Shown here: positions 1-64,000 of the stretch, in pieces
How positions within the stretch are numbered: the stretch's first letter is position 1
Layout: every line of letters starts with the position of its first letter
Assembly: GCF_900117415.1 (NCBI RefSeq)
Contig: NZ_FPEI01000004.1
Span: 310,001 to 374,000 of the forward strand
Direction: 5' to 3'
Length of the DNA stretch: 64,000 nt
Source: Hyphomicrobium sp. CS1BSMeth3
Lineage (GTDB): Bacteria > Pseudomonadota > Alphaproteobacteria > Rhizobiales > Hyphomicrobiaceae
Notes under the pieces: generated by a model
Seen by the model: the letters and a program-made list of their open reading frames with translations, nothing else
Told to the model about the DNA's origin: nothing
The model's database searches: none
Translations under genes and position numbers: made by a program

Positions 1-984
1 CCGGACTATCCGCCGGACTACTACTACCCCGATGACTACTGGCTGCCCGGCGGCATCATCGCGACCGGCATAGCCTTCGGCACCGCCTACGCCCTCTGGC
101 GATGGGCCTCAGGCGGCTGGTGGGGCCACATCGACTGGCGTGACCGCAACCTCGACTTCAGGCGCGGCGACCGCGTCGAGCACTGGCGGCACAATCCCCA
201 GCATCGCCGCGGCGTTGCCTACAACAACCCCAAGGTTCGTCAGCAGTTCGCCGGTGCCACAGGGCGTCCCGGTGACCGCGCCAAGGGAGCCAAGGGGGCC
301 GGCGATCGCGGCAAGCAGGCGGGCGGGCCCAAGGGCGGAGCCAGGCAGGCCGCCAAGGGCGGTGGCAAGCAGGCGGCCAAAGGCAAGGGCGCGGCCCAAG
401 GCAAGCGTACGGCGCAAAAGGGTGCCGGCCAGGGCAAGCGCACAGCCCAGGGCAAGGGTACCCAGGCGAGGCGCACGGCGCAGACGAACCGGGCGAACCA
501 GGCCAGGCGCACGACGCAAAATCGCTCGGCGCGGAACGTGCAGCAGCGCTCACGTAACGTCGCCCGTGTGCAGCGTCAGAGCTTCGGACCGCGGGGTGGC
601 GGCAGATCCTTCGGCAGGAGCTTCGGCGGCGGTGGCCGCAGCTTCGGCGGTGGCTTCAGAGGCGGCGGAGGCTTCCGCGGCGGTGGTGGACGCGGCGGAC
701 GTCACTCCGACATCAGGGTCAAGCACGACATTGTGCTTCTGGGCCGCCTCGGCAATGGGCTCGGCTGGTATCGCTTCGCCTATACGGGCGGCACCAAGAC
801 CTATGTCGGCGTGATGGCGCAGGAGGTGCAGAAGATTGCGCCCTCGGCGGTCATGCGCGGCTCTGACGGCGTCCTCAGCGTCGACTACGGCAAGCTCGGA
901 CTGAAGTTCCAGTCCTATGACGAATGGATCGCCCGGGGCGGTCAGATTCCGGGGGCGGCGCGCGCCTTGCCCTCCGTTCGATGA
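1..984 (+). CDS. DUF3300 protein with S74-type C-terminal domain (5' end outside window)
   Basis: The reading frame is open from base 1, so the N-terminus is missing. Residues ~1-75 resemble the end of a DUF3300 envelope protein: a PPDYYYP run, a short hydrophobic stretch, and HWRHNPQHRRGVAYNNP. A long Lys/Gln/Arg/Gly low-complexity linker follows (roughly bases 240-700), ending in GGGFRGGG-type repeats. The last ~90 residues look like the S74 intramolecular-chaperone domain of phage tail spikes: a SDIRVK motif (codons 706-723) with the Ser and Lys five residues apart that form the known self-cleavage dyad, then VGVMAQEV and VDYGKLGL. From memory, the combination is common in Bradyrhizobium relatives. 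Self-cleavage here is inference. A short internal start at 538 is unlikely to be the real one, since homology continues upstream. Confidence 0.8.
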   Translation, partial: PDYPPDYYYPDDYWLPGGIIATGIAFGTAYALWRWASGGWWGHIDWRDRNLDFRRGDRVEHWRHNPQHRRGVAYNNPKVRQQFAGATGRPGDRAKGAKGAGDRGKQAGGPKGGARQAAKGGGKQAAKGKGAAQGKRTAQKGAGQGKRTAQGKGTQARRTAQTNRANQARRTTQNRSARNVQQRSRNVARVQRQSFGPRGGGRSFGRSFGGGGRSFGGGFRGGGGFRGGGGRGGRHSDIRVKHDIVLLGRLGNGLGWYRFAYTGGTKTYVGVMAQEVQKIAPSAVMRGSDGVLSVDYGKLGLKFQSYDEWIARGGQIPGAARALPSVR

Positions 985-1025
985 CATGCGGGGCGGCGCG
1001 CCGAGACCGACGCACCGCCCTGCGA

Positions 1026-1469
1026 TCACGCCTTCTTCCGCAGGTACGCCTTGAAGGCTTTCAACGTCGCGTCGGACACGTGGTGCTCCATGCCCTCGGC
1101 ATCCAGCTCGGCCGTCTCGCGCGGCACGCCGATCGCCACCAGCACATCCACGACAATGCGATGGCGCGCGCGCACGCGCTCGGCCAGTGCCGCCCCCGCA
1201 TCGGTGAGAAAGACGCCGCGATAAGGGCGTGAGCTTGCGAGACCCTCCCGCTTCAGCCGCGCGATGGCCTTGGTGGCCGTCGGATGCGTGACGCCCACGC
1301 GCTGCGCAATATCCGCAATGCGCGCCTCTCCGAATTCGGCGATCAAATCGCTGATCAGCTCGACGTAGTCCTCCGTGAGCGCCATGGCCTGGGCGGCACG
1401 GGCGCGCCCGAAGCGCTCCGGCAATCGCGCTCCGTCGATCTTTCGACCTTCCTTGCCCTGGCGCGGCAT
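1026..1469 (-). CDS. mntR: Manganese-responsive transcriptional regulator MntR (DtxR family)
   Basis: 147 aa. A cytoplasmic DNA-binding repressor of manganese uptake. The N-terminal winged helix-turn-helix contains DYVELISDLIAEFGEARIAD and a recognition helix region with HPTATKAIARL. The C-terminal metal/dimer half keeps EGMEHHVSD, where the Glu, Glu and His match manganese ligands of characterised MntR proteins. Length fits the short MntR class (no SH3 domain). I chose the ATG at 1469 because a GAGGAAG ribosome-binding site precedes it; an upstream start at 1553 has none and adds a low-homology leader. It is transcribed away from mntH, with a palindromic operator candidate between them, which supports the assignment. 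Confidence 0.93.
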   Translation of the reverse strand: MPRQGKEGRKIDGARLPERFGRARAAQAMALTEDYVELISDLIAEFGEARIADIAQRVGVTHPTATKAIARLKREGLASSRPYRGVFLTDAGAALAERVRARHRIVVDVLVAIGVPRETAELDAEGMEHHVSDATLKAFKAYLRKKA

Positions 1470-1580
1470 TTCGGCTTCCTCCCCTGCACCTTGCTGAATG
1501 TCCACCCTGGCTGGCCCGCATCGTACAGCGGCGGCCCTTGTGTGAGAACCCATCCCATGCGTCCTATTGTCTCCGATTGA

Positions 1581-1608
1581 AAATAATGAAGCATAGGCTA
1601 CATTTATT
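1581..1608. promoter_or_regulatory. Candidate MntR operator between mntR and mntH
   Basis: A 28-bp imperfect palindrome. The core AATGAAGCATAGGCTACATT reads nearly the same on both strands and resembles the AAACATAGC...GCTATGTTT type of MntR box known in enterobacteria. It lies 39 bp upstream of the mntH start and about 110 bp upstream of the mntR start, so it could control both. Promoter hexamers were not assigned. Confidence 0.65.
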
Positions 1609-1646
1609 AGTCAGTGGATTAATAGCCCTGCCGGGGCGCGGCACCG

Positions 1647-2942
1647 ATGGAACAATCTCTGACAGATCGCACACGAAGCCGGATCACGCTGGCTCTTTCG
1701 GGCGAAGTGCGCGGGCTGCGCTCGGCTCTGCTCTTCGCCGGCCCTGCGATCATCGCGTCCGTCGCCTACATGGACCCCGGCAACTACGCGACGAACATCC
1801 AGGCGGGCGCGGGCTACGGCTATGCCCTCCTGTGGGTCGTGGTGCTCGCCAATCTCATTGCCATGCTCTTCCAGGCCCTTTCTGCCCGCCTCGGCATCGT
1901 GACAGGCAAGAACCTGGCCGAGCTCTGCCGCGATCACTTTCCGAAACCGCTCGTGTGGGCCATGTGGGCGGCGAGCGAGATCGCCGCCATGGCGACGGAC
2001 CTCGCCGAGTTTCTCGGCGGCGCGATCGGGCTCGCGCTCCTCTTCAAGATGCCCCTGCTCGCCGGCATGGGGATTACTGCGTTCCTGACCTACGGCTTGC
2101 TGATCTTCGAGCGCGGCGGCTTCCGGCCCATGGAGCTGATCATCACCTTTTTCGTCGCGGCGATCGGGCTCTGCTATCTCGTCGAGCTCGTCATCGCCCC
2201 CATCGATTGGGGCAGTGCTGCGCGCGGGATGGTCGCGCCCTCCATTCCCGATAACCGGGCCCTGATGATCGCGGTCGGCATCATCGGCGCCACCATCATG
2301 CCGCACGCCATCTATCTCCACTCTGGCCTCACGCAGAACCGGGCGCCGATCCGCAACGAGCGTGAACGGCGCGCGCTCGTGCGCTTCTCGGATATCGAGG
2401 TCGTCATTGCACTCGCCATCGCAGGGCTCATCAACATCGCGATGGTGATGATGGCGGCCGGCGCTTTCCACGCCGGGCACAAGGATGTTGCGGAGATCGA
2501 GAGCGCCTATCACATGCTGACGCCACTGCTCGGATCGGCAGCCGCCGGCGTGTTTCTCATCTCGCTCATCGCATCCGGCATCTCGAGCTCGGTCGTCGGC
2601 ACCATGGCCGGCCAGCTCATCATGCAAGGCTTCCTGCACGTTCGCGTGCCCATATGGCTGCGGCGGCTGGTGACCATGGTTCCTGCCTTCGTCGTCGCCG
2701 CCATCGGCGTGAACGCCACTGACGCGCTCGTCCTGAGCCAGGTCGTTCTAAGCCTCGTGCTCCCCGTCCCCATGATCGCGCTCATCATCTTCACGAGCCG
2801 ACGCGACATCATGGGTGCGTACCTCCCAGGTCCCGCGCTTCGTGCTCTGACCCTTGCCGGCGCGTCCGCGGTGCTGGGCCTGAACACAATTCTCATCCTG
2901 CTCTCGCTCGGCGTTCAAATTCCCGGCCTCGGCGCCAACTGA
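1647..2942 (+). CDS. mntH: Nramp-family manganese/divalent metal transporter MntH
   Basis: 431 aa, the usual length. A proton-coupled importer of Mn(II) in the inner membrane, with about eleven hydrophobic segments. The two Nramp metal-binding motifs are intact: DPGN at residues 43-46 (TM1) and MPH at 218-220 (TM6). The stretch GASISSSVVGTMAGQ-like (here SGISSSVVGTMAGQ) is also typical. It is divergent from mntR with a shared palindromic operator, so it is probably repressed by Mn-loaded MntR. A histidine-rich small protein follows about 130 bp downstream on the same strand. Confidence 0.95.
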   Translation: MEQSLTDRTRSRITLALSGEVRGLRSALLFAGPAIIASVAYMDPGNYATNIQAGAGYGYALLWVVVLANLIAMLFQALSARLGIVTGKNLAELCRDHFPKPLVWAMWAASEIAAMATDLAEFLGGAIGLALLFKMPLLAGMGITAFLTYGLLIFERGGFRPMELIITFFVAAIGLCYLVELVIAPIDWGSAARGMVAPSIPDNRALMIAVGIIGATIMPHAIYLHSGLTQNRAPIRNERERRALVRFSDIEVVIALAIAGLINIAMVMMAAGAFHAGHKDVAEIESAYHMLTPLLGSAAAGVFLISLIASGISSSVVGTMAGQLIMQGFLHVRVPIWLRRLVTMVPAFVVAAIGVNATDALVLSQVVLSLVLPVPMIALIIFTSRRDIMGAYLPGPALRALTLAGASAVLGLNTILILLSLGVQIPGLGAN

Positions 2943-3072
2943 CGCGCCGGCATCGCGAAAAGTTGAGGTTCGCTGACGCTCGTTCATGCAAAGCGAGGGT
3001 TAGAGTGCAGCAGGCTGCTTCTCACAGCGCCACAGGCCTTTGGGCAGTCTTGTTCAAGCGGCGAGGTAATTC

Positions 3073-3435
3073 ATGGCGACCCCCACGAGCTCGAAACATT
3101 CCCAGCATTCCCATCATCCTCACGTGCACGGCCCCAAGTGCGGCCACACCGCCGTCCACCACGGCGATCACGTGGACTACCTGCACGACGGGCATCTTCA
3201 TCACGTGCACGGCGACCACGTCGATGAGCACGTGATCGAAGTCACGGACAAGAACCCCGACCGGTGCACGCCGCACCATCGCTGCGCCGGGCACGCCCCG
3301 GATCATGTGCATGGGCCCGGCTGCGGACACGAAGCCGTGCCGCATGGCGATCATGTCGACTACCTCGTCGAAGGCCACCTGCACCATCCGCACGGCGATC
3401 ACTGCGACGACCACGGGCCTCTGAAGAAGGCCTGA
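3073..3435 (+). CDS. Histidine-rich protein with duplicated 37-residue metal-binding-like unit
   Basis: 120 aa. Residues 17-53 and 78-114 are two copies of one 37-residue unit with 29 of 37 positions identical by eye. Each unit begins HVHGP.CGH and continues HGDHVDYL and GHLHH.HGDH, with about a dozen histidines, one or two cysteines and several aspartates. No signal peptide or membrane segment is visible. Such composition is expected to bind Zn, Ni, Co or Mn. Its place directly after mntH suggests a metal buffer or chaperone linked to metal uptake, but this is inference; I do not recognise a characterised family. A start at 3073 is preceded by GGCGAGGTAATTC. Confidence 0.75.
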   Translation: MATPTSSKHSQHSHHPHVHGPKCGHTAVHHGDHVDYLHDGHLHHVHGDHVDEHVIEVTDKNPDRCTPHHRCAGHAPDHVHGPGCGHEAVPHGDHVDYLVEGHLHHPHGDHCDDHGPLKKA

Positions 3436-3526
3436 TCCGCGCACGCCCGCCCTTCACGACGCGCCAGCTCGGCGATCGGGTCGGGGTTCGCGCGGTGTCA
3501 GCGCGGCTTCGGCTGAGGACGCGCTG

Positions 3527-3877
3527 CTATTTGATGACCTCGACGCGCGACTTCATGTCTGGAATGAGCGTCACGCGGTATCTGGCGTTTCCGCAGCTCA
3601 GGACCCAGACCGTCACATTCGGCTTCGACGCCTTTGCGTCACGCTCGGCGTTGCGAGGCTCGTCGCAGGCGAACCCCTGCATGCGAATGTGAGCCATGAG
3701 GATGCCCACGGGCGTCTCCTGGGCGAGACAGGCGCCTCCGGCTCCGAGGCCCAGGGCTAGACAGATGATCCCGCACCGCCACGTGCCCGCTTCCAGCGGG
3801 CGGCAGCCCGTGACGAACGCTCCGGCCACATGCTCATTGCTCGCCATGGGCAGCCCCTGCGCAAGCTCAATGTCCAC
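3527..3877 (-). CDS. Small predicted secreted protein
   Basis: Up to 116 aa. A hydrophobic segment (IICLALGLGAGGACLAQE) around residues 36-53 looks like the core of a signal peptide, leaving a mature domain of about 63 residues with two cysteines and a VWVLSCGNARYRVTLIPDM stretch. That segment resembles short periplasmic proteins often left unnamed in Rhizobiales. The N-terminal part before the hydrophobic core is long for a signal peptide, so the true start is uncertain (ATG at 3877 or 3847). No function can be assigned. Confidence 0.55.
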   Translation of the reverse strand: MDIELAQGLPMASNEHVAGAFVTGCRPLEAGTWRCGIICLALGLGAGGACLAQETPVGILMAHIRMQGFACDEPRNAERDAKASKPNVTVWVLSCGNARYRVTLIPDMKSRVEVIK

Positions 3878-4129
3878 AAATGCTGCACGATTGGGCGTCC
3901 ACGGAGCTAGGTAAATCAGGAAAAATAATTAAGAGCCGGCGGTGCTTCACTAGCACGCATGATTATCCGTGAGCCACCCAGGCTTCGCCACGGGGATGCA
4001 CCCCATGGAACTTGCCGCCTCGCACGCCCTTCTGGCGGGCCGTCTCACAATCGACCCTCTCCTCCCCTATGGTGCCGCGATCCTGCGCCGCGACGCGCGC
4101 CCACGCAGCAACGAAAAGGATCCCGACCC

Positions 4130-4525
4130 ATGCCGCAATCGATCACGACGTTCCTGATGTTCGAGGGCCGGGCGGAAGAGGCCATGCGCTTCTACATGTC
4201 GCTCTTTCCCAATTCCGAGATGGTGCAGATGAGCAAATACGGCCCGCAGGGTCCGGGCCCGGAAGGTTCCGTCATCCACGCGATCTTCACGCTCAACGGC
4301 CGGCAGGTCATGGCGTCCGACAGCTACGTCAAGCACGCCTTCACGTTCACGCCCTCGACGTCGTTCTTCGTCCAGTGCGAGGACGCGGCGGAATTCGAGC
4401 GGCTGTACGCGGCGCTCTCGGAAGGCGGCTTGGATCTGATGCCGCCGAACAACTACGGCTTCTCGCAGCAGTTCGGCTGGTGCAATGACCGCTTCGGCGT
4501 GTCCTGGCAGATCAACCTGCCGTAG
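4130..4525 (+). CDS. VOC-family protein, PhnB/3-demethylubiquinone methyltransferase-like fold
   Basis: 131 aa, a single glyoxalase/VOC-type domain. The N-terminus ITTFLMFEGRAEEAMRFY followed by FPNSE is the hallmark of the PhnB-like group often annotated as 3-demethylubiquinone-9 3-methyltransferase domain, although these proteins are not known methyltransferases. The C-terminal half has the usual FFVQCEDAAEFERLYAAL and WQINLP ending. The ATG at 4130 has an AAGGAT site upstream; a longer frame from 3959 lacks one and its leader has no homology. Cytoplasmic; substrate unknown. Confidence 0.85.
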   Translation: MPQSITTFLMFEGRAEEAMRFYMSLFPNSEMVQMSKYGPQGPGPEGSVIHAIFTLNGRQVMASDSYVKHAFTFTPSTSFFVQCEDAAEFERLYAALSEGGLDLMPPNNYGFSQQFGWCNDRFGVSWQINLP

Positions 4526-4697
4526 CGGGCCCGCAGCCGCCTCTGAGCCGAGTGGCGGGATGCCGTCTCTGCGACATCGCGGATCATTGCCGGTGCCGGC
4601 GCTTGTCTGGTTTCTAGCGCTTCCGAGCGCCCTCGCAAGCGCCGGCACTGCCGGCGGCAGTCGCAGGCAGTGATCCATCTCATCGACGGGGGATCAC

Positions 4698-5102
4698 ATG
4701 ATGAGGTTTTTCAGCGTTACGCTGCCGCGCGTGGCAGTCGGTGCGCTCTTCCTGCTGAGCGCCGTCGACGGTTTCTATTTCATCGCGACGGGGCAGAACC
4801 TCATCCATCCGCCGAAAACGCCCCAAGCCGCGCAGTTCGAAGCGGCTCTCATTGCCAGCGGCTTTCTGTGGCCCTTGCTGAAGATGGTGAACCTGATCGG
4901 CGGGCTGAGCCTCCTTGCCAACCGCGCACCGGCCTTCGGCCTTGCACTGATCCTGCCGGTGATCACCGTCATCGTCGGCTTCCACCTGTTCCTGAACCCG
5001 CAGGGCCTGCCCATCGCAGTTCTCCTGGCCGTGTGCAGCCTCCTCCTGATCCGCGCCTACTGGCCGCAGTACTCCGGGCTGTTCGCGGCGGAGAGGGTGT
5101 GA
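4698..5102 (+). CDS. Small integral membrane protein, DoxX-like
   Basis: 134 aa with about four hydrophobic segments: near residues 8-28, 48-72, 78-95 and 102-120. The arrangement and size resemble DoxX/DUF417-type membrane proteins, with a PRVAVGALFLLSAVDGFYFI start and a loop containing HPPKTPQAAQFEAALIASGF that is frequent in DoxX-like homologues. A GGGGGATCAC stretch precedes two adjacent ATG codons at 4698 and 4701. Function unknown; no partner enzyme sits next to it. Confidence 0.75.
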   Translation: MMRFFSVTLPRVAVGALFLLSAVDGFYFIATGQNLIHPPKTPQAAQFEAALIASGFLWPLLKMVNLIGGLSLLANRAPAFGLALILPVITVIVGFHLFLNPQGLPIAVLLAVCSLLLIRAYWPQYSGLFAAERV

Positions 5103-5233
5103 GGCTGAATAACGAACGGATAGCCGTTTCATGAGTCAGTGAGCCCCCTACGGACGTTTGGATGCGTGAGCACCGCCAGCCTGCTATGCTTCGAGCCTTG
5201 GCGTATTCATTCAAACATTTCGCTGGAGCCGAC

Positions 5234-6043
5234 ATGGCAGCCTCTTCGACCTTCGTTGCGGCGGATGGCACTGGCTACGAGATACAGATGGGCCGATGGA
5301 GCCGCATTTTGGCGCCACGTTTCATCGCGTTCGCAGGTGTGGCGAGCGGCGACCGCGTGCTGGATGTCGGATGCGGCACGGGCAACCTCAGCTTCGCGCT
5401 CGCTGAAAACTCCCGCATCGGCGCCGTCGTCGGCGTCGATTTCTCGTCCGCTTATGTCGACTACGCCCGCAGCCGCAGCAATGATCCGCGGATCGCATTC
5501 CATCAGGGAGATGCCTGCGCACTCGCTTTCGCCGACGGCTCGTTCGACCATGCATTCTCGATGCTGGTCCTGCAGTTCATCCCTCAGCCCGAGCTGGCCG
5601 TGCGCGAGATGCGCCGCGTGACACGACCGGGCGGCACCGTAGCGGCGGCGACATGGGATGCGCGCGGCGGCTTCGTCGCCTACCGTCTGTTCTTCGATAC
5701 GGCCGCTGCCATCGAACCGGGCGCGATGGAGCGCAGGAAGAGAATGTATACGCGGCCGATGTCCCGTCCCGGCGAGCTGGAGAGCGCCTGGAAGAGCGCC
5801 GGGCTCACCGATGTCGTCCAGGACATGGTGACCATCCGCATGGATTTCGCGTCGTTCGCCGATTTCTGGGCCCCCAATGAGGGCAAGGACGGGCCGATTG
5901 CCGAGTATGTCGGCACACTGTCTGCCAGCGACAGAGTCAGGGTCCGGGAAGGTGTCGAACGGGCCTACCTCGATGGCGAAGCCGACGGTCCCCGCTCCTA
6001 TACCGCCACCGCGTGGGTCGTGAAGGGCAAGGTGCCGGGGTAG
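5234..6043 (+). CDS. Class I SAM-dependent methyltransferase
   Basis: 269 aa. Motif I of the Rossmann fold, VLDVGCGTG, is at residues 42-50, followed by acidic motif II (VVGVDFS), a QGDA motif III and the post-strand-4 PGGTVAAATWD. This is the UbiE/Methyltransf_11 architecture. The substrate cannot be told from sequence. I prefer the ATG at 5234 (TGGAG upstream) to 5162 because homology begins with the later start. It stands alone between a membrane protein and an unrecognised gene on the same strand. Confidence 0.85.
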   Translation: MAASSTFVAADGTGYEIQMGRWSRILAPRFIAFAGVASGDRVLDVGCGTGNLSFALAENSRIGAVVGVDFSSAYVDYARSRSNDPRIAFHQGDACALAFADGSFDHAFSMLVLQFIPQPELAVREMRRVTRPGGTVAAATWDARGGFVAYRLFFDTAAAIEPGAMERRKRMYTRPMSRPGELESAWKSAGLTDVVQDMVTIRMDFASFADFWAPNEGKDGPIAEYVGTLSASDRVRVREGVERAYLDGEADGPRSYTATAWVVKGKVPG

Positions 6044-6210
6044 CTCACCCGATCCGCTGCGGAATCAATGGCGCCGCGCGGCGACTGCTTCCGCTTATGA
6101 CCCGCTACAGACCTTCGGAAGGCCCGGGTCATGCAACGGGGTAAGTCGTTGCATTCTGAGTGCATCCGAAACAAAATCCACAGGCCGGTCGACCTGATGA
6201 GGGACAGAAT

Positions 6211-7296
6211 TTGAGCATCACAGTCCACACGCTCGACGCCCGCAACAACGTCATGCTCGAAGTGATGCGCGACCACTTCAAGCTGTCGCCCGACATGATG
6301 CACCGGGAAATTCAGGAGGTCGCGCGCGCCACGTCGGCACTTTTGAGAAAGAAGGGCATCGATTACGGAGCCTTACGGTCCGCCCTCGTGCCGCAGCAAG
6401 ACCGCCACGAGATGGCCCTGCTCTTCAACATCGATTTCAAGTCGTCGGGTTCGTACAGCTACCCCGTTCACCAACGGCTCCTGCGCCTGTTCAATCGTCA
6501 GAGCAGCCACTCTCTCCTCCATGGCGACGTCACTGACAAGGGCTGGGGAGCTTTCGAGGAGGCGGCCCGGAATCTGGTGCGCGTAGGAGAGCGCCGTTTC
6601 AAGAGCCCGATGCTGTACGCGGTCTACGTCAACAACCTCACCGATCAGATGCTGGCCGACATCCACCGGGGGATGGAGGATTACCCTCTCTATATCGGCT
6701 ACGTGGACACGACCTACGGCTCGATGTTCAAGGCTCTGCTCTCGACGCAATTGATCCATGCCTACGTCCAGTACAGGGATATGACCATCGGCCAGCACGA
6801 GGACGACCGCCACGAGGACGAGAATGTTGACCTCGTTGGGCTGGGCCTGGACGAGCACGGCTACAAGATGCGCAGCGTGCCGGGCACGAACTTCATGCTG
6901 CTGCTGAGCTACAAGATTGAGCGGCCCGTCGTGGAGGGTTACGAGGCGGACACCGAGTTTTCGCTCAACGCCATCAGCCCCATCGCCCTGCCGCTGGAGA
7001 GCTGCGAGATCGAGATCGATCCTCGAAAGTTCGAGTACCTGTCGAGCAAGAAGGCGAAGAGCCTGGAAGGGCTGGGCCTCCTCGACGGCCACGTGGACCA
7101 GCTCAAGTTGATGATCCAGGAGCGCATCAGTGGCAACTACATCTACAGCATGACCCAAGACGACACCCACGGCGTCAGCCGCTTCAACATCATGATCGAA
7201 GCGAGGCCAGCGGATACGGGGCGGTGGTTTCGAGCGCTGGTGGGCTTGGAATACAAGCCCGAGGAAAAGCGCTTACGGCTCATCACCGTGATGTAG
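6211..7296 (+). CDS. Hypothetical protein, no recognised family
   Basis: 361 aa from a TTG start at 6211 that follows a GAGGGAC ribosome-binding site; an ATG at 6160 in the same frame would add 17 residues of poor quality. No signal peptide or membrane helix. The protein is mixed alpha/beta, rich in charged residues, with an acidic/histidine patch (GQHEDDRHEDENVD) in the middle and well-formed amphipathic strands near the C-terminus. Codon use matches neighbours, so it is a real gene. I do not recognise any domain. It ends at a 14-bp inverted repeat that begins in its stop codon. Confidence 0.8.
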   Translation: MSITVHTLDARNNVMLEVMRDHFKLSPDMMHREIQEVARATSALLRKKGIDYGALRSALVPQQDRHEMALLFNIDFKSSGSYSYPVHQRLLRLFNRQSSHSLLHGDVTDKGWGAFEEAARNLVRVGERRFKSPMLYAVYVNNLTDQMLADIHRGMEDYPLYIGYVDTTYGSMFKALLSTQLIHAYVQYRDMTIGQHEDDRHEDENVDLVGLGLDEHGYKMRSVPGTNFMLLLSYKIERPVVEGYEADTEFSLNAISPIALPLESCEIEIDPRKFEYLSSKKAKSLEGLGLLDGHVDQLKLMIQERISGNYIYSMTQDDTHGVSRFNIMIEARPADTGRWFRALVGLEYKPEEKRLRLITVM

Positions 7297-7335
7297 CTGA
7301 GGGACGGAGTGATGCCGCACCCCGTCCCTCAGCTA
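7294..7335 (+). terminator. Perfect 14-bp inverted repeat at the end of the preceding gene
   Basis: TAGCTGAGGGACGG (starting with the stop codon of the hypothetical gene) pairs perfectly with CCGTCCCTCAGCTA across a 14-nt loop. It is placed as a transcription terminator would be, but no T-tract follows, so it may instead be an mRNA 3'-end stabiliser. Confidence 0.5.
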
Positions 7336-7548
7336 GATCGGGTGCAAGCGAAGCGGCGCCTTTGTGGGAAGCTGACGAAGAGGACGATAACGGCAAAGGC
7401 CCAGCGGACGGGAACTGGGACGATGAGGCGTCGTGGCAGCCTTAGCTCTGCCGGCCGGATTCCAGGGATGGCGAGCGTCCGGTCCCAACGTCCGCTCCTG
7501 GCCCATACCAGCCCGTGCTGCACCCCCTTTGCCCGTCTCCCCTTCATC

Positions 7549-7624
7549 TATAAAAGACGGGGGTCCGGGGGTGTCCCCCGGTCGGGGCGTGGGGCCGAGG
7601 CCCCACTCGCGCCGCAGGCGCGAC
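7549..7624 (+). repeat. Triple-stem intergenic repeat, copy 1
   Basis: Begins TATAAAAGACGGGGG, then three hairpins in a row: CCGGGGGTGTCCCCCGG, GTGGGGCCGAGGCCCCAC and TCGCGCCGCAGGCGCGA. The same order of stems recurs at 13627, 13879 and 19933 and, diverged, at 59950. The 365-bp gap 7297-7661 otherwise holds nothing I can identify. Confidence 0.75.
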
Positions 7625-7661
7625 CCGCAACCGCTGAACCATCCTCCACCCGGCGCAATCC

Positions 7662-8636
7662 ATGCCAACTCAACTCGTCCGCGCCGGTCGTCTGTTCCTC
7701 CTGCTCACGGTGATGCTAATGACCGCCACCCTCGCCCGCGCCGGCAGCCACGACGATCTCGCCGTGAGCGTGACGAACGGCTCGGATCCGGTCCTGTGCG
7801 CGGAGAAAGACAACATCTCGATCGACTTCTCGTCGGACCTCGTCCGCAGCTTCCGCATCGAGGCGGCGCATCCGGCCTACATCACGTCCATCCAGCGCGA
7901 CAGCTTCGAGGCGGACTGGACGGATTGCGACATGAGCGGCGATCCGGTGCACCACAGCGGCGTGAAGGTGCCGACGCGCAAGACCATCTACGAGGAGCCG
8001 GACATCTGGCTGGTCGGCTGGACCATGCCGACCTTCTGGCGCCCCTCGACGGCGACCGTGCGCATCGGCGACCGCGTGGAGAGCGGGCTGCACCTCGTGC
8101 AAGTCTGGATGATCCGTCCCATGGGCGGCGAGGAGGTGCTCGTCTTCTATCCGCAGGACGGGTACTGGCGCATGCGGCCCAAGGCGCCGGCCGGCCTAGC
8201 CCCCACGGCCTTCGGCTCGTCCATGCTGATCGGCCCCATCGAGATGGACGGACGGCCGATTGTCAGGATCAAAGAGATCGCCTTCGATCCCACGGCGCGG
8301 ACCTTCACGCTGCAGTTCGCGCTCGGCGGGTCGGCGACCATCAAGCTCGCGCATATCGACCAGAACCGGCAGACGCTTGAAGTCTCCATGGACAAACCCA
8401 TATCCGGGAGGCCCTTTGCCGGCCTGCGCTCCATGTACGTAACGGAGTTCAACAACGACGTGGCGCGGATCGCGGTGCGTGAGCCCGGCGCCAAGGGCTG
8501 GCGCGAGGGCCCGATCCTGGACTTCCAGACATCTACTGCCAGTGCTGTGTGGATGGGGCGCACCACCATCTCGCGACACAACACATCGTCCCCGGATATC
8601 GTTCTGAACGGGTTCTCGGCGGCGCCCCGTCCGTAG
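7662..8636 (+). CDS. Predicted secreted protein of unknown function
   Basis: 324 aa with a clear signal peptide: basic start, hydrophobic LFLLLTVMLMTATLA and cleavage near ARAGS (residues ~26-28). The mature part is rich in beta strands and has two cysteines in the first 70 mature residues (VLCAEKD and TDCDMSG) that could form a disulfide. Periplasmic localisation is likely. No domain recognised. It lies 51 bp upstream of uvrA on the same strand, but a functional link is not implied. Confidence 0.75.
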   Translation: MPTQLVRAGRLFLLLTVMLMTATLARAGSHDDLAVSVTNGSDPVLCAEKDNISIDFSSDLVRSFRIEAAHPAYITSIQRDSFEADWTDCDMSGDPVHHSGVKVPTRKTIYEEPDIWLVGWTMPTFWRPSTATVRIGDRVESGLHLVQVWMIRPMGGEEVLVFYPQDGYWRMRPKAPAGLAPTAFGSSMLIGPIEMDGRPIVRIKEIAFDPTARTFTLQFALGGSATIKLAHIDQNRQTLEVSMDKPISGRPFAGLRSMYVTEFNNDVARIAVREPGAKGWREGPILDFQTSTASAVWMGRTTISRHNTSSPDIVLNGFSAAPRP

Positions 8637-8687
8637 TAAGCTCGGGCTGGAAAGTGGCGCCCCTAACCGCCCGGCCGAGCCCAAATC

Positions 8688-11723
<3,036 letters not shown>

Positions 11724-11730
11724 TGAGCAA

Positions 11731-12057
11731 ATGAGCGAGACGCTGACCAGGGTCCGGGAGCACGTCAGGGCCGGCAGTGTCCGCGTCTCGCAACATGCGA
11801 TTGAAGAGCTGTTCGACGACGGGATTTCACTTGAAGCCGTCGTCGACGGGGTTGAATCGGCGTTGGTTGTGGAGGACTATCCGCAGCACGCGAGAGGCCC
11901 TTGCGTTCTGTGTCTCCAGCGGGTCGAGGCGGATCGGCCTGTGCATGTCTTATGGGGCATCGCGGCCCAAAACCCAGATATCGCAACGCTGATCACGGCG
12001 TACCGACCAGACCCCGAACGCTGGATGGACGATCTTTTGACGAGGAGGCCACGATGA
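11731..12057 (+). CDS. DUF4258 protein, toxin-like
   Basis: 108 aa. The opening RVREHVRAGSVRVSQHAIEE matches the DUF4258 pattern (a His in a helix that follows a short strand), a fold related to RelE/BrnT-type RNases. The following 'RPVHVLWGIA' strand and C-terminal YRPDPERW are also typical of this family. Its stop codon overlaps the start of the next gene (ATGA), which implies translational coupling. In other genomes DUF4258 genes often pair with small antitoxin-like genes, so a type II toxin-antitoxin unit is plausible but unproven. Confidence 0.75.
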   Translation: MSETLTRVREHVRAGSVRVSQHAIEELFDDGISLEAVVDGVESALVVEDYPQHARGPCVLCLQRVEADRPVHVLWGIAAQNPDIATLITAYRPDPERWMDDLLTRRPR

Positions 12058-12269
12058 GCCGCATGGTCAAGCGCCTGGTGCACGTTGGCAAATACGTTGC
12101 TGAGGTCGAGGTGGAGAACATCCCCGATGATGATGCATGGGGACCGTATCTCTCGCTTGCCGACGCCCTGAAGTTGGAGCGCGTCGAGAAGGCCCTGAAG
12201 GCCGGCGATCTCAAGGCGGTCGGCAGAGAGGCCCGTGTCTACGAACTAAAGCCAGTCGCGGCTGAATAA
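12054..12269 (+). CDS. Small partner of the DUF4258 protein, antitoxin-like candidate
   Basis: 71 aa. Starts at ATG 12054, overlapping the stop of the DUF4258 gene by four bases, with CGAGGAGG upstream. The N-terminal half forms predicted strands (RLVHVGKYVAEVEVEN), the centre has DDDAWGPYLSLADALKLERV, and the C-terminus a helix then YELKPVA. It lacks the two CXXC pairs of the YgiT-type antitoxins that usually accompany this class, so if it is an antitoxin it is of another type. No other domain seen. Confidence 0.7.
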   Translation: MSRMVKRLVHVGKYVAEVEVENIPDDDAWGPYLSLADALKLERVEKALKAGDLKAVGREARVYELKPVAAE

Positions 12270-12272
12270 TCG

Positions 12273-12680
12273 ATGGGATCAGACAGGCTTCCACCACGCG
12301 CGATCTTCCTGCCGCCGGACGGCGGGCGCCGCTACGACATGAAGACCATGAGCGCGGTCTTCAAGGCCGATGGCGATGAGACCGCCAACCGCTACAGCAT
12401 CTCCGAGTGGTGGCTCGATGCGATGAAGCCCGGGCCCGGCGCGCACAAGCACGACGACAATGACGAGGTCTTCTACGTGCTCGAAGGCCGTCCCTCGATC
12501 CTGCTCGGCGAGCGCTGGATCGACGCGCCGAAGGGCTCGTTCCTGCTCATTCCGGCAGGCGTGATGCACGACTTCGAAAACCGCACGGATCAGCGGATCG
12601 GCTTGCTCAACTTCTTCATGCCCGGCGGCTTCGAGCCCATGATGCCGATGATCGTGAAATGGTTCGATGAGAATAGGTGA
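12273..12680 (+). CDS. Cupin-domain protein
   Basis: 135 aa, a single small beta-barrel cupin. Motif 1 appears as HKHDDNDEVFYVLEG (two His and a Glu as metal ligands) and motif 2 as PAGVMHDFEN (the fourth ligand His). The start lies three bases after the preceding stop, with no strong ribosome-binding site, so translation may be coupled to the upstream genes. The substrate is unknown; members of this group include mannose-6-phosphate-isomerase-like and dioxygenase-like proteins. Confidence 0.85.
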   Translation: MGSDRLPPRAIFLPPDGGRRYDMKTMSAVFKADGDETANRYSISEWWLDAMKPGPGAHKHDDNDEVFYVLEGRPSILLGERWIDAPKGSFLLIPAGVMHDFENRTDQRIGLLNFFMPGGFEPMMPMIVKWFDENR

Positions 12681-12715
12681 GGGGGGACGGGTGGCAGGCG
12701 TCCCGAGCCGCGCTC

Positions 12716-12746
12716 TTGACATGCATGATACGGTGCCGACTGTAAT
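12716..12746 (+). promoter_or_regulatory. Possible sigma-70 promoter
   Basis: A perfect TTGACA at 12716-12721 is followed, with a long 19-bp gap, by TGTAAT at 12741-12746, 43 bp upstream of the small gene at 12789. The spacing is wider than ideal, so this is tentative. Confidence 0.3.
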
Positions 12747-12788
12747 TGCTATCTCTTATCTCGAACTGCGTCCCATTATGTCGGGGGT

Positions 12789-13151
12789 ATGGATATGCAG
12801 CAGCGAGTGTCTTCAGTAGAAGTGTTTCCGAACCGCTCAGAACTCCAGCGCATGGGCAGCCAAGAGCTGTGGGATTTAGCTAAGAGCAACTGCCAAAACG
12901 AAGCGTTGCTCATGATCATTCGCGACATTCTTTATCCACGCAAGACGGGTCTTGCCGCGTCAGCGGTTCGCTCGGTCGATGCACAGTTAGTGCTGCTTAG
13001 GTCTTCTCGGCCGTGCGAACCGCCTAAGCCTCGGTGGAAACTCACGGCTCTGATCGCGGCCGGTGCAGTTGCCATTTTCGGCGGCATTGCTCACGGCGCT
13101 GGCGTTTCTATTTGGCACGCGCTGATCAAACCGCTTTTTCCTGGCAGCTAA
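12789..13151 (+). CDS. Small membrane-anchored hypothetical protein
   Basis: 120 aa. The first 80 residues are soluble with a helical region (ELQRMGSQELWDLAKSN) and the C-terminal part holds one hydrophobic segment (LTALIAAGAVAIFGGIAHGA), so a tail-anchored inner-membrane protein is likely. Base composition is visibly less GC-rich than the neighbouring genes. The start could be 12789 or the ATG two codons later, which is better spaced from GGGGG. No family recognised; together with the next small gene it forms a lower-GC islet. Confidence 0.6.
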   Translation: MDMQQRVSSVEVFPNRSELQRMGSQELWDLAKSNCQNEALLMIIRDILYPRKTGLAASAVRSVDAQLVLLRSSRPCEPPKPRWKLTALIAAGAVAIFGGIAHGAGVSIWHALIKPLFPGS

Positions 13152-13219
13152 GACACCGGAGGAATGCTGCAAGACAACGACGGCAAGCAAACATGCAGCC
13201 TGCCGCACGCCGTATTGGA

Positions 13220-13420
13220 TCAACTCGTGTGGCAAGCTCGAGCACAAGTGTAGCAGCCATTAGCCGTCCGATATTTCCTCTTCGCGACGGTAACAGCGGC
13301 GTCGCAATTATTGTGATCGCCGAGGTAAGTTTTCCTTGAAGGCATGAATTGGCACCCCTCTTTGTGCACCTCATGATCACCGTTGGGTTGCGCAACGTCA
13401 TTTACGTAGTAGTGGGCCAT
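13220..13420 (-). CDS. Small conserved cysteine-containing protein
   Basis: 66 aa from the ATG at 13420 (GTGGAGATATCACC upstream). It begins MAHYYVND.AQ.NGDHEVH, continues with a YLGD..NCD.A motif and ends NGCYTCARACHTS. I recognise this as a small family found widely in proteobacteria (typically 65-70 aa, ending in two closely spaced Cys) with no assigned function. Patchy distribution and lower GC suggest horizontal transfer. A longer start at 13441 adds seven residues without a ribosome site. Confidence 0.75.
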   Translation of the reverse strand: MAHYYVNDVAQPNGDHEVHKEGCQFMPSRKTYLGDHNNCDAAVTVAKRKYRTANGCYTCARACHTS

Positions 13421-13501
13421 GGTGATATCTCCACGTAACAATTGGCAGGCAAGAACGCGTGGAACATATCAAGAACGTACGGCGTAATCAATACCACCAC
13501 T

Positions 13502-13591
13502 CCCCCACGCTCACGTAGCGGTCCAAGCCGAAGGCTTGGCGCTGATGCGCGACGCGCGGCGCGCGCGCCGACCGCTACGTGAGCGTGGGGG
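13502..13591. repeat. 22-bp perfect inverted repeat around a GC-rich core
   Basis: CCCCCACGCTCACGTAGCGGTC at 13502-13523 is exactly complementary to 13570-13591. The 46-bp interior has its own short pairing (AAGCCGAAGGCTT, and alternating GCGC). It lies between convergent-free flanks in a gene-free kilobase (13421-14427). It could be a strong terminator-like hairpin or the remains of a palindromic mobile element. Confidence 0.75.
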
Positions 13592-13626
13592 CGTTCGGTG
13601 AAGGCACGGGCGTCTCTCGTTCAAGT

Positions 13627-13712
13627 TCGCGCCTGCGGCGCGAGCGGGGCTAGCCCCGCACCCCATCGGGAGGGACACCCTCCCGAACCCGCCCGTCTTT
13701 ATGGACTTTGAG
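13627..13712 (-). repeat. Triple-stem intergenic repeat, copy 2
   Basis: Read on the minus strand: CATAAAGACGGGCGGG, then TCGGGAGGGTGTCCCTCCCGA, GCGGGGCTAGCCCCGC and TCGCGCCGCAGGCGCGA. Same order and spacing of stems as at 7549, with different stem sequence in the first two. Confidence 0.75.
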
Positions 13713-13735
13713 CGAGCCGCGAGTGCGACAGGTCC

Positions 13736-13853
13736 CTTCTCCCCGTCCCGACGGGGAGAAGGTTAGGATGAGGGGCAGCCACTTGCGTGACGCCGGCGTG
13801 TGCCGCCGCCCCCCACCCTAGCCCTCTCCCCGCGCGCGGGGAGAGGGGATCAA
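13736..13853. repeat. REP-type hairpin pair
   Basis: CTTCTCCCCGTCCCGACGGGGAGAAG, a spacer containing GGATGAGGGGC, then CCCTCTCCCCGCGCGCGGGGAGAGGG. The same hairpin/spacer style recurs at 20079, 20899, 29042, 48408, 58301 and 62590. Confidence 0.75.
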
Positions 13854-13878
13854 ATGGCGCTCGCGGCTAGCTCCAAGT

Positions 13879-13955
13879 CATAAAAGACGGGGGCTCCGGG
13901 GGTGTCCCCCGGGCGGAGCGCGAGGCAGCAGCCTCGCTCGCACCGAAGGTGCGAA
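13879..13955 (+). repeat. Triple-stem intergenic repeat, copy 3
   Basis: CATAAAAGACGGGGGCT, then CCGGGGGTGTCCCCCGG, GCGAGGCAGCAGCCTCGC and TCGCACCGAAGGTGCGA. Stems two and three differ from copy 1 at paired positions so that pairing is kept. Confidence 0.75.
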
Positions 13956-14427
13956 GCCGGCCGCCGCAGGTGCGACCACACAACTGTCCTGCACGCACCA
14001 TCGCGCCCGCAACGCTCCCGCGCCGGGCTCTTACAACAACAAAGGGGACGGGGCGGCGACGCCAGTCCGATGTGCAAAAGGAAGCGGCGAGCACCGCCCC
14101 GTTCTGCCGCTCGCTTTCTCCACCTGGCATCGCCGGTCGGCTCCAGCTCGCGCACGTGCATCATGTGCGGAGGCAGCAGGCCGGAGGCGATGCTCCGGGA
14201 GCGGCGCTCAGCGGCGCGACTTCGGACGCCTCCGGAGGGCCCCCTTGGTGCCGCGAGCGCGATGAAGATACGGCCGGTCGATGCGGGCGGGGATAAGCGC
14301 GCCTCATGTCGGCGGCCACAGGTCGAACAACAACCGCTCCGGCGGGTCGCGTTCGAGGTGGCTCCGCCGATGCTCTCTGCGTATGCTGATCGCGGCAACA
14401 AATCACCACAGCAGATCGGGGGATCAC
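13956..14427. other. Gene-free stretch, nothing recognised
   Basis: Several overlapping open frames exist on both strands but none shows homology, a good ribosome site or typical codon use. A degraded gene cannot be excluded. Confidence 0.4.
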
Positions 14428-14790
14428 ATGCGCACACAGGTGGCTTTGGGTGCCGCGCTCGTCGTCGCCTCACTCTTTCTCGGCACGAGCTCGGCCTGGG
14501 CACAAGCCTATGTCGGCACTTGGGGCTCAAACGCGGTGCAGTGCGTGATCGACCAGAGCCTTCAGGGCGCGCCGATGATCGTGCGGCGCAATGGCTATGA
14601 TCAGCACGAGACGCACTGCCGGTTCGCGAGCCTTCGCAAGACGGGGAAGGCGTCGTGGCGCGTGCGGGCGCGGTGCAGCGTGGAAGGCAATCGCCAGACG
14701 CACACGTTCACGATGTCCGTGCAGGACAACTACATGACCATGCGCGATGGCCGCGGGGCGCGGAACTTCGTGCGCTGCCCTCGGCCCTAG
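14428..14790 (+). CDS. Small secreted protein
   Basis: 120 aa. Signal peptide: MRTQVALGAALVVASLFLG, cleavage near AWAQA (residues 24-26). The mature domain of ~95 residues opens with YVGTWGSNAVQC and ends ARNFVRCPRP, with four cysteines (in QCVID, HCRFA, RCSVE and RCPRP) that could make two disulfides. This looks like the small periplasmic proteins of about 120 aa common in Bradyrhizobium and relatives. GGGGGATCAC precedes the ATG. Function unknown. Confidence 0.75.
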   Translation: MRTQVALGAALVVASLFLGTSSAWAQAYVGTWGSNAVQCVIDQSLQGAPMIVRRNGYDQHETHCRFASLRKTGKASWRVRARCSVEGNRQTHTFTMSVQDNYMTMRDGRGARNFVRCPRP

Positions 14791-14801
14791 GCGCACCAGC
14801 C

Positions 14802-15278
14802 CTAGGCGCCAGCGCCCGACTTCAGCCGGCCGATGTGGAGATCGAAGGGATCGAGGACGTCGATCGGCGCCGGGGCCTCGCGGCTCATGCGCATGAAGGC
14901 CTCGAAACGGAGCGTGTCCTCGTAGCTGTCGATGCGATAGATGAGGCCGTCCTTGACCTCGAACACGAGGCGCCGCGAGCCTTCGATGACATTGCCGGTC
15001 GTGCGGTGGCGATAGCGGAAAAATACCTGCGCGCGCACGATGTTGTCCTCGACGCTGACGATCGTCGGCTCGTAGGTGAGGTAGTCGAACTCGGCGAGCA
15101 TGGCATAGCCGAGATCGCGGCAGCTTTCGGGGCCGCGGTAGACGCCCGAAAGCGGCGCGGCGTCCTGGCCGTTATGAATTGTATAAACGACGTCCGGGTG
15201 ACCGTGCGCGACGGCCATCTCGAGATCCTGCACGCTCCAGCACGCGAAGAACGAGGCAACGACCGACCGACTGTCCAT
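14802..15278 (-). CDS. NTF2/SnoaL-like paralogue 6 (last of the array)
   Basis: 158 aa, one NTF2-like alpha+beta cone domain. It has the array's shared landmarks: W at residue 14 followed by QDL, EFDYLTYEPTIVSVEDN near residue 63, FRYRHRTTGNVIEG near 89, and LVFEVKDGLIYRIDSYED. It is the most diverged copy: the shared LVEAFMRL becomes RFEAFMRM and the C-terminal QQREAANE tail is lost. Start at 15278 is preceded by GAAGGAGCGGGGG. Such domains bind small hydrophobic ligands or act as isomerases/hydratases; no catalytic assignment can be made. Confidence 0.85.
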   Translation of the reverse strand: MDSRSVVASFFACWSVQDLEMAVAHGHPDVVYTIHNGQDAAPLSGVYRGPESCRDLGYAMLAEFDYLTYEPTIVSVEDNIVRAQVFFRYRHRTTGNVIEGSRRLVFEVKDGLIYRIDSYEDTLRFEAFMRMSREAPAPIDVLDPFDLHIGRLKSGAGA

Positions 15279-15340
15279 CCCCCGCTCCTTCTCCGAGCTC
15301 GCGCCCCCACCGTCGTGAAGTCCGCGAGCCCCTTCGTGTG

Positions 15341-15811
15341 CTAGGCAGAGCCCTGCCGCTCGCGCCGCGGCAGTTGTGGTGCCTTGGCAAGTTGCTTGGT
15401 CGCCAACCTGTACTCGGTAAGGCGCATGAAAGCCTCGACGAGCTGCGCATCGTGATATCCGTTGACGCGCACGATGAGGCCGTTCTTCACATTGAACACG
15501 AGCCGCCGCGTGCCTTCGAGAATGCCGCCCGTGCGCCGGTGCTGATACCTGAAGCTGACCTGGGCGCGCACGACGCTGCCCCTGACGCTGATGATGGTCG
15601 GCTCGTAGCGCAGATAGTCGAATTCCTCGAGCAGCGAGAACAGCGCATCGCGGCAGGCGTCGACCCCGCGCCATTCCCCGCCGAAGGGCAACGTCGAGCT
15701 CGTGACGTGAAGCTTGTATGTAATGTTCTCGTGGAAGAGCGCGGCCGTCATTTCGACGTCCTGCACGCCCCAGCGCTCAAAGAAAGCCTCCACAACCTCG
15801 CGGCTGCTCAT
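15341..15811 (-). CDS. NTF2/SnoaL-like paralogue 5
   Basis: 156 aa, NTF2-like. It aligns with the other copies without gaps over about 140 residues: MSSREVVEAFFERWGVQDVE at the start, PFGGEWRG, EEFDYLRYEPTIISV, FRYQHRRTGGILEGT, VFNVKNGLIVRVNGY and LVEAFMRLTE. It is separated from paralogue 6 by 62 bp, consistent with one transcript reading toward 14802. Upstream, a 172-bp space separates it from the GNAT gene. Ligand unknown. Confidence 0.87.
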   Translation of the reverse strand: MSSREVVEAFFERWGVQDVEMTAALFHENITYKLHVTSSTLPFGGEWRGVDACRDALFSLLEEFDYLRYEPTIISVRGSVVRAQVSFRYQHRRTGGILEGTRRLVFNVKNGLIVRVNGYHDAQLVEAFMRLTEYRLATKQLAKAPQLPRRERQGSA

Positions 15812-15983
15812 CTCTCAACCCCGCGTCCTTCCCCCAAATTGAACGTACATTACTCCGACTAAATATCAAACGCTGCGATGGTCGCAGATGCGCGGCGTAT
15901 CCGCACGTACGCCGCCGGATGATCAGGCGCCCCTGCCCGGCTCAGCCGGGGCGCTTTTGCCTGAAAACATTAGGTCTGCAAAA

Positions 15984-16598
15984 TCAAACAATTGGGATCT
16001 GGGGCGCTGCCTGTTTTGGCATCAGCCCCTCGAGGCGCGGGTCGGGGTAGCACTCGATGCCGCGCGCATAGGGAACGAAGCCGGAGCGGACGTAGAATGC
16101 CAAGGCATCTGGGTGATCGTTCGTGCAGGTATGGACCCAGAATCGGCTGATCCGCGGCGCGCGGCTCCAGGCCCGCTCGGTGGCCCGGTTCATCAGGTAC
16201 CGCCCTGCACCGATGCCGATCGCTTCCGCCACAACGCCGAAGAACGCGAGCTCGCACGCTCCGGCACTCCGAAAGTCGAGCTGGAGGAGCCCGATCCCGT
16301 CCGCACCCGCATATAGCGTGTAGGTCTCCACGGCGTCCGAGGAAAGAACGGCGCCGAGCTCGGCATCGCTGCGGCGCAATTGCGAGGCCCACAGCCAGGG
16401 CTCACCGACGAGCCGGAAAATCCGCCGGTACTCGGCGACATCGGCGGGCATCCTCCTGAGCGCGAGCCCGCCGGCCGTATCGGGACGCGGCGGCGGAGGC
16501 GTCAGCATCTCGAGATAGGTGACGACCTCGGCGATCCACCCGGGCGGGAGCATCTGCGAGCGCTGCGGCGGGAGTTGCGTGGCACCATCCTCTGCCAT
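15984..16598 (-). CDS. GNAT-family N-acetyltransferase inside the NTF2 array
   Basis: 204 aa. The C-terminal half has the GNAT acetyl-CoA fold: LAFFGVVAEAIGIGAGRYLM (strand 4 and the Q/RxxGxG/A-type loop), then RFWVHTCTNDHPDALAFYVRSGF, typical of the strand 5-helix 4 region with 'A..FY...GF'. The N-terminal ~60 residues are an extra segment. The start ATG at 16598 overlaps the stop of the upstream NTF2-like gene (ATGA), so the two are translated together. The C-terminus ECYPDPRLEGLMPKQAAP is proline-rich. Substrate unknown; linkage to the NTF2-like genes is the main clue. Confidence 0.87.
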   Translation of the reverse strand: MAEDGATQLPPQRSQMLPPGWIAEVVTYLEMLTPPPPRPDTAGGLALRRMPADVAEYRRIFRLVGEPWLWASQLRRSDAELGAVLSSDAVETYTLYAGADGIGLLQLDFRSAGACELAFFGVVAEAIGIGAGRYLMNRATERAWSRAPRISRFWVHTCTNDHPDALAFYVRSGFVPYARGIECYPDPRLEGLMPKQAAPQIPIV

Positions 16599-17095
16599 CA
16601 GCTCTGCCCCTCCCTGTCCTGCGGCGTCGCGCATGTCCGGGCACGCCCTTTCGGCAGCTCCGGCGGCGCCTGCACCTCGTTCGCGGCCTCGCGCTGCTGC
16701 GTCAGGCGCATGAAGGCCTCGACCAGCCCCGCATCATGATGCTCGTCGACACGCGTGATCAAACCATCCTCGACCGCGAATACCATGCGCTTGGTGCCGG
16801 CCAGCAGGCCGCCCGTGCGCCGATGATGGTAGCGGAACTCGACCTGGGCGCGAACCACATCGCCGTCCTCGCCGACGATGGTCGGCGCGTAGTGCAGATA
16901 GTCGAAGTCGGCCAGCACCGCGTAGAGGACCTCGCGGCATCTTTCGCGCCCGCGGGTCTCGCCTCCATGAGGGACCGCTGAATTCGACAGATACAGGTTG
17001 TACACGACGTCCTCGGCAGCCAGCGAAAGCGCCATGTCCACATCCTGCGCCTTCCAGTACTCGAAGAACAACGCGACGACGTCTCGCCTATCCAT
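16598..17095 (-). CDS. NTF2/SnoaL-like paralogue 4
   Basis: 165 aa from the ATG at 17095; an ATG four codons upstream (17107) is possible, but the array's other members begin at the equivalent of 17095 and GGAGCG precedes it. Landmarks: MDRRDVVALFFEYWKAQDVD, ADFDYLHYAPTIVGEDGDVV, FRYHHRRTGGLLAGT, LVEAFMRLTQQREAANE. Its stop overlaps the GNAT start by four bases, implying coupled expression. The C-terminal tail after the domain is polar and has ARTCATPQDREG, not shared with the others. Confidence 0.87.
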   Translation of the reverse strand: MDRRDVVALFFEYWKAQDVDMALSLAAEDVVYNLYLSNSAVPHGGETRGRERCREVLYAVLADFDYLHYAPTIVGEDGDVVRAQVEFRYHHRRTGGLLAGTKRMVFAVEDGLITRVDEHHDAGLVEAFMRLTQQREAANEVQAPPELPKGRARTCATPQDREGQS

Positions 17096-17191
17096 GCCGC
17101 GCTCCATGGGGCTTCCCGCGACCTCGCCCCTCTGCCGGCTGCCTCGACCATCCCCGCGGCACCCGCCGCCACAAACGCCACACCAACACCT

Positions 17192-17713
17192 TTACCTGCA
17201 CTCCTCCTTCTCGCACGGCCTCTTGCTGCCGGCCGTGGCCACAGGCTCCGGCCGCCGCTCGCCGAACCTCGGAATTTCCGGCGGCTGCACGACTTCGCCC
17301 GCGGCCTCGCGCTGTTGCGTGAGCCGCATGAAGGCTTCGACGAGCCCCTGGTCGAGGTACTCGTCGCACCGCACCACCATGCCATCCTTCACCCGGAAGA
17401 CGGTCCGCATGGTGCCTTCGAGATTGCCGCCGGTCCGACGATGATGAAACTTGAATTGCGTCTGCACGCGCACGACGTCGTCGTCCACGCCGACGATCGC
17501 CCGGTCGAACCTCAGATAGTCGAACTGCTCCAGCATCATGTGGAGCGTGGCCCGCATCGCATCCTTGCCGACGGTCACGCCGCCGAACGGCACGGCATCT
17601 TCGGAAACATACAAGGCGTAGAACACATCATCGCTGCAGTGCGCGAGCGTCGTCTCGACGTCCTGCGTATTCCAAGACGCGATGAGGGATTCGATCACGG
17701 AGCGCGCATTCAT
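17192..17713 (-). CDS. NTF2/SnoaL-like paralogue 3
   Basis: 173 aa. Closest relative in the array is paralogue 2 (about 60% identical by eye, gap-free over ~145 residues), sharing QDVE.TLAHCSDDV and VVRVQTQFK.HHRRTG, which the other copies lack. So this pair is the most recent duplication. Other landmarks: EQFDYLRFDRAIVGVDDD, VFRVKDGMVVRCDEYLD, LVEAFMRLTQQREAAGE. The 25-residue C-terminal tail ends GSKRPCEKEECR, highly charged. Start at 17713 with ATTCATCC context; 30 bp from the preceding gene's stop. Confidence 0.87.
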   Translation of the reverse strand: MNARSVIESLIASWNTQDVETTLAHCSDDVFYALYVSEDAVPFGGVTVGKDAMRATLHMMLEQFDYLRFDRAIVGVDDDVVRVQTQFKFHHRRTGGNLEGTMRTVFRVKDGMVVRCDEYLDQGLVEAFMRLTQQREAAGEVVQPPEIPRFGERRPEPVATAGSKRPCEKEECR

Positions 17714-17743
17714 CCAAACATCCCCGTCGCGCCAGCCCTCCAG

Positions 17744-18271
17744 CTATTCACAGTGCTTTTCATCGGGCGTCTCGGGGACAGAGGTCGGCCGCGCCGGTCC
17801 GCCGGCGCTCCCCTTCGGCGCCCGGGCCGGCAGGCTCGGCGGCACGAAGATGATGTTCTCGGCCTCGCGCTGGCGCACCAGACGCATGAAAGCCTCGACG
17901 AGGCTCTCGTCGAGGTACTCCTCGCAGCGTGCCACCAATCCGTTCCGCACCGTGAAGACCGAGCGCATCGAGCCTTCGAGATTGCTGCCCGTCCGCCGGT
18001 GATGGAGCTTGAATTGCGTCTGCACGCGCACGACGTCACCGGCAACGCCGACGACCACCTGGTCGAACTTCAGATAGTCGAACATCTCCAGCATCAGGTG
18101 GAGCGCGGCACGAACGGCGTCCTTTCCCTCCGAGGTGCCAGCGAAGGGGGCCGCCTCTGCCGCGATGTTCACCGAATAGACGACGTCGTCACTGCAGTGC
18201 GCGAGCGTCGACTCGACATCCTGCGTGCTCCAGCTCCTGATGACCTGCTCCACGACAACGCGCGGGCTCAT
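17744..18271 (-). CDS. NTF2/SnoaL-like paralogue 2
   Basis: 175 aa. Start ATG at 18271 chosen by alignment with the other copies (MSPRVVVEQVIRSWSTQDVE); the frame extends upstream to 18337 only because it runs into the repeat element. Shares TLAHCSDDVVY and VRVQTQFKLHHRRTGSNLEG with paralogue 3. The tail after the domain is Pro/Ala/Gly-rich. The 190-bp gap to the upstream paralogue 1 is almost entirely filled by a 168-bp double-hairpin element, so these two genes may be expressed at different levels. Confidence 0.87.
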   Translation of the reverse strand: MSPRVVVEQVIRSWSTQDVESTLAHCSDDVVYSVNIAAEAAPFAGTSEGKDAVRAALHLMLEMFDYLKFDQVVVGVAGDVVRVQTQFKLHHRRTGSNLEGSMRSVFTVRNGLVARCEEYLDESLVEAFMRLVRQREAENIIFVPPSLPARAPKGSAGGPARPTSVPETPDEKHCE

Positions 18272-18297
18272 GCCTGTGCTCCAACTACGGACTGCTA

Positions 18298-18465
18298 CTC
18301 GTGTGATGATCGAGAAATTCGCCACATGTCGCGGCACGGTATCGAGCGAATTTCTCGATCTGAATCACACGAGCAAGTTTATGCTTCTAGTGTCCCTTTT
18401 TGATTCCGAAGTTCGCTCGGAACACCAGCATCGAGATATGGCGAACTTCGGAATTGGGACACTAG
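18298..18465. repeat. Double-hairpin element, copy A
   Basis: 168 bp. Hairpin 1: outer arms CTCGTGTGAT and AATCACACGAG, inner arms ATCGAGAAATTCGC and GCGAATTTCTCGAT. Hairpin 2: outer arms CTAGTGTCCC and GGGACACTAG, inner arms ATTCCGAAGTTCGC and GCGAACTTCGGAAT. Lies between paralogues 1 and 2 of the NTF2 array; its terminal CTAG supplies the stop codon of paralogue 1. Close copies at 22740 and 23782. Confidence 0.88.
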
Positions 18466-18980
18466 CAGCCCTCCTCATCATGAACCTTGGAGGCCATCGA
18501 AAGCGGTGGCCTCATGACTTCGACCGGCGGCCGCTTCGGAAATGCCGGCGGCGGCACGATGTCGTTTGCAGCTTCGCGCTGCCGCACCAACCGCATGAAG
18601 GCTTCGACGAGCCCTCTGTCGACGTACTCCTCGCAGCGGACGACCAGGCCATCCTTGACCGTGAAGACCGTACGGTAGGACCCTCCGATGTCCGATCCGG
18701 TGCGGCGATGCCGATACCGGTATCGCGTATGGACCCGCACCACATCACCTTCGACACCCATGATGGTGGGCTCGTACTCCAGATAGTCGAACTCCTCTAT
18801 CATCTTGTAGAAAGCCGCCATCATCGCATCGCGGCCTTCTGTGACGCCGGCAAAAGGCGCCAGTTCCTCGGCAATATACAGCGCGTAGACGACATCCTCG
18901 GCCGTGAAAACGAACGTCGACGCGACATCCTGCGTTCGCCAGCGCTTGAGAACCTCCTCGATGACGGACCGCGGATCCAC
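18462..18980 (-). CDS. NTF2/SnoaL-like paralogue 1 (first of the array)
   Basis: 172 aa from a GTG at 18980, preceded by TTGGAGCATTCTG; this start aligns VDPRSVIEEVLKRWRTQDV with the ATG starts of the other copies, whereas an ATG at 19034 adds 18 unrelated residues. Landmarks: EEFDYLEYEPTIMGVEGDVV, RYRYRHRRTGSDIGG, VFTVKDGLVVRCEEYVD, LVEAFMRLVRQREAAND. Its TAG stop lies inside the last four bases of the double-hairpin element, so the original C-terminus was probably changed by that insertion. First gene of the transcript, so the promoter should lie in 18981-19150. Confidence 0.82.
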   Translation of the reverse strand: MDPRSVIEEVLKRWRTQDVASTFVFTAEDVVYALYIAEELAPFAGVTEGRDAMMAAFYKMIEEFDYLEYEPTIMGVEGDVVRVHTRYRYRHRRTGSDIGGSYRTVFTVKDGLVVRCEEYVDRGLVEAFMRLVRQREAANDIVPPPAFPKRPPVEVMRPPLSMASKVHDEEGC

Positions 18981-19150
18981 CAGAATGCTCCAAATACGGA
19001 ATAATTTCCCTGGAGCGTATATTGACTGTCGCATTTGTCAAAAGCGCGGGCGGGAGCGGGCCGCACGGCCCCGCTTTCCGACCGCCGGCGCATGCGGTAT
19101 CACCGCAGCAAGGGCATTGATCTCAAGCAAAACGACACAGGAGTGACGCC

Positions 19151-19930
19151 ATGGATCTCGGCATCAAGGGCAGGACGGCGATCGTGTGCGCGGCCTCGAA
19201 GGGCCTCGGAAAGGGCGTCGCGACGGCGCTGGCCCAGGAGGGCGTGAACCTCTTCATCACCGCCCGCACCAAGGCCGACATCGAGGCCGCGGCCGACGAG
19301 ATCCGCAAGGCCACGGGCGTCAAGGTGACCCCGGTCGTCGGCGACATCACCACCGAGGAGGGCCGCCAGCAGGTGCTCGCCGCCTGCCCCAATCCCGACA
19401 TCCTGATCAACAATGCCGGGGGCCCGCCGCCCGGCGATTTCAAGGACTTCGACCTCGACGACTGGCGCAAGGCCGTCGAGTGGAACATGATCACGCCGAT
19501 CGCGCTGATCAAGGCGACCGTCTACGGCATGATGGACCGCGGCTTCGGCCGCATCGTCAACATCACCTCGCAGTCCGTGAAGGCGCCGATCGCCTCGCTC
19601 GAGCTCTCGAACGGCGCGCGCACCGGCCTCACGGGCGCCATCGCCATCATCGCGCGCAAGGCCGTGCGCAACAACGTAACGATCAACAACATCCTGCCCG
19701 GTCCCTTCGACACCGACCGCCTGCGCGGGACGAGCAAGAAGATGGCCGAGGCCAGGGGCGTTTCGTTCGAGCAGATGTCCGAAGAGCGCAAGAAGGCCAT
19801 TCCCGCCGGCCGCTTCGGCAATACCGTCGAGTTCGGCGCCGCGACGGCGTTCCTCTGCTCCGAGCATGCCGGCTTCATCACCGGTCAGAACCTGCTGCTC
19901 GACGGCGGCATCTACCCGGGCTCGATGTAA
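19151..19930 (+). CDS. SDR-fold protein with altered catalytic Tyr/Lys
   Basis: 259 aa, classical short-chain dehydrogenase length. The cofactor glycine motif is AASKGLGKG (residues 14-22) and NNAG is at 87-90. The catalytic Ser is at 140 (NITS), but where YxxxK should follow the sequence reads LSNGARTGL: Tyr is replaced by Ser153 and Lys by Arg157. This belongs to a known divergent SDR subgroup with SNxxR in place of YxxxK, often annotated as 3-oxoacyl-ACP reductase. Whether it reduces a substrate is unclear. GACACAGGAGTGACGCC precedes the start. Confidence 0.88.
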   Translation: MDLGIKGRTAIVCAASKGLGKGVATALAQEGVNLFITARTKADIEAAADEIRKATGVKVTPVVGDITTEEGRQQVLAACPNPDILINNAGGPPPGDFKDFDLDDWRKAVEWNMITPIALIKATVYGMMDRGFGRIVNITSQSVKAPIASLELSNGARTGLTGAIAIIARKAVRNNVTINNILPGPFDTDRLRGTSKKMAEARGVSFEQMSEERKKAIPAGRFGNTVEFGAATAFLCSEHAGFITGQNLLLDGGIYPGSM

Positions 19931-19932
19931 CT

Positions 19933-20042
19933 GTTCGCGCCGTCGGCGCGACGGGCAAGGCTTTTGGTTGCGCGCCTCTGGCGCGACCGCCCCTGCTCCC
20001 AATCGGGGGGGACACCCTCCCGAACCCACCCGCCTTTATAGA
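19933..20042 (-). repeat. Triple-stem intergenic repeat, copy 4
   Basis: Minus strand: TATAAAGGCGGGTGGG, TCGGGAGGGTGTCCCCCCCGA, then GGTCGCGCCAGAGGCGCG and TCGCGCCGACGGCGCGA. Longer than the other copies, with an extra stem between the second and third. Confidence 0.65.
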
Positions 20043-20078
20043 TTTCGACTTCGCCGCGAGCGCACCACTGTCCCCTCT

Positions 20079-20220
20079 CCCCGTGCTTACGGGGAGAGGG
20101 TTAGGGTGAGGGGCGGCGGCACGCACCAACGTCAGCGCAAGCGGTCGCCCCTCATCCCGACCTTCTCCCCATTGAAGGCAATGGGGAGAAGGGGAAGTGG
20201 GGCGCCTCATACGCTGCGCT
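20079..20220. repeat. REP-type hairpin pair
   Basis: CCCTCTCCCCGTGCTTACGGGGAGAGGG, a spacer with GGGTGAGGGGCGG, then CCTTCTCCCCATTGAAGG and AATGGGGAGAAGG. Part of the 453-bp gap 19931-20383, which is filled with repeats. Confidence 0.75.
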
Positions 20221-20234
20221 GTCGCTATGGCCGC

Positions 20235-20371
20235 CGCGGGCATAGCACTACAGTGTGGTTGCGAAGCACCCCTTCCCAGCAGCCCACGGCACTCAAACAA
20301 ACCACTGTCGCGGGCATGGCACCACAGTGTGATTGCAAAGCACCCTTTCCGGCAGCCCGCGGCACTAAAAC
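20235..20371. repeat. 74-bp tandem repeat (two copies)
   Basis: Each unit begins CGCGGGCAT(A/G)GCAC and contains CAGTGTG.TTGC.AAGCACCC and GGCAGCCC.CGGCACT; units start at 20235 and 20309 (period 74). A third copy lies at 21067-21140, beyond the pentapeptide-repeat gene. Confidence 0.7.
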
Positions 20372-20383
20372 CAGAGCGATCCC

Positions 20384-20839
20384 ATGCTGATCGAGGATGC
20401 ACTCTTCAACGAGGACCTTGCACCTCAGCCACCGCAGGAGTGGCGCGACTGCGTCGTCCGCCGCACGGTATTCGACGCACTCGAGCTTGAAGGGCTGAGC
20501 TTCGAGGGCGTCATGGAAGGCTGCGCCGTCACGAGCACCGAATTCTACTGGGGGCTCTTCAATTGCGCCCTGGTCGCCGGCACGCGCTTCGAAGCCTGTC
20601 GTTTCCGGAGCACATCGTTCCGCGGCTGCACGTTCGTCGATTGCGAGTTCGTCGATTGCCGCTTCGAGCTCGACAATCTCGGCGGCGATTGCACGATCGA
20701 CGATTGCCTGATGGCCGCGTGCCGTTTCGTCGGCTGCACCTGGACGACGCGGGCGGGCGACGGCAAGCGCGACATCACGCGAACGCGCTGGCTCGGCTGC
20801 ACGCACGAGCGCTGCGAAGGTTTCGATGGGATGTTTTGA
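20384..20839 (+). CDS. Pentapeptide-repeat protein
   Basis: 151 aa. Residues ~50-120 show a run of five-residue units of the form (F/C)xx(C/F): LFNCALVAGTRFEACRFRST, then FRGCTFVDCEFVDCRF, with a Phe or Leu at the centre of each unit, as expected for a right-handed quadrilateral beta-helix. It is unusually cysteine-rich for this family. Pentapeptide proteins mediate protein contacts or mimic DNA (quinolone resistance), but no specific role can be inferred. It is bracketed on both sides by REP hairpins and 74-bp repeats. Confidence 0.85.
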   Translation: MLIEDALFNEDLAPQPPQEWRDCVVRRTVFDALELEGLSFEGVMEGCAVTSTEFYWGLFNCALVAGTRFEACRFRSTSFRGCTFVDCEFVDCRFELDNLGGDCTIDDCLMAACRFVGCTWTTRAGDGKRDITRTRWLGCTHERCEGFDGMF

Positions 20840-20898
20840 GTTTGGCGCGTGTTTGGCGTGAGCGTCTGTTGAGCGCTTCACCGGCGCCGCAGGCACGA

Positions 20899-21046
20899 CA
20901 TGTCCCTTCTCCCCGTCTTATACGGGGAGAAGGTTAGGATGAGGGGCGGGAGCTTGCGCGACGTAAGCGTATGCCGCCGCCCCTCACCCCGACCCTCTCC
21001 CCATTGAAGACAATGGGGAGAGGGGGAAGTGGGGCGCGTCATAGGC
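20899..21046. repeat. REP-type hairpin pair
   Basis: CTTCTCCCCGTCTTATACGGGGAGAAG, spacer with GGATGAGGGGCGGGAG, then CCCTCTCCCCATTGAAG and CAATGGGGAGAGGG. Nearly the same arrangement as 20079-20220, on the other side of the pentapeptide gene. Confidence 0.75.
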
Positions 21047-21066
21047 CGCGCTGTCGCTCTGGCCGC

Positions 21067-21140
21067 CGCGGGCATGGCACTACAGTGCGATTGCGAAGCA
21101 CCCCTTCCCGGCAGCCCGCGGCACTAAACAAACGCGGCAC
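21067..21140. repeat. Third copy of the 74-bp repeat
   Basis: CGCGGGCATGGCACTACAGT, then GCGATTGCGAAGCACCCC and GGCAGCCCGCGGCACTAAAC; followed by a short direct duplication of CGCGGCACTAAACAAA. Directly precedes the 3' end of the TcuA-like gene. Confidence 0.65.
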
Positions 21141-21164
21141 TAAACAAAATCGCGCTGCCCTTCC

Positions 21165-22676
21165 TCACCCCGCCCGCTGGCCCGCACCGAGCGCACAGGC
21201 AGCCGCACCTTCGCCCGCGATCTTGCCGAACACGGCACCCGACGTGAGGCCCGTGCCGCCCGGATAGTTGTGATAGAAGAGCCCGCCGACCAGTTCGCCC
21301 GCCGCATAAAGCCCCGGGATCGCCTGGCCGGCCGTATCCTCGACCTCGCAGCCCGTCGAGATCTTCAAGCCGCCGAACGTGAAGGTCAGCCCGCACGTGA
21401 CCTGATAGGCCTCGAAGGGCGGCTCATCGAGCACGTTCGCCCAGTTCGACTTCGCGACCTTCAGACCCCGCGTGCCGCGCCCGTCCTTGACCGCAGGATT
21501 GAACGGCACGTCCGTCATGACCGCCGCGTTGTAGGCCTTCAGCTCCGCGAGGCACTTCTCCGCGTCCACGCCTTCGAGCTTCTTCACCAGATCCTCGAGC
21601 GTATCGGCCGAGACCTTCGTCACGCGGCGAATGCGATACTCGTCGCGCAGCAGGTGCAGCACCTTCTTGTCGAAGATCTGCCAGGCCATCATGTCGGGCT
21701 GGTCTTTGATCACGTGGCCGTAGCGCGCGTACGTGTAATTGCGGAAGTCGAAGCCTTCATCGACGAAGCGCTCGCCGCGCGCATTGACCATGATGCCGAG
21801 CGGATAGCTGTGCTTCTGGAAATTGTCGCCGACGGAAAGATCGCCGAAGGGCGGCGCGTTGTAGTCCCAGCCGACGGCATGGCCGCTCGACCAGTGACCC
21901 CACGGCATGGCACCGATGTCGAGGGCCATCTTGATGCCGCCGCCGGTGTTGTAGCGCGTGCCGCGTACCTTCGCGAGCTCCCAGCCCGGGCCCATGTAGC
22001 GCGCGCGCATTTCCGCATTCGACTCGAACCCGCCGCACGCCAGCACCACCGCGCCCGCACGCAGGTCGCTCGTCCGCCCCTTGTGGCGCACCTTCACGCC
22101 CGTGACGCGCCCCGTATCGTCCGTCAGCAGCGACACGCCCGATGTCTCGTAGCGGATGTCGATGCCCTTCTTCTGGCAGATGTCGTGCTCCATATCGACG
22201 AGGCCCGGCCCGCCGCCCCAGATCTCGACGCAGAGCCCGCCCCAGAACTTGAACTTGCCGTCGACCTTGAAGGCTTGGCGCCCCTGCGAGGTCTGGAACT
22301 TCACGCCCTGCTTCCTGAGCCACTGCCAGGTCGAGAGGCTGTTGTGCACGAGGATGTCGCAGAGCTCCGGGTCCGTGCGGTACCGCGTCATGCGGTACAT
22401 GTCCTCGAAATACTGCTCCTCGGTGTACGTGCCGAAGTCCATGCTCGCGAGCTCGGCCTTGGAGAGATCGACGAGCGAGGTCACATCCTCGACGCTGTTG
22501 TAGACGAGGCGTGTCGCGCCGGCCGTATAGGTCGAGTTGCCGCCGCGCTCCTCGATGGTCGCGGCCTCGAGCATGATCACGCGCGCGCCCGCATCGCGCG
22601 CCGCCAGCGCCGCCGAGGCCGCTGCATTGCCCGCGCCCACAACGATCACGTCCGCATCAAGCGTCTCTTTCGACAT
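21165..22676 (-). CDS. tcuA: FAD-dependent tricarballylate dehydrogenase-like flavoprotein (TcuA-like)
   Basis: 503 aa. Member of the fumarate reductase/succinate dehydrogenase flavoprotein family. FAD motif DVIVVGAGNAA near residues 9-19, then EERGGNSTYTAGA, typical of TcuA. The C-terminal TFGGLKISTGCEV, PGLYAAGELVGG and NYPGGTGLTSGAVFG are the expected FAD/substrate cap motifs. TcuA oxidises tricarballylate to cis-aconitate in Salmonella; the specific substrate here is not proven, and no tcuB or tcuC lies nearby. Start at 22676 (GTGAGGAG upstream) rather than 22703. Confidence 0.85.
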   Translation of the reverse strand: MSKETLDADVIVVGAGNAAASAALAARDAGARVIMLEAATIEERGGNSTYTAGATRLVYNSVEDVTSLVDLSKAELASMDFGTYTEEQYFEDMYRMTRYRTDPELCDILVHNSLSTWQWLRKQGVKFQTSQGRQAFKVDGKFKFWGGLCVEIWGGGPGLVDMEHDICQKKGIDIRYETSGVSLLTDDTGRVTGVKVRHKGRTSDLRAGAVVLACGGFESNAEMRARYMGPGWELAKVRGTRYNTGGGIKMALDIGAMPWGHWSSGHAVGWDYNAPPFGDLSVGDNFQKHSYPLGIMVNARGERFVDEGFDFRNYTYARYGHVIKDQPDMMAWQIFDKKVLHLLRDEYRIRRVTKVSADTLEDLVKKLEGVDAEKCLAELKAYNAAVMTDVPFNPAVKDGRGTRGLKVAKSNWANVLDEPPFEAYQVTCGLTFTFGGLKISTGCEVEDTAGQAIPGLYAAGELVGGLFYHNYPGGTGLTSGAVFGKIAGEGAAACALGAGQRAG

Positions 22677-22739
22677 TCCAGTCTGCTCCTCACTTGGGCG
22701 CACACAGGGCGCCCGTCAGTCATCATGGACGCCACCGGG

Positions 22740-22906
22740 CTAGTGTGATGATCGAGAAATTCGCCACCTCCCGCGGCGCCGCATCGAGCGAATTTCTCGA
22801 TCTGAATCACACTAGCAAGTTTATGATTCTAGTGTCCCTTTTAATTCCGAAGTTCGCTCAGAACGCCGGCATCGAGGTGCGGCGAACTTCGGAATTGGGA
22901 CACTAG
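22740..22906. repeat. Double-hairpin element, copy B
   Basis: 167 bp. Hairpin 1 outer arms CTAGTGTGAT and AATCACACTAG: relative to copy A a C-G pair has become A-T on both sides. Hairpin 2 outer arms CTAGTGTCCC/GGGACACTAG, inner ATTCCGAAGTTCGC/GCGAACTTCGGAAT. Begins and ends with CTAGTGT/ACACTAG. Lies between the TcuA-like gene and the SDR gene. Confidence 0.88.
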
Positions 22907-22942
22907 CCGACGGCGCCTTCTGCTTCCAAAAATCTGCGCGGC

Positions 22943-23731
22943 CTATTTCTTCCGCGCGGCTTCCTGCTGCTGCTGGCGCGCGCGCATCTGGCCGATGTAG
23001 CCGCGATTGTGCGTCGGGCTGATCACCACCTCGTTGATGCACACGTGCTGTGGCTGCATCGCCAGATAGACAATGAGATTGCCGAGGTCCTCGGACTGCA
23101 GCATCCGCGCGAGCGCCTCGGGCGGCTCCGGCGGATCGCGCTGCTGCATGATCGGCGTCGCGACCTCGCCGGGGCACACGACCGTCGAGCGAATGCCGTG
23201 CTGGCACTCCTCGAGATTGATCGAATGGCTCATGGCGACCACGCCGTGCTTCGCCGCGATGTAGAGCGGCCCCGGCACCGGCCCGACATAGCGGCCGGCC
23301 CACGAAGCCGTGTGAATGATCAGCCCGTCCTTCTGCGCGCGCATGACCGGCAGCACGGCGCGCGCCACGTAGGCCGCGCTCGAGAGATTGCCGTGGATCA
23401 GCGTGTCGATGCCGTCGGGCGAGATGCGGTGCCAGCTCCGGTCGGGGATGTTCACGCCGGCATTGTTGACCAGGACGTCGATGCGCCCATGCTTCTGCTT
23501 GATGTTCGCAACGGCCTTCTCGACCTCGGACGCCTTCGTGAGATCGACCGCCAGCACCTCAGCCGAGCCGCCATCCTCAGCAATGCGCTTCGCCACCGTC
23601 TCGAGCGGCGCCGCCCGGCGCCCGCTCAGCACCACATGCGCGCCCTCCGCCGCAAGGCCGATCGCCCCTGCCTCGCCGATGCCCGTCCCCGCGCCCGTGA
23701 CCCAGGCGACCTTTCCCTTCATGAGTTTCAT
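22943..23731 (-). CDS. Short-chain dehydrogenase/reductase
   Basis: 262 aa, classical SDR. Cofactor motif TGAGTGIG at 12-19, NNAG at ~89-92, catalytic Ser in HTASWAG and YIAAK (Tyr/Lys) intact. The presence of Arg39-Arg40 (SGRRAAP) after strand 2 suggests NADP(H) preference. The C-terminus is Gln-rich (RARQQQQEAARKK). It sits exactly between copies B and C of the double-hairpin element, in the same direction as the TcuA-like gene. Substrate unknown. Confidence 0.9.
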   Translation of the reverse strand: MKLMKGKVAWVTGAGTGIGEAGAIGLAAEGAHVVLSGRRAAPLETVAKRIAEDGGSAEVLAVDLTKASEVEKAVANIKQKHGRIDVLVNNAGVNIPDRSWHRISPDGIDTLIHGNLSSAAYVARAVLPVMRAQKDGLIIHTASWAGRYVGPVPGPLYIAAKHGVVAMSHSINLEECQHGIRSTVVCPGEVATPIMQQRDPPEPPEALARMLQSEDLGNLIVYLAMQPQHVCINEVVISPTHNRGYIGQMRARQQQQEAARKK

Positions 23732-23781
23732 GGAACGTTTCCTTTCCCTTCAGCCACGCTTCGGCGGGGCGTGCTCGGAAG

Positions 23782-23947
23782 CTCGTGTAATGATCGAGAA
23801 ATTCGCCACCTGTCGCGGCCGGTATGGAGCGAATTTCTCGATCTGAATCACACGAGCAAAATTATGATTCTAGTGCCCCTTTTGTTTCCGAAGCTCGCTC
23901 GGAACGTCAGCATCGAGGTGGGGCGAACTTCGGAAACGGGACACTAG
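23782..23947. repeat. Double-hairpin element, copy C
   Basis: 166 bp. Hairpin 1 outer arms CTCGTGTAAT/AATCACACGAG; inner ATCGAGAAATTCGC/GCGAATTTCTCGAT. Hairpin 2 outer CTAGTGCCCC/GGGACACTAG, inner TTTCCGAA/TTCGGAAA where copies A and B have ATTCCGAA/TTCGGAAT, a compensated change. Direct repeat of copy B on the other side of the SDR gene. Confidence 0.88.
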
Positions 23948-24142
23948 ATCAAACGTCCGGACATGTCACCGTCCCCCCGCGCGCCCCGGCCTTGCGGCCC
24001 CGGTGTCACACCCCCATGCACCATCGCGCCATTCGCACCACGCCACGGGTATCACTGCCGGCAACGGCTCTCTATAGTCCTCAGTGGACGTGCCAACCAC
24101 CGAGGCGCGCACGGGGAACCCAACCAGGAAGCCCAGGAAGTC

Positions 24143-24637
24143 ATGAGCGAGAACCTCTCGCCCGAGGAGATGATCCGCGCCAATGCCGAGATGGTGCTCG
24201 CCGTCGCGCGCAACGAGTTCCAGCAGGACATCGGCTTCGATGCCGCGGGCGTGCGCTGGCTCGATAGCTACATCCAGGGTCTCGTCGACAAGGGCGAGGT
24301 CGATACGAGCGAGACGCTCTGCGACAACCTCGGCTCCTTTCTCGGCACCTGCATCATCGAGGCTTACGGCGGCAGATGGCAGGACACGGAGCACGGCTGG
24401 GCCGTCGTCCTCGACGGCGATCTCGCCGTCTTTCCCTTCAACAAGGTCCTCAAGCATCTGACCGAGGGCGCGGAAGACTCCGTGCTGAGCCTGTTCAACG
24501 GCATCCCTGCGCTGAGGGCGCACGCCAGCGGCGCGGGCGATGCGACACCGGCCGCGATCATCGAGCCCGCCGAGCCTCCCGAGCCTGGCCCCCAGTCCCT
24601 CATGAGCAGGATCGGCGGTCTCTTCCGCCGCCGTTGA
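24143..24637 (+). CDS. Hypothetical protein, DUF3806-like
   Basis: 164 aa from the ATG at 24143, preceded by CAGGAAG; an ATG at 23963 in the same frame adds 60 residues that look non-coding. The core has GSFLGTCIIEAYGGRWQ and WAVVLDGDLAVFPFNKVLKH, then GAEDSVLSLFNGIP, which resembles the small immunity-protein-like DUF3806 group. The C-terminal 35 residues are Pro/Ala-rich and end LMSRIGGLFRRR, a short basic amphipathic tail. Cytoplasmic. Family placement is tentative. Confidence 0.72.
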   Translation: MSENLSPEEMIRANAEMVLAVARNEFQQDIGFDAAGVRWLDSYIQGLVDKGEVDTSETLCDNLGSFLGTCIIEAYGGRWQDTEHGWAVVLDGDLAVFPFNKVLKHLTEGAEDSVLSLFNGIPALRAHASGAGDATPAAIIEPAEPPEPGPQSLMSRIGGLFRRR

Positions 24638-24795
24638 AAGCTTCGTCCGGACACCGCATTGCACGCAGACCAGCCCGCGCCCGCCGCGGCTGGACGCCCC
24701 TGGCCCCTCGTGCCATCAATTAGAACAAGAACAAAATCCGCTCGGGCTCGGCATGACCGATCCCAAATCGCGGCCCAATGGAGGAGCGCAGCAGC

Positions 24796-26217
24796 ATGGC
24801 TGAAGCACAGGGCGCCACAGCGGCGACCATGTTCGAGAAGATCTGGCGGCGTCACGTCGTCGTCGACCGCCCCGACGGCTACACCCTCCTCTATATCGAC
24901 CGCCACCTCCTCCACGACGGCTCGTACAATGCCTTCCGGCGCCTCGCCGCCAACGGCATGAAGATCCGCCATCCCGAGCGCTCCTTCGCAACGCCCGACC
25001 ACTACATGCCGACCAACACGCGCGACAAATCCACGATCGCGGATCCGAACCACAAGCGCATGGTCGTCGGCCTCGCCGAGCACGCCGCCTCGACCGGCGT
25101 GACCATCTTCGACATCGGCGACCGCCGGCAGGGCATCGTCCACGTCGTCGGCCCCGAGCAGGGCATCACGCTCCCCGGCATCACGCTCGTCTGCGGCGAC
25201 AGCCACACGTCCACGCACGGCGCGCTCGGCTGTCTCGCCTTCGGCATCGGCTCCTCGGAAGTGACCCACGTCCTCGCCACGCAGTCGCTCTGGCAGCGCA
25301 AACCCAAGGCCATGCGCGTCAACATCGACGGTCCGCTCGGCTTCGGCATCACGGGGAAGGACGTCATCCTCGCCATCATCGCGCGGATCGGCGCCGCCGG
25401 CGGCACCGGCCACGTGCTCGAATATGCCGGCAGCGGCATTCGCCAGCTCTCGATCGAGGGCCGGCTCACGCTCTGCAACATGTCCATCGAGGGCGGCGGC
25501 CGCGCCGGCATGATCGCCCCCGACGACAAGACCTACGAGTTCATCGCCGGCCGGCCCTATGCCCCCAAAGGCGAGGCCTGGGACCGCGCGCTCGCCTTCT
25601 GGCGCACGCTGCCGACCGACGATGGCGCCACCTTCGACCGCGAGGTCACGCTCTCCGGCCCCGAGATCGCGCCCATGGTCACCTGGGGCACGAGCCCCGA
25701 GGATGCAGCCCCCGTCACCGAAGCCGTGCCCGATCCGGCCAGCGCATCCGACGCCGCCCGCCGCGACGGGCAAGCCCGCGCGCTCGCCTACATGGGCCTC
25801 GAGCCCGGCACGCCGATCGCCGAGATCCCCGTCGACCGCGTGTTCATCGGCTCGTGCACCAACAGCCGCATCGAGGACCTGCGCATGGCCGCCGCCGTCG
25901 CCAAGGGCCGCAAGGCGCAGATACCGAGCTGGATCGTTCCCGGCTCCGGCATCATCAAGGAGCAGGCCGAGGCCGAGGGCCTCGACAAGATCTTCACCGA
26001 AGCGGGCTTCGAGTGGCGCGAAGCGGGCTGCTCCATGTGCGTCGGCATGAACGGCGAGATCGGCAGGCCCGGCGAGCGCATTGCCTCGACCTCGAACCGC
26101 AATTTCGTCGGTCGGCAGGGCAAGGGCGTGCGCACGCACCTCGTCAGTCCCGCCATGGCTGCCGCGGCTGCCGTCACCGGCCGCTTCACCGACGTCCGCC
26201 GTCTGCTGCCGGCCTAG
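24796..26217 (+). CDS. leuC: 3-isopropylmalate dehydratase large subunit
   Basis: 473 aa. With LeuD it isomerises 2-isopropylmalate to 3-isopropylmalate in leucine synthesis, using a [4Fe-4S] cluster. Diagnostic segments: [26 protein letters not shown] and GCSMCVGMN; the cluster cysteines are in the last two. LeuC normally has about 470 residues, so it is full length. Start ATG 24796 follows GGAGGAGCGCAGCAGC; the frame opens at 24778 without a ribosome site. leuD follows after five bases; leuB is not in the window. Confidence 0.97.
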
Positions 26218-26222
26218 GAGAC

Positions 26223-26855
26223 ATGAACATGAGCACCGAGCACAAGCAGCAGTCTCGCCCCTTCGACCGGCTGACCGCGACGGCCGTCGCCATCGACCAG
26301 CCGAACGTCGATACCGACCAGATCATCCCGGCGCGCTTCCTCGCGCTCCCGCGTGCCGAGCAGGTGCCGCATCTCTTCAATGACGTGCGCTATCGCGAGG
26401 ACGGCTCGCCGCGCGAGGGGTTCGCGCTCAATGCGCCGACGGCCAAGGGCGCGCAGATCCTCATTGCCGAGCGCAATTTCGGCTGCGGATCGAGCCGCGA
26501 GCACGCCGTCACCGTGCTCGTCGACAACGGCTTTCGCGTCTTCATCGCGCCGAGCTTCGGCGACATCTTCCACAACAACAGCTTCCAGAACGGCGCCCTG
26601 CCGATCCGCCTCCCCGCCGAGCGCATCCGCGAAATGCTCGACCACCTCGCGCGGCGCCCGGATGCCAGCATCACCGTCGATCTCGAATCCCAGACCGTCA
26701 CCGGCCCCGACAACTGGACGCAGAGCTTCGAGATCGACAGCTTCCGCAAGCAGTGCCTCCTGCAAGGCACCGACGACATCTCGCTGACGCTCACCTACGC
26801 CGATGCCATCGCCGCTCACGAGCGCCGCGCCGCCGCGGAATGCGACTGGCTCTGA
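26223..26855 (+). CDS. leuD: 3-isopropylmalate dehydratase small subunit
   Basis: 210 aa, expected length. The swivelling-domain partner of LeuC. Characteristic stretches: NVDTDQIIPARFL near residue 30, RNFGCGSSREHA and SFGDIFHNNSFQNG. GGAGAC precedes the start, five bases after the leuC stop, so leuCD form one operon that ends at the strong terminator at 26878. Confidence 0.97.
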   Translation: MNMSTEHKQQSRPFDRLTATAVAIDQPNVDTDQIIPARFLALPRAEQVPHLFNDVRYREDGSPREGFALNAPTAKGAQILIAERNFGCGSSREHAVTVLVDNGFRVFIAPSFGDIFHNNSFQNGALPIRLPAERIREMLDHLARRPDASITVDLESQTVTGPDNWTQSFEIDSFRKQCLLQGTDDISLTLTYADAIAAHERRAAAECDWL

Positions 26856-26877
26856 GCCCCGCGCGCACAAAATCAAA

Positions 26878-26914
26878 AGCGCCGGTCCCATATGAGGGCC
26901 GGCGCTCTTTCTTT
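26878..26914 (+). terminator. Rho-independent terminator after leuCD
   Basis: AGCGCCGG and CCGGCGCT form a perfect 8-bp GC-rich stem with a 13-nt loop, followed by CTTTCTTTG and preceded by an A-rich run. It closes the leuCD operon and faces the MlaC-like gene arriving from the other strand. Confidence 0.85.
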
Positions 26915-26940
26915 GTCGGCTGCGCGTCGGTGTGGTGGAA

Positions 26941-27561
26941 CTACCGGTTCAACACCACCACCAGTGCCTTCACGTCGCCGCCCTGCTCACCGATGTAGGT
27001 CTCGAAGAGCTGCTTCAGGAACGGCGTGACCCAGAAGCCATAGACCATGGCATCGCGCACGCGATACGTGTTGCCGACCTTCACCAGCAGCCAGCGCACG
27101 TCGTACTGCGAGCCGTCGCGCAGCGTGATCTTGCTGTCGACCATGATGCCGGAGCCGCCCTGAATGCTCGGGCTCATGAGCTCGTACTTCACGACCGGGT
27201 ACTTCGGCACCTGGGTCGCGGCATAGCGGCCGATGAAGCGGACCATGCCGTTGAGGTAGATCGGGCGATCGGCCTGCGAGAGCTTGGCCCGGTACGTGCC
27301 GAGCGAGTACGAGCCGATGTAGTTGACGTCGCCGTACCGCTTGACCGCATTCGACAGCAGGATCGGCGACTGGGTCCGCGCGCCCGCCAGCAGATCACGC
27401 GCGACCTGCTCCATGAAAGCGACCGCCGGATCGGCCGGCTTGCCGGAGGACGGCCGGGCATCGGCCGGCGCCTTGACCAGCGACAGGGCCACGAGGGCCG
27501 CCAGAGCCATCCCGGCCCAAGCCTTCGCCGGCAGGCATGATCGATTGAACCACGTGCGCAT
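26941..27561 (-). CDS. MlaC/Ttg2-family periplasmic lipid-binding protein
   Basis: 206 aa. Signal peptide with hydrophobic AGMALAALVALSLV, cleavage near ADARP. The mature domain has the MlaC pattern: YGDVNYIGSYSLGTYRA, RFIGRYAATQVPKY, YDVRWLLVKVGNTYRVRDAMVYG and a C-terminal hydrophobic FLKQLFETYI. MlaC carries phospholipid between the membranes for the Mla ABC system. No mla permease or ATPase genes are adjacent, so it is a stand-alone copy. Start ATG 27561; a TTG at 27576 is possible. Confidence 0.85.
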   Translation of the reverse strand: MRTWFNRSCLPAKAWAGMALAALVALSLVKAPADARPSSGKPADPAVAFMEQVARDLLAGARTQSPILLSNAVKRYGDVNYIGSYSLGTYRAKLSQADRPIYLNGMVRFIGRYAATQVPKYPVVKYELMSPSIQGGSGIMVDSKITLRDGSQYDVRWLLVKVGNTYRVRDAMVYGFWVTPFLKQLFETYIGEQGGDVKALVVVLNR

Positions 27562-28000
27562 CCCTCGGCCTCGCAACTGGTCGGGTTGTATTCGGATGGG
27601 CGGATACTAGTCCCGAAAATGTGGATAATAGGTGACCGGCCGTCCCGCTCCGCCACATATGCCGCGCGCCGCGCAGCGCGGTCAAAGGTCCCCGCTCCAC
27701 ATGATGAATAGGCCCGGCCATACCGTGGCACCGGCGCAACGCCCGCGCGTTTCTGCCCCGATCCCGCCTCTTTTGGCCCGATCGAGGGCCACCCGCGGCA
27801 TCCCGGTCATTGGATATTCATGCGCCGTATGATCAAAGTCCTGCTGTTATGCGTCGTGCGAGGGCTCGATTCTCGCACCGTACGGGGACACGAACGTGGC
27901 CGCACCCGAATCGGCATGAACGGTGCACTGTGGTGCCGAAATGAAAAACGGCGCCGGAACGAAGAACACCGGTTCGGCAAGCGGTACCTGGAGAGACGGC
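27562..28000. other. Gap between divergent MlaC-like and deacetylase genes
   Basis: About 440 bp with no gene I can support. Both flanking promoters should lie here. Short frames exist but have no ribosome sites. A local inverted GTGCGAG...CTCGCAC repeat is the only pattern seen. Confidence 0.4.
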
Positions 28001-28993
28001 ATGATAAGGGCGGGGCTAGTCACGCGGTGGGCCGTCGCGGTCATAGCAATCGGAAGCATCGCGGCGATCCAGTCGGGGGTATCACCGCTCGCGGCGCAGC
28101 AGGATGCGCAGCCACAGTCCAAGTGCAAGGCCGGTCCCAATACGCTCGGTGTCTCGCGCACGGTCGAGATCGATACGACCGGCGGCCCCCGCTTCGGGCG
28201 GCTGCAGTACCGCGATCATGACTTCCTCCAGGAAGGCGAAGTCGTCCTGACGTTCGACGACGGCCCCCATCCGTCGTTCACGCCCATGATCCTGGATGCG
28301 CTCGACGAGCAGTGCACCAAGGCGACGTTCTTCGTCCTCGGGCAGCGCGCACTGAGCTTCCCCGCGCAGTTGCGCGAGGTCGGCCGGCGCGGTCACACGA
28401 TCGGCACGCACACCTGGGCGCACGCCAATCTCGGTCGGAGCAGTGCGGCACAGGTCGAATCCCAGATCGAGCTCGGCATCAGCGCCGCCCAGCTCGCGCT
28501 CGACGGCCCGACCGCCCCCTTCTTCCGCTTTCCCTACTTGAGCGATCCCGGCGCGGGACAGCGCCATCTGCAGAGCCGCGACATCGCCAACATCTCGATC
28601 GACGTCGATTCGCACGACTTTCGCACCAAGAGCCCGTCGCGCATGATCGCCAACGTGCTGCGCGGCCTTCAGGAAAAGAAGAAGGGCATCATCCTCTTCC
28701 ACGACATCCAGCCTTCGACGGCGCACGGCATTCGCCAGATGCTCGTCGAGCTGAAGTCGCGCGGCTATCGCATCGTGCACATCAAGCCGAAGCAGAGCCA
28801 GTCGACGGTCGCGGAGTACGATCAGCGGCTCGAGCGCGATCGTCATGCGCGCCCGCCGCGCGTTGCCGCCGTGCGCCCGAGCTCGGCCCCGGCGGCGAGG
28901 CCGGCGCCTCAGCAGGCGGAGGCGCCCGCCGCCTCGCAGCAGCGCATCCGCGATACGCGCGACTGGCGCGACACGATCTTCGGGCGCTGGTGA
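28001..28993 (+). CDS. Polysaccharide deacetylase (NodB homology domain), exported
   Basis: 330 aa. Signal anchor near residues 8-33. The NodB domain has all five motifs: TFDDGPHP (84-91, catalytic Asp pair), HTWAH (137-141, metal His), FFRFPYL, SIDVDSHDF and IILFHDI. It removes N-acetyl groups from a glycan (peptidoglycan or exopolysaccharide). The C-terminal ~60 residues form a Pro/Ala/Arg-rich tail ending RDTRDWRDTIFGRW. Start ATG 28001 with GGAGAGACGGC before it; longer frames upstream are poor. Confidence 0.92.
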   Translation: MIRAGLVTRWAVAVIAIGSIAAIQSGVSPLAAQQDAQPQSKCKAGPNTLGVSRTVEIDTTGGPRFGRLQYRDHDFLQEGEVVLTFDDGPHPSFTPMILDALDEQCTKATFFVLGQRALSFPAQLREVGRRGHTIGTHTWAHANLGRSSAAQVESQIELGISAAQLALDGPTAPFFRFPYLSDPGAGQRHLQSRDIANISIDVDSHDFRTKSPSRMIANVLRGLQEKKKGIILFHDIQPSTAHGIRQMLVELKSRGYRIVHIKPKQSQSTVAEYDQRLERDRHARPPRVAAVRPSSAPAARPAPQQAEAPAASQQRIRDTRDWRDTIFGRW

Positions 28994-29041
28994 GCTGACG
29001 TCGCGCTGCTATTGCGCGGCATTTCCTGAGATCAATGGACT

Positions 29042-29082
29042 CCCCTTCCCCTTCTCCCCGTAAGAACGGGGAGAGGGGAAAG
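29042..29082. repeat. REP-type hairpin
   Basis: CCCCTTCTCCCCGTAAGAAC then GGGGAGAGGGG; a single-hairpin member of the family found at 13736 and 20079. It lies 3' of both the deacetylase and the AhpD-like gene (convergent). Confidence 0.7.
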
Positions 29083-29084
29083 CC

Positions 29085-29675
29085 TTACCGCCCCAGCTTG
29101 TAGAACTCGTCGTTCGGGCGCATGGCCGTGAGATTGGCCATGCGGTTCGAGAGCGCGAAGAACGCCGCGATCGCGCCGATATCCCAGACCTCGTCGTCGC
29201 TGAAGCCCTGCTTCTTGAGCCCCTTGAAATCCTCGTCCCCGACCGTCTCCGCCTCGAGCGCGACCTTCATGGCGAAGTCGAGCATGGCGCGCTGGCGCGG
29301 CGTGATGTCCGCCTTGCGGTAGTTGATCGCGATCTGATCGGCAACGAGCGGGTTCTTCGCGCGGATGCGCAGGATGGCCCCGTGCGCGATCACGCAGTAC
29401 TGGCACTGGTTGGCCGCACTCGTCGCGACGACGATCATCTCGCGCTCGGCCTTGGTGAGCCCCTCGCTCTTGTCCATGAGCGTGTCGTGGTAGGCCATGA
29501 AGGCGCGGAACTCGTCCGGGCGATGGGCCAGCACCAGAAACACGTTCGGAATGAAGCCGGACTTCTCCTGCACGGTCTCGATGCGCGTGCGGATGTCCTC
29601 CGGCAGATCCTTGAGCTTCGGCACGGGGAAGCGGCTGATGGGCAGCATGTTGCTGGCGGGCGATTGCTTGTTCAT
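29085..29675 (-). CDS. AhpD-like peroxidase-related protein (carboxymuconolactone decarboxylase fold)
   Basis: 196 aa. The active-site signature E-x11-CxxC-x3-H is intact: Glu79, Cys91, Cys94, His98 (CQYCVIAHG). This is the uncharacterised peroxidase-related subgroup of about 190 aa, with a C-terminal MANLTAMRPNDEFYKLGR ending shared by homologues. Expected to be a cytoplasmic thiol-dependent peroxidase. The DsbA-like gene lies 24 bp upstream on the same strand, so a two-gene redox operon is likely. Confidence 0.9.
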   Translation of the reverse strand: MNKQSPASNMLPISRFPVPKLKDLPEDIRTRIETVQEKSGFIPNVFLVLAHRPDEFRAFMAYHDTLMDKSEGLTKAEREMIVVATSAANQCQYCVIAHGAILRIRAKNPLVADQIAINYRKADITPRQRAMLDFAMKVALEAETVGDEDFKGLKKQGFSDDEVWDIGAIAAFFALSNRMANLTAMRPNDEFYKLGR

Positions 29676-29699
29676 GGCCTCGAGTGATCTCTGCTGGAA

Positions 29700-30398
29700 T
29701 TACTGCTCTTGCTTCGCCGCGTGAACGGGCGCGCCGGCCGCGAGCCACGACTCGATCGCCTCGGGCAAGCCATCGAGCGGACGAAAGCCGCTCGTTACGA
29801 GCGCATAGCCGCCGGCCTCGGTGCCGGCCGCGAGCAGCGGGAAGCCCTGCACGCCCGCCTGTTGGCTCGTGAGAAAATCGCGGAAGGTCTCGTTGCGCGC
29901 CTCGGCCGAGAGCATCTCGAGCTCGAAGCGTTCCGCATCGATGCCGAACTCGGGCGCGAGCGCGGCCAGCACCTTCACGTCGGTCGTGTCTCGGTTCTCG
30001 CCGTAGAAGGCGCGCGAGACGCGGGCCTTGAAGGCGAGCGCGTTCTCCGGCGCGAGGCGCCGCATGGTGACGACGGCGCGGCACGCGGGCTCGGTGTCGT
30101 AGACGAAGTGCTCGCGCTCGAAGAACGAGAAGTCGAAGGGCTGGCCCGAGGCCTCGCCGACGCGCGTCCACGCCCCGCGGATGTACTCGCGATCCTTCTC
30201 CGTCATCTCCTTCGTGTTGCCGGCTCTGAGACCGCCCATGACCATGCGCACGGGCAAGCGCCCTTCGAACTGCTGCGCGAGCGCGCGGATCACCGGCGCG
30301 AAGCCATAGCACCACGAGCACATGGGATCGGCGAAGTAGATGAAGTGCAGCCCTTCGCGGCCGCTGCCGTCCGCCGACGGAATTGCCGTATCGGTCAT
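29700..30398 (-). CDS. DsbA-family (FrnE-like) thiol oxidoreductase
   Basis: 232 aa, no signal peptide, so cytoplasmic. Thioredoxin-fold with an active-site CSWC (Cys27, Cys30) following IYFADPM, a long helical insertion, and the cis-Pro loop GVQGFPLL in the last third. This matches the DsbA-like proteins that group with FrnE and 2-hydroxychromene isomerases. Its location just upstream of the AhpD-like gene suggests a shared role in thiol redox stress. Confidence 0.87.
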   Translation of the reverse strand: MTDTAIPSADGSGREGLHFIYFADPMCSWCYGFAPVIRALAQQFEGRLPVRMVMGGLRAGNTKEMTEKDREYIRGAWTRVGEASGQPFDFSFFEREHFVYDTEPACRAVVTMRRLAPENALAFKARVSRAFYGENRDTTDVKVLAALAPEFGIDAERFELEMLSAEARNETFRDFLTSQQAGVQGFPLLAAGTEAGGYALVTSGFRPLDGLPEAIESWLAAGAPVHAAKQEQ

Positions 30399-30442
30399 TT
30401 TGGGACCTTTCCCGGGGCGCTCGACAGCCCCGTTGCATCACG

Positions 30443-30609
30443 CTAAAGCGTCGGACCCTCAAATGCGACCCACGGTTCGGATCGGGCTCGATATCGCATT
30501 TGAGGTCCAAAGACGCTTTAGAGTCAAACAGTCCTAAAGCAACTTTGGACTTGAAATTCGCTCCCTGCCCGCCGTCGACGTGAGGCGAATTTCAAGTCCG
30601 TTGCTTTAG
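30443..30609. repeat. Double-hairpin element, sister family
   Basis: 167 bp, the same length and plan as the elements at 18298/22740/23782 but different sequence. Hairpin 1: outer CTAAAGCGTC/GACGCTTTAG, inner CCTCAAATGCGA/TCGCATTTGAGG. Hairpin 2: outer CTAAAGCAAC/GTTGCTTTAG, inner GGACTTGAAATTCGC/GCGAATTTCAAGTCC. Lies between the DsbA-like gene and the PilZ gene, which are divergent. Confidence 0.85.
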
Positions 30610-30739
30610 TGAGCGAGCAAGACCAAGTCAAACAAGCGCCCGCGTACGCTCACGCCGGCCTCACGATCGGACGCCCACACCCCGGAACCATCAGCCGCCT
30701 CGCTCGTATCACCATCAGGCGATCGAGCATTCAAAAAGC

Positions 30740-31015
30740 ATGACAGAAGAAAAGCGAATCATCAGGCGCCAGCGCGTCCTCAAGAGCGGCAAGATCATCT
30801 TCGCGGAAGGCAACTCCGTCGTGGACTGCATCATCCGCAATCTCTCCGTGACGGGCGCGCGGCTCGAAGTGCCGACGACCGTCGGCCTCCCGAGTGAATT
30901 CACGCTTCTCGACGCTCACGCCAACCGGCAGTACGCCGCGAAGGTCGTGTGGCGGCGTGGGGAGACCATGGGCGTCGAGTTCACCGACCCGCCCGAGGAC
31001 GCGGACGAGGACTAG
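30740..31015 (+). CDS. PilZ-domain protein
   Basis: 91 aa, a single PilZ domain that binds cyclic di-GMP. Arg residues in RRQR (9-12) and NLSVTG (34-39, the [D/N]xSxxG motif) are the two halves of the ligand site, and the domain ends with VVWRRGETMGVEFTD. The C-terminus is acidic. It overlaps the stop of the convergent GFA gene by four bases (shared CTAG). A common arrangement in Rhizobiales is several such stand-alone PilZ proteins. Confidence 0.92.
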   Translation: MTEEKRIIRRQRVLKSGKIIFAEGNSVVDCIIRNLSVTGARLEVPTTVGLPSEFTLLDAHANRQYAAKVVWRRGETMGVEFTDPPEDADED

Positions 31016-31362
31016 CGGCTCGCGCCGTCGAAGCTCTGCACCGTCAGGCTGTCGAGATCGATCGAGGGGACGCAGCGCAGATTGACCGCGCGCACCGGCG
31101 AGCCGTCGGGATTGGCGCCGTAGGCGAACGCCTCGGTGCCGCATGTCGCGCAGAACTGATGCTCGATCTTGTGAGTATTGAAGGTGTAGGGCCGTAGCGC
31201 GTCCGCACCGCTGATCAGCGTGAAAGCCTCCGCCGGGTAGAACGCGAGCAGGAAGCCCTTGCGGCGGCAATGAGAGCAATTGCAGCTCACGGCATTGGCC
31301 GGCGGATCCGCATCGACTGCGAAGCGGACGGCGCCGCAGTGACAGCTACCTTCGAATGCCAT
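31012..31362 (-). CDS. GFA-family (glutathione-dependent formaldehyde-activating-like) protein
   Basis: 116 aa. Zinc-binding cysteines in the family pattern: Cys7 and Cys9 (GSCHCG), Cys27, Cys29 and Cys32 (CNCSHC), Cys71 and Cys74 (FCATCG). The family is named for Gfa, but most members have unproven substrates. Start at 31362 (GGGAGC upstream) fits homologues. Its TAG stop and the PilZ TAG stop lie on opposite strands of the same CTAG. Confidence 0.9.
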   Translation of the reverse strand: MAFEGSCHCGAVRFAVDADPPANAVSCNCSHCRRKGFLLAFYPAEAFTLISGADALRPYTFNTHKIEHQFCATCGTEAFAYGANPDGSPVRAVNLRCVPSIDLDSLTVQSFDGASR

Positions 31363-31493
31363 GGCACATGCTCCCGAATGAACTTTTCCGCGCATCACCG
31401 CGACAGATGATTGGCAGTCCCCGACACTGCCGGCCGGCGCCGGTCCCCGATCCTCGGAGCTACCCGATCTTTCGAGCTGAATGAGACAAGACC

Positions 31494-31748
31494 ATGATGC
31501 GTGCCGCTCCCATCGCGCTCGCGCTTTCATTCCTCTCGCCCGCTTCGCCCGGCTTCGCCAAGGGCGGCCCGCGGACGCTCTCGGACTACAATATCCAGAA
31601 AGAATATCTCGGGTCCGGTCCGACGCTGCGCGCCAGATACTTCAACGGCATGACAACGCGCATCCAAATCGGCGCGCGCAGCAAGGGCCGCGGCTTCTTT
31701 CCCGGCCAGACCCGATATCCGACCGTCAGAATGCAGCGCGCGCGCTGA
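31494..31748 (+). CDS. Small predicted secreted protein
   Basis: 84 aa. Begins MMRAAPIALALSFLSPASPG, a plausible signal peptide with cleavage near FAKGG, and leaves about 60 basic mature residues (YFNGMTTRIQIGARSKGRG). No homology recognised. The GAGACAAGACC before the start is weak. Real but low confidence. Confidence 0.45.
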   Translation: MMRAAPIALALSFLSPASPGFAKGGPRTLSDYNIQKEYLGSGPTLRARYFNGMTTRIQIGARSKGRGFFPGQTRYPTVRMQRAR

Positions 31749-31929
31749 AACGCGGCGTGCACGGGCCGATTGCCGCAGCGCGCGGCAGGCAGGTGGCGGG
31801 TGTGTATGCTGCGGATCAGAGAGTTTTGAAGCTGGCAGGGGCGGCGGACTTCGGAATCACCACACGAGGCGCCGCCGGGCCGGCTATAGTCGCCGACAGT
31901 CATCATTCCCAACTCGTCAGGCTTTGCGC

Positions 31930-33189
31930 ATGCCCACACCTCCGAGGAACGACGCCACCGCCATCGATCCCGTCAAGCTCGACCGCCTCGCCGAGGTGGC
32001 CGTGAAAGTCGGCCTGCAGCTCCGGCCGGGCCAGGATCTCTTCTTGACCGCCCCGGTCACCGCGCTTCCGCTCGTGCGCCGCATTGCCGAGCACGCCTAC
32101 AAGGCCGGCGCGGGCCTCGTCACCACGCTGCTCTCCGACGAGGAGATCACGCTCGCGCGCTACCGCAATGCGCCCGACGCGAGCTTCGACCGCGCCGCCG
32201 GCTGGCTCTACGAGGGCATTGCCAAGGCCTTCGACAACAACACAGCGCGCCTCGCCGTGGTCGGCGACAACCCCATGCTGCTCGCCGGCGAAGATCCTTC
32301 GAAGGTCGCGCGCGCGAGCAAGGCGAACTCGATGGCCTATCAGCCGGCGCTGGAAAAGATCGCCGGCTTCGACATCAACTGGAACATCGTCGCCTATCCC
32401 GGTCCGTCCTGGGCCAAGCTCGTCTTTCCAGGCGAGGCGGAGGATGTCGCCGTCACCAGGCTCGCCGATGCGATCTTCTCAGCCTCGCGCGTCGATGGCA
32501 CCGATCCCGTCACCGCCTGGGCCAAGCACAATGCCGCGCTCCAGAGCCGCACGGCATGGCTCAACGGCCAGCACTTCTCGGCCCTCCACTTCACCGGCCC
32601 CGGCACGGACCTGATCGTCGGCCTCGCCGATGGCCACGAGTGGCAGGGCGGCTCGTCGACGGCCAAGAACGGCATCACGTGCAATCCGAACATCCCGACC
32701 GAGGAAGTCTTCACGACGCCGCACGCGCGCCGCGTCAGCGGCCACGTCTCGAGCACGAAGCCGCTCTCCTATCAGGGCACGCTGATCGACAACATCGCCG
32801 TGCGCTTCGAGGCAGGCCGCATCGTCGAGGCCAAGGCCTCCAAGGGCGAGGAAGTGCTCAACAAGGTTCTGGATACGGACGACGGCGCGCGCCGTCTCGG
32901 CGAGGTGGCGCTCGTGCCCCATTCCTCACCGATCTCGAAGAGCGGGCTGCTCTTCTACAATACGCTCTTCGACGAGAATGCCGCCTGCCACATCGCGCTC
33001 GGGCAGTGCTACTCGAAATGCTTCATCGATGGCAGCAAGCTTAGTCCCGAGCAGATCGCGGCGCAGGGCGGCAACAAGAGCTTCATCCACATCGACTGGA
33101 TGATCGGCTCGGACAAGATCGATATCGACGGCGTGCACGCAGACGGCCGCCGCGTGCCGGTCTTCCGCAAGGGCGAGTGGGCGTCCTGA
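31930..33189 (+). CDS. M29-family (thermophilic) metallo-aminopeptidase
   Basis: 419 aa, usual size. Cytoplasmic aminopeptidase with a two-metal site. Visible family motifs: NIPTEEVFTTPH (metal Glu), GEVALVPHSSPIS (Glu and His), FDENAACHIALGQCY (His) and HIDWMIGS (His and Asp). These match AmpS/PepS/AmpT. ATG 31930 chosen over a TTG two codons upstream. Followed convergently by a phasin gene with a 14-bp gap. Confidence 0.92.
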   Translation: MPTPPRNDATAIDPVKLDRLAEVAVKVGLQLRPGQDLFLTAPVTALPLVRRIAEHAYKAGAGLVTTLLSDEEITLARYRNAPDASFDRAAGWLYEGIAKAFDNNTARLAVVGDNPMLLAGEDPSKVARASKANSMAYQPALEKIAGFDINWNIVAYPGPSWAKLVFPGEAEDVAVTRLADAIFSASRVDGTDPVTAWAKHNAALQSRTAWLNGQHFSALHFTGPGTDLIVGLADGHEWQGGSSTAKNGITCNPNIPTEEVFTTPHARRVSGHVSSTKPLSYQGTLIDNIAVRFEAGRIVEAKASKGEEVLNKVLDTDDGARRLGEVALVPHSSPISKSGLLFYNTLFDENAACHIALGQCYSKCFIDGSKLSPEQIAAQGGNKSFIHIDWMIGSDKIDIDGVHADGRRVPVFRKGEWAS

Positions 33190-33203
33190 GCGACGCCGCC
33201 GCT

Positions 33204-33584
33204 TCAGCGCTTCGGCGTCATGCCCTGCTGCATGGCGCCGGCCATCATCTTGCCGAGCTCCTGCGCCTGCGAGGCAAAGGTCTGGATCTGCGATTGCGCG
33301 AACTGCGTCTGCAGCGTCAGCACCTCCTGCACGTCCTTCGCCGCCGCCAGATCGCTCGCGAGCGCGAAGCTCGCCTCGGCATTTTCCTTGGCGAAGCCGA
33401 TCGCCCGCTCCTGGACGGCCTGGAACCCGTTCGTGAGCTCATTGGCGGGCAGGCCCTTCGTCCACATGCCGACGGCCTGCGCCATGGCATCCATGAACTG
33501 GCCATAGGTCGCGCGGGCCTGCTCGACATTCTTCTCGGCGAGCTCGCGCATCTGCTGAGGGAACTCGAAGGGATTTTGGGCCAT
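33204..33584 (-). CDS. Phasin family protein
   Basis: 126 aa, all-helical and amphipathic, with no cysteine, typical of phasins that coat polyhydroxyalkanoate granules. FEFPQQMRELAEKNVEQAR and ATYGQFMDAM match the Phasin_2 pattern; the C-terminus (FASQAQELGKMM) is the usual coiled helix. A second phasin is at 50606 and a PHA depolymerase starts at 63865. ATG at 33584 preceded by GAGGAGGCG. Confidence 0.88.
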   Translation of the reverse strand: MAQNPFEFPQQMRELAEKNVEQARATYGQFMDAMAQAVGMWTKGLPANELTNGFQAVQERAIGFAKENAEASFALASDLAAAKDVQEVLTLQTQFAQSQIQTFASQAQELGKMMAGAMQQGMTPKR

Positions 33585-33620
33585 GAACGCCTCCTCTGAA
33601 TGATCCGCGTCTGTATCAGA

Positions 33621-33644
33621 CTAGTGTGACGATCGGGACACTAG
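33621..33644. repeat. Collapsed remnant of the double-hairpin element
   Basis: 24 bp: CTAGTGTGACGATC joined to GGGACACTAG. The left half matches the 5' end of copies B/C and the right half their 3' end, so the middle ~140 bp is missing. Upstream of the phasin gene. Confidence 0.7.
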
Positions 33645-33767
33645 GCTCTGTAGGCTCTGCTTCCGCATTCAGTCTATCAGGCTTCTGACAGACGGATAAC
33701 CCTGAACGCCAGGCGATCGCAAGATGCCGGGTGCACGCGGGATCAGGCGGGACGCAGGCGCTCGCGC

Positions 33768-35111
33768 TCAACTCGTTGGCTGATCGAGCTTTCGGGTAAG
33801 ACTCTCGAACTCGCGCCGCAGTTCCTCGTTGCGGAAGATCTGCTCGAATGTCGGCGCCTCGATCTTCTGGAGCGCTTCGAAAGTCGTCGCGCTCTCGCGC
33901 ATGAGCACACGGAGCTGGAAGCTCGCCTCGACCGTCTCGTAGGTATTGTCCGCGATCTTCAGATCGTGCGTCGCGCGCGACCGCGCCCGCGCAATCTGCT
34001 CGCGCTGCTGGAGGAGGTAGCGCCGATAGCCCTTGGCTGCATCCTCGGCGAGGCGCTGGCTCTCCCGGTTCGCCTCGAGCGCGCGGCGCTGATCGGGCCG
34101 GTTCTCGGCGCGCAGTAGCTGGTTGGTCTTGGTGCGCGCCTGCTCGACGTCCTTCATGATGGCTTCGAGCTTCGGCATGTACTGCTTGTCGATCTTGTCG
34201 ATCATCGAGTCCTGGGCGTGCACCAGGATGGCGAAGAGCGCCGCGTGCATGGCGAAGTACTTGCGCGCCGCGCCGATATTCTCGCCGGACGCCGCGAGCA
34301 GCTTGCCGAGCTGCCCGTCAATCAGTTTCGCCGAATTGAACACCGCGACGAGACGCACGATGTCGCCTGAGAGCACGCCGTCGAGCAGCAGGTCGATCTG
34401 GTCATTGCCGAGCTCGATGCCGCTCTTTGCGAGCGCCGCGCGGATCTCCTCCTTGGCCGCCGCGATCTGATCGCGATTGAGATCGATGCGCGTCTTCGAA
34501 TCCGCGATATCGCGCTCGAGGCTGTCGACCGTGTCCGCTGTCACGCCAGGAATGAGCGCGCTCTTCGGCGCCGTGAGCTGCTTCTCGCGCAGCTTCACGA
34601 TCCGGTCCTCGATCTCGCGGATGTTCTTGCGCAGGCCCTCGATCTTCTTCTGGCTCTCGACCACGGGAACATCGGTCACGATCCCGAGCGCGGCATCGAG
34701 CAGGTCGCGGATCTTGCGCTCGCGATCCTCGCGCGTCTCCGTCCAGAGCGGCTTCACGATGAAATCGCTGCTCGAGGGGAGCTTGCGCGCCTCGCCGCGA
34801 TTGCGCGCGGTGTCGCTGAGGATGGCGTCGATCGCCTTCATGAGGCGCTGCGCCTGCTCGTACAGCGGATCGCCCTCGCGCGGGTCGCGCGTCATGGGCT
34901 CGGCCTGGGTTGTATCCGTCGGCTGCACCGCAGACGGCGGCGCTTTGCTCTGGCCCGGTGCGCCTTGGACGGTGCCCTGGACGCGATGAACGCTCGCGCC
35001 ACTCTGCCTGATCACATCGGCAATGCCGTCACGCGACGGCTCCGCCGCCACGGCCAGCGACCCGAAACCGGCCGTCGCCGCCACAACGCACCCGAAAATC
35101 ACCCCGCGCAT
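33768..35111 (-). CDS. Secreted coiled-coil protein of unknown function
   Basis: 447 aa from the ATG at 35111 (TGCGGAGGTACGGCC upstream). Signal peptide MRGVIFGCVVAATAGFGSLAV with cleavage after VAAEP. The rest is predominantly helical: a Pro/Gln-rich region ~40-75, then long heptad-rich segments (KKIEGLRKNIREIEDRIVKL, DSLERDIADSKTRIDLNRDQ, and ~330-390) separated by a hydrophobic stretch LVAVFNSAKLIDGQLGKLL. It looks like a periplasmic scaffold. No recognised domain or neighbour in the same operon. Confidence 0.8.
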   Translation of the reverse strand: MRGVIFGCVVAATAGFGSLAVAAEPSRDGIADVIRQSGASVHRVQGTVQGAPGQSKAPPSAVQPTDTTQAEPMTRDPREGDPLYEQAQRLMKAIDAILSDTARNRGEARKLPSSSDFIVKPLWTETREDRERKIRDLLDAALGIVTDVPVVESQKKIEGLRKNIREIEDRIVKLREKQLTAPKSALIPGVTADTVDSLERDIADSKTRIDLNRDQIAAAKEEIRAALAKSGIELGNDQIDLLLDGVLSGDIVRLVAVFNSAKLIDGQLGKLLAASGENIGAARKYFAMHAALFAILVHAQDSMIDKIDKQYMPKLEAIMKDVEQARTKTNQLLRAENRPDQRRALEANRESQRLAEDAAKGYRRYLLQQREQIARARSRATHDLKIADNTYETVEASFQLRVLMRESATTFEALQKIEAPTFEQIFRNEELRREFESLTRKLDQPTS

Positions 35112-35194
35112 GGCCGTACCTCCGCACACGTACATAGGGTGCGGATTGGGGCGTTACCATGGTCCGGGCATGAATATCGTTGACAGATTGGGTC

Positions 35195-35417
35195 CCCGCC
35201 TGCGCTGCGCGACCTCGGCGCGCGCCAATGAGCGCCCCAAAATGCAGCGAGGCGGGCTGGTCCATTCCTTTGGGCCCGCCTGCGCTGCGCGATGTCGGCG
35301 CCCACGAACTTCGGTCCCAAAATGCAGCGAGGCGGGCTGGTCCGTTCCTTTGGGCCCGCCTGCGCTGCGCGACCTCGGCGCCCACGAACCGCGATCCCAA
35401 AATGCAGCGAGGCGGGC
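35195..35417. repeat. Tandem array of three 80-bp hairpin units
   Basis: CCCGCCTGCGCTGC recurs at 35195, 35275 and 35355, exactly 80 bp apart. Each unit closes with AATGCAGCGAGGCGGG, which pairs with the opening arm (one bulged base). The loops vary in their middle. It lies about 85 bp upstream of the coiled-coil gene. Confidence 0.85.
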
Positions 35418-35849
35418 CCGGGCGCCCGCCTCGCAACGGACAGGTGCACGCACCCGCCCGGGCCTCTCGGCCTCTACCAGTTGTCGATGCTGACGCCGAC
35501 TGTGGATTTGGCGCGCAGCGGCTCCCCTGCGCCGGCGCGCCAACTCATCGAGCTCGGGCTCCGGGCCTCCGCTCTTCTCACGGGCAGGACGACGCCAGCA
35601 CTAGGCCTCGCGCGCCGCCCCACCGATCCAATTGCCGGTGCACAGAAAACCGCGTTCCCCCCGCGCTTCCCGCGCCCGCCATGTTCATGCAGCCAGCCCT
35701 CTCGGAGCGGCGCACGGACACGCGATCCGGCATGACCTCAGAATAGCGGCGAACCACTTAACAAAACCTTAAACGGCGTGCCGCACGCGGTCGTCGGCCG
35801 ACGGCAGCAAGCCGCTCGGCCCCCTCGCGTCCCGGGCTTTCAGTTGCCC
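35418..35849. other. Gene-free stretch, nothing recognised
   Basis: No frame with homology, ribosome site and typical codon use. The 80-bp array lies at its left edge. The C-terminus of the monooxygenase-like gene starts at 35850. Confidence 0.4.
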
Positions 35850-36167
35850 CTACTCCGCCGCGTCGACCTGGATTTCGTCGAGCGCGTTGTCGACCACGAC
35901 GGGCGTCTCGTAGAAGCTGATCTCCGGCTCCGCGCCGTAGCGGTCCGCGATCATCTTCTTCCACTCGGGCGTATAGACGCGCCCGGCCGCGGCCCGGCTC
36001 TCCCAGAGATAGACACCGCCGCCGATCCCGCTCTCGCTGTAGAGGTAGTATTTCCGCACGAGCCCGGCGAGACCGCGGTACTTGGGCGCCGAGCCCTTGA
36101 AGAGCTCGGCCGCGTCCTCGATCTTGACGCTCGGTGGAAGCTTGAAGCGCACGATGGCTGTAATCAT
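35850..36167 (-). CDS. Small YdhR/antibiotic-biosynthesis-monooxygenase-like protein
   Basis: 105 aa from the ATG at 36167, which follows a strong GAGGAGG. Ferredoxin-like dimeric alpha+beta barrel pattern: ITAIVRFKLPPSVKIEDAAE, GLAGLVRKYYLYS.SG, GGVYLWESRAAA.RVYT and a C-terminal PVVVDN. This resembles the YdhR monooxygenase family. Substrate unknown. Confidence 0.82.
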   Translation of the reverse strand: MITAIVRFKLPPSVKIEDAAELFKGSAPKYRGLAGLVRKYYLYSESGIGGGVYLWESRAAAGRVYTPEWKKMIADRYGAEPEISFYETPVVVDNALDEIQVDAAE

Positions 36168-36216
36168 CGCTTTCCTCCTCACGCTACGCACACGCGCGCC
36201 ACGACGGCGCGCTCAG

Positions 36217-36819
36217 CTACTGCGGCCGCGTCGCCTCGAAGGCCGGCACGGCGGCCGCAAACTCGTCGAGCCACTTCACGAGCTTCGGATGGCCCGCGCG
36301 CCACTTCCCACCATGGCGGAAATCCAGATAGCCGAGCGCGCAGGCGAGCGTCAGATGGCCGTAGTCGGGACTTCCCTTCCACGCGGGCGGCGCCGCCTCG
36401 AGCTGCTCGAGCGCACGATCGACTTTCGCCTGCTGGCGATCGACCCAGGCCTGCACCTTCATGTTCTCGGGCCGAAAGCGCCCCTCGTACACGAGCAGCA
36501 GTGCTGCATCGAGTATGCCGTCGGCCAGCGCGCCGAGCGTCAGCGTGCGCCAGCGCTCCGCTCCGCTCTTCGGAAAGAGCACGGGCGCGCCGCTGAGCGT
36601 GTCGAAATACTCGCAGATCACGTGGCTGTCGAAGACCGCCTCGCCCTCATCCGTGATCAGACACGGGATCTTGCCGAGTGGGTTCAGCTTGTTGAGCGCA
36701 TCGTCGCCCTTGTTCGTGTCCGTCGGCAGGATCTCGATCTTTGCGGCGAGGCCCTTCATGCCCGCGGCAATCTTCACCTTGCGTCCGTAGGGCGACAGCG
36801 GCGACGACATCAACTTCAT
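36217..36819 (-). CDS. Glutathione S-transferase family protein
   Basis: 200 aa. Thioredoxin-like N-domain with LSSPLSPYGRKVKIA-like start (here SSPLSPYGRKVKIA, Ser near residue 7 as the likely thiol-activating residue) and LNPLGKIPCLI with the cis-Pro; the C-terminal helical domain contains HLTLACALGYLDFRHGG. The start at 36819 is preceded by GAGGAACC. Similar to the YibF-like GSTs. Unrelated to the second GST at 63054. Confidence 0.88.
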   Translation of the reverse strand: MKLMSSPLSPYGRKVKIAAGMKGLAAKIEILPTDTNKGDDALNKLNPLGKIPCLITDEGEAVFDSHVICEYFDTLSGAPVLFPKSGAERWRTLTLGALADGILDAALLLVYEGRFRPENMKVQAWVDRQQAKVDRALEQLEAAPPAWKGSPDYGHLTLACALGYLDFRHGGKWRAGHPKLVKWLDEFAAAVPAFEATRPQ

Positions 36820-37106
36820 GGTGAGCGGTTCCTCGGCGTTCTTCTTGAGATTACGGGCACATCGCGATCGTGCCGCGCCAATAGCCTGGCCGCAACCGGA
36901 TTCGTGCAAAGCATTATGTGAGATTTGGAGAGCTGGCCGGCGTCCCGAGACTTTTGCCGTCGGCCTGGCACCCCGCCACACCAGCGCCAGCCAGCTCCCG
37001 TGAGACCTTCATACCGGGATCCTCACGGGCACGCCGCACAACTCTTCCGGTTATGCACGATCATGTCCCGAGTGTGGAGGAGGCGTCGGTCGGCGTTGCC
37101 TGTGGC

Positions 37107-37736
37107 TTATGTGCCCTCGTGGGCGAACTGGGCGAGCCAGACCGTGCGGCCGCCGCACGTTGCGTCCTCGACGACGTGCGCGACAACCTCGAAGCCGTTC
37201 GCCTTCAGAAGCGCGGCGTATTCGTCCGCATCGAGACTCGCATGATAGAGCGGCTCGCCGCAATAGCTGCCGATGGCTTCGCCGTGCGCCGGTCCGCTCG
37301 TGAACATGAGTGCGGCCCCCGGCGCCGCGTGCGCACGGAAAATGGCGAACATCGCGCGCTGATCCTCGACGGTCAGATGAAAGAAGCTGTCCCACGCGAG
37401 GATGCCGGCGAACCTCACTCCGAGCGCAAGCTTGCGCATGTCCGCCACGATCCACGTCTGCTCGGGAAAACGCGCCGCGCAGATCTGTATGAGCGAAGGC
37501 GCGCTATCAACGCCCGTCACGGCATGTCCGCTCTCGATGAGATAGCGCGCGATCGGCTCGCCGGAACCGCAACCCATATCGAGGACCGTCGCGCCGGGCG
37601 CGATCAGCGCGCGAAAGCGATCGAGCCAGCCCCGCTCGAACAGCGAGCGCCCACGATCGGCATCGAATGACTTCGCATGACGCTCGTAGAGATCGATGAT
37701 CTGCTTCGACGATGGATGGACAGCGTCTCGCGTCAT
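37107..37736 (-). CDS. Class I SAM-dependent methyltransferase
   Basis: 209 aa. Motif I is VLDMGCGSG near residue 52, then GVDSAPSLI (motif II) and VADMRKL (motif III). Its ATG overlaps the stop of the upstream VOC gene (ATGA), so both are translated from one message. Related to the small unassigned methyltransferases that carry VYERHAKSFD-like N-termini (here LYERHAKSFDADRG). Substrate unknown. Confidence 0.88.
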   Translation of the reverse strand: MTRDAVHPSSKQIIDLYERHAKSFDADRGRSLFERGWLDRFRALIAPGATVLDMGCGSGEPIARYLIESGHAVTGVDSAPSLIQICAARFPEQTWIVADMRKLALGVRFAGILAWDSFFHLTVEDQRAMFAIFRAHAAPGAALMFTSGPAHGEAIGSYCGEPLYHASLDADEYAALLKANGFEVVAHVVEDATCGGRTVWLAQFAHEGT

Positions 37737-38110
37737 GTCTTCTGACCGACGTCGATGCGATTGCCATCCGGATCCGCGAACACGAAGGCGCGCTGGCCGT
37801 AGTCCTTGTCCTTGAGCGACTTGATGATGCGCACGCCGGCGGACTCGCAAATGGCGTAGAGCCCGGCCACGTCATCGACAAACATATGAAAGACATTCAC
37901 CGTGGTTGGACGGTGGTCGCGAGCCTGGTTCAGGTGAATCTCCGCGCCGTCCTTCTTGAGAACCATGAAGCCGACGGGATCGCCGTTCTCGAACACCTTC
38001 TGGAACCCGAAAACACTCGAGTAGAAGGCATAAGCCGCCTGTATATCGCGAACCGAGATCCCGGGCGCCGCACGGCCGAATTTGATGTTCTGGACTGAAG
38101 TCTGGACCAT
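37733..38110 (-). CDS. VOC-family protein (glyoxalase/bleomycin-resistance-like)
   Basis: 125 aa, a single VOC domain: GISVRDIQAAYAFYSSVFGF (strand-helix start), EIHLNQ with the metal Glu/His, HMFVDDVAGLYA, and FADPDGNRIDV ending. Could be a glyoxalase-like, extradiol or binding protein; the metal residues His/Glu are partly present. Forms an operon with the following methyltransferase through a four-base overlap. Confidence 0.88.
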   Translation of the reverse strand: MVQTSVQNIKFGRAAPGISVRDIQAAYAFYSSVFGFQKVFENGDPVGFMVLKKDGAEIHLNQARDHRPTTVNVFHMFVDDVAGLYAICESAGVRIIKSLKDKDYGQRAFVFADPDGNRIDVGQKT

Positions 38111-38260
38111 CGCCGTCTCCGATCATAGCTGGCAGAGGCGGCGGTGCGCGTACCGGATTGAGGAGCGGTGTCCCTGCGGCAAGACTTGCACGACCGCGCG
38201 CAAAAGTGAAGTCTACGGCCTCATCGATGGGCTTCGGCCGCAGCTTTGGAATGCACGCAC

Positions 38261-39088
38261 ATGACGAAGATCGACTACGAGGCCGAATACAACAACCGCC
38301 GCCGCGTCCCCGAGCACGAGACGATCGCCGCCCGCTGGGCCGCCGCCTCGGCCAAGTGGCGCGAGGAAGCCGACCTCCTCGCCGACCAGTCCTATGGACC
38401 CGGCGAGCGTCAGCGCTATGACCTCTTCCGTGCGCGCAACGCCGCCAATGCACCGCTCGTCGTCTACATTCACGGCGGCTACTGGCAGCGCGGCGATCGC
38501 AAGGCCCAAAGTTTTCTTGCCAAGGAATTCAACACACGCGGCATCGACGTCGCACTGCCGTCGTACTCACTCGCGCCGACAGTCACCGTCGCCGCGATCG
38601 TCACGGAGCTGCGCCAGTGCCTCAAGACGCTTTATCAGCGCACGAAGAAGCGCCCCGTGGTCATCGGACACTCCGCGGGTGGCCACCTTGCCGCAACCAT
38701 GCTGGCGACCGACTGGTCCACGGTCGGCGATGTCCCGAATGATCTCGTGCGCGCCGCCTATGCGCTGAGCGGCGCCTTCGATCCCGAGCCGCTCATCCCG
38801 ACCTCACTCAACGCGGCCCTGAAGCTCGATGTCGCGAGCGCCCGCGCCGCAAATGCCATTGCCGGCCGTAAGCCCTCGCCCTCGGCGATCATGGTTGCTG
38901 CCGTCGGCGGTGATGAAAGTCAGGAGTTCATCCGCCAGAGCCTTGCTCTTGCCGCAGCCTGGAGTGCGGCCGGCGTGAAGGCGGAGTGCGTCGTGGTTCC
39001 GAATGCCAACCACTTCACCATGCTGGACGAGCTGGCACGCCCCGAGAGTGCCGTTCTGGCACGCGTCGTCTCATTGGCGAACAGTTAG
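38261..39088 (+). CDS. Alpha/beta hydrolase, arylformamidase-like
   Basis: 275 aa. Contains the oxyanion motif HGGYWQRGD and the nucleophile elbow GHSAGGH, the pair typical of kynurenine formamidase and related carboxylesterases; the C-terminal HFTMLDEL supplies the catalytic His. YDLFRARNAANAPLVVYIHG precedes the oxyanion loop. The start is ATG 38261; the TTG at 38246 adds five residues. No tryptophan pathway genes nearby, so the substrate is open. Confidence 0.87.
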   Translation: MTKIDYEAEYNNRRRVPEHETIAARWAAASAKWREEADLLADQSYGPGERQRYDLFRARNAANAPLVVYIHGGYWQRGDRKAQSFLAKEFNTRGIDVALPSYSLAPTVTVAAIVTELRQCLKTLYQRTKKRPVVIGHSAGGHLAATMLATDWSTVGDVPNDLVRAAYALSGAFDPEPLIPTSLNAALKLDVASARAANAIAGRKPSPSAIMVAAVGGDESQEFIRQSLALAAAWSAAGVKAECVVVPNANHFTMLDELARPESAVLARVVSLANS

Positions 39089-39103
39089 CGGGAGCGGCGG
39101 CGA

Positions 39104-39376
39104 TCAGGTGCGCTTGGTGGTCCAGGGTAAATAACGGGACGGACCGAGGTCCTCGGCAGTAATGGCCCTCGTATCCCGCTGAGCCCGGTCGAGCTCCAAA
39201 AGCGCGATTGCAAGCGCATTGCGCACGCGGCCGAGCTGCGGCTTTTGTGCGAGCTCATCGTGCATGTGCTCGATGGTCCAGCGCACGGTGGCGAGATCGA
39301 TGCGTCCATCCGCCATGGTCCTCGGCCGGAGCTCGACGGGCTCGCTTTCCGTCGTGGCCGTTTCGTTCTTGATCAT
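39104..39376 (-). CDS. Small hypothetical protein
   Basis: 90 aa, hydrophilic. Contains RWTIEHMHDELAQ and a helical LGRVRNALAIALLELDRAQRD. AAGGGAACGCC precedes the ATG. It lies convergent to the hydrolase gene and 300 bp from the YdjM-like gene. No family recognised. Confidence 0.5.
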   Translation of the reverse strand: MIKNETATTESEPVELRPRTMADGRIDLATVRWTIEHMHDELAQKPQLGRVRNALAIALLELDRAQRDTRAITAEDLGPSRYLPWTTKRT

Positions 39377-39683
39377 GGCGTTCCCTTACGCAGCACAGAG
39401 CCGTTTCGGCACATTTACCTTTGACCATGCCGCATCCGTAGCGGCCTCGCCTCCATAGAAGCATGGGCCGTGCCAGCGCGGCGGTCCGGGCATAGTGCAG
39501 CGCATCTGGGCAATCTTGCGGCCTGCGGCATTCCCCCGTCACCCCGTCCCAACGCGCGCCCACCCCACAGCTTTTTGGTGCGCAAGGCTTTCCTCGTCAA
39601 AGCGAATCTGGTCGGTCTCGCGCAGCGGAACGACGCTCGGGCATTTGGCTTTCGGGCACCAGGATTCCGGACAGGGGGCGGCA

Positions 39684-40532
39684 ATGGCCAACTTCGCCAC
39701 ACATATCGGTGTCGGCACTGTCGCCAGCGGCATGCTTGCGACGCTCACCCTCGCCGCCGACGTTGTCGCGCCGGAAAACCTCGTCGCCGTCACGCTCGCC
39801 GGCGTGCTCGGCAGCGTCCTCCCCGACATCGACCTCAAGGATTCGCGCGCCGGTCGCGCCATGTTCGCCGGGCTCGCCGCCTTCTTCTCGTTCGCGGTTC
39901 TGTTCGCCTTCGCGGAGAAATTCTCGATCGCCGAGCTATGGCTGCTCTCGATCGGCACATTCCTCTTCTTCCGCTTTGTCGTGCACGCGATCTTCCATCG
40001 CATGTCCTACCACCGCGGCATCTATCACTCGATCCTCGCGGGCTTCTTCTTCGCGTTCGTCACCGCGATCGCCTACTATTACGTACTCGGACGGCATGAG
40101 GGGGTCGCCTGGCTCGCCGGCGGCTTCATGTTCATCGGCTATATGGTCCATCTCGTGCTCGACGAGATCTACAGCGTCGATGTGCTCGGCACGCGCGTGA
40201 AGCGCTCCTTCGGCACGGCGGTCAAGTTCTATGACGGGCGGCGCATCGACCATTCGATCGCCATGGCCGTCGCGACCGTTGCCGCGCTCATGCTGACCCC
40301 GCCGACCAAGACGTTCGTCGACGGCATGACATCCAAGAACATGTGGTCGGGCCTGCGCCAGCGCCTGCTGCCCCACGATCACAACTGGTTCGGCGTGACG
40401 GGGAACGTCGTGAGCTATGCCGGCAAGAGGACGCCCGCTGCCTCGCCGGACAGCGCCGCGCCCATTGCCACGGGCTCGATCCCCAAGGCCGAGGAAGCGG
40501 CTCCCGCGAGCGACACGCCCGCGAAACAGTAG
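39684..40532 (+). CDS. YdjM-like inner-membrane metal-dependent hydrolase
   Basis: 282 aa. Several hydrophobic segments in the first two thirds. The metal-ligand pattern includes FATHIGVG near the start, GSVLPDIDLKDS, FHRMSYHRGIYHS and HLVLDEIYSVD, in line with the LexA-regulated YdjM/membrane-bound hydrolase family. The C-terminal ~70 residues are soluble and Pro/Ala-rich. ATG 39684 has ACAGGGGGCGGCA before it; an upstream frame opening at 39495 is spurious. Confidence 0.87.
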   Translation: MANFATHIGVGTVASGMLATLTLAADVVAPENLVAVTLAGVLGSVLPDIDLKDSRAGRAMFAGLAAFFSFAVLFAFAEKFSIAELWLLSIGTFLFFRFVVHAIFHRMSYHRGIYHSILAGFFFAFVTAIAYYYVLGRHEGVAWLAGGFMFIGYMVHLVLDEIYSVDVLGTRVKRSFGTAVKFYDGRRIDHSIAMAVATVAALMLTPPTKTFVDGMTSKNMWSGLRQRLLPHDHNWFGVTGNVVSYAGKRTPAASPDSAAPIATGSIPKAEEAAPASDTPAKQ

Positions 40533-40618
40533 GACCGGCCACTGTGACGCTTTCAAGCGCTAACAGGGCTGCCGCCCTGCCGTCCGAGCCGCTGCCGTCA
40601 TTTTGAAGCTGGGAATGC

Positions 40619-41248
40619 TCAGTTGGCTGCGGCCCGCGCGGCGCCCGCGCCTGCGGCGACACCCGCGAGGTAGTTGCTGACCAGGTCATTGACCAGCAGC
40701 GCCGCCGCATCGCTCGTCACATTGGAGAGCTTGTTCGCTGTCGAGAGCGACGTGATGCCGTGCACGCCGGCCCACAGCACGCGCGCCGCGCGCTGGCGCT
40801 CGACGACGGCATCCGGCGGATAGAGCGGCGCGACCGCCGTCTCGACGCGGCCCATGAGCCGCTCGAGCTTCTCCTGATACCAGGGCGGCGTGTCGGCGCC
40901 GTTCGGCATGTAGTGCTCGAACAGCAGGTTCCACAGCTTCGGCCGCTCGTGCGTGAACGCGAGATAGGTCTGCGCGAGCTGCAGCACCTGGGCCTTCTGG
41001 TCACCGCCCTTGCCGAGCTCCGCCACGAGGCGCTCGTCGAGCGAGTCGAGCACGCGCCCCTCGACGTTCAGCACGACATCGTCCAGATTCTCGAACATGT
41101 TGTAGATGGTGCCGGGGGAATAGCCGATCCGGCGGGCAATCTCGCGAGCGGAAAGCCCCGCAAGCCCATGCGCCTCGATGATCGCTGCGGCAGCGTCCAG
41201 AATGAGCTGGCGCAATTGTTCCGGGGTGTGAATTGATCGGCGGCCCAT
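40619..41248 (-). CDS. TetR-family transcriptional regulator
   Basis: 209 aa. N-terminal helix-turn-helix: RQLILDAAAAIIEAHGLAGL and REIARRIGYSPGTIYNMFEN. The C-terminal ligand domain matches the TetR_C_33/WHG-type (containing HERPKLWNLLFEHYMPNG). Start at 41248 with AGAGGTCTCC before it. It is not in an obvious operon; a target cannot be assigned. Confidence 0.92.
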   Translation of the reverse strand: MGRRSIHTPEQLRQLILDAAAAIIEAHGLAGLSAREIARRIGYSPGTIYNMFENLDDVVLNVEGRVLDSLDERLVAELGKGGDQKAQVLQLAQTYLAFTHERPKLWNLLFEHYMPNGADTPPWYQEKLERLMGRVETAVAPLYPPDAVVERQRAARVLWAGVHGITSLSTANKLSNVTSDAAALLVNDLVSNYLAGVAAGAGAARAAAN

Positions 41249-41543
41249 GGAGACCTCTGACGAGATTGTCAGCGCACGGCAAGACAATGCTTCTATTACA
41301 GCCATCCTGAACAGGGCTAACTCGGGCCCTGACTTGAGTAGTGGCTAGGGAGAGTATTCAAACGGGCCGGGCAAGCCGGACCGCCGGAACATCTCTCTTT
41401 CCGCATCCCGTTAGGTATCTGCATCGTGAGGGCGTGTGCGATTTGTGCACTGAACGCCAAATTTCAAGACGCGCCACGATGCAATTTGGTTCCCTCTGGG
41501 ACGCGGACTATCGTTACTCCAAAGGCCCCCTCGGAGGCGACAC
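41249..41543. other. Intergenic space, nothing recognised
   Basis: About 295 bp between the TetR start and the pyridoxal-kinase-like gene's 3' end. It should hold the TetR promoter. One small frame (41341-41547) lacks support. GC is lower here than in flanking genes. Confidence 0.4.
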
Positions 41544-42341
41544 CTAGCGTCTAAATCCCTTCAAAATGGCAATCAAATTGAGCTCATCTCGTCCCGCACT
41601 GGCACAAATTGCCTCTTGAACACCGATCACGGATCTTTTCAGGGCAATCGGAGCGGCGCAGGCGTTAACCATATGCCCCGTGAACAGGGCGGCGAGCAAG
41701 TCACCCGTCCCATTTGGAACGCCGTTCATCCGCACAACTGTCCGTGTCCAGGCCTCCTCGGCCGTCACCGCCATCGTCGCGAGCCCGTCATCTCCAGCGG
41801 GTATTGAGGTCGCGACGGTCACTGATGTTCCGAGTGCGCGCCCCGCCATCGCCGCGCTTGCGGCATCAGTGACCGGTTGGCTTGCGAGCCATTGAAGCTC
41901 GAAACGATTTGGAAAGATCACGTCCGCGAGCGGCACCAGCCGCTCCGCGAGGGATCGTGCGGCGTCCTCTGCAATATAGAGGCCCTTGGGGTCGTCCCCG
42001 AGCACGGGATCGCAGAAGAAAGGCGCCGTGGCCCTGTGCGCCCGCACGAGGCCGACCGCTTCCGCCACGACCGCCACATGCTCCGGCGTCGGCAGGTAGC
42101 CGCTCAGCACCGCATCGACGCCCGCGAGCCATCCATGGGCGTCCAGCGTCGCGAGCATCCGGCTCAGCAGCGCCGGCTCCATGCGCTGGCCGGCGACGGC
42201 GCCGTGGCCCGGATGGTTCGAGAGCATGATGGTCGGCAGCGCGATCACCTCGTGCCCGAGCGCCTGGAGCGCCGGCACGACCGCGCTCAGGCCCACGTGC
42301 CCGCGCGCGACCTGAGATGAAATCGCGAGGATCGTACCCAT
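41544..42341 (-). CDS. Pyridoxal kinase-like (PdxY/ribokinase superfamily) protein
   Basis: 265 aa. ISSQVARGHVGLSA near the N-terminus is the PdxY/PdxK signature and the C-terminal NGTGDLLAALF carries the GTGD catalytic Asp of the ribokinase superfamily. VFPNRFELQWL (FPNxxEL) is also typical. It phosphorylates pyridoxal to PLP. Start at 42341 with CGGGAACG. It is the last of three same-strand genes (31-bp gap to the FAD oxidoreductase). Confidence 0.87.
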   Translation of the reverse strand: MGTILAISSQVARGHVGLSAVVPALQALGHEVIALPTIMLSNHPGHGAVAGQRMEPALLSRMLATLDAHGWLAGVDAVLSGYLPTPEHVAVVAEAVGLVRAHRATAPFFCDPVLGDDPKGLYIAEDAARSLAERLVPLADVIFPNRFELQWLASQPVTDAASAAMAGRALGTSVTVATSIPAGDDGLATMAVTAEEAWTRTVVRMNGVPNGTGDLLAALFTGHMVNACAAPIALKRSVIGVQEAICASAGRDELNLIAILKGFRR

Positions 42342-42372
42342 GTGTCGTTCCCGGCGTGATCCTGGCTGGCTC

Positions 42373-43536
42373 TCAGAATACGTTGGCTTCCGCGAGCGGC
42401 GCGTTCGCCGCGATCCGCGCCCAGCCAAACCGCGTGAGGTCGATCGTCCGGTAGGCGCCGTGCACGATCAGCTCGGCCATGGCCTGGCCGATCCCCGGCG
42501 AGTGCTGCAGGCCGTGCCCCGAGAAGCCGCACGCGAGCAGGAAGCCCGCCACGTCCGGATGCGGCCCGAGAATGGCATTGTGGTCGAGCGTGCTCAGATC
42601 GTAGTGGCAGCACCAGGCATTCATGACCTTCAGCGTCTCGAAGGCCGGCACGCGATGCGCGAGCGTCGGCCAGACGAGGCGCTCGAAGAAACCATCCTCG
42701 ATATCGAAGTCCTCGGCATCGGGATCCTCGTCCTCGGGCGGGGCGACGCCGGTGATGTGATAGCGCCCCTCCGGGCGGAAATAGACGCCGCTCGGATCGA
42801 TCATCAGGCCCGCACCCGGAATGGGCGTCGGACAATCGATCACGAACACGTAGCGCTTTCTCGGCCGCACGGGGAGGTCGATGCCGGCCATGGCCGCGAC
42901 CTTGCGCGAATGCCAGCCTGCCGCGCACACGACCGTGCGCGTCGCGATCCTGGCGCCCGAGGCAAGGCGCACGCCCGCAATCGCGCCGCGCTCCACATCG
43001 ATGCCCACGACCTCGTCGGCGAGGTAGGTCACGCCCTCCGCGATCGCGCGCTTGCGCATGAGTGCGAGATGCGCGTGCGGGTCCACCCAGCCTTCGCCAG
43101 ATCGTCCCCATCCCGCGCCAGCCAGATCATCCATATTGAGCCAGGAAAAGTGCGCCTTCAGCGCATCCGGCGCCAGCAGCTCGACATCCGCGCCCAAGCC
43201 TTGCTGAAGCGCGATGTTGGCGCGGAGCACACCCGCCCCCTCGGGACTCGCCATGATGGCATAGCCGCGCTCGACGAGGCTGACATGGGCCTCCGGCCCG
43301 TATTCCTCTTTGATCCTGCTGAAGTACTGCCAGCCGAACGTCGAGAGCTCGATGTTCTCGCGCGTCGAGAACTGCCGCCGTATGGAAGCGACCGACCGGC
43401 CCGTCGCGCACCACTGGTAGCTCGGATCCTTCTCGACGACGACGACGCGGCCCTTGAAGCCTTCGCGGCAGAGGAAGGCGGCCGTCGCGCTGCCGACCGC
43501 AGCCCCGCCGATGATCACGACATCCGCGCTCTGCAT
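42373..43536 (-). CDS. FAD-dependent amino-acid oxidase-like oxidoreductase (DAO family)
   Basis: 387 aa. N-terminal dinucleotide motif DVVIIGGAAVGSATA, the body with WCATGRSVASIRRQFST and the C-terminal GPHPDVAGFLLACGFSGHGL with FAD contacts. This resembles sarcosine oxidase beta/FOXRED1-like proteins. Substrate unknown. Twenty-four bp separate it from the molybdopterin gene upstream, suggesting one transcript. Confidence 0.9.
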   Translation of the reverse strand: MQSADVVIIGGAAVGSATAAFLCREGFKGRVVVVEKDPSYQWCATGRSVASIRRQFSTRENIELSTFGWQYFSRIKEEYGPEAHVSLVERGYAIMASPEGAGVLRANIALQQGLGADVELLAPDALKAHFSWLNMDDLAGAGWGRSGEGWVDPHAHLALMRKRAIAEGVTYLADEVVGIDVERGAIAGVRLASGARIATRTVVCAAGWHSRKVAAMAGIDLPVRPRKRYVFVIDCPTPIPGAGLMIDPSGVYFRPEGRYHITGVAPPEDEDPDAEDFDIEDGFFERLVWPTLAHRVPAFETLKVMNAWCCHYDLSTLDHNAILGPHPDVAGFLLACGFSGHGLQHSPGIGQAMAELIVHGAYRTIDLTRFGWARIAANAPLAEANVF

Positions 43537-43560
43537 CAGGGCGCGCTCCTCGGGCTTCGA

Positions 43561-45657
43561 TCAGTCACGCAGCGCCCGCCGTATCCAGACGTGATTGTCG
43601 TGGAAAGCCGCGCCGCCGAACGGCGCGATGCGGTCGGCGCCCGTCAGCGTGTTGAGGCCCACCTCGCCCTCGAACTGATCGTTCGGCGGGATGGCCTCGA
43701 CGATCACGACGCCGCGCTGCACGCCATCGTAGGCTTCGGCCTTGATCCTGATCTCACCGCGCTCGTTGCCCATGGCAATGCGGTCGCCGTCCTCGATGCC
43801 GAGCTCTGCAAGATCATCCGGGTGGATCTTGGCGCGCGGCACGCCCTCCTGCTTGCGGCTCGTCGGCATCTCGTTGAACGAGGAATTGAGGTAGTTGCGT
43901 GCCGGGCTCGTCGCGAGACGGAAAGGATGGCGTGCATCGGCCTTCTCGATGACGTCCCAGTGGTCCGGCAGGCGCGGCATGAGATGGGCAATGCCCCAGT
44001 CCCACTTGCGTGAGGCGGGCACCTCCGGCCAGTCCGGCTTGAACTTGAACTTGCCATCGGGATAGGCGAAGCCGCCGATGTAGTGCGAGGTCTCGAAGTC
44101 CGGCTGCGCATCGATCCAGCGCTTGGCCTCGAGATTTTCGAGCGTGCCCCAGCCCGAGTTCTGCAGCGTCCAGTCGACGATCTCGCGCGCCGTCATGTCG
44201 AAGCCGCGATGCTCCGCGCCGACGCGCTTGGCGAGCGCACAGATCACATCGTGATTGGACCAGCACTCGCCCGGCGGCTCGACGAGCTTCGGCCCGAACA
44301 GAATGCTCTGCTGCCCGCCCGCCTGATAGAGATCGTCGTGCTCGAGAAACATCGTCGCCGGCAGCACGATATCGGCGACCTTCGCCGTCGCCGTCATGAA
44401 CTGCTCGTGCACGCAGATGAACAGATCCTCGCGTGCAAAACCCTTCTTGACCTTGCTCTGGTCGGGCGCGACCTGCACCGGGTTCTGGTTCTGGATGAAG
44501 AGCGCGTGCACCTCGGGCCCGTCGCCGAGATCGCTGCGGTCGCCCGTCAGGATCGGGCCGATGCGGCTCATGTCCAGCATTCGGATCGAGGGATCGAGCA
44601 CATCCGAGCCCTCGATCAGCGACTTGTTCCACTTGAAGATCGCGCCGCTGTTGTGGAAGGCGCCACCACCTTCGTGCAGCCAGGATCCCGTCACGGTCGC
44701 GATGCACGAGGCCGCGTGCATGTTCACGGTGCCATTGCGCGAGCGCGAGAAGCCATAGCCGAGGCGCAGATACGTCCGCGGTGTCTTCCCGATGAGCCGC
44801 GCGAAGCTCTCGATCTCCTCGACCGTGAGCCCCGTGATGGCGCTCGCCCACTCGGGCGTCTTGTCCGCGAGATGGGCTTCGAGCTCCTCGGGGCAGTCGG
44901 CGTACTTGGCCATGTACTCCCGGTTTGCGAGCCCATCGCGGAACAGCACGTGCATGATCGCGCACGCGAACGCGCCGTCCGTGCCGGGCCTCAGGCAGAT
45001 GCCGATGTCGGCCTGCTGCATGGTCGCGTTGCGGTAGATATCGATGACCGCGATCTTCGCCCCGCGCTCGCGCCGCGCGCGGACGGCGTGCGTCATCACA
45101 TTGACCTGCGTGTGCACGGGGTTCGTGCCCCAGATCACGACGAGGTCGGACTTCGCCATCTCGCGCGGATCGGGCCCCGCGAGCCGCCCCGTGCCTGCGA
45201 CGAAGCCCGTCCAGGCCGCCGTCGTGCAGATGGTCGAGAACTGGCGCGAGTACTTCTTCGCGTGCCGCAGACGCTCGATGCCGTCGCGCATGACGAGGCC
45301 CATGGTGCCCGCGAAGAAATAGGGCCACACGGCCTCGCTGCCGTGGCGGCGCTCAGCCTCGAGCAGCCCCTCGGCCGTGATGTCCAGTGCCTCGTCCCAG
45401 GAGATCTGCACGTACTGCCCCGAGCCCCGCGGCCCGACGCGCTTCAGCGGATGGAGCAGCCGCTCCTCGTGATGAATGCGCTCGGCGTAGCGCGCGACCT
45501 TGGCGCAGATGACGCCGGCCGTGTAGTCGTTCTCCTTGGTCCCGCGCACGCGGCCGATGCGGCCATTGCCGAGCAGCTCGACATCGAGCGCGCAGGTCGA
45601 GGGGCAATCATGAGGGCAGGCCGAATGGCCGATCTTCAGGTCGACGCGCTGCTGCAT
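43561..45657 (-). CDS. Molybdopterin-dependent oxidoreductase (cytoplasmic)
   Basis: 698 aa. N-terminal [4Fe-4S] ligands: Cys14, Cys18, Cys22 (CPHDCPSTC) and Cys51 (GVICAK), spacing as in the DMSO-reductase/formate-dehydrogenase superfamily. Bis-MGD motifs follow (VVIWGTNPVHTQVNVM, MTATAKVADIVLPATMF). The C-terminal domain starts at about residue 590 (HPFRLATSPARNYLNSSFNE) and belongs to the molydopterin dinucleotide-binding fold. There is no TAT signal. The Mo ligand lies in FSTICTTAAW, where a Cys is a candidate. First gene of the three-gene set. Confidence 0.92.
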   Translation of the reverse strand: MQQRVDLKIGHSACPHDCPSTCALDVELLGNGRIGRVRGTKENDYTAGVICAKVARYAERIHHEERLLHPLKRVGPRGSGQYVQISWDEALDITAEGLLEAERRHGSEAVWPYFFAGTMGLVMRDGIERLRHAKKYSRQFSTICTTAAWTGFVAGTGRLAGPDPREMAKSDLVVIWGTNPVHTQVNVMTHAVRARRERGAKIAVIDIYRNATMQQADIGICLRPGTDGAFACAIMHVLFRDGLANREYMAKYADCPEELEAHLADKTPEWASAITGLTVEEIESFARLIGKTPRTYLRLGYGFSRSRNGTVNMHAASCIATVTGSWLHEGGGAFHNSGAIFKWNKSLIEGSDVLDPSIRMLDMSRIGPILTGDRSDLGDGPEVHALFIQNQNPVQVAPDQSKVKKGFAREDLFICVHEQFMTATAKVADIVLPATMFLEHDDLYQAGGQQSILFGPKLVEPPGECWSNHDVICALAKRVGAEHRGFDMTAREIVDWTLQNSGWGTLENLEAKRWIDAQPDFETSHYIGGFAYPDGKFKFKPDWPEVPASRKWDWGIAHLMPRLPDHWDVIEKADARHPFRLATSPARNYLNSSFNEMPTSRKQEGVPRAKIHPDDLAELGIEDGDRIAMGNERGEIRIKAEAYDGVQRGVVIVEAIPPNDQFEGEVGLNTLTGADRIAPFGGAAFHDNHVWIRRALRD

Positions 45658-45761
45658 CCGCCCTCTCCCGCAAGGCCGCGCCCGCCGGCCAGGAATCGGC
45701 CGGCGCGGTTCTTTGCAGCCATTCTAGCGGGAAAAGACCTTCCGCCAAGCGCGGTCGCGCC

Positions 45762-46472
45762 TCAGAAGCGGTAGGAAAGCCCAAGGGCCAGGTGCGGCGA
45801 CCAGAGATCGGTCTTGACGTGGCCGCCGCCGTCGAGATTGCCGTTGATGTGCGTATAGGAGAGCTTGGCCTCGGCGAAGCCCGACCAGTGGGCCGTGAAC
45901 GGAAACTCGAGGCCGACCAGACCCTGCGCGGCGACCCCGGCGAGCTGATACTCGAAGGTGCCGTTCGAAGCGCCGACCACCTGCACCTCGACGTGCGGGA
46001 TGGCCACGCCGATGCCGAACCCGGCGTAGGGGCGAATGCCGTAAAACTGCCAGGGCTCGAACCGATAGAGCAGGTTGCCCGTGACGATGTTGTTGCCGTC
46101 GGTGAACTCGAGCTTCTCGTAGAGCGCGCCGACGTCACCCTTGAGCTTGGCGTAGGCCTTGGCGTGGGTGAACTCGACGGCCACACCCCAATTGGGGCTG
46201 TTCTGAAACCAGTAGATGCCGCGCGCGCCCCAGTAGGGCGGCATTTCGAAGGACTTGCCGTCCCAATCGACCTTGCGCGTCTCTGTGGGTACGCCCGGGC
46301 GATGCAGCGACACATCGCTCGAGAAATTGGCGTTCATGCCGCCATAAACCTGGATCTGCACTTGCGCGCTGGCTGGTGTCGCCCCTGCCGCAGCCGCTGC
46401 TGCCAAACCAAGCGCCAGTGCGCCCACGCGTGCGGCGCTCACGAGCCGCCCCCATGCTCCGCCACTCTGCAT
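45762..46472 (-). CDS. Outer-membrane beta-barrel protein, LpxQ (lipid A oxidase)-like
   Basis: 236 aa. Signal peptide (ALALGLAAAAAAGATPASA, cleavage near residue 36) and a terminal Phe (LALGLSYRF), the signature of outer-membrane barrels. Alternating hydrophobic strands throughout. The stretches DWDGKSFEMPPYWGARGIYW and EFTHAKAYAKL, LEFTDGNNIVTGNLLYRF, RPYAGFGIGVAIPHVEV resemble Rhizobium LpxQ, an oxygen-dependent lipid A oxidase. Assignment from memory, moderate. Confidence 0.75.
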   Translation of the reverse strand: MQSGGAWGRLVSAARVGALALGLAAAAAAGATPASAQVQIQVYGGMNANFSSDVSLHRPGVPTETRKVDWDGKSFEMPPYWGARGIYWFQNSPNWGVAVEFTHAKAYAKLKGDVGALYEKLEFTDGNNIVTGNLLYRFEPWQFYGIRPYAGFGIGVAIPHVEVQVVGASNGTFEYQLAGVAAQGLVGLEFPFTAHWSGFAEAKLSYTHINGNLDGGGHVKTDLWSPHLALGLSYRF

Positions 46473-46630
46473 TGCACCCGAGCCCCGTTCAATCCGATGG
46501 CTGCCGAATCTTGCAGCTCTTCTAAATTTACCGGCTATCAGAACGGACGTGTGAGTCCTAGAACGAAACCCCTTTGGGGCCGCAATTCCTTAGGATTTTC
46601 GTAACCACTGTTGCTCTTGCGCACAGGTTA

Positions 46631-47347
46631 TCAAGCGGCCCCGGCCAGCTCGGCCAGGCGGTCCGTGCTGCGCACAATGACCTGGGTCGTGCGCGGCAGG
46701 TCGATGACGCCCGTCCGCCGCATTTTGCTGATCGTCCGGCTCACCGTCTCGATGGTCAGCCCGAGATAGTCCCCGATATCCGTCCGCGTCATCGGCAGGT
46801 TGACGACCACCGCGCCACCGGCCCGGGCCGTGCTGCGCTCGGCCAGCATGAGCAGGAAGTCCGCCACCTTGGCCTCGGCCGACTTCGAGGCGAGGCACGT
46901 CAGGTGATCGCGCATGGCGTTCAATTCGGCGGTCGCCATTCTGAGCAACTTGCGGGCGAAATCGGCGCGTTCGTCGATCATGCGCTCGAGGCCGGCCCGC
47001 GAGATCCGGCGAAGACGGGTATCGCCGACCGCCTGGGCGTTGTAGCCGTAGGTCGCCGGGCTGCAGAGCCCGACGATGTCGCCCGGGAAGCGGAACGCCA
47101 GTATGTGGCGGTTGCCGTCGGGCATGATCCGGTAGAGGCAGACGACGCCGTCGGTCACCTCGTAGACGTGGGTCGCATCGTCCCCTTCGAGGAAGAGATC
47201 CTCGCGGCCGCCGAGATGGATAACGCCGGCGTGATCGCCGGCGCCCGAGGCAAGGTTGCGGTCGGCAGCAGTCTTGAAGAGGCCGGGCTCGAAGACCCCA
47301 GCCTCGTGGCGGGTGAAGAGCACATGGTTTCCTGCTGCCGCTGTCAT
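46631..47347 (-). CDS. Crp/Fnr-family transcriptional regulator (FixK-like)
   Basis: 238 aa. Cyclic-nucleotide-binding-like barrel (DATHVYEVTDGVVCLYRI, FRFPGDIVGLC) and C-terminal winged helix-turn-helix with LPMTRTDIGDYLGLTIETVS, the Fnr-type recognition motif (E..SR). The N-terminal cysteine cluster of FNR is absent, so this is more like FixK/oxygen-independent members. Divergent from an OmpR-type response regulator at 47566, with a 218-bp shared promoter region. Confidence 0.92.
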   Translation of the reverse strand: MTAAAGNHVLFTRHEAGVFEPGLFKTAADRNLASGAGDHAGVIHLGGREDLFLEGDDATHVYEVTDGVVCLYRIMPDGNRHILAFRFPGDIVGLCSPATYGYNAQAVGDTRLRRISRAGLERMIDERADFARKLLRMATAELNAMRDHLTCLASKSAEAKVADFLLMLAERSTARAGGAVVVNLPMTRTDIGDYLGLTIETVSRTISKMRRTGVIDLPRTTQVIVRSTDRLAELAGAA

Positions 47348-47565
47348 TTCCTAACCTCCAGCTCTTGCCTTCGACCTTGAGCTGGAACAAACGACCCCGA
47401 CGTCACGACCATACCGGCCGCTGGTCATGAAATGTAACGATTTGTAATATGGGTGTGCTATCGACTAAATCAATTGTAGCGCCTGTGACTTGCTGTGGCC
47501 CACGAGATCCTGGCTCCGATTGCGGCGTGGAGCGGGGTCCCATCGGATACCGAATTGCCCACAAC

Positions 47566-48303
47566 ATGCAACGGACGAGCAAGACGAGCATTCTCGTCGT
47601 CGACGACGACCCCAAGATCCGCACCCTGCTCCGGCGGCTTTTCGAGGGCGAAGGCTGGCAGGTCTCGGAGGCATCGTCGCGTGACGAGGTCCGCAATCAG
47701 CTTGCCGGCGGCCGGCCCGATCTGATCACGCTCGATCTCGTGCTCGGCGGCGAGGATGGCCTGACGATCGCGCGCGAGCTGCGCCAGGAATCCAACATTC
47801 CGATCATCATGGTCTCGGGCAAGGGTGACACGATCGACCGCGTCGTCGGCCTCGAGATCGGCGCCGACGACTACATCACCAAGCCTTTCCATCTCCGCGA
47901 GGTTCTCGCGCGCGTCCGCGCCGTCCTCCGGCGCACCGAGGAAGCCTCGGCGGGGCCGAGCCTTTCCCCGTCCGTACGCGAAGCCTTCTGCTTCGGCGGC
48001 TTCACCGTCGATCTCTCGAAGCGCGAGCTGCACGGCCCCGACGGCACGCTCATCCCGCTGACGACCGCCGAGTTCGCGCTGCTCGAGGTGTTCGTGCGCA
48101 ACGTCAATCGCGTGCTCTCGCGCGACCGCATCATGGACCTGACCAAGGGCCACGAGTGGAACCCGCTCGATCGCACGATCGACAATCATGTCGCGCGCCT
48201 GCGCAAGAAGATCGAGCACGATCCCGAAAGCCCGTTGCTCATCAAGACCGTGCGCGGCGTCGGCTACAGCTTCACTGCGGATGTGGTGCCGGCGAGGGCT
48301 TGA
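47566..48303 (+). CDS. OmpR-family response regulator, orphan
   Basis: 245 aa. Receiver domain with acidic pocket (VVDDDPKIR), phospho-acceptor Asp57 (LITLDLVLGGEDG) and YITKPFHLRE with the conserved Lys, then a winged-helix DNA-binding domain ending TVRGVGYSF. No histidine kinase gene is adjacent on either side, so its partner is elsewhere. ATG 47566 begins MQRTSKTSILVVDDD; upstream in-frame starts add unrelated residues. Confidence 0.9.
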   Translation: MQRTSKTSILVVDDDPKIRTLLRRLFEGEGWQVSEASSRDEVRNQLAGGRPDLITLDLVLGGEDGLTIARELRQESNIPIIMVSGKGDTIDRVVGLEIGADDYITKPFHLREVLARVRAVLRRTEEASAGPSLSPSVREAFCFGGFTVDLSKRELHGPDGTLIPLTTAEFALLEVFVRNVNRVLSRDRIMDLTKGHEWNPLDRTIDNHVARLRKKIEHDPESPLLIKTVRGVGYSFTADVVPARA

Positions 48304-48407
48304 CCGGCTTTTGCCGCGGGCTGCTGGGAAGAGGTGCTGTCGCCCTCCTTAGTAGTGCTATGCCCGCGGCCGCCAGAGCGAGGGCGCTCGCGTGTGATGC
48401 CGTTCTT

Positions 48408-48441
48408 CCCCTTCTCCCCGTCCTTACGGGGAGAGGGGAAC
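48408..48441. repeat. REP-type hairpin
   Basis: CCCCTTCTCCCCGTCCTTAC then GGGGAGAGGGGAAC. Lies 3' of the response regulator and of the ABC transporter, which are convergent. Just upstream (48350-48380) is a fragment of the 74-bp repeat in inverted orientation. Confidence 0.65.
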
Positions 48442-48454
48442 AATCTGCGCCGCC

Positions 48455-50299
48455 CTACTTCGCCGCCTCGATGGCGTGCGGCGCGACGAACTGCAGGTGG
48501 GCCAGACGGGCATAGAGCCCGCCCTGCGAGATGAGCTCGCGGTGCGTGCCTTCCTCGACAATGCGGCCCTCGTCCAGCACCACGATCCGATCGGCCTTCT
48601 GAATGGTCGCGAGCCGATGGGCAACGACGATCGTCGTGCGCCCGCGCATAGCCGCATCGAGGGCGCGCTGCACGGCGACCTCGCTTTCGGCATCGAGGGC
48701 ACTCGTCGCCTCATCGAGCAGCAGGATCGGCGCCTCGCGCAGCAGCGCACGGGCGATGGCAATGCGCTGGCGCTGACCGCCGGAGAGCGTGATGCCCCGC
48801 TCGCCGATGCGCGTCTCGTAGCCCTCGGGCAGCGCCCGGATGAAGGCATCGGCCTGGGCGGCGGCAGCGGCGCGCTCGACCTCGGCCATGCTCGCATTCT
48901 CGTCCCCGAAACGGATGTTCTCGGCGACCGTGCCGGCGAGCAGCGCGATGTCCTGCGGGACGAGCGCCATGCGCCGGCGCAGCGTCCCGAGATCTGCCTC
49001 CCGCGCCGGCACGCCGTCGATGAGCACACGCCCCGCGGTCGGATCGCGCAGGCGCTGCACAAGCGCGAGCAGCGTGCTTTTGCCCGAGCCGGAGGGACCG
49101 ACCAGCGCGACACGCTCGCCGGGCGCTATCCTGAGCGACAGGTCGATGAGAGCCGGGCTCTCGGCACGCCCCGGATAGACGAAGCCCACGCGCTCGAGCT
49201 CGATGCGGCCTTGGGCCGGCTCCGGCAAAGGAACGGGATGAGCCGGGGAGACGATCTCGGGCTTGGTATCGAGCAGCTCGGTGAGCCGCTCGGCCGCGCC
49301 GGCCGCCTGCGTGACCTCACCCCAGACTTCGGAGAGCTCTGCGAGCGCGCCGGCCGCGAACAGCGCATAGAGGACGAACTGCCCGAGCCGGCCGCCCGTC
49401 ATCTCGCCGGCCACGACGAGCGCGGCCCCGTACCACAGGATCCCGACGACACTGCCGACGACCAGCAGAATGACGACCGCGGTCAGTCCCGCCCGCGCCT
49501 TGAGGCGCGCATCCGCCGCACTAAAAGCCCCTTCGACCGCACTGGCAAAGCGCGTGGCAAGCGCCTTCTCGGCGACGAACGCCTGCACCGTGCGAATGCC
49601 CGCGAGTGTCTCGGCAGCGAGCGACGAAGCTTCCGCGAGCGCATCCTGGGCCCGGCGCGAGCGCCGCCGCACGATGCGGCCATAGGCGACGAGCGGCAGC
49701 ACGATCAGCGGGATGGCCACCAGCACCAGCGCCGATAGCCGCGGGCTCGTCACGAGCATCATGCCGAGCGCACCGACCAGCATGATGGCATTGCGCGCGG
49801 CTTGCGAGAGCGCGCTCCCCGCGGCGCCTTTGATCTGCGTCGTATCGGCGGAAAGGCGGCTCATCAGCTCGCCCGAGTGCACTTTCTCGTGGAACGCCGG
49901 CCCGAGCGTCATGAGGTGGCGGAAGACGTCGGCACGCACGTCCGCGACAACCCGCTCGCCGAGCCAGTTCACGCAATAGAAGCGCGCTGCGCTCGCTACG
50001 GCCAGCACGGCGCCGATCAGCACCAGCACGGCAAAGTAGCGATCGATGAAGCCGCCATCCCCGCCCGAGAAGCCGAAATCGATCATGCGGCGCACAGCAA
50101 GCGGCACCGACAGCATCGCCAGCGCGGAAACCACCATGGCGAGGCCGGCCAACGCCAGCATCGTGGGATAGCGGACGATGTAGGGCCTCAGCGCCAGGAG
50201 CGGCCGCAAGGAGCGGCGCGCTTGCGCACCGGACGGGCTCGCCTCGTCCGATACCTCGTCCACCGGCTGCTCTTCTGCCGTCCTTCTCGCCACGCTCAT
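48455..50299 (-). CDS. ABC transporter, fused permease and ATPase (MsbA-like exporter)
   Basis: 614 aa half-transporter. About six membrane segments in residues ~35-310, then a nucleotide-binding domain: Walker A LVGPSGSGKST, Q-loop VPQDIAL, signature LSGGQRQRIAIARALL, Walker B ILLLDEATSALD and an H-loop with VVAHRL. Belongs to the lipid/drug exporter group (ABCB/MsbA). N-terminal leader of ~30 polar residues. Start ATG 50299 with AAAGGGA just upstream; a longer frame to 50443 is not supported. Confidence 0.92.
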   Translation of the reverse strand: MSVARRTAEEQPVDEVSDEASPSGAQARRSLRPLLALRPYIVRYPTMLALAGLAMVVSALAMLSVPLAVRRMIDFGFSGGDGGFIDRYFAVLVLIGAVLAVASAARFYCVNWLGERVVADVRADVFRHLMTLGPAFHEKVHSGELMSRLSADTTQIKGAAGSALSQAARNAIMLVGALGMMLVTSPRLSALVLVAIPLIVLPLVAYGRIVRRRSRRAQDALAEASSLAAETLAGIRTVQAFVAEKALATRFASAVEGAFSAADARLKARAGLTAVVILLVVGSVVGILWYGAALVVAGEMTGGRLGQFVLYALFAAGALAELSEVWGEVTQAAGAAERLTELLDTKPEIVSPAHPVPLPEPAQGRIELERVGFVYPGRAESPALIDLSLRIAPGERVALVGPSGSGKSTLLALVQRLRDPTAGRVLIDGVPAREADLGTLRRRMALVPQDIALLAGTVAENIRFGDENASMAEVERAAAAAQADAFIRALPEGYETRIGERGITLSGGQRQRIAIARALLREAPILLLDEATSALDAESEVAVQRALDAAMRGRTTIVVAHRLATIQKADRIVVLDEGRIVEEGTHRELISQGGLYARLAHLQFVAPHAIEAAK

Positions 50300-50532
50300 T
50301 CCCTTTGCACTCAGGCGCGACCAGGCGCGACGCGCCATCGCCGCAAGCCATAGGCCCGTTCCGCGGCGCGCTCTTGATGCGCCGCAAGCCGATGTTGCCG
50401 TGTCCTCAGTGTCATGAATGCCCCAGCCGCGGGCGGTGAACAAGCGGCGCTGAATGACGCGGCCGGCAGGACGTCATTCAGTCGCAAGCCGGCTGCCGCG
50501 CCTCGGCGGGCGAATTATTGAATGCATCCAAA

Positions 50533-50568
50533 TAAAAAGCCCACGACGATGAGGGCATCGTCATGGGC
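50533..50568 (-). terminator. Rho-independent terminator of the second phasin gene
   Basis: On the minus strand: GCCCATGACGATG, loop CCCT, CATCGTCGTGGGC, then TTTTTAT. Stem of 13 bp with one G-T pair and a clear T-tract, 38 bp after the phasin stop. Confidence 0.85.
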
Positions 50569-50605
50569 ACTAATCGGGGGAAAATGCGTACGGGGCCGAA
50601 ACGAA

Positions 50606-50935
50606 TTAGCGGCGCGCAGCGAACGCCTTCTCGACCGGCTTGTAGGCTTCCTTGGCGAACTCCGAGTACAGACCGCCCATCTTCGTGAGCTGCTGCACGT
50701 AGTCCTCGTACGCCCGCTTGGCGTAGCTCGACTGGATCTCGAAAGCCTGCTCGATGGTCTTGGCCGAGAGCAGCTTCTCGAACGTGGCCGTGCCGTCCTC
50801 GAACGAACGCTTCGAGTAATCGGTCATCTCGGTAGCAATCGTCTGCCAGCCCTTGCTCCACTCGCCAACGAGGCGCATGGCCGTATCGGTGTTGGCTTGG
50901 CCGAGCTTCTGGAGGTCTTCAAATGACTTGATCAT
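50606..50935 (-). CDS. Phasin family protein
   Basis: 109 aa, helical, no cysteine: FEDLQKLGQANTDTAMRL and AKTIEQAFEIQSSYAKRAYE match the Phasin_2 pattern, with KPVEKAF near the end. Coats PHA granules. It has its own terminator and, about 100 bp upstream, two TGCN3GCA motifs (51032 and 51062) that look like PhaR sites. Start at 50935. Confidence 0.92.
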   Translation of the reverse strand: MIKSFEDLQKLGQANTDTAMRLVGEWSKGWQTIATEMTDYSKRSFEDGTATFEKLLSAKTIEQAFEIQSSYAKRAYEDYVQQLTKMGGLYSEFAKEAYKPVEKAFAARR

Positions 50936-51031
50936 GGGAGTTGGTCCTTCGAACCAGCGGGGGATGCTGCTTTGGTGATTGCTCTAACGCAGAGGCGGCG
51001 CGTTCGTCTCTCGCGATGCGCCAGATTTAGG

Positions 51032-51070
51032 TGCGCTGCACAAATATGTCAACCACAATATTGCGATGCA
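51032..51070. promoter_or_regulatory. Two candidate PhaR operators
   Basis: TGCGCTGCA at 51032-51040 and TGCGATGCA at 51062-51070, thirty bases apart, upstream of the phasin start at 50935. They match the TGC-N3-GCA core of PhaR sites described for phasin promoters in Paracoccus and Rhodobacter. A third such site lies upstream of phaZ at 63773. Confidence 0.5.
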
Positions 51071-51328
51071 GCATGAATGGGCGGTCATGTTCGCCGCAGG
51101 GGTCGATAAAACTTCGATAAAATTTTCATCGTCTGCTTCACGGGACGCAAGGGCGACTGCGTTAATCTCCCCTCGAATGGTCGTGGAACGCGCGCCCAAT
51201 TGGCGCCCTAAGACGGTGTTCTCATAGAGACTTCCGTACGAGGGGCGGCCATCCAGCGGGCGGTCGGCAAGCGACCGGGGAGGCCAGAACGCGCGTCTTT
51301 CAGGCGCGAAAATTCGGGTTTAGCGGCT

Positions 51329-52858
51329 ATGCGAGCGGGCTCAAGCTGGCGAGGTCACCTCGCCGGTGCAGCACTTTTGATCTTCTGCCTCGTGGCAGCC
51401 GGTGCGACAGATGCGCGCGCCGACAGCCGCCATGCCGCCTTTGTTGTTGATGCAAACACGGGCCGCGTCCTGCATGCGGCCAATGCCAACGACCGGCGCT
51501 TCCCGGCCTCGCTCACCAAGATGATGACGCTCTATCTGGTCTTCGAGCAGATCGAGGCCGGCCGCCTCAATGCCTCGACGCCGATCAGGATCTCCGCCCA
51601 GGCCGCCGCCGTGCCGCCCTCCAAGCTCGATCTGGATCCCGGCGACACCATCCCGCTCGGTGCCGCCATCCGTGCGCTGGTGACCAAGTCCGCGAACGAT
51701 GTCTCCGTCGCCATTGCCGAGCACATCTCGGGCAGCGAAGCCGCCTTCGCCCGCGCCATGACGGCCAAGGCGCGCCAGCTCGGCATGCGCGCGACCGTCT
51801 ATCGCAATGCGCATGGCCTGCCCGATCCCGAGCAGGTCACCACGGCCCGCGACATCCTCACGCTGTCGCTGGCCCTCTACGACCACTTCCCCCAGCACGC
51901 CCGCGTCTTTGCCACGCGCCAGTTCAGCTACGCCGGCGCCGCCTATCGCAATCACAACACCATGCTCGGCAGCTTCGAGGGCATGGAGGGCATCAAGACC
52001 GGCTACACGCGCGCCTCGGGCTTCAATCTCTCGGCCTCCGTCCGCCGCGATGGCAAGCACGTGGTCGCCGTCGTCATGGGCGGGCGCACGGCTGCTGCCC
52101 GCAATGCCGAGATGCGCATGCTGCTCAACCGCAGCCTCGCCCGCGCGAGCACCAGCAAGTCGCGCCGCCCCGCACTGATCGCGCGTGCCGAGCCGGCCGC
52201 CGTGTCCAGGCCGCGCCCCGCTTCGCGGCCAGCCCGGACCGCACCGCAGGAAACCGCAGCCGCGCCGCAGGCCGCCCCGCGCCTCGTCGAGCCGATCCGT
52301 CCCGCCGCGCCGCCTGCGGGCGCCGGCAACGAGCCGCCCATCCAGATGGCGCGCGTGCGTACGGTCCCTGTCGTGCAGTCTCCGGGCGCCAGCCAGTCCG
52401 ATGCTCCCGCCGCAGCCGATGTGCCGCAGCGCCAGTTCATGATGCCGGACGACGGCCGCGGCGCGCGTCCCTCGACACTCGACGCCCAGGCGCGCCGCCT
52501 CGATAGCGGCCATCCGGCCGTCTATGCCGCGCGCTACGACCAGCCCTCGAATTCGATTGCCGATGCGCCGCAGTCTCAGGCGGCACCGTCCTACACCGCT
52601 GCAGCCAACCACGGCGACTATGCCGTCCAGGTCGGCGCGTTTGCCACGGCCCTGGAGGCCCAGGCGCGTCTGCGCGAAGTGCGCCAGAGCGTCGGCGGCC
52701 TCCTCTCCTCGGCGACCGATCTCACGGAGCCCGTCGCGCAAGGCTCCCGCACGCTCTATCGCGCCCGTTTTGCCGGCCTCGATGCCGGACCTGCCGCCCA
52801 GACATGCACCGCGCTTCGGCGCCAGCGTGTTGATTGTTTCGTCACGCGCTTGCGCTGA
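51329..52858 (+). CDS. D-alanyl-D-alanine carboxypeptidase with C-terminal SPOR domain
   Basis: 509 aa. Signal peptide (HLAGAALLIFCLVAAGA). Penicillin-binding active-site motifs: SLTK (Ser61, Lys64), SAN (121-123) and KTG (223-225). A Pro/Ala-rich linker follows (residues ~290-410) and a SPOR domain at ~428-508 (YAVQVGAFATALEAQARL...) that binds denuded septal glycan. This DacA-like/SPOR fusion is a common Rhizobiales arrangement. It trims cell-wall pentapeptides in the periplasm. Promoter region 50936-51328 is shared with the divergent phasin. Confidence 0.93.
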   Translation: MRAGSSWRGHLAGAALLIFCLVAAGATDARADSRHAAFVVDANTGRVLHAANANDRRFPASLTKMMTLYLVFEQIEAGRLNASTPIRISAQAAAVPPSKLDLDPGDTIPLGAAIRALVTKSANDVSVAIAEHISGSEAAFARAMTAKARQLGMRATVYRNAHGLPDPEQVTTARDILTLSLALYDHFPQHARVFATRQFSYAGAAYRNHNTMLGSFEGMEGIKTGYTRASGFNLSASVRRDGKHVVAVVMGGRTAAARNAEMRMLLNRSLARASTSKSRRPALIARAEPAAVSRPRPASRPARTAPQETAAAPQAAPRLVEPIRPAAPPAGAGNEPPIQMARVRTVPVVQSPGASQSDAPAAADVPQRQFMMPDDGRGARPSTLDAQARRLDSGHPAVYAARYDQPSNSIADAPQSQAAPSYTAAANHGDYAVQVGAFATALEAQARLREVRQSVGGLLSSATDLTEPVAQGSRTLYRARFAGLDAGPAAQTCTALRRQRVDCFVTRLR

Positions 52859-52878
52859 GACACACGGAAGAAACGTCT

Positions 52879-53535
52879 ATGAATATCGTCGGTCCATCAC
52901 TCTCTGCAGGTCTCGCCGCGCTCCAGGCGCTGACGCCGCCGTCGCCGCAAGCCAAAGCCGCATCGGCCGCGCCGACATCGGCGCAGGTCCTCACCGGCGG
53001 CTCGCGCACGGTGATGTCGGCCTCCACGGGTGATGCCCTCCTCGGCCTCAATTCACGCGCGCCGACGGCCGTTCCCGGCACGAGCAAGTTCAGCGACGGC
53101 TTTGCGCGCGCCGGCATCCCGGCAGAGAAGGCCGCCTGGCTCGAGTCGCTCGGCGCCGACAACTGGGCGCTCCGCAAGCCGACACAGCTCGACGATGCCG
53201 CCTTCGAGCAGCAGGCCCTCGCGAGCCTGAAGCGCAGCGGCACCTTCAAGCTCCCGGGCTTCGCCGAAGCGCGCGAGGCCGGGACGCTCAGGATCCTGCG
53301 CTCCGGCGACATGCCCGAGCTCGGCTACCGGTCCTTCCAGGTCGTGCTCTACAAGGACGGGGCGGAGTTCGGCGGCGTCGGCTTCGGCACCATGAACAAC
53401 GACCGCTGGATGGAGCTGCGCCGGGGCGGCACGTTCGCCGTGACGGGCTCGGTGCGCGGCAATGACTACGTCGCGACATGGCCGCTCGCCTGGGAAGACG
53501 AGGGCGCGCCCGCAGATGAGGCCAAGGCCGCCTGA
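52879..53535 (+). CDS. Hypothetical protein
   Basis: 218 aa starting 20 bp after the carboxypeptidase stop, with CGGAAGAAACG before ATG 52879. No signal peptide; the first ~70 residues are Ala/Pro/Ser-rich and disordered, the rest ordered (FSDGFARAGIPAEKAAWLES, RSGTFKLPGFAEAREAGTLR, GVGFGTMNNDRWMELRRGG). No family recognised. It may be co-transcribed with the upstream gene. Confidence 0.72.
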   Translation: MNIVGPSLSAGLAALQALTPPSPQAKAASAAPTSAQVLTGGSRTVMSASTGDALLGLNSRAPTAVPGTSKFSDGFARAGIPAEKAAWLESLGADNWALRKPTQLDDAAFEQQALASLKRSGTFKLPGFAEAREAGTLRILRSGDMPELGYRSFQVVLYKDGAEFGGVGFGTMNNDRWMELRRGGTFAVTGSVRGNDYVATWPLAWEDEGAPADEAKAA

Positions 53536-53668
53536 TCCGGCGCCAGCAGCGCCCCTGCCCGATCCGCTGCGTTACGTGAAATTTGCCCTGTCGGAAAGGC
53601 GTGCTAAGCACGCGCCCTGATGTGCGGATAATCTATCCGCGCGCCAACAATCAGGGAGCGACGACAGG

Positions 53669-54514
53669 ATGACGGATCGCACCACCGTCGCGGGCAGGGC
53701 TGCTGCCTGCGGCCTGCTGCTGATGAGCCTCCTCATCGCCGTGCCAGGCATAGCCAGCGCGCAATCGTGCGGCAATGGCCCCGAAGGCTTCGGCCGCTGG
53801 CTCGAGGCCATGAAGGGGCAGGCCGCGCGGCAAGGCATCTCGCAAAGCGCCATCGACCGCGCCCTCGCCGGCGTTTCCTATGACCCGACCGTCATTCGCC
53901 TCGACCGCAGTCAGCGATCCTTCAAGCTGAGCTTCGAGCAGTTCTATGCCCGCCGCGTCGGCAGCGCCCTCATGCGCCGCGCCCAGGAGCGCCTCGCGCG
54001 CCACCGGGCCGTCTTCGACCGCATCGAGAAACAGTACGGGGTCCCACGCGAGATCGTCGTCGCAATCTGGGGCCTCGAGACAAACTTCGGCGCCGACACC
54101 TCGGGGCGCTTCTCGATCGTCCGCTCGCTCGCCACGCTCGCCTACGACTGCCGGCGCTCCGCGTTCTTCACGCCGCAGTTCCTCGACTCCATCCGCATCG
54201 TCCAGCGCGGCGACATGGCGCCCGCGCAGCTCCGCGGCGGCTGGGCCGGCGAGATCGGCCAGACCCAGTTCCTGCCGAGCCCCTACATCAAGTATGCCGT
54301 CGACTTCGACGGCGACGGGCGGCGCGACCTCGTCAGCTCGGTGCCCGACATCCTCGCCTCGACAGCGAACTTCCTCAGAGGGCACGGCTGGCAGCGCGGC
54401 GGCTCCTGGGAGCCCGGCTCCGCCAACTACCGCGTCATCCGCGACTGGAACCGCGCCGAGGTCTACCAGCGCACCATTTCGGTGATGGCGACGCGCCTGA
54501 AGTCCGGCCGTTGA
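53669..54514 (+). CDS. Lytic murein transglycosylase (MltB family)
   Basis: 281 aa. Signal peptide ending near IASAQ (residue ~32). Catalytic Glu137 in AIWGLETNFGAD; GEIGQTQFLPS and DFDGDGRRDL are further family motifs. Cuts glycan strands of peptidoglycan with anhydromuramyl ends. No lipobox, so soluble periplasmic rather than outer-membrane lipoprotein. Follows a D,D-carboxypeptidase by two genes, consistent with cell-wall remodelling. Confidence 0.93.
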   Translation: MTDRTTVAGRAAACGLLLMSLLIAVPGIASAQSCGNGPEGFGRWLEAMKGQAARQGISQSAIDRALAGVSYDPTVIRLDRSQRSFKLSFEQFYARRVGSALMRRAQERLARHRAVFDRIEKQYGVPREIVVAIWGLETNFGADTSGRFSIVRSLATLAYDCRRSAFFTPQFLDSIRIVQRGDMAPAQLRGGWAGEIGQTQFLPSPYIKYAVDFDGDGRRDLVSSVPDILASTANFLRGHGWQRGGSWEPGSANYRVIRDWNRAEVYQRTISVMATRLKSGR

Positions 54515-54526
54515 AGCCGCGCCCGA

Positions 54527-54564
54527 GCACCCTACACATCACGCCGGTGCGTAGTGTAGGGTGC
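54527..54564. terminator. Hairpin between MltB-like and exporter genes
   Basis: GCACCCTACAC pairs with GTGTAGGGTGC around a 16-nt loop that itself contains ACGCC/GGTGCGT pairing. No T-tract, so a factor-independent terminator is uncertain. Confidence 0.45.
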
Positions 54565-54608
54565 CGCCACCATTGAACCCGCGACACCGAGCGCGTCCCA
54601 AAGCCGCC

Positions 54609-56123
54609 ATGGACACCACCGTCACCGCGCATTCTGGACTGACGCCGGTGCGGCGGAACCTGATCCTCGTCATGGTCGTGCTGGCGACGACGCTCTACGG
54701 CACGACGCTGCTCGTCGTCTCGACCATCCTGCCGCAGATGCAGGGCTCGTTCGCGGCCACCGCCGACGAGATCGCCTGGGCGATGACCTTCAACATCCTC
54801 GCCACGGCCATCGTGACGCCCATGTCCGGCTGGCTCGCGGGCCGCTTCGGCACGCGGCGCGTGATGGTCTGGTCGCTCGCGGGCTTCACGTTCGCGACCT
54901 TCATGTGCGGGGCGGCGGAATCGCTCGAGGGCCTCGTTTTCTGGCGCATCATGCAAGGCGGTTTCGGCGCCCCCTCCACGCCGCTCACACAGTCCATCCT
55001 GCTCACCGTCTTCCCGCGCAATCAGCAGACGCGCGTCATGGGCATCTTCGGGTTCGGCGTCGTCCTCGGCCCCATCTTCGGCCCGGCCCTCGGGGGCATC
55101 ATGGCCGAAAGCTACAACTGGCGTTGGGCCTTCTATGCGCTCGTACCGGTCGGCATCGCGGCGACGGTCGGCCTGCGAGCCGTCCTCCCCGAGGATGAGA
55201 ACATGACCGATCGCCCGCTCGACTGGATCGGCTTCATCGCGCTCTCCATCGCGCTCGGCGCGACGCAGCTCGTGCTCGCGCGCGGCCAGCGCCTCGACTG
55301 GTTCGATTCCTACGAGATCATCATCGCGGCGATCGTGGCGGTCATCTGCTTCTGGATATTCGCCGCCCACTGCCTGACCAGCCCGCGTCCCTTCCTCGAT
55401 CCGCGCCTGCTCCTCGACCGCAACTACGCGCTCGGCCTGATCCTGGTGACGATCTACGGAATGCTCAACTTCACGCCCATGGTCCTGCTGCCGCCCCTGC
55501 TCACGGGACCGGCCGGCTACACCGACAGCCTCGTCGGCCTCGTCGTCGGCGCCCGCGGTGCGGGGGGCTGCATCGGCTTTCTCATTGCCGGCTTTGCCGG
55601 TCGCCTCGATGCGCGCGTCAGCATGATCATCGGCTTCACCATGCTGCTGTGGGCCGGTCTCTGGCTCATGCACATCGATCTCAACGTCACCTATCTGAAC
55701 CTCGCCTTGAATGCCGGCCTCCAGGGGCTCGCGATCGGCCTCATCTGGGTGCCGCTCACGACCGTCACCTTCTCGACCCTGCCCAAGCACCAGATGGGCG
55801 AAGCGACGGCCGTCTATCACCTGCTGCGCAATCTCGGCTCGTCGTTCTTCATCTCGGTCTGCGTGGCCGAGATCGTGCGCTCGACCGGCATGAACTACGC
55901 CCATCTCGCGGAGCTGCTGACGCCGTACAACAAGGTGCTGGACATGCCCCAGGTGCTCGGCCGTTGGGATACGGAAAGCCTCAAGGGCCTGGCCTCGCTC
56001 TCCAAGGAAATGACGCGCCAGGCGACGCTCATCGCCTATCTCAATGCTTTCGGGCTGTTCACAACGGCCTGTGCGATGACCCTGCCGCTGATCCTGCTCA
56101 TGCGCGGGAAACAGCCCAAGTAA
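54609..56123 (+). CDS. DHA2-family MFS multidrug transporter
   Basis: 504 aa with about fourteen membrane segments. Motif A-like GRFGTRRVM, motif C near GIFGFGVVLGPIFGPALGG and WRWAFY are typical of DHA2/EmrB proton antiporters. No EmrA membrane-fusion gene is adjacent. ATG 54609 chosen over 54561. Probable drug or small-molecule efflux. Confidence 0.93.
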   Translation: MDTTVTAHSGLTPVRRNLILVMVVLATTLYGTTLLVVSTILPQMQGSFAATADEIAWAMTFNILATAIVTPMSGWLAGRFGTRRVMVWSLAGFTFATFMCGAAESLEGLVFWRIMQGGFGAPSTPLTQSILLTVFPRNQQTRVMGIFGFGVVLGPIFGPALGGIMAESYNWRWAFYALVPVGIAATVGLRAVLPEDENMTDRPLDWIGFIALSIALGATQLVLARGQRLDWFDSYEIIIAAIVAVICFWIFAAHCLTSPRPFLDPRLLLDRNYALGLILVTIYGMLNFTPMVLLPPLLTGPAGYTDSLVGLVVGARGAGGCIGFLIAGFAGRLDARVSMIIGFTMLLWAGLWLMHIDLNVTYLNLALNAGLQGLAIGLIWVPLTTVTFSTLPKHQMGEATAVYHLLRNLGSSFFISVCVAEIVRSTGMNYAHLAELLTPYNKVLDMPQVLGRWDTESLKGLASLSKEMTRQATLIAYLNAFGLFTTACAMTLPLILLMRGKQPK

Positions 56124-56306
56124 TTGCGGCACCTTGGCAACTCTGTTTTCCCACAGCGTCTACAGCGACGCCTCGAAGCCCTTGTCGGATGACGCTATTG
56201 TGCAACAAGCGCCGAATCACATCGGAAGCACCCTTTACGATCCTGATCTGTCCGTGCACACACTGGGAGGCGCGAAGGGGCACCGGGTCGGGTAGGAGTT
56301 TGGGGC

Positions 56307-58271
56307 ATGTCCTACAGGGGGAATGATCTCGATCTGAAAGTGCCGGCTGGGCGCGTGCGCAGCGCATCCGGCAGCACCGGCGATACGACCTTATGGGTCG
56401 ATGAGACGCTGCTGGCCTGCTGCAACAACGCCTTCGACCTGGCGCTCGCCTATGGGGCCGGCGAGGTCCGCCTCGCCCATCTCATTCACGCCCTCACGCG
56501 GGTCGAAGCCGCCGTACGCATCCTCGAGCAGCGCGCCATCAGCGCCGCGCGCCTGCGCCACGAGAGCGCTGCCTTGATCGTCAACGAGAGCCCCGTCCCG
56601 CTGACGAGCGAGCGCCAATCGCCGCGCCGCTCGGTCGAGTTCGAGGATGTCCTGCGGCGCGCTGTGGACACCGCCCGGCGCCGCGGCTCGGCCGCCGGCA
56701 TCGAGGATGTGCTCCACGCCCTGCTGACCGGCAACCGCGCCAATCCCGCCGTCGACCTGCTGCAGCGGCTCGCGCCCGAGCTTCCCGAGGTGCCCGTGCT
56801 GGCCGAGCCCACGGCCCGTCTCGCCCTGATCGAGGACACGCTGCGCGGCATCCACGCCGAGCTTGCCGGCGACCGCCGCCTGCTCTCGGACATCGTGCGT
56901 GACCTTCAGCGCGAAGTCGCGGGCCACCGCGGCGAGAGCGCCAGCCATTCGACGGCCCTCGTCGGACGCCTCGCCGAGCTCGAGCGCCATCTCGGCACGG
57001 CGCCAGAAATCGGCGAGAAGCTGCAATCCATCGAGCAGGCCGTCCAGGGCGGCATGGGCGAAGGCGCCCGCACCTGGGCCGCCATCGAGCAACGCCTCGA
57101 AAGCCTCGAAGCCGCCGTCCGCGCGACCGATCTCCTCGAGCCGATCACGCGGCGGCTCACGGCCGTCGAGCAGACGCTGCAGGATCGCACGAACGACTCG
57201 GTCCGTAGCTGGGTCGCGCTCGCCGATCGCGTCCAGTCGCTCGAAAAGCTCTATCAGGCCGGCTCTACCGAGGCCGTTCGCCAGTGGAGCGCGCTCTCGC
57301 AAGGCAATGCCGAGATCCTGAAGTCGCTCACGCAGCATCAGGGGGCGCCCATCGATGGCGGCGTGCTCACCGAGCGGCTGGAGCTGATCGAGCGCACTGT
57401 CCGCAGCGGCTTCGGCGATACCGTGCGCTCCAATGCGCTGCTCGCGGACCGCGTCGGCGTCGTCGAGCGCGTCATCGGCACGCGCAACGATACCGACACC
57501 GGCATGCAGCTCGACGAGCGCCTGCGCGCGCTCGAAACCTCGCTCGACGGCCGGGCCCGCGAGACCGGCGGCCGTTGGCTCGAGCTGGTCGACCGTCTCG
57601 CCGCGATCGAGGGTCGCATCAGCGGCATCGCGGAAAAGCCGGCGACCGCGGTCACGGCCCTCGCGCCGCTGCCCTCCGCTGAAGACCTCGCGAAGCCCGT
57701 GGTCGGCTATCTGTCGAAGGTCGCTGTCACCACAGCCGAGCGCGACGACAATCACGCCCGCGCTCAGGCTCGTGCCATGGCCGAGATCGGCGGTCGCGTC
57801 GCCGCCCTGGAGCACGTCGTCCAGGCCAACAACGCCGCCGTGAATGCCGCCGCGCGCGTCTACGACCGCAACACCGACGAGCTGCACGAGGGCTTCGTGC
57901 GCTTGAGCGAGAACCAGCACACGCTCGCCTCCGCCATCGGCGACTGGCGCGACGACAGCACCAGCGAGCTGCGCCGCATTGCCGGCAGCCTCGATCGCCT
58001 CAAGGCCGTCGAGGACCGGCTCGAAAGCCTGAGCCGGTACTTCACGGCGCCACCAGCCCGCGCCCTGCCCGCGACGAGCGAAGCCTACGCGCCGCCCGAG
58101 CGGTCCGCCGCGGGCCCAGCCCTCGGCACGCCGCTCGCAAGTGTCGCCGGTTTCCGCCGCTGGCTGTTCGGCACGGACGACGTGGGTCGCGCCAATGCCA
58201 GTGCCGATCTGCGCTGGCAGCGCATGCGCGACGAGGTCCGCTCCGCCGCCGACCGCCTGCGCAAGCGGTAG
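56307..58271 (+). CDS. ClpN-like N-domain fused to a long coiled-coil protein, no AAA+ module
   Basis: 654 aa. Residues ~27-150 resemble the double Clp N-domain: DETLLACCNNAFDLALAYGA and VRLAHLIHALTRVEAAVRIL in the first repeat, VEFEDVLRRAVDTARRRGSA and GIEDVLHALLTG in the second. After residue ~170 come long heptad-rich helices to ~600 with regular LERL-type units (ERLELIERTVRSGFGDTVRS is one of several ~45-residue repeats). The C-terminal region ends in a short basic part (FRRWLFGTDDVGR). No Walker motifs. No membrane segment. Perhaps a protease-adaptor or scaffold; function unknown. Confidence 0.85.
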   Translation: MSYRGNDLDLKVPAGRVRSASGSTGDTTLWVDETLLACCNNAFDLALAYGAGEVRLAHLIHALTRVEAAVRILEQRAISAARLRHESAALIVNESPVPLTSERQSPRRSVEFEDVLRRAVDTARRRGSAAGIEDVLHALLTGNRANPAVDLLQRLAPELPEVPVLAEPTARLALIEDTLRGIHAELAGDRRLLSDIVRDLQREVAGHRGESASHSTALVGRLAELERHLGTAPEIGEKLQSIEQAVQGGMGEGARTWAAIEQRLESLEAAVRATDLLEPITRRLTAVEQTLQDRTNDSVRSWVALADRVQSLEKLYQAGSTEAVRQWSALSQGNAEILKSLTQHQGAPIDGGVLTERLELIERTVRSGFGDTVRSNALLADRVGVVERVIGTRNDTDTGMQLDERLRALETSLDGRARETGGRWLELVDRLAAIEGRISGIAEKPATAVTALAPLPSAEDLAKPVVGYLSKVAVTTAERDDNHARAQARAMAEIGGRVAALEHVVQANNAAVNAAARVYDRNTDELHEGFVRLSENQHTLASAIGDWRDDSTSELRRIAGSLDRLKAVEDRLESLSRYFTAPPARALPATSEAYAPPERSAAGPALGTPLASVAGFRRWLFGTDDVGRANASADLRWQRMRDEVRSAADRLRKR

Positions 58272-58300
58272 TTGCCCGCCATTCGAACACGCCCCGGCGT

Positions 58301-58425
58301 TCCCCTCCCCCTTGTGAGGAGGGGTTAGGGGTGGGGGGAATCCCTGCCGCTAGTGTTCTGCAATCCCCCTCCTAGCCTCCCCCACGTCGCGCCGAAGGCG
58401 CGCCTTCAGCGCTGAGTGGGAGGAA
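58301..58425. repeat. REP-type repeat, same subfamily as the uvrB insert
   Basis: CCCCTCCCCCTTGTGAGGAG, GGGTTAGGGGTGGGGGGAAT, then GTTCTGCAATCCCCCTCC and a GTGGGAGGAA end. Closest to the element inside uvrB (62590-62700), with a small extra stem GCGCCGAAGGCGC. Confidence 0.75.
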
Positions 58426-58524
58426 CCTGACGGCGTGATTTGCGCGGGCGAGCTTCGTCCGCTTGCCCGCGCCCTCCGCCTGTGCTGCTGTCCGCGAAAC
58501 AACAGCATCAGCCGGAGGACGCCG

Positions 58525-59877
58525 ATGAATCTCTCATTCATGCTCAAGGAGCGCGCCGCGCAGGGAAAGCCCGTGCGCATCGGCCAGATCGGCGCCGGCA
58601 AGTTCGGCACCATGCACCTCGCACAGACGCGCCTCACGACGGGCATGCACCTCGTCGGCCTCGCCGACCTCTATCCCGATCGCGCGCGCAAGCGCATGAG
58701 CGAAGTCGGCTGGCCCGCCGAGCAGACCCAGGCCAAATCCCTCGGCGACGCGCTCAAGTCCGGCGCCACTTGTGTCACCGACGACGCCATGTCGCTCATC
58801 GCCTGCCCCGACATCGACGTCATCGTCGAAGCGACCGGCGATCCTGCAACCGGCATCAAGCTCTGCCTCGCCGCCATCGAGCACGGCAAGCACATCGTCA
58901 TGGTCAACGTCGAGGCGGACAGCGTCGCCGGCCCACTGCTCGCACAGAAAGCCCGCGCTGCCGGCGTCGTCTACTCGCTGGCCTGGGGCGACCAACCCGC
59001 GCTCGTCTGCGAGCACGTCGACTGGGCGCGTGCCTGCGGCTTCGAGGTCGTCGCCGCCGGCAAGGGCACGCGCTACCACCCGACCTACCACCAGTCGAAC
59101 CCCGACACCGTCTGGGACATCCTCTCGAAGTACCTGAAGATCGAGGATCGCAGCCACATCAACCCGAAGATGTTCAACTCGTTCGTCGACGGCACGAAGT
59201 CCGGCATCGAGATGACCGCGATCTGCAATGCCACGGGCCTCGTCCCGCAGACCGACGGTCTCGCCTTCCCGCCCGCCTCGCGCTTCGAGCTCGCCGAGGT
59301 CTGCAAGCCGAAAAGCGACGGCGGCACGCTCGAAAAGAAAGGCGTCACGGAAGTCGTCTCATCGATCACACGCAACGACAAGGACGTGCCGCACCATCTG
59401 GCCATGGGCACCTACGTCGTGATCACCTCCGAGAGCGCCTACAGCCGCGAGTGCTTCAAGGAGTACAACATGCTGCCCGATAGCAGCGGCACCTACGCGG
59501 CGCTCTATCGCCCGACGCACATGATCGGCCTCGAGCTTGGGTTGTCGATCGCCTCCGCGGCGCTACGCAAAGAGCCGACCGGATCGCCGATCTGCTTCAA
59601 CTCCGATGTCGTCGCGACGGCCAAGCGCGATCTCAAGAGGGGCGAGATGCTCGACGGCGAGGGCGGCTTCTGCGTCTGGGGCAAGCAGACGCCCGCCGAG
59701 ATGTCGCTGAAGGAGGGGTATCTCCCGCTCGGTCTCGCGCACAACGTCGCACTCAAGCGCGACATCAAGCTCGGCGAGCGCCTCAAGTGGGACGACGTCA
59801 CCTACGACGCCACCGACAACGCCGTCAAAGTCCGCCGCGAGATGGAAGCAGTGTTTGGGAGACGCAACGCGACGTAG
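58525..59877 (+). CDS. NAD(P)-binding oxidoreductase with C-terminal SAF domain
   Basis: 450 aa. Rossmann start VRIGQIGAGKFGTMHLAQ, then VIVEATGDPATGIKL and GKHIVMVNVEADS, resembling homoserine-dehydrogenase-like proteins; the last ~90 residues are a SAF domain (ATAKRDLKRGEMLDGEG, LGLAHNVALKRDIKLGERL). Family members are often labelled FlgA- or homoserine-dehydrogenase-like, but flagellar or threonine roles are not supported by context. GCCGGAGGACGCCG precedes ATG 58525. Confidence 0.87.
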   Translation: MNLSFMLKERAAQGKPVRIGQIGAGKFGTMHLAQTRLTTGMHLVGLADLYPDRARKRMSEVGWPAEQTQAKSLGDALKSGATCVTDDAMSLIACPDIDVIVEATGDPATGIKLCLAAIEHGKHIVMVNVEADSVAGPLLAQKARAAGVVYSLAWGDQPALVCEHVDWARACGFEVVAAGKGTRYHPTYHQSNPDTVWDILSKYLKIEDRSHINPKMFNSFVDGTKSGIEMTAICNATGLVPQTDGLAFPPASRFELAEVCKPKSDGGTLEKKGVTEVVSSITRNDKDVPHHLAMGTYVVITSESAYSRECFKEYNMLPDSSGTYAALYRPTHMIGLELGLSIASAALRKEPTGSPICFNSDVVATAKRDLKRGEMLDGEGGFCVWGKQTPAEMSLKEGYLPLGLAHNVALKRDIKLGERLKWDDVTYDATDNAVKVRREMEAVFGRRNAT

Positions 59878-59949
59878 CACTCTCGGGCAGCAGATCGAGG
59901 GGCCTTGCCCCTCGAACTCCCCACCAAGGGCGAGGCCCTTGGAACCCAT

Positions 59950-60021
59950 TATATAAGGGTGCAGGGGCGAGCCCCTGCCGCGGGAGGGTGAGGGCCGCGC
60001 AGGCCCTCACTTGCCGCAGGC
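59950..60021 (+). repeat. Triple-stem intergenic repeat, diverged copy 5
   Basis: TATAAGGGTGC, then CAGGGGCGAGCCCCTG, GTGAGGGCCGCGCAGGCCCTCAC and TTGCCGCAGGCAA. Same order of one long, one medium, one short stem as the other copies with almost wholly different bases. Preceded by two more hairpins (CGAGGGGCCTTGCCCCTCG and CCAAGGGCGAGGCCCTTGG). Confidence 0.6.
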
Positions 60022-60024
60022 AAA

Positions 60025-62874
60025 TCACATCCCCGGCCGCCCGGTCTTTCGCGGCCGACCACGCCGCCCTTTCTTCTCGGCTTTCGTCGGCACATCGATC
60101 GTGCGCGTCGGCTTCGGCGGCGGCGTACCACCCACTGGCACTTCCGTTCGCCCGACCGTCATCTCGTCGAGCGTCGGCTTGCGCACGCGCGAGGTCGATT
60201 GCGCGTAGGTGGGTTGTACGGGCTGATAGTCTTTGTTGATCCGCGACTCCGTCGCGGCGCCCGCTCGGGCGCTCGCCGCTTCGCCACGCTCCGGCGGCAT
60301 ATTCGCGCTGGCGCCGTACTTGCGCGCACCCTTGAACGCACCGGCGCGATCCTCGACATCCGACTGCCGCGCCAATGGATCATCAGCGACCGCAAGCTCC
60401 GTCTCGCGCAGGCGCTTGATCTCGTCGCGCAGCCGCGCCGCGTCCTCGAACTCGAGATCGGCCGCCGCATCGCGCATGCGCCGCTCCATGTCCTCGATGA
60501 CCTTCGCGAGGTTGTGGCCGACGAGCGGCTGATCCGCGAGGCCGAGATCCACCGTCACGTGATCCTGCTCGTAGACCGATGCCATCGCATCGCCGATCGA
60601 CTTGCGCACGCTCTCCGGCGTGATGCCGTTCGCCGCGTTCCACGCCATCTGCTTCTCGCGGCGCCGATCGGTCTCGCTCATCGCGCGATCCATCGAGCCG
60701 GTGATCTGGTCGGCGTAGAGGATCACCTTGCCGTCGACGTTGCGCGCCGCGCGGCCGATCGTCTGGATCAGCGACGTCTCCGAGCGGAGAAAACCTTCCT
60801 TGTCGGCATCGAGGATCGCGACGAGACCGCACTCGGGAATGTCGAGGCCCTCGCGCAGCAGGTTGATGCCGATCAGCACATCGAACGCGCCGAGCCGCAG
60901 GTCGCGAATGATCTCGATGCGCTCCAGCGTCTCGATATCCGAGTGCATGTAGCGCACGCGAATGCCGTTCTCGTGCATGTACTCGGTGAGATCCTCGGCC
61001 ATGCGCTTCGTGAGCACCGTCACGAGCGTGCGGTAGCCCGCGCGCGTCACCTGCCGCACTTCGTCGAGCAGATCATCCACCTGCGACTTCGCGGGCCGCA
61101 CCTCGACGACCGGATCGACGAGCCCCGTCGGCCGGATCACCTGCTCGACGAACGTGCCGCCGGATTGTTCCATCTCCCAGCCGCCCGGCGTTGCCGAGAC
61201 GTACGTCGTCTGCGGCCGCATGGCGTCCCATTCCTCGAAGCGCAGCGGACGATTGTCCATGCACGAGGGCAGGCGGAAGCCGAACTCGGCGAGCGTCGCC
61301 TTGCGCCGGTAATCGCCGCGGAACATGCCGCCGATCTGCGGCACGGTCACGTGGCTCTCGTCGGCGAACACGAGCGCATTGTCCGGCAAATACTCGAACA
61401 GCGTCGGCGGCGGCTCGCCGGGATTGCGGCCCGTCAGATAGCGCGAGTAGTTCTCGATGCCTGCGCACGAGCCCGTCGCTTCCATCATCTCGATATCGAA
61501 GAGTGTGCGCTGCTCGAGTCGCTGCGCCTCCAGCAGCTTGCCGGCGGCGTACAGCTCCTCGAGCCGCTGCTTGAGCTCGACCTTGATGGACGCCACGGCC
61601 TGCTGCAGCGTCGGCTTCGGCGTCACGTAGTGCGAGTTGGCGTAGACCTTCACGAGCTTGAGCTCGTCGGTCTTCTGTCCCGTCAGCGGATCGAACTCGG
61701 TGATCGCCTCGATCTCGTCGCCGAACAGCGAGATCCGCCACGCGCGATCTTCCAAATGCGCCGGGAACACTTCCACCGTATCGCCGCGCACCCGAAAGGC
61801 GCCGCGCTGGAAAGACGCGTCATTGCGCCGGTAGTGCAGCGCCACGAGATCCGCGAGGAGCTGATCGCGCGAGATCTGATCGCCGACCTGCACCTGCAGC
61901 GTCATGGCCGTGTAGGTCTCGACCGAGCCGATACCGTAGATGCACGACACCGACGCCACGATGATGACGTCGTCACGTTCGAGCAGCGCGCGCGTCGCGG
62001 CGTGGCGCATCCGGTCGATCTGCTCGTTCACCGAGGCTTCCTTCTCGATGTACGTGTCCGTTCGCGGCACGTACGCCTCGGGCTGGTAGTAGTCGTAGTA
62101 CGAGACAAAGTACTCGACCGCATTCGACGGGAAGAAGCTCTTGAACTCGCCGTAGAGCTGCGCCGCGAGCGTCTTGTTCGGCGCGAGGATGAGCGCCGGT
62201 CGCTGCGTCCGCGCGATCACGTGCGCCATCGTGAAGGTCTTGCCCGAACCGGTGACGCCGAGCAGCACCTGATTGCGCTCGTGCTGGGTCACACCTTCGA
62301 CAAGCTCCGCGATCGCCTGCGGCTGGTCGCCGCGCGGCTCGAACTCGGATTCGAGCTTGAAGGCGACGCCGCCCTCGGATTTCTCCGGCCGCTCCGGGCG
62401 GTGCGGCATGAACATCGGCATGTTGCCGGCGACCAGCGGATGCGCCGCGATCATCGGCTGCTGCGCGATCAGCGCCTTTGCGCGCTCGGATCGTTCCTCG
62501 GGCCGCGCGAGGATCGCGTTCAGCGTCGCCGATGGCGAGAAGTCCTCCGGCCGCGGCTTCACCTGGCGAAGCGCAGGCAAGACCGCTTTTCCCCCTCCCC
62601 CTTGTGGGGAGGGGTCAGGGGTGGGGGGAACCCCTACCGCTGATGTTCTGCCATCCCCCCCTCCCTGGCCCTCCCCCACCAGGGGGGAGGAAATAACCCA
62701 CGGCGTGCTCGGCAAAAACGGCGCCTGTGGCGCTTCGCCGAAGCCGGGCGTCCCGGCGCCGGTCTCGACGGGCGGCCCGACAGGCTTGCCCGAACGGCCG
62801 CGCGACGGGCGCGGGCGCGGCGTCGTATCGGCGTCCTTGGTCTTTTTCGGGGGTGACTTGGGGGATTTGGCCAT
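60025..62874 (-). CDS. uvrB: Excinuclease ABC subunit B (UvrB) with N- and C-terminal extensions
   Basis: 949 aa against about 670 for E. coli UvrB. The helicase-like core runs from [17 protein letters not shown] with Walker A GVTGSGKT (206-213), the beta-hairpin region [20 protein letters not shown] and motif VI GRAARN, to a C-terminal UVR motif ([16 protein letters not shown]). The ~175-residue N-terminal extension holds an in-frame REP-derived segment (residues 59-95). The ~120-residue tail after the UVR motif ends with [11 protein letters not shown], an AT-hook-like motif. Start ATG 62874. Confidence 0.96.
62590..62700. repeat. REP-type palindromic element inside uvrB
   Basis: 111 bp (37 codons) with the same sequence plan as the intergenic element at 58301: TTTTCCCCCTCCCCCTTGTG, GGGGTGGGGGGAACCCCTAC, GCCATCCCCCCCTCC and GGGGGGAGGAAATA. 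Length is a multiple of three and it carries no stop in the uvrB frame; it encodes [10 protein letters not shown] and [12 protein letters not shown]. Confidence 0.85.
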
Positions 62875-63053
62875 CGCCCGGAATATGGCGCCGCGCGTCC
62901 GGCGACACAATGGCGGCCTCCTGACAACAGGCGGTCAGGAACCTGATCAATCAACAGAAACGGGCGAGTCCGGGAGGGTGTCCCTCGTCGTGTCGAAGAC
63001 CCGCCTCCGGCACGGCGGAGTGCTGGGCAAAAGCCCTGCTCGCGAAGCGACCT

Positions 63054-63710
63054 CTAAAACTCCACCTCGAGCTCGATGATCTCGTCGGGCTCGGCGAGCG
63101 CCCCCTCGGTCCACTCCTGCAAGAGCGGCCAGGCAAAGATCGCCTCGCAGTACGCATTGAGCAGCGGATCAAGCTCGACGGCATAGGTGCGGAAACGCGT
63201 GCAGACCGGCGCATACATGGCGTCAGCCACTGTCACCTTGTCGCCGAAAAGATAGGGCCCGCCGTACTTTTCCAGGCACTCCGTCCAGATGGTGCGCACG
63301 CGCTCCACGTCCGGTCGCGCGCCGGAAAAAATCTTGAACTTCTTGTGCTGCGTCTTGAGATTCATCGGCAGCGCCGAGCGCAGATTGTGGAACCCCGAGT
63401 GCATCTCGCCGGAGACCGCCCGGCAGTGCGCCCGCGCCACCCGATCGGCCGGAAAAAGCCCCGCCAGCGGGGCCACCTCGTTGACGTACTCGGCAATGGC
63501 GAGCGTATCCCAGACCGTCACGCCGTCATGGACGAGCCGCGGCACCAGCACCGAGGGCGACAGCAGCAGCAGCTCCTGGCGGTTCTCCGGGGCATCGATG
63601 TCGACCCGCTCCTCAACGACGTCGAGGCCCCCCATGCGGCACAGCAGCCACCCCCGCAGGGACCAGGACGAGTAGTTCTTGGACGAAATCGTCAGTCTTG
63701 CCTGCGCCAT
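63054..63710 (-). CDS. Glutathione S-transferase family protein
   Basis: 218 aa. N-domain KNYSSWSLRGWLLCRMGGLD with a candidate catalytic Ser, SPSVLVPRLVHDG (cis-Pro loop) and DTLAIAEYVNE; C-domain with VSGEMHSGFHNLRSALPMNL and VTVADAMYAPVCTRF. Matches the GSTs near YfcF/maleylacetoacetate isomerase-like. Start at 63710. Divergent from phaZ at 63865. Confidence 0.9.
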   Translation of the reverse strand: MAQARLTISSKNYSSWSLRGWLLCRMGGLDVVEERVDIDAPENRQELLLLSPSVLVPRLVHDGVTVWDTLAIAEYVNEVAPLAGLFPADRVARAHCRAVSGEMHSGFHNLRSALPMNLKTQHKKFKIFSGARPDVERVRTIWTECLEKYGGPYLFGDKVTVADAMYAPVCTRFRTYAVELDPLLNAYCEAIFAWPLLQEWTEGALAEPDEIIELEVEF

Positions 63711-63726
63711 CTCTGCAAACCTGTCC

Positions 63727-63763
63727 TGCTTGCCTGTGCTGCTTGCCTGTGCTGCTTGCCTGC
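63727..63763. repeat. 13-bp tandem repeat
   Basis: TGCTTGCCTGTGC at 63727 and 63740, then TGCTTGCCTGCC at 63753. Lies in the leader of the GST gene and the upstream region of phaZ; a slippage-prone site. Confidence 0.7.
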
Positions 63764-63772
63764 CTTGGGCCG

Positions 63773-63781
63773 TGCATTGCA
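63773..63781. promoter_or_regulatory. Candidate PhaR operator
   Basis: TGCATTGCA, a TGC-N3-GCA palindrome about 85 bp upstream of phaZ. An inverted GCAC-N6-GTGC (63801-63814) follows. Same motif as upstream of the phasin gene at 50935. Confidence 0.45.
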
Positions 63782-63864
63782 CAAATTTAATTCTCGCGCC
63801 GCACAATAGAGTGCAATAGTTTTAATCTGTCACGCAAGCCCAAGCGCTTAGGAGCCCGGCACCT

Positions 63865-64000
63865 ATGCTTTATCAGGCCTACCAGTTTCAGGATGACCTG
63901 GTGTCGGTATTCCGATCGAGCGCCCGCTGGACGCTGGGCTATGCCCCGAGCCTCCCCGGTCCGCTCGGCGGCCACCTCATGGCCGCCCTCGCGATGGTCT
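63865..64000 (+). CDS. phaZ: Intracellular PHA depolymerase PhaZ, N-terminal fragment (3' end outside window)
   Basis: Only the first 45 codons are present. The start MLYQAYQFQDDLVSVFRSSA matches the opening of intracellular poly(3-hydroxybutyrate) depolymerases (MLYQ.YE.Q.D...P.R..A), before the alpha/beta-hydrolase core that lies beyond the window. TTAGGAGCCC precedes the ATG. Consistent with two phasins in the window. The end of the gene and its catalytic residues cannot be seen. Confidence 0.78.
   Translation, partial: MLYQAYQFQDDLVSVFRSSARWTLGYAPSLPGPLGGHLMAALAMV

Follow-up and report, generated by a model that had tools for sequence, protein, structure and literature searches.

In Hyphomicrobium sp. 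CS1BSMeth3, six tandem genes for small SnoaL_2/NTF2-like proteins and a single GNAT acetyltransferase gene embedded among them form an old, genus-specific array on the minus strand at positions 14802-18980 of the window, that is, of the whole 64,000-nucleotide stretch of DNA analysed (contig NZ_FPEI01000004.1, positions 310,001 to 374,000). The proteins are of a well-known kind, and the array is not by itself a new kind of system. Its six copies are most likely diverged small-molecule enzymes or binders that would work as homo- or heterodimers. The fuller reading that we favour, tentatively and with a probability of about 0.45, is that these pocket proteins, as homodimers or mixed dimers, share a common chemistry or mode of binding but differ in substrate according to their slot in the array, with the GNAT protein as a partner and with C-terminal tails that are dispensable. 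In the array, tandem paralogues of a single small pocket fold have persisted for a long time and have positional orthologues in several species; it is a clean natural example of this kind and a convenient place to test NTF2-like pocket divergence and the working of paralogues as mixed dimers.

Open reading frames and profile searches show all six SnoaL_2 genes to be intact and transcribed in the same direction as the GNAT gene, in the order F, E, D, C, GNAT, B, A, as listed here together with an inserted repeat and the flanking gene:

19151..19930, plus strand: divergent SDR gene, flanking the array at the same position in all congeners (85-94% identical); listed for context only and not counted among the system's parts
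18462..18980, minus strand: copy F, SnoaL_2/NTF2-like, 172 aa, GTG start at 18980, first in transcription order, tail ending DEEGC
18298..18461, minus strand: interspersed MITE-like repeat with two hairpins, lying between F and E, about 164 bp, specific to this genome's array
17744..18271, minus strand: copy E, SnoaL_2/NTF2-like, 175 aa, ATG at 18271
17192..17713, minus strand: copy D, SnoaL_2/NTF2-like, 173 aa, ATG at 17713, structure modelled
16598..17095, minus strand: copy C, SnoaL_2/NTF2-like, 165 aa, ATG at 17095 (possible alternative start 17107)
15984..16598, minus strand: GNAT acetyltransferase, 204 aa from ATG at 16598, PF00583
15341..15811, minus strand: copy B, SnoaL_2/NTF2-like, 156 aa, ATG at 15811
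14802..15278, minus strand: copy A, SnoaL_2/NTF2-like, 158 aa, ATG at 15278, tail ending SGAGA

The initial annotation, which described six one-strand paralogues alignable without gaps over some 140 residues, is confirmed in both respects: all six open frames score 43-51 bits against PF12680 (SnoaL_2, cut-off 27), align almost gaplessly from residue 1 to about 140, and have in common the landmarks W14, Q17-D18, FDYL (64-67), HR.TG (91-95) and EAFMR (126-130). Pairwise identities over residues 1-132 range from 41 to 66%, and similarity to copy D within the array is far beyond chance (E 3e-35 to 2e-64). The intergenic gaps of 96 and 172 nt inside the array and the inserted repeat leave transcription as a single operon unproven; a promoter scan found none, and terminator-like matches numbered 4 against 2.5 expected by chance. 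The repeat has some 41 long matches genome-wide (87-100% identity; DNA fold z -6.5), two of them elsewhere in the window at 22740-22902 and 23782-23943, and it is considered specific to this genome's array on the basis that the gap from F to the next gene is only 27-73 nt in the congeners G004 and G002.

The array lies at the same site, adjoining the divergent SDR gene, in all five species examined of this little-known Hyphomicrobiaceae genus of soil/wastewater type, with six copies in the window's genome (G000), five in G002, five in G003 (one of them split over a contig end), and four each in G004 and G001; uvrA is close by in congeners whose contigs are long enough. Members of the subfamily occur in 42 of the 103 Hyphomicrobiaceae genomes surveyed, more than three adjacent copies only in the array's own genus, and 385 genomes sampled across the class gave matches only in the query genome, apart from two weak single ones. 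Matching relatives include the records JALHOW010000003.1 ('Hyphomicrobiaceae bacterium') and CAUJKI010000600.1. Pairs or triples in tandem are also seen in G026, G042, G085, G513 and in a second cluster of the same genome (G000:C5:52-54 kb), and these resemble the array in subfamily and in their tendency to tandem duplication but do not exceed three adjacent copies, and no homologue of the array's GNAT was detected in G026 or G042. The second cluster, L074:5527-7398, consists of two or three diverged SnoaL_2 copies beside a threonine-synthase-like gene and is common to congeners (also L072 and L073). No relative was found in the viral contigs searched, and a literature search on tandem SnoaL-like arrays returned nothing relevant. 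The outgroup G018 has its closest single NTF2-like copy (C62) and its GNAT gene (C52, next to ribosomal-protein genes) on separate contigs, and their contexts are unrelated; from this distribution, the array was put together at the base of the genus, either around an older GNAT gene or jointly with one.

Phylogenetically the copies group by slot rather than by genome (the tree needs 20 changes of genome label, and shuffling the labels does not raise this number), with slot support across four species of 97/97 for F, 100/99 for B and 99/99 for A, while D pairs with the D of G003 (99/95). Copies D and E (17192/17744), taken initially for the youngest pair, are indeed the most similar within the window (65.9% identity over residues 1-132), but their sisterhood in G000 is rejected in a tree with relatives (p-AU 0.0003), so that the pair does not stem from a recent duplication and did not arise in this species. 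It follows that the differences in copy number, G004 being without C and G002 without D/E but with an extra A-like copy, include losses as well as gains. Judged from these trees, the copies are old positional orthologues, of which F, B and A are well supported and D/E and C less firmly resolved, and an ongoing burst of diversification finds no support, the copies belonging to stable positional lineages common to the species.

Selection on the proteins divides between domain and tail. Between positional orthologues in clear slots, domain dN/dS is 0.08-0.28, with 0.37 for copy C against the C of G003, a pair whose orthology is unsure, whereas tail dN/dS, a rough value given the simple counting method and the shortness of the tails, reaches 0.5-1.0 in several comparisons and is highest in D, B and E. 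Flanking genes are more conserved still (0.04 for the TcuA-like gene, about 0.1 for uvrA, 0.06-0.17 for SDR). By these ratios the domain is under purifying selection and the tails are relaxed, which bears out the earlier remark that the domain is kept while the tails differ between copies; a copy in G001, where a stop after residue 140 removes the tail and leaves the domain, fits with tails being dispensable. The alternative that the paralogues are pseudogenes under relaxed selection is excluded, as the frames are open, none of the six copies in the window's genome is a pseudogene, and domain dN/dS stays at 0.08-0.37. A different and less likely explanation, that of a lineage-specific expansion whose largely redundant copies are kept for dosage or by drift with the GNAT gene as a bystander, could draw on the variation of copy number between four and six among species, on the same-subfamily pairs and triples in other genomes and in the second cluster, and on GNAT homologues that occur without the array in other genera; it sits poorly with the persistence of slots F, B and A in four of five species, each under purifying selection, and with slot-specific residues that stay fixed within their slots, unlike those of redundant copies.

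The model of copy D (pLDDT 89, above 90 for domain residues 1-137, with a disordered tail) has the helix and strand order of the NTF2 fold, recognised by a helical layer on a strongly curved beta sheet that forms a cone. Among solved structures it best matches 7epn/7epo, of ketosteroid isomerase type (Z of 17.7 and 17.6; 126-130 residues superposed at an rmsd of 1.5-1.7), together with SnoaL-like proteins, the NTF2-like 3ec9 and the limonene epoxide hydrolases 5aif/5aii, the whole range being Z 15-18. The fold is thus the one known from ketosteroid isomerase and limonene epoxide hydrolase, a cone with a single internal pocket, although having it in common does not imply the same function. The catalytic residues of the limonene-1,2-epoxide hydrolase of Rhodococcus are R99, D101 and D132. 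Although this enzyme (5aih, 5aif, 1nww) has the same cone-shaped fold and internal pocket (Z 15-18), its triad is not conserved in the copies: a profile alignment to 5aih places F/L/Y89, an invariant H91 and a slot-specific E/G/S118 at the Arg, Asp and Asp sites. Identity as such a hydrolase is thus rejected, the catalytic Arg-x-Asp and second Asp being absent and an invariant His standing at the first Asp site. Ketosteroid isomerase relies on Tyr14, Asp38 and Asp99 (C. testosteroni numbering). The copies resemble it (7epn, 1isk) in the cone-shaped fold with its internal pocket (Z 15-18) but appear to lack Tyr14 and Asp38, with a hydrophobic or small residue at position 10 and L/I/V at 34, on an hhalign match too weak to be decisive (probability 2.1%, Asp99 not covered) to a reference sequence identical to 1isk. 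Assignment to the SnoaL polyketide cyclases (PF07366, cut-off 28.4) was discarded, as only copy D passes (31.2 bits) and the others score 17.8-23.7 or not at all; a survey of the neighbourhood from 11.7 to 29 kb showed no recognisable polyketide synthase. The SnoaL_2 proteins of PDB 3ec9, 3grd, 3ebt and 3dm8 share sequence family and fold with the copies, but are single uncharacterised proteins, as opposed to four to six slot-specific paralogues with an embedded GNAT.

Across five slots, compared in four to five genomes, the residues Q17, D18, Y32, P42, G45, G49, D65-Y66-L67, R82, H91, R92, G100, R103, D121, E126, F128 and M129 never vary. They bear on whether the copies might be non-catalytic ligand-binding or carrier proteins that sequester or sense small molecules and perform no chemistry, an account to which we give a minor share of the probability. 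Many NTF2-like domains are indeed non-catalytic binders (PMC3924330), and the loss of the hydrolase triad (R to F/L/Y89, D to H91, D to E/G/S118) would agree with such a role, yet the roughly ten polar residues that are invariant across slots and species exceed the need of purely hydrophobic binding, and members that stay inside the cell are mostly enzymes (PMC3924330). The sequences of the copies show no evident signal peptide.

The idea that the family may be diversifying its ligand range finds partial support. With the inward and outward faces of three strands assigned via weak alignments to solved enzymes, slot identity accounts for more of the entropy at inward positions (0.70) than at outward ones (0.52; p 0.005, and p 0.006 after rate correction), in a test chosen after seeing the per-site table, and the slot-specific sites are 58, 102, 104, 118 and 120. 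Faster evolution of pocket-facing residues, a possibility raised initially, was not found on these inferred faces (relative rates averaging 0.74 for inward and 0.96 for outward positions, p 0.19), nor is there an ongoing burst. The fixation of inward positions by slot thus supports, without proving, a divergence of pocket binding.

The embedded acetyltransferase scores 26.4 bits against PF00583 (cut-off 20.7), which together with an acetyl-CoA loop was the basis for calling it a GNAT N-acetyltransferase; its EAIGxGAGR loop is conserved in all congeners. Its model has a GNAT-like order of strands and helices at a pLDDT of only 64, and a search of PDB sequences gave a single, insignificant match. 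The overlap with copy C reported initially is real but is not of the form ATGA: the junction reads AGC TGA TG GCA, a TGATG in which the stop (16600-16598) and the start (16598-16596) share 1 nt, the ATGA form occurring in the relative G003 (ATGATG), which also has TGATG between D and C. There is a short gap before GNAT in G002, and no overlap in G004 (without C) or G001 (gap); the overlap is therefore not conserved across congeners, and the position of GNAT inside the array is. As the neighbourhood survey confirmed, arrays of four to six copies include exactly one GNAT gene in five of five congeners, 68-83% identical across them, and this linkage and conservation argue for a functional link within the genus. 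GNAT homologues are present in 29 of 80 relatives, many of them without the NTF2-like family, so that GNAT does not need the array, and outside the genus no conserved GNAT neighbours were common to the close outgroups checked.

The role favoured here would be as follows. The copies, probably enzymes maintained as a set of non-equivalent members, would work intracellularly, each as a homodimer or in a mixed dimer with a neighbouring copy, and their targets would be small hydrophobic metabolites that are probably related to one another. The invariant polar set Q17, D65-Y66, R82, H91-R92, R103, D121 and E126 would provide a common chemistry or mode of binding and residues 58, 102, 104, 118 and 120 the different substrates. 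GNAT would have joined at the formation of the array as a partner expressed together with the copies, and could acetylate a ligand of the same pathway or be only an operon passenger, and the C-terminal tails would be dispensable linkers. MonBI and MonBII, two proteins of the NTF2-like superfamily that are active only as a heterodimer, one of them being inactive alone (PMC13311259, PMC8827043), are the best precedent for why several array copies could be needed together. Like Lsd19A/B, they are polyether epoxide hydrolases in which two NTF2-like paralogues work together, and mixed dimers of array copies are by comparison hypothetical; the array differs in having up to six copies and no epoxidase or polyketide synthase recognised beside it. 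By extension of this analogy, the copies could form a mixed multi-subunit assembly, which we consider improbable. Some subunits would have lost their catalytic residues and would help others to fold or pair with them, in the way that MonBI serves MonBII, while GNAT would modify either the subunits or the ligand that they handle; if true, the array would encode a modular family of enzymes that is kept together as a set.

Paralogous arrays are common among immunity genes, and the copies could in principle be a defence array, for instance one of NTF2-fold immunity proteins that have diversified to counter many polymorphic toxins. Some immunity proteins of such toxin systems do have NTF2-like domains (PMC3924330); against this very improbable assignment, none of the proteins has a PADLOC match, the neighbourhood surveyed (11.7-29 kb) holds no recognisable toxin-like gene, and the slots persist without rapid turnover, with domain dN/dS well below 1.

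Upstream of the array, beyond the divergent SDR gene, lie a TcuA-like FAD dehydrogenase, another SDR and leuCD, and on the other side of the array a cupin protein and uvrA. No recognisable pathway is formed by the array with the SDRs, the TcuA-like FAD dehydrogenase, leuCD and uvrA, and as the neighbouring genus (G016) has its homologues of SDR and of the FAD enzyme on contigs apart from each other, the neighbourhood gives no pathway for the array. At window positions 20384-20839 there is a small pentapeptide-repeat-like protein, present in G004 and not found at this place in G002, with no PADLOC match and a weak, below-cut-off match to the Hailong HalA model. The FAD dehydrogenase itself (window 21165-22676), flanked by SDR genes, scores 572 bits against NF006130, well above the cut-off for TcuA (tricarballylate dehydrogenase), and is 96-98% identical in congeners.

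What the first reader, a model, noticed from the sequence alone, without database searches (positions are those of the whole stretch)
30443..30609. A second double-hairpin element of the same length and plan but different sequence
This copy is exactly 167 bp like copy B. Outer arms are CTAAAGCGTC/GACGCTTTAG and CTAAAGCAAC/GTTGCTTTAG. Shared length and two-hairpin design with unrelated arms suggests a superfamily in which architecture, not sequence, is kept, perhaps through a shared mobilising enzyme.
Basis: partly seen in the sequence, partly recalled or inferred. Interest (0 to 1): 0.5.

Follow-up and report, generated by a model that had tools for sequence, protein, structure and literature searches.

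The report
Paired-hairpin mobile DNA inserted at CTAG
This is one of dozens of small two-hairpin pieces of mobile DNA in this bacterium, kept at nearly the same length and shape although much of their sequence differs, which inserted neatly at the rare four-letter site CTAG; relatives occur in other alphaproteobacteria, and the enzyme that moves them was not found.

Summary
Window 30443-30609 is two long bulged hairpins, 79 and 76 nt, joined by a 12-nt linker. It is one of at least 34 copies of family F2 in this 6.0-Mb genome; the window's other double hairpins belong to a second family, F1 (31 copies examined). Lengths are narrow: F2 158-167, F1 164-169. A covariance model of F2 finds F1. 153 elements from many alphaproteobacteria share one plan: 10-bp outer stem, 2-4 nt bulge on the linker-facing strand, inner stem, loop, 11-13 nt linker. 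Stems keep pairing while sequence changes (96% Watson-Crick, 65% after shuffling). The two hairpins are inverted homologues.
It is mobile DNA. Of 17 loci examined, 7 have an empty site reading CTAG exactly at the junction in at least one sister species, a word found about once per 2.5 kb. Four transposase domain families searched gave no match in this genome, so the mobiliser is unknown.
The closest described kind is the CIR element of Caulobacter and Brucella (about 110 bp, two arms, linker, GANTC). I rate this a new variant of that kind.

The parts
30443..30609 (+). complete F2 double-hairpin element (H1 - linker - H2)
   Evidence: CM score 180.5 bits (this copy is one of the 12 the model was built from); orthologous site empty in G002, G003, G004
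30443..30521 (+). hairpin H1: outer 10-bp stem CTAAAGCGTC/GACGCTTTAG, inner stem, apical loop
30509..30511 (+). AAA bulge of H1, on the linker-facing strand
   Evidence: the same place in 142 of 153 elements (0 nt on the other side, 3 or 4 nt here)
30522..30533 (+). 12-nt linker
   Evidence: linker of 11-13 nt in 150 of 153 elements (89 of these were found with a pattern that fixed a 13-nt linker)
30521..30525 (+). GAGTC, a GANTC word across the H1/linker junction (GANTC is the CcrM methylation word)
   Evidence: present at this junction in 14 of 33 F2 and 20 of 31 F1 copies; link of GANTC to the cell-cycle methyltransferase from PMC2229807 section 7
30534..30609 (+). hairpin H2: outer 10-bp stem CTAAAGCAAC/GTTGCTTTAG, inner stem, apical loop; inverted homologue of H1
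30544..30546 (+). TTT bulge of H2, on the linker-facing strand
   Evidence: 2-4 nt here and 0 on the other side in 145 of 153 elements
30443..30445 (+). left junction CTA; the empty site of three congeners reads CTAG here
30607..30609 (+). right junction TAG; the TA is either a target duplication or carried by the element
18298..18465 (-). F1 double hairpin (168 nt), same superfamily
   Evidence: 94.3 bits to the F2 model; site empty in G004, reading CTCG
22740..22906 (-).
   Evidence: 96.7 bits; site empty in G002, G003 and G004 but no CTAG there
23782..23947 (-). F1 double hairpin (166 nt), left end CTCG
   Evidence: 96.1 bits; site empty and reading CTAG in G002, G003 and G004

Best explanation
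The element is non-autonomous mobile DNA: a dyad of two homologous hairpins in inverted orientation, moved in trans by a recombinase that reads the paired, bulged hairpins and joins the element into CTAG. SHOWN: copies are dispersed; orthologous sites in sister species are empty; the junction reads CTAG in at least one sister at 7 of 17 loci examined and is one base from CTAG at 5 more; stems are kept by pairing while sequence drifts; some copies in relatives sit in tandem sharing one CTAG. INFERRED: a single trans-acting enzyme recognises the outer 7-bp box, the bulge and the GAARTTCG core; the fourth to seventh outer positions set family specificity; the ends CTA...TAG supply a stop codon when the site is at a gene end, which makes insertion mild. 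NOT KNOWN: the enzyme, whether the intermediate is single- or double-stranded, and whether the second TA is a 2-bp target duplication or part of the element.
For: Dispersed copies: 43 single hairpins with exact CTAAAGC ends, 34 F2 and 31 F1 copies examined; most similar pair 98.2% (F2) and 95.8% (F1). Empty sites: this locus reads CTAG in G002, G003 and G004; L018, L022, L046, L060, L069 and window 23782 also read CTAG in at least one congener; five more are one substitution away (L016, L020, L028, L033, window 18298), which alone would prove little. CTAG is rare: 25 in 63,328 bp, against about 200 expected from base composition. Tandem copies in relatives overlap by exactly 4 bp, CTAG (G011 C2:894925-895090 and 895087-895253; L154, L162). 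15 of 61 copies have an end on a predicted gene's stop codon, against 9 of 68 other CTAG sites in the same flanks and 9 of 12,200 random positions: what CTAG targeting predicts. Architecture and covariation. H1 and H2 are inverted homologues, 0 of 2000 randomised hairpins as good in both families.
Against: 5 of 17 loci gave no usable or no CTAG-like empty site (L023, L047, L059, L068, window 22740). No mobiliser was found: PF01797, PF13358 and PF01609 gave no match in this genome, PF13586 none in 11 element-bearing genomes, this one included. Movement is inferred from species comparisons, not seen. Loss in all sisters instead of gain here is less parsimonious but not excluded locus by locus. 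Some copies are shared by descent (L085 with L049, L039 with L061).
Confidence: 0.85

Rival explanations
1. A MITE of a DDE transposase that duplicates TA (IS630/Tc1-mariner type, or IS711, which duplicates the TA of YTAR; that IS711 belongs to the IS5/IS427 group is recalled). The TA at each end is a target duplication and the termini are terminal inverted repeats.
For: Empty CTAG against occupied C-TA-[AAGC...GCTT]-TA-G. IS711 duplicates the TA of YTAR and is reported to favour the Bru-RS palindromes (PMC2266754, passages seen). IS630-family insertion duplicates TA (PMC2170065, passages); a preference for TA in CTAG was seen only as the title of a reference there.
Against: No DDE_3, DDE_Tnp_1 or DDE_Tnp_1_2 domain in this genome. 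DDE_3 occurs in 6 of 14 element-bearing and 9 of 22 other genomes of the family, so no association. At window 23782 the sisters read CTAG but the left end here is CTCG, matching the inner arm; 6 of 11 F1 copies with inner CTCG have outer CTCG against 0 of 19 with inner CTAG, which fits an end carried by the element or later arm correction better than a plain TA duplication. In named genomes this could not be tested: only 3 of 89 elements have inner CTCG, 1 of them with outer CTCG.
Confidence: 0.3
2. A REPIN-like element moved by a Y1 (REP-associated) tyrosine transposase acting on single-stranded hairpins.
For: Same logic: inverted pair of imperfect palindromes with a spacer, compensatory changes, doublet as the unit (PMC3116915, passages). 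Bulged hairpins and a fixed four-base site fit a Y1 enzyme (recalled).
Against: No Y1_Tnp domain in any of the 5 genomes of the genus, all of which carry the elements; in the family 2 of 14 bearers and 3 of 22 others have one. Hairpins here are about 76-79 nt, against 20-40 bp for REPs in the abstract of PMC3733652 (seen), and neither the GTAG nor the CGTC tag is the rule at the ends.
Confidence: 0.12
3. A functional RNA or terminator element of the host (mRNA 3' stabiliser, attenuator), kept for its hairpins rather than mobile.
For: Strong paired stems with compensatory changes; 58 of 62 copies do not overlap a predicted gene by more than 60 bp.
Against: Contexts are mixed (32 tandem, 15 divergent, 9 convergent, 2 undetermined, 4 overlapping), so no fixed position relative to transcription. 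CTAG sites are themselves mostly intergenic (17 of 25 in the window), so the location needs no function. Empty sites in sisters and the CTAG junction call for insertion. No Rfam family matches in the window.
Confidence: 0.1

Closest known systems
[quoted passage not shown] known here through PMC2229807 section 7)
   Same: Two long inverted-repeat arms joined by a linker, intergenic, GANTC words, found in Caulobacter, Brucella and related alphaproteobacteria; mechanism of mobility unexplained.
   Different: CIR is about 110 bp, here 158-169; the GANTC of CIR is described at a terminal loop of one stem-loop, here it lies at the H1/linker junction and in only part of the copies. The CIR sequences themselves could not be fetched. 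The section read describes no CTAG target.
RIME, Rhizobium-specific intergenic mosaic element (Osteras 1995; original not held)
   Same: Repeated intergenic elements of rhizobia with conserved sequence and secondary structure (passages in PMC2573895).
   Different: Size and sequence not compared; a recalled form of about 108 bp with two palindromes comes from memory, not from a call.
Bru-RS1/Bru-RS2 of Brucella (PMC2267715, PMC2266754, passages)
   Same: Palindromic repeats of an alphaproteobacterium; associated with insertions of IS711, whose target is YTAR.
   Different: 103-105 bp as tabulated in PMC2267715; sequences not fetched.
REPIN (PMC3116915, passages)
   Same: Inverted doublet of imperfect palindromes as the unit, variable spacer sequence, compensatory changes.
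   Different: Much longer hairpins here, different ends, and no Y1 transposase found in this genus.

Membership tests
CIR | two inverted-repeat arms joined by a linker | tested here: met
CIR | GANTC word conserved | tested here: inconclusive
   junction GANTC in 20 of 31 F1, 14 of 33 F2 and 7 of 23 relatives' elements, either strand; F1 overall enriched (89 against 48.7 expected), F2 not (24 against 26.6)
CIR | length about 110 bp | tested here: not met
   158-169 nt
CIR | sequence similarity to CIR1-CIR4 | not testable with these tools
   CIR paper not held; its sequences were not at hand
CIR | intergenic | tested here: met
   4 of 62 copies overlap a predicted gene by more than 60 bp, by an approximate gene model
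REPIN/REP | inverted doublet of palindromes | tested here: met
REPIN/REP | cognate Y1 (RAYT) transposase in the lineage | tested here: not met
   0 of 5 genomes of the genus
REPIN/REP | GTAG or CGTC tag at one end | tested here: not met
   ends are mostly CTAA (F2) or CTAG, some CTCG (F1)
MITE of IS630 or IS5 type | TA target duplication | tested here: inconclusive
   TA on both sides in most copies, but CTCG-ended copies, one at a CTAG site, do not fit
MITE of IS630 or IS5 type | parent transposase in the genome | tested here: not met
   no PF13358, PF01609 or PF13586 match in this genome; a full-length element with the same ends was not searched for
RIME / Bru-RS | sequence similarity to the described elements | not tested
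   sequences not at hand; RIME paper not held

The most novel reading that the evidence does not exclude
The superfamily is served by an undescribed, chromosomally encoded recombinase of alphaproteobacteria that acts on the folded two-hairpin DNA. It would cut asymmetrically, with the H1 side taking CTA from the target and the H2 side bringing its own terminal dinucleotide (insertion at CTA^G, no true target duplication), and it might be timed by CcrM methylation of the GANTC word at the linker. Evidence not excluding it: the transposase domains searched do not track the elements; in F1 the outer H2 end changes with the inner arm (6 of 11 against 0 of 19), and at window 23782 it does so although the sisters' site is CTAG; at window 18298, however, the one sister that aligns reads CTCG itself. 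The N of GANTC in F2 linkers is free while its neighbours are conserved (C 14, G 8, T 7, A 3 of 32), but only 14 of 33 F2 copies have the full word.
Probability: 0.2. Interest if true: 0.8.

Novelty: new variant of a known kind. Interest (0 to 1): 0.55.

Why it matters
Small palindromic repeats of alphaproteobacteria (CIR, RIME, Bru-RS) have been described since the 1990s; the review section read here says that more information is needed on the mechanism of mobility of CIR. Here the target (CTAG), empty sites in sister species, the near-invariant bulge and linker geometry, and transposase domains that do not track the elements turn that into a testable question: which enzyme reads a paired bulged hairpin and CTAG? 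It also suggests how a mobile element can settle at genes' stop codons with little harm.

Tried and rejected
Rfam search of the window: no match. An F1 copy against the plasmid collection: no match; a Mesorhizobium element matched six plasmid records of Rhizobium, Martelella, Aminobacter, Agrobacterium and Ochrobactrum; a CTAGAGC-type 142-nt element matched none. Viral contigs: 2 stretches with the linker pattern, 0 with an F2 arm pattern, not followed up. Integron attC was set aside from memory of its consensus boxes, not by a call; IS110 bridge RNA and IS91-type elements were considered from memory only and not searched. Twenty proteins beside the element and beside element clusters were scanned: 18 match host-type families, 2 match nothing, none is a transposase or integrase.
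A first stop-codon test on raw open frames did not discriminate (31 of 61 copies; controls 21 of 53 CTAG sites and 36% of random positions). I rely on gene models instead, which are approximate (codon model trained on the window) and count the stop seen today, not the gene's stop before insertion. The GANTC idea is only partly supported. Shuffles ignore relatedness, so 96% against 65% overstates independent evidence; single linkage at 75% gives 8 clusters. Left out of counts: truncated or hybrid hits L102, L103, L105, L107-L111; 29 of 118 named-genome hits without both outer arms; 1 of 34 F2 copies. The genome search scored 150 of 2653 candidates, so copy numbers are lower bounds; it missed two window copies that one search found. 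One of the 12 rows of the model alignment (L015) carried 4 flanking bases, which fell into gap columns.

Full report
What is there. Window 30443-30609 reads CTAAAGCGTC, an inner stem, a loop, the inner stem's complement, AAA, GACGCTTTAG (H1, 79 nt); a 12-nt linker; then CTAAAGCAAC, TTT, an inner stem, a loop, its complement, GTTGCTTTAG (H2, 76 nt). It folds far better than shuffles (z -10.6, 0 of 200). The bulges lie on the linker-facing strand of each hairpin, so the two hairpins are in inverted orientation: the reverse complement of the H1 consensus aligns with the H2 consensus better than any of 2000 randomised hairpins, in F2 and in F1. The element lies between a divergently read DsbA-like gene and a PilZ gene.

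The family in this genome. An exact-end pattern finds 43 single hairpins. A covariance model from 12 copies finds the F2 family and, at about 74-106 bits on the better strand, a second family F1 that includes the three other double hairpins of the window. I examined 34 F2 and 31 F1 copies. Lengths are 158-167 and 164-169; median pairwise identities 0.81 and 0.87; closest pairs 0.982 and 0.958. In the 12-sequence alignment 8 of 57 predicted pairs have a change on both sides that keeps the pair.

The superfamily. With the F2 model, 14 of 60 genomes match: 5 of 5 of the genus including this one, 9 of 31 other genomes of the family, 0 of 24 from other families of the order (stricter filters, 48 candidates scored per genome). 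So the 0 of 24 speaks of the F2 model, not of the superfamily. The congener G004 has a contig of 602,391 bases, the same length as JALHMB010000004.1, titled Hyphomicrobiaceae bacterium; that the host is of that family is inference. Of 118 pattern hits 89 have both outer arms, total length 163-173. Over 153 elements (89 named, 31 F1, 33 F2), H1 has its bulge only on the 3' side (3 or 4 nt, 142 of 153) and H2 only on the 5' side (2-4 nt, 145 of 153); stem positions are Watson-Crick in 96.0% of cells against 64.7% after shuffling partners. The first seven outer bases are identical between H1 and H2 in 87 of 153 elements (33.8 after shuffling), positions 8-10 in 1 of 153 (14.3 after shuffling). 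The inner stem has a recurrent core GAARTTCG; linkers share a CATA core. Two genomes gave shorter double hairpins of 142 and 122 nt (L057, L058).

Insertion. The orthologous site of the element is empty in G002, G003 and G004, reading CACG-CTAG-T; here it reads CACG-CTA[AAGC...GCTT]TAG-TG; G001 lacks it too but the junction cannot be aligned. In all I examined 17 loci: this one, 7 F1 copies of the window. CTAG stands at the junction in at least one congener at 7: this locus, L018, L022, L046, L060 (followed by extra sequence), L069 and window 23782. Five are one base away in at least one congener: L016 CTAT, L020 TTAG or GTAG, L028 CTTG, L033 CTAA, window 18298 CTCG. Five are uninformative or negative: L023, L047, L059, L068, window 22740. 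CTAG occurs 25 times in 63,328 bp of the window outside the elements and 67 times in 175,820 bp of flanks. Tandem copies in relatives share one CTAG, as expected when a copy enters the CTAG at the end of an older one. Fifteen of 61 copies have an end on the stop codon of a predicted gene, L020 and L076 on both sides between convergent genes; 9 of 68 other CTAG sites in the flanks and 3 of 25 in the window do, and 9 of 12,200 random positions. Orthologous copies also exist: L085 here and L049 in G001, L039 (same place as L009) here and L061 in G003, judged from matching flanks, so copies can persist.

How it probably works. The dyad of homologous bulged hairpins, the family-specific outer box and the fixed target suggest one trans-acting recombinase that brings two hairpins together and joins the element to CTAG. 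Which class is open. No Y1_Tnp domain was found in the genus. DDE_3 is absent here and does not track the elements (6 of 14 bearers, 9 of 22 others). DDE_Tnp_1 is absent here; DDE_Tnp_1_2 is absent from 11 bearers and found in 3 of 6 others, one of them below the curated cut-off. Other transposase families were not searched. Twenty proteins beside elements show no transposase. A TA duplication explains most junctions, but F1 copies whose inner H2 arm reads CTCG have CTCG at the outer end in 6 of 11 cases, against 0 of 19 when the inner arm reads CTAG, and at window 23782 the sisters' site is CTAG. Either the end is carried by the element or hairpin-guided correction changes it later. At window 18298 the sister reads CTCG, which would also fit a target of that sequence.

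Known relatives. The nearest description is the CIR element: about 110 bp, two arms, a linker, GANTC, intergenic, in Caulobacter, Brucella and other alphaproteobacteria, mobility unexplained (PMC2229807, section 7 read; also named in PMC10969869, passages). Length does not match and sequences could not be compared, so I do not file this as CIR but as the same kind. RIME and Bru-RS are likely neighbours (passages). REPINs share the inverted doublet logic (PMC3116915, passages) but not the enzyme. Paper searches; none of the listings or passages I saw described double hairpins of about 165 nt inserted at CTAG, but most subscription journals are not in that library.

Limits. Copy numbers are lower bounds. 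Shuffle controls ignore relatedness. The genomes compared are distinct species, so empty sites have drifted. No movement has been observed.

Noticed in passing
window 29045-29082: A short G+C-rich palindrome (CCCTTCTCCCCGT...ACGGGGAGAGGG) that matches dozens of other places in the four congeners (query 546-584): a separate high-copy repeat family.
   Followed up: no
window 13635-13891, 19972-20350, 20915-21128, 48312-48440: A longer set of repeats, direct and inverted, about 73-93% alike, several holding GGGGAGA palindromes.
   Followed up: no
window 35195-35434: Three head-to-tail copies of an 80-bp unit, 73% and 85% like the first.
   Followed up: no
window 14650-19034: A run of repeated coding-like sequence; two predicted proteins there were checked and both match SnoaL-like domains.
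   Followed up: partly
window, whole: CTAG is about eightfold rarer than base composition predicts (25 against about 200 outside the elements), in a genome rich in elements that insert at CTAG.
   Followed up: partly
L057 (G023 C5) and L058 (G030 C187): Shorter double hairpins of 142 and 122 nt with CTAGAGC-type ends, possibly the RIME or CIR size class of the same superfamily.
   Followed up: partly
L050/L065 (G011), L154, L162: Tandem arrays of elements overlapping by exactly one CTAG.
   Followed up: partly
window 58302-58369 and 62592-62659: Two 68-nt copies, 90% alike, of a C-rich repeat.
   Followed up: no
L320, L321: Two viral contigs carry the linker pattern; whether they are true phage sequence was not checked.
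   Followed up: no
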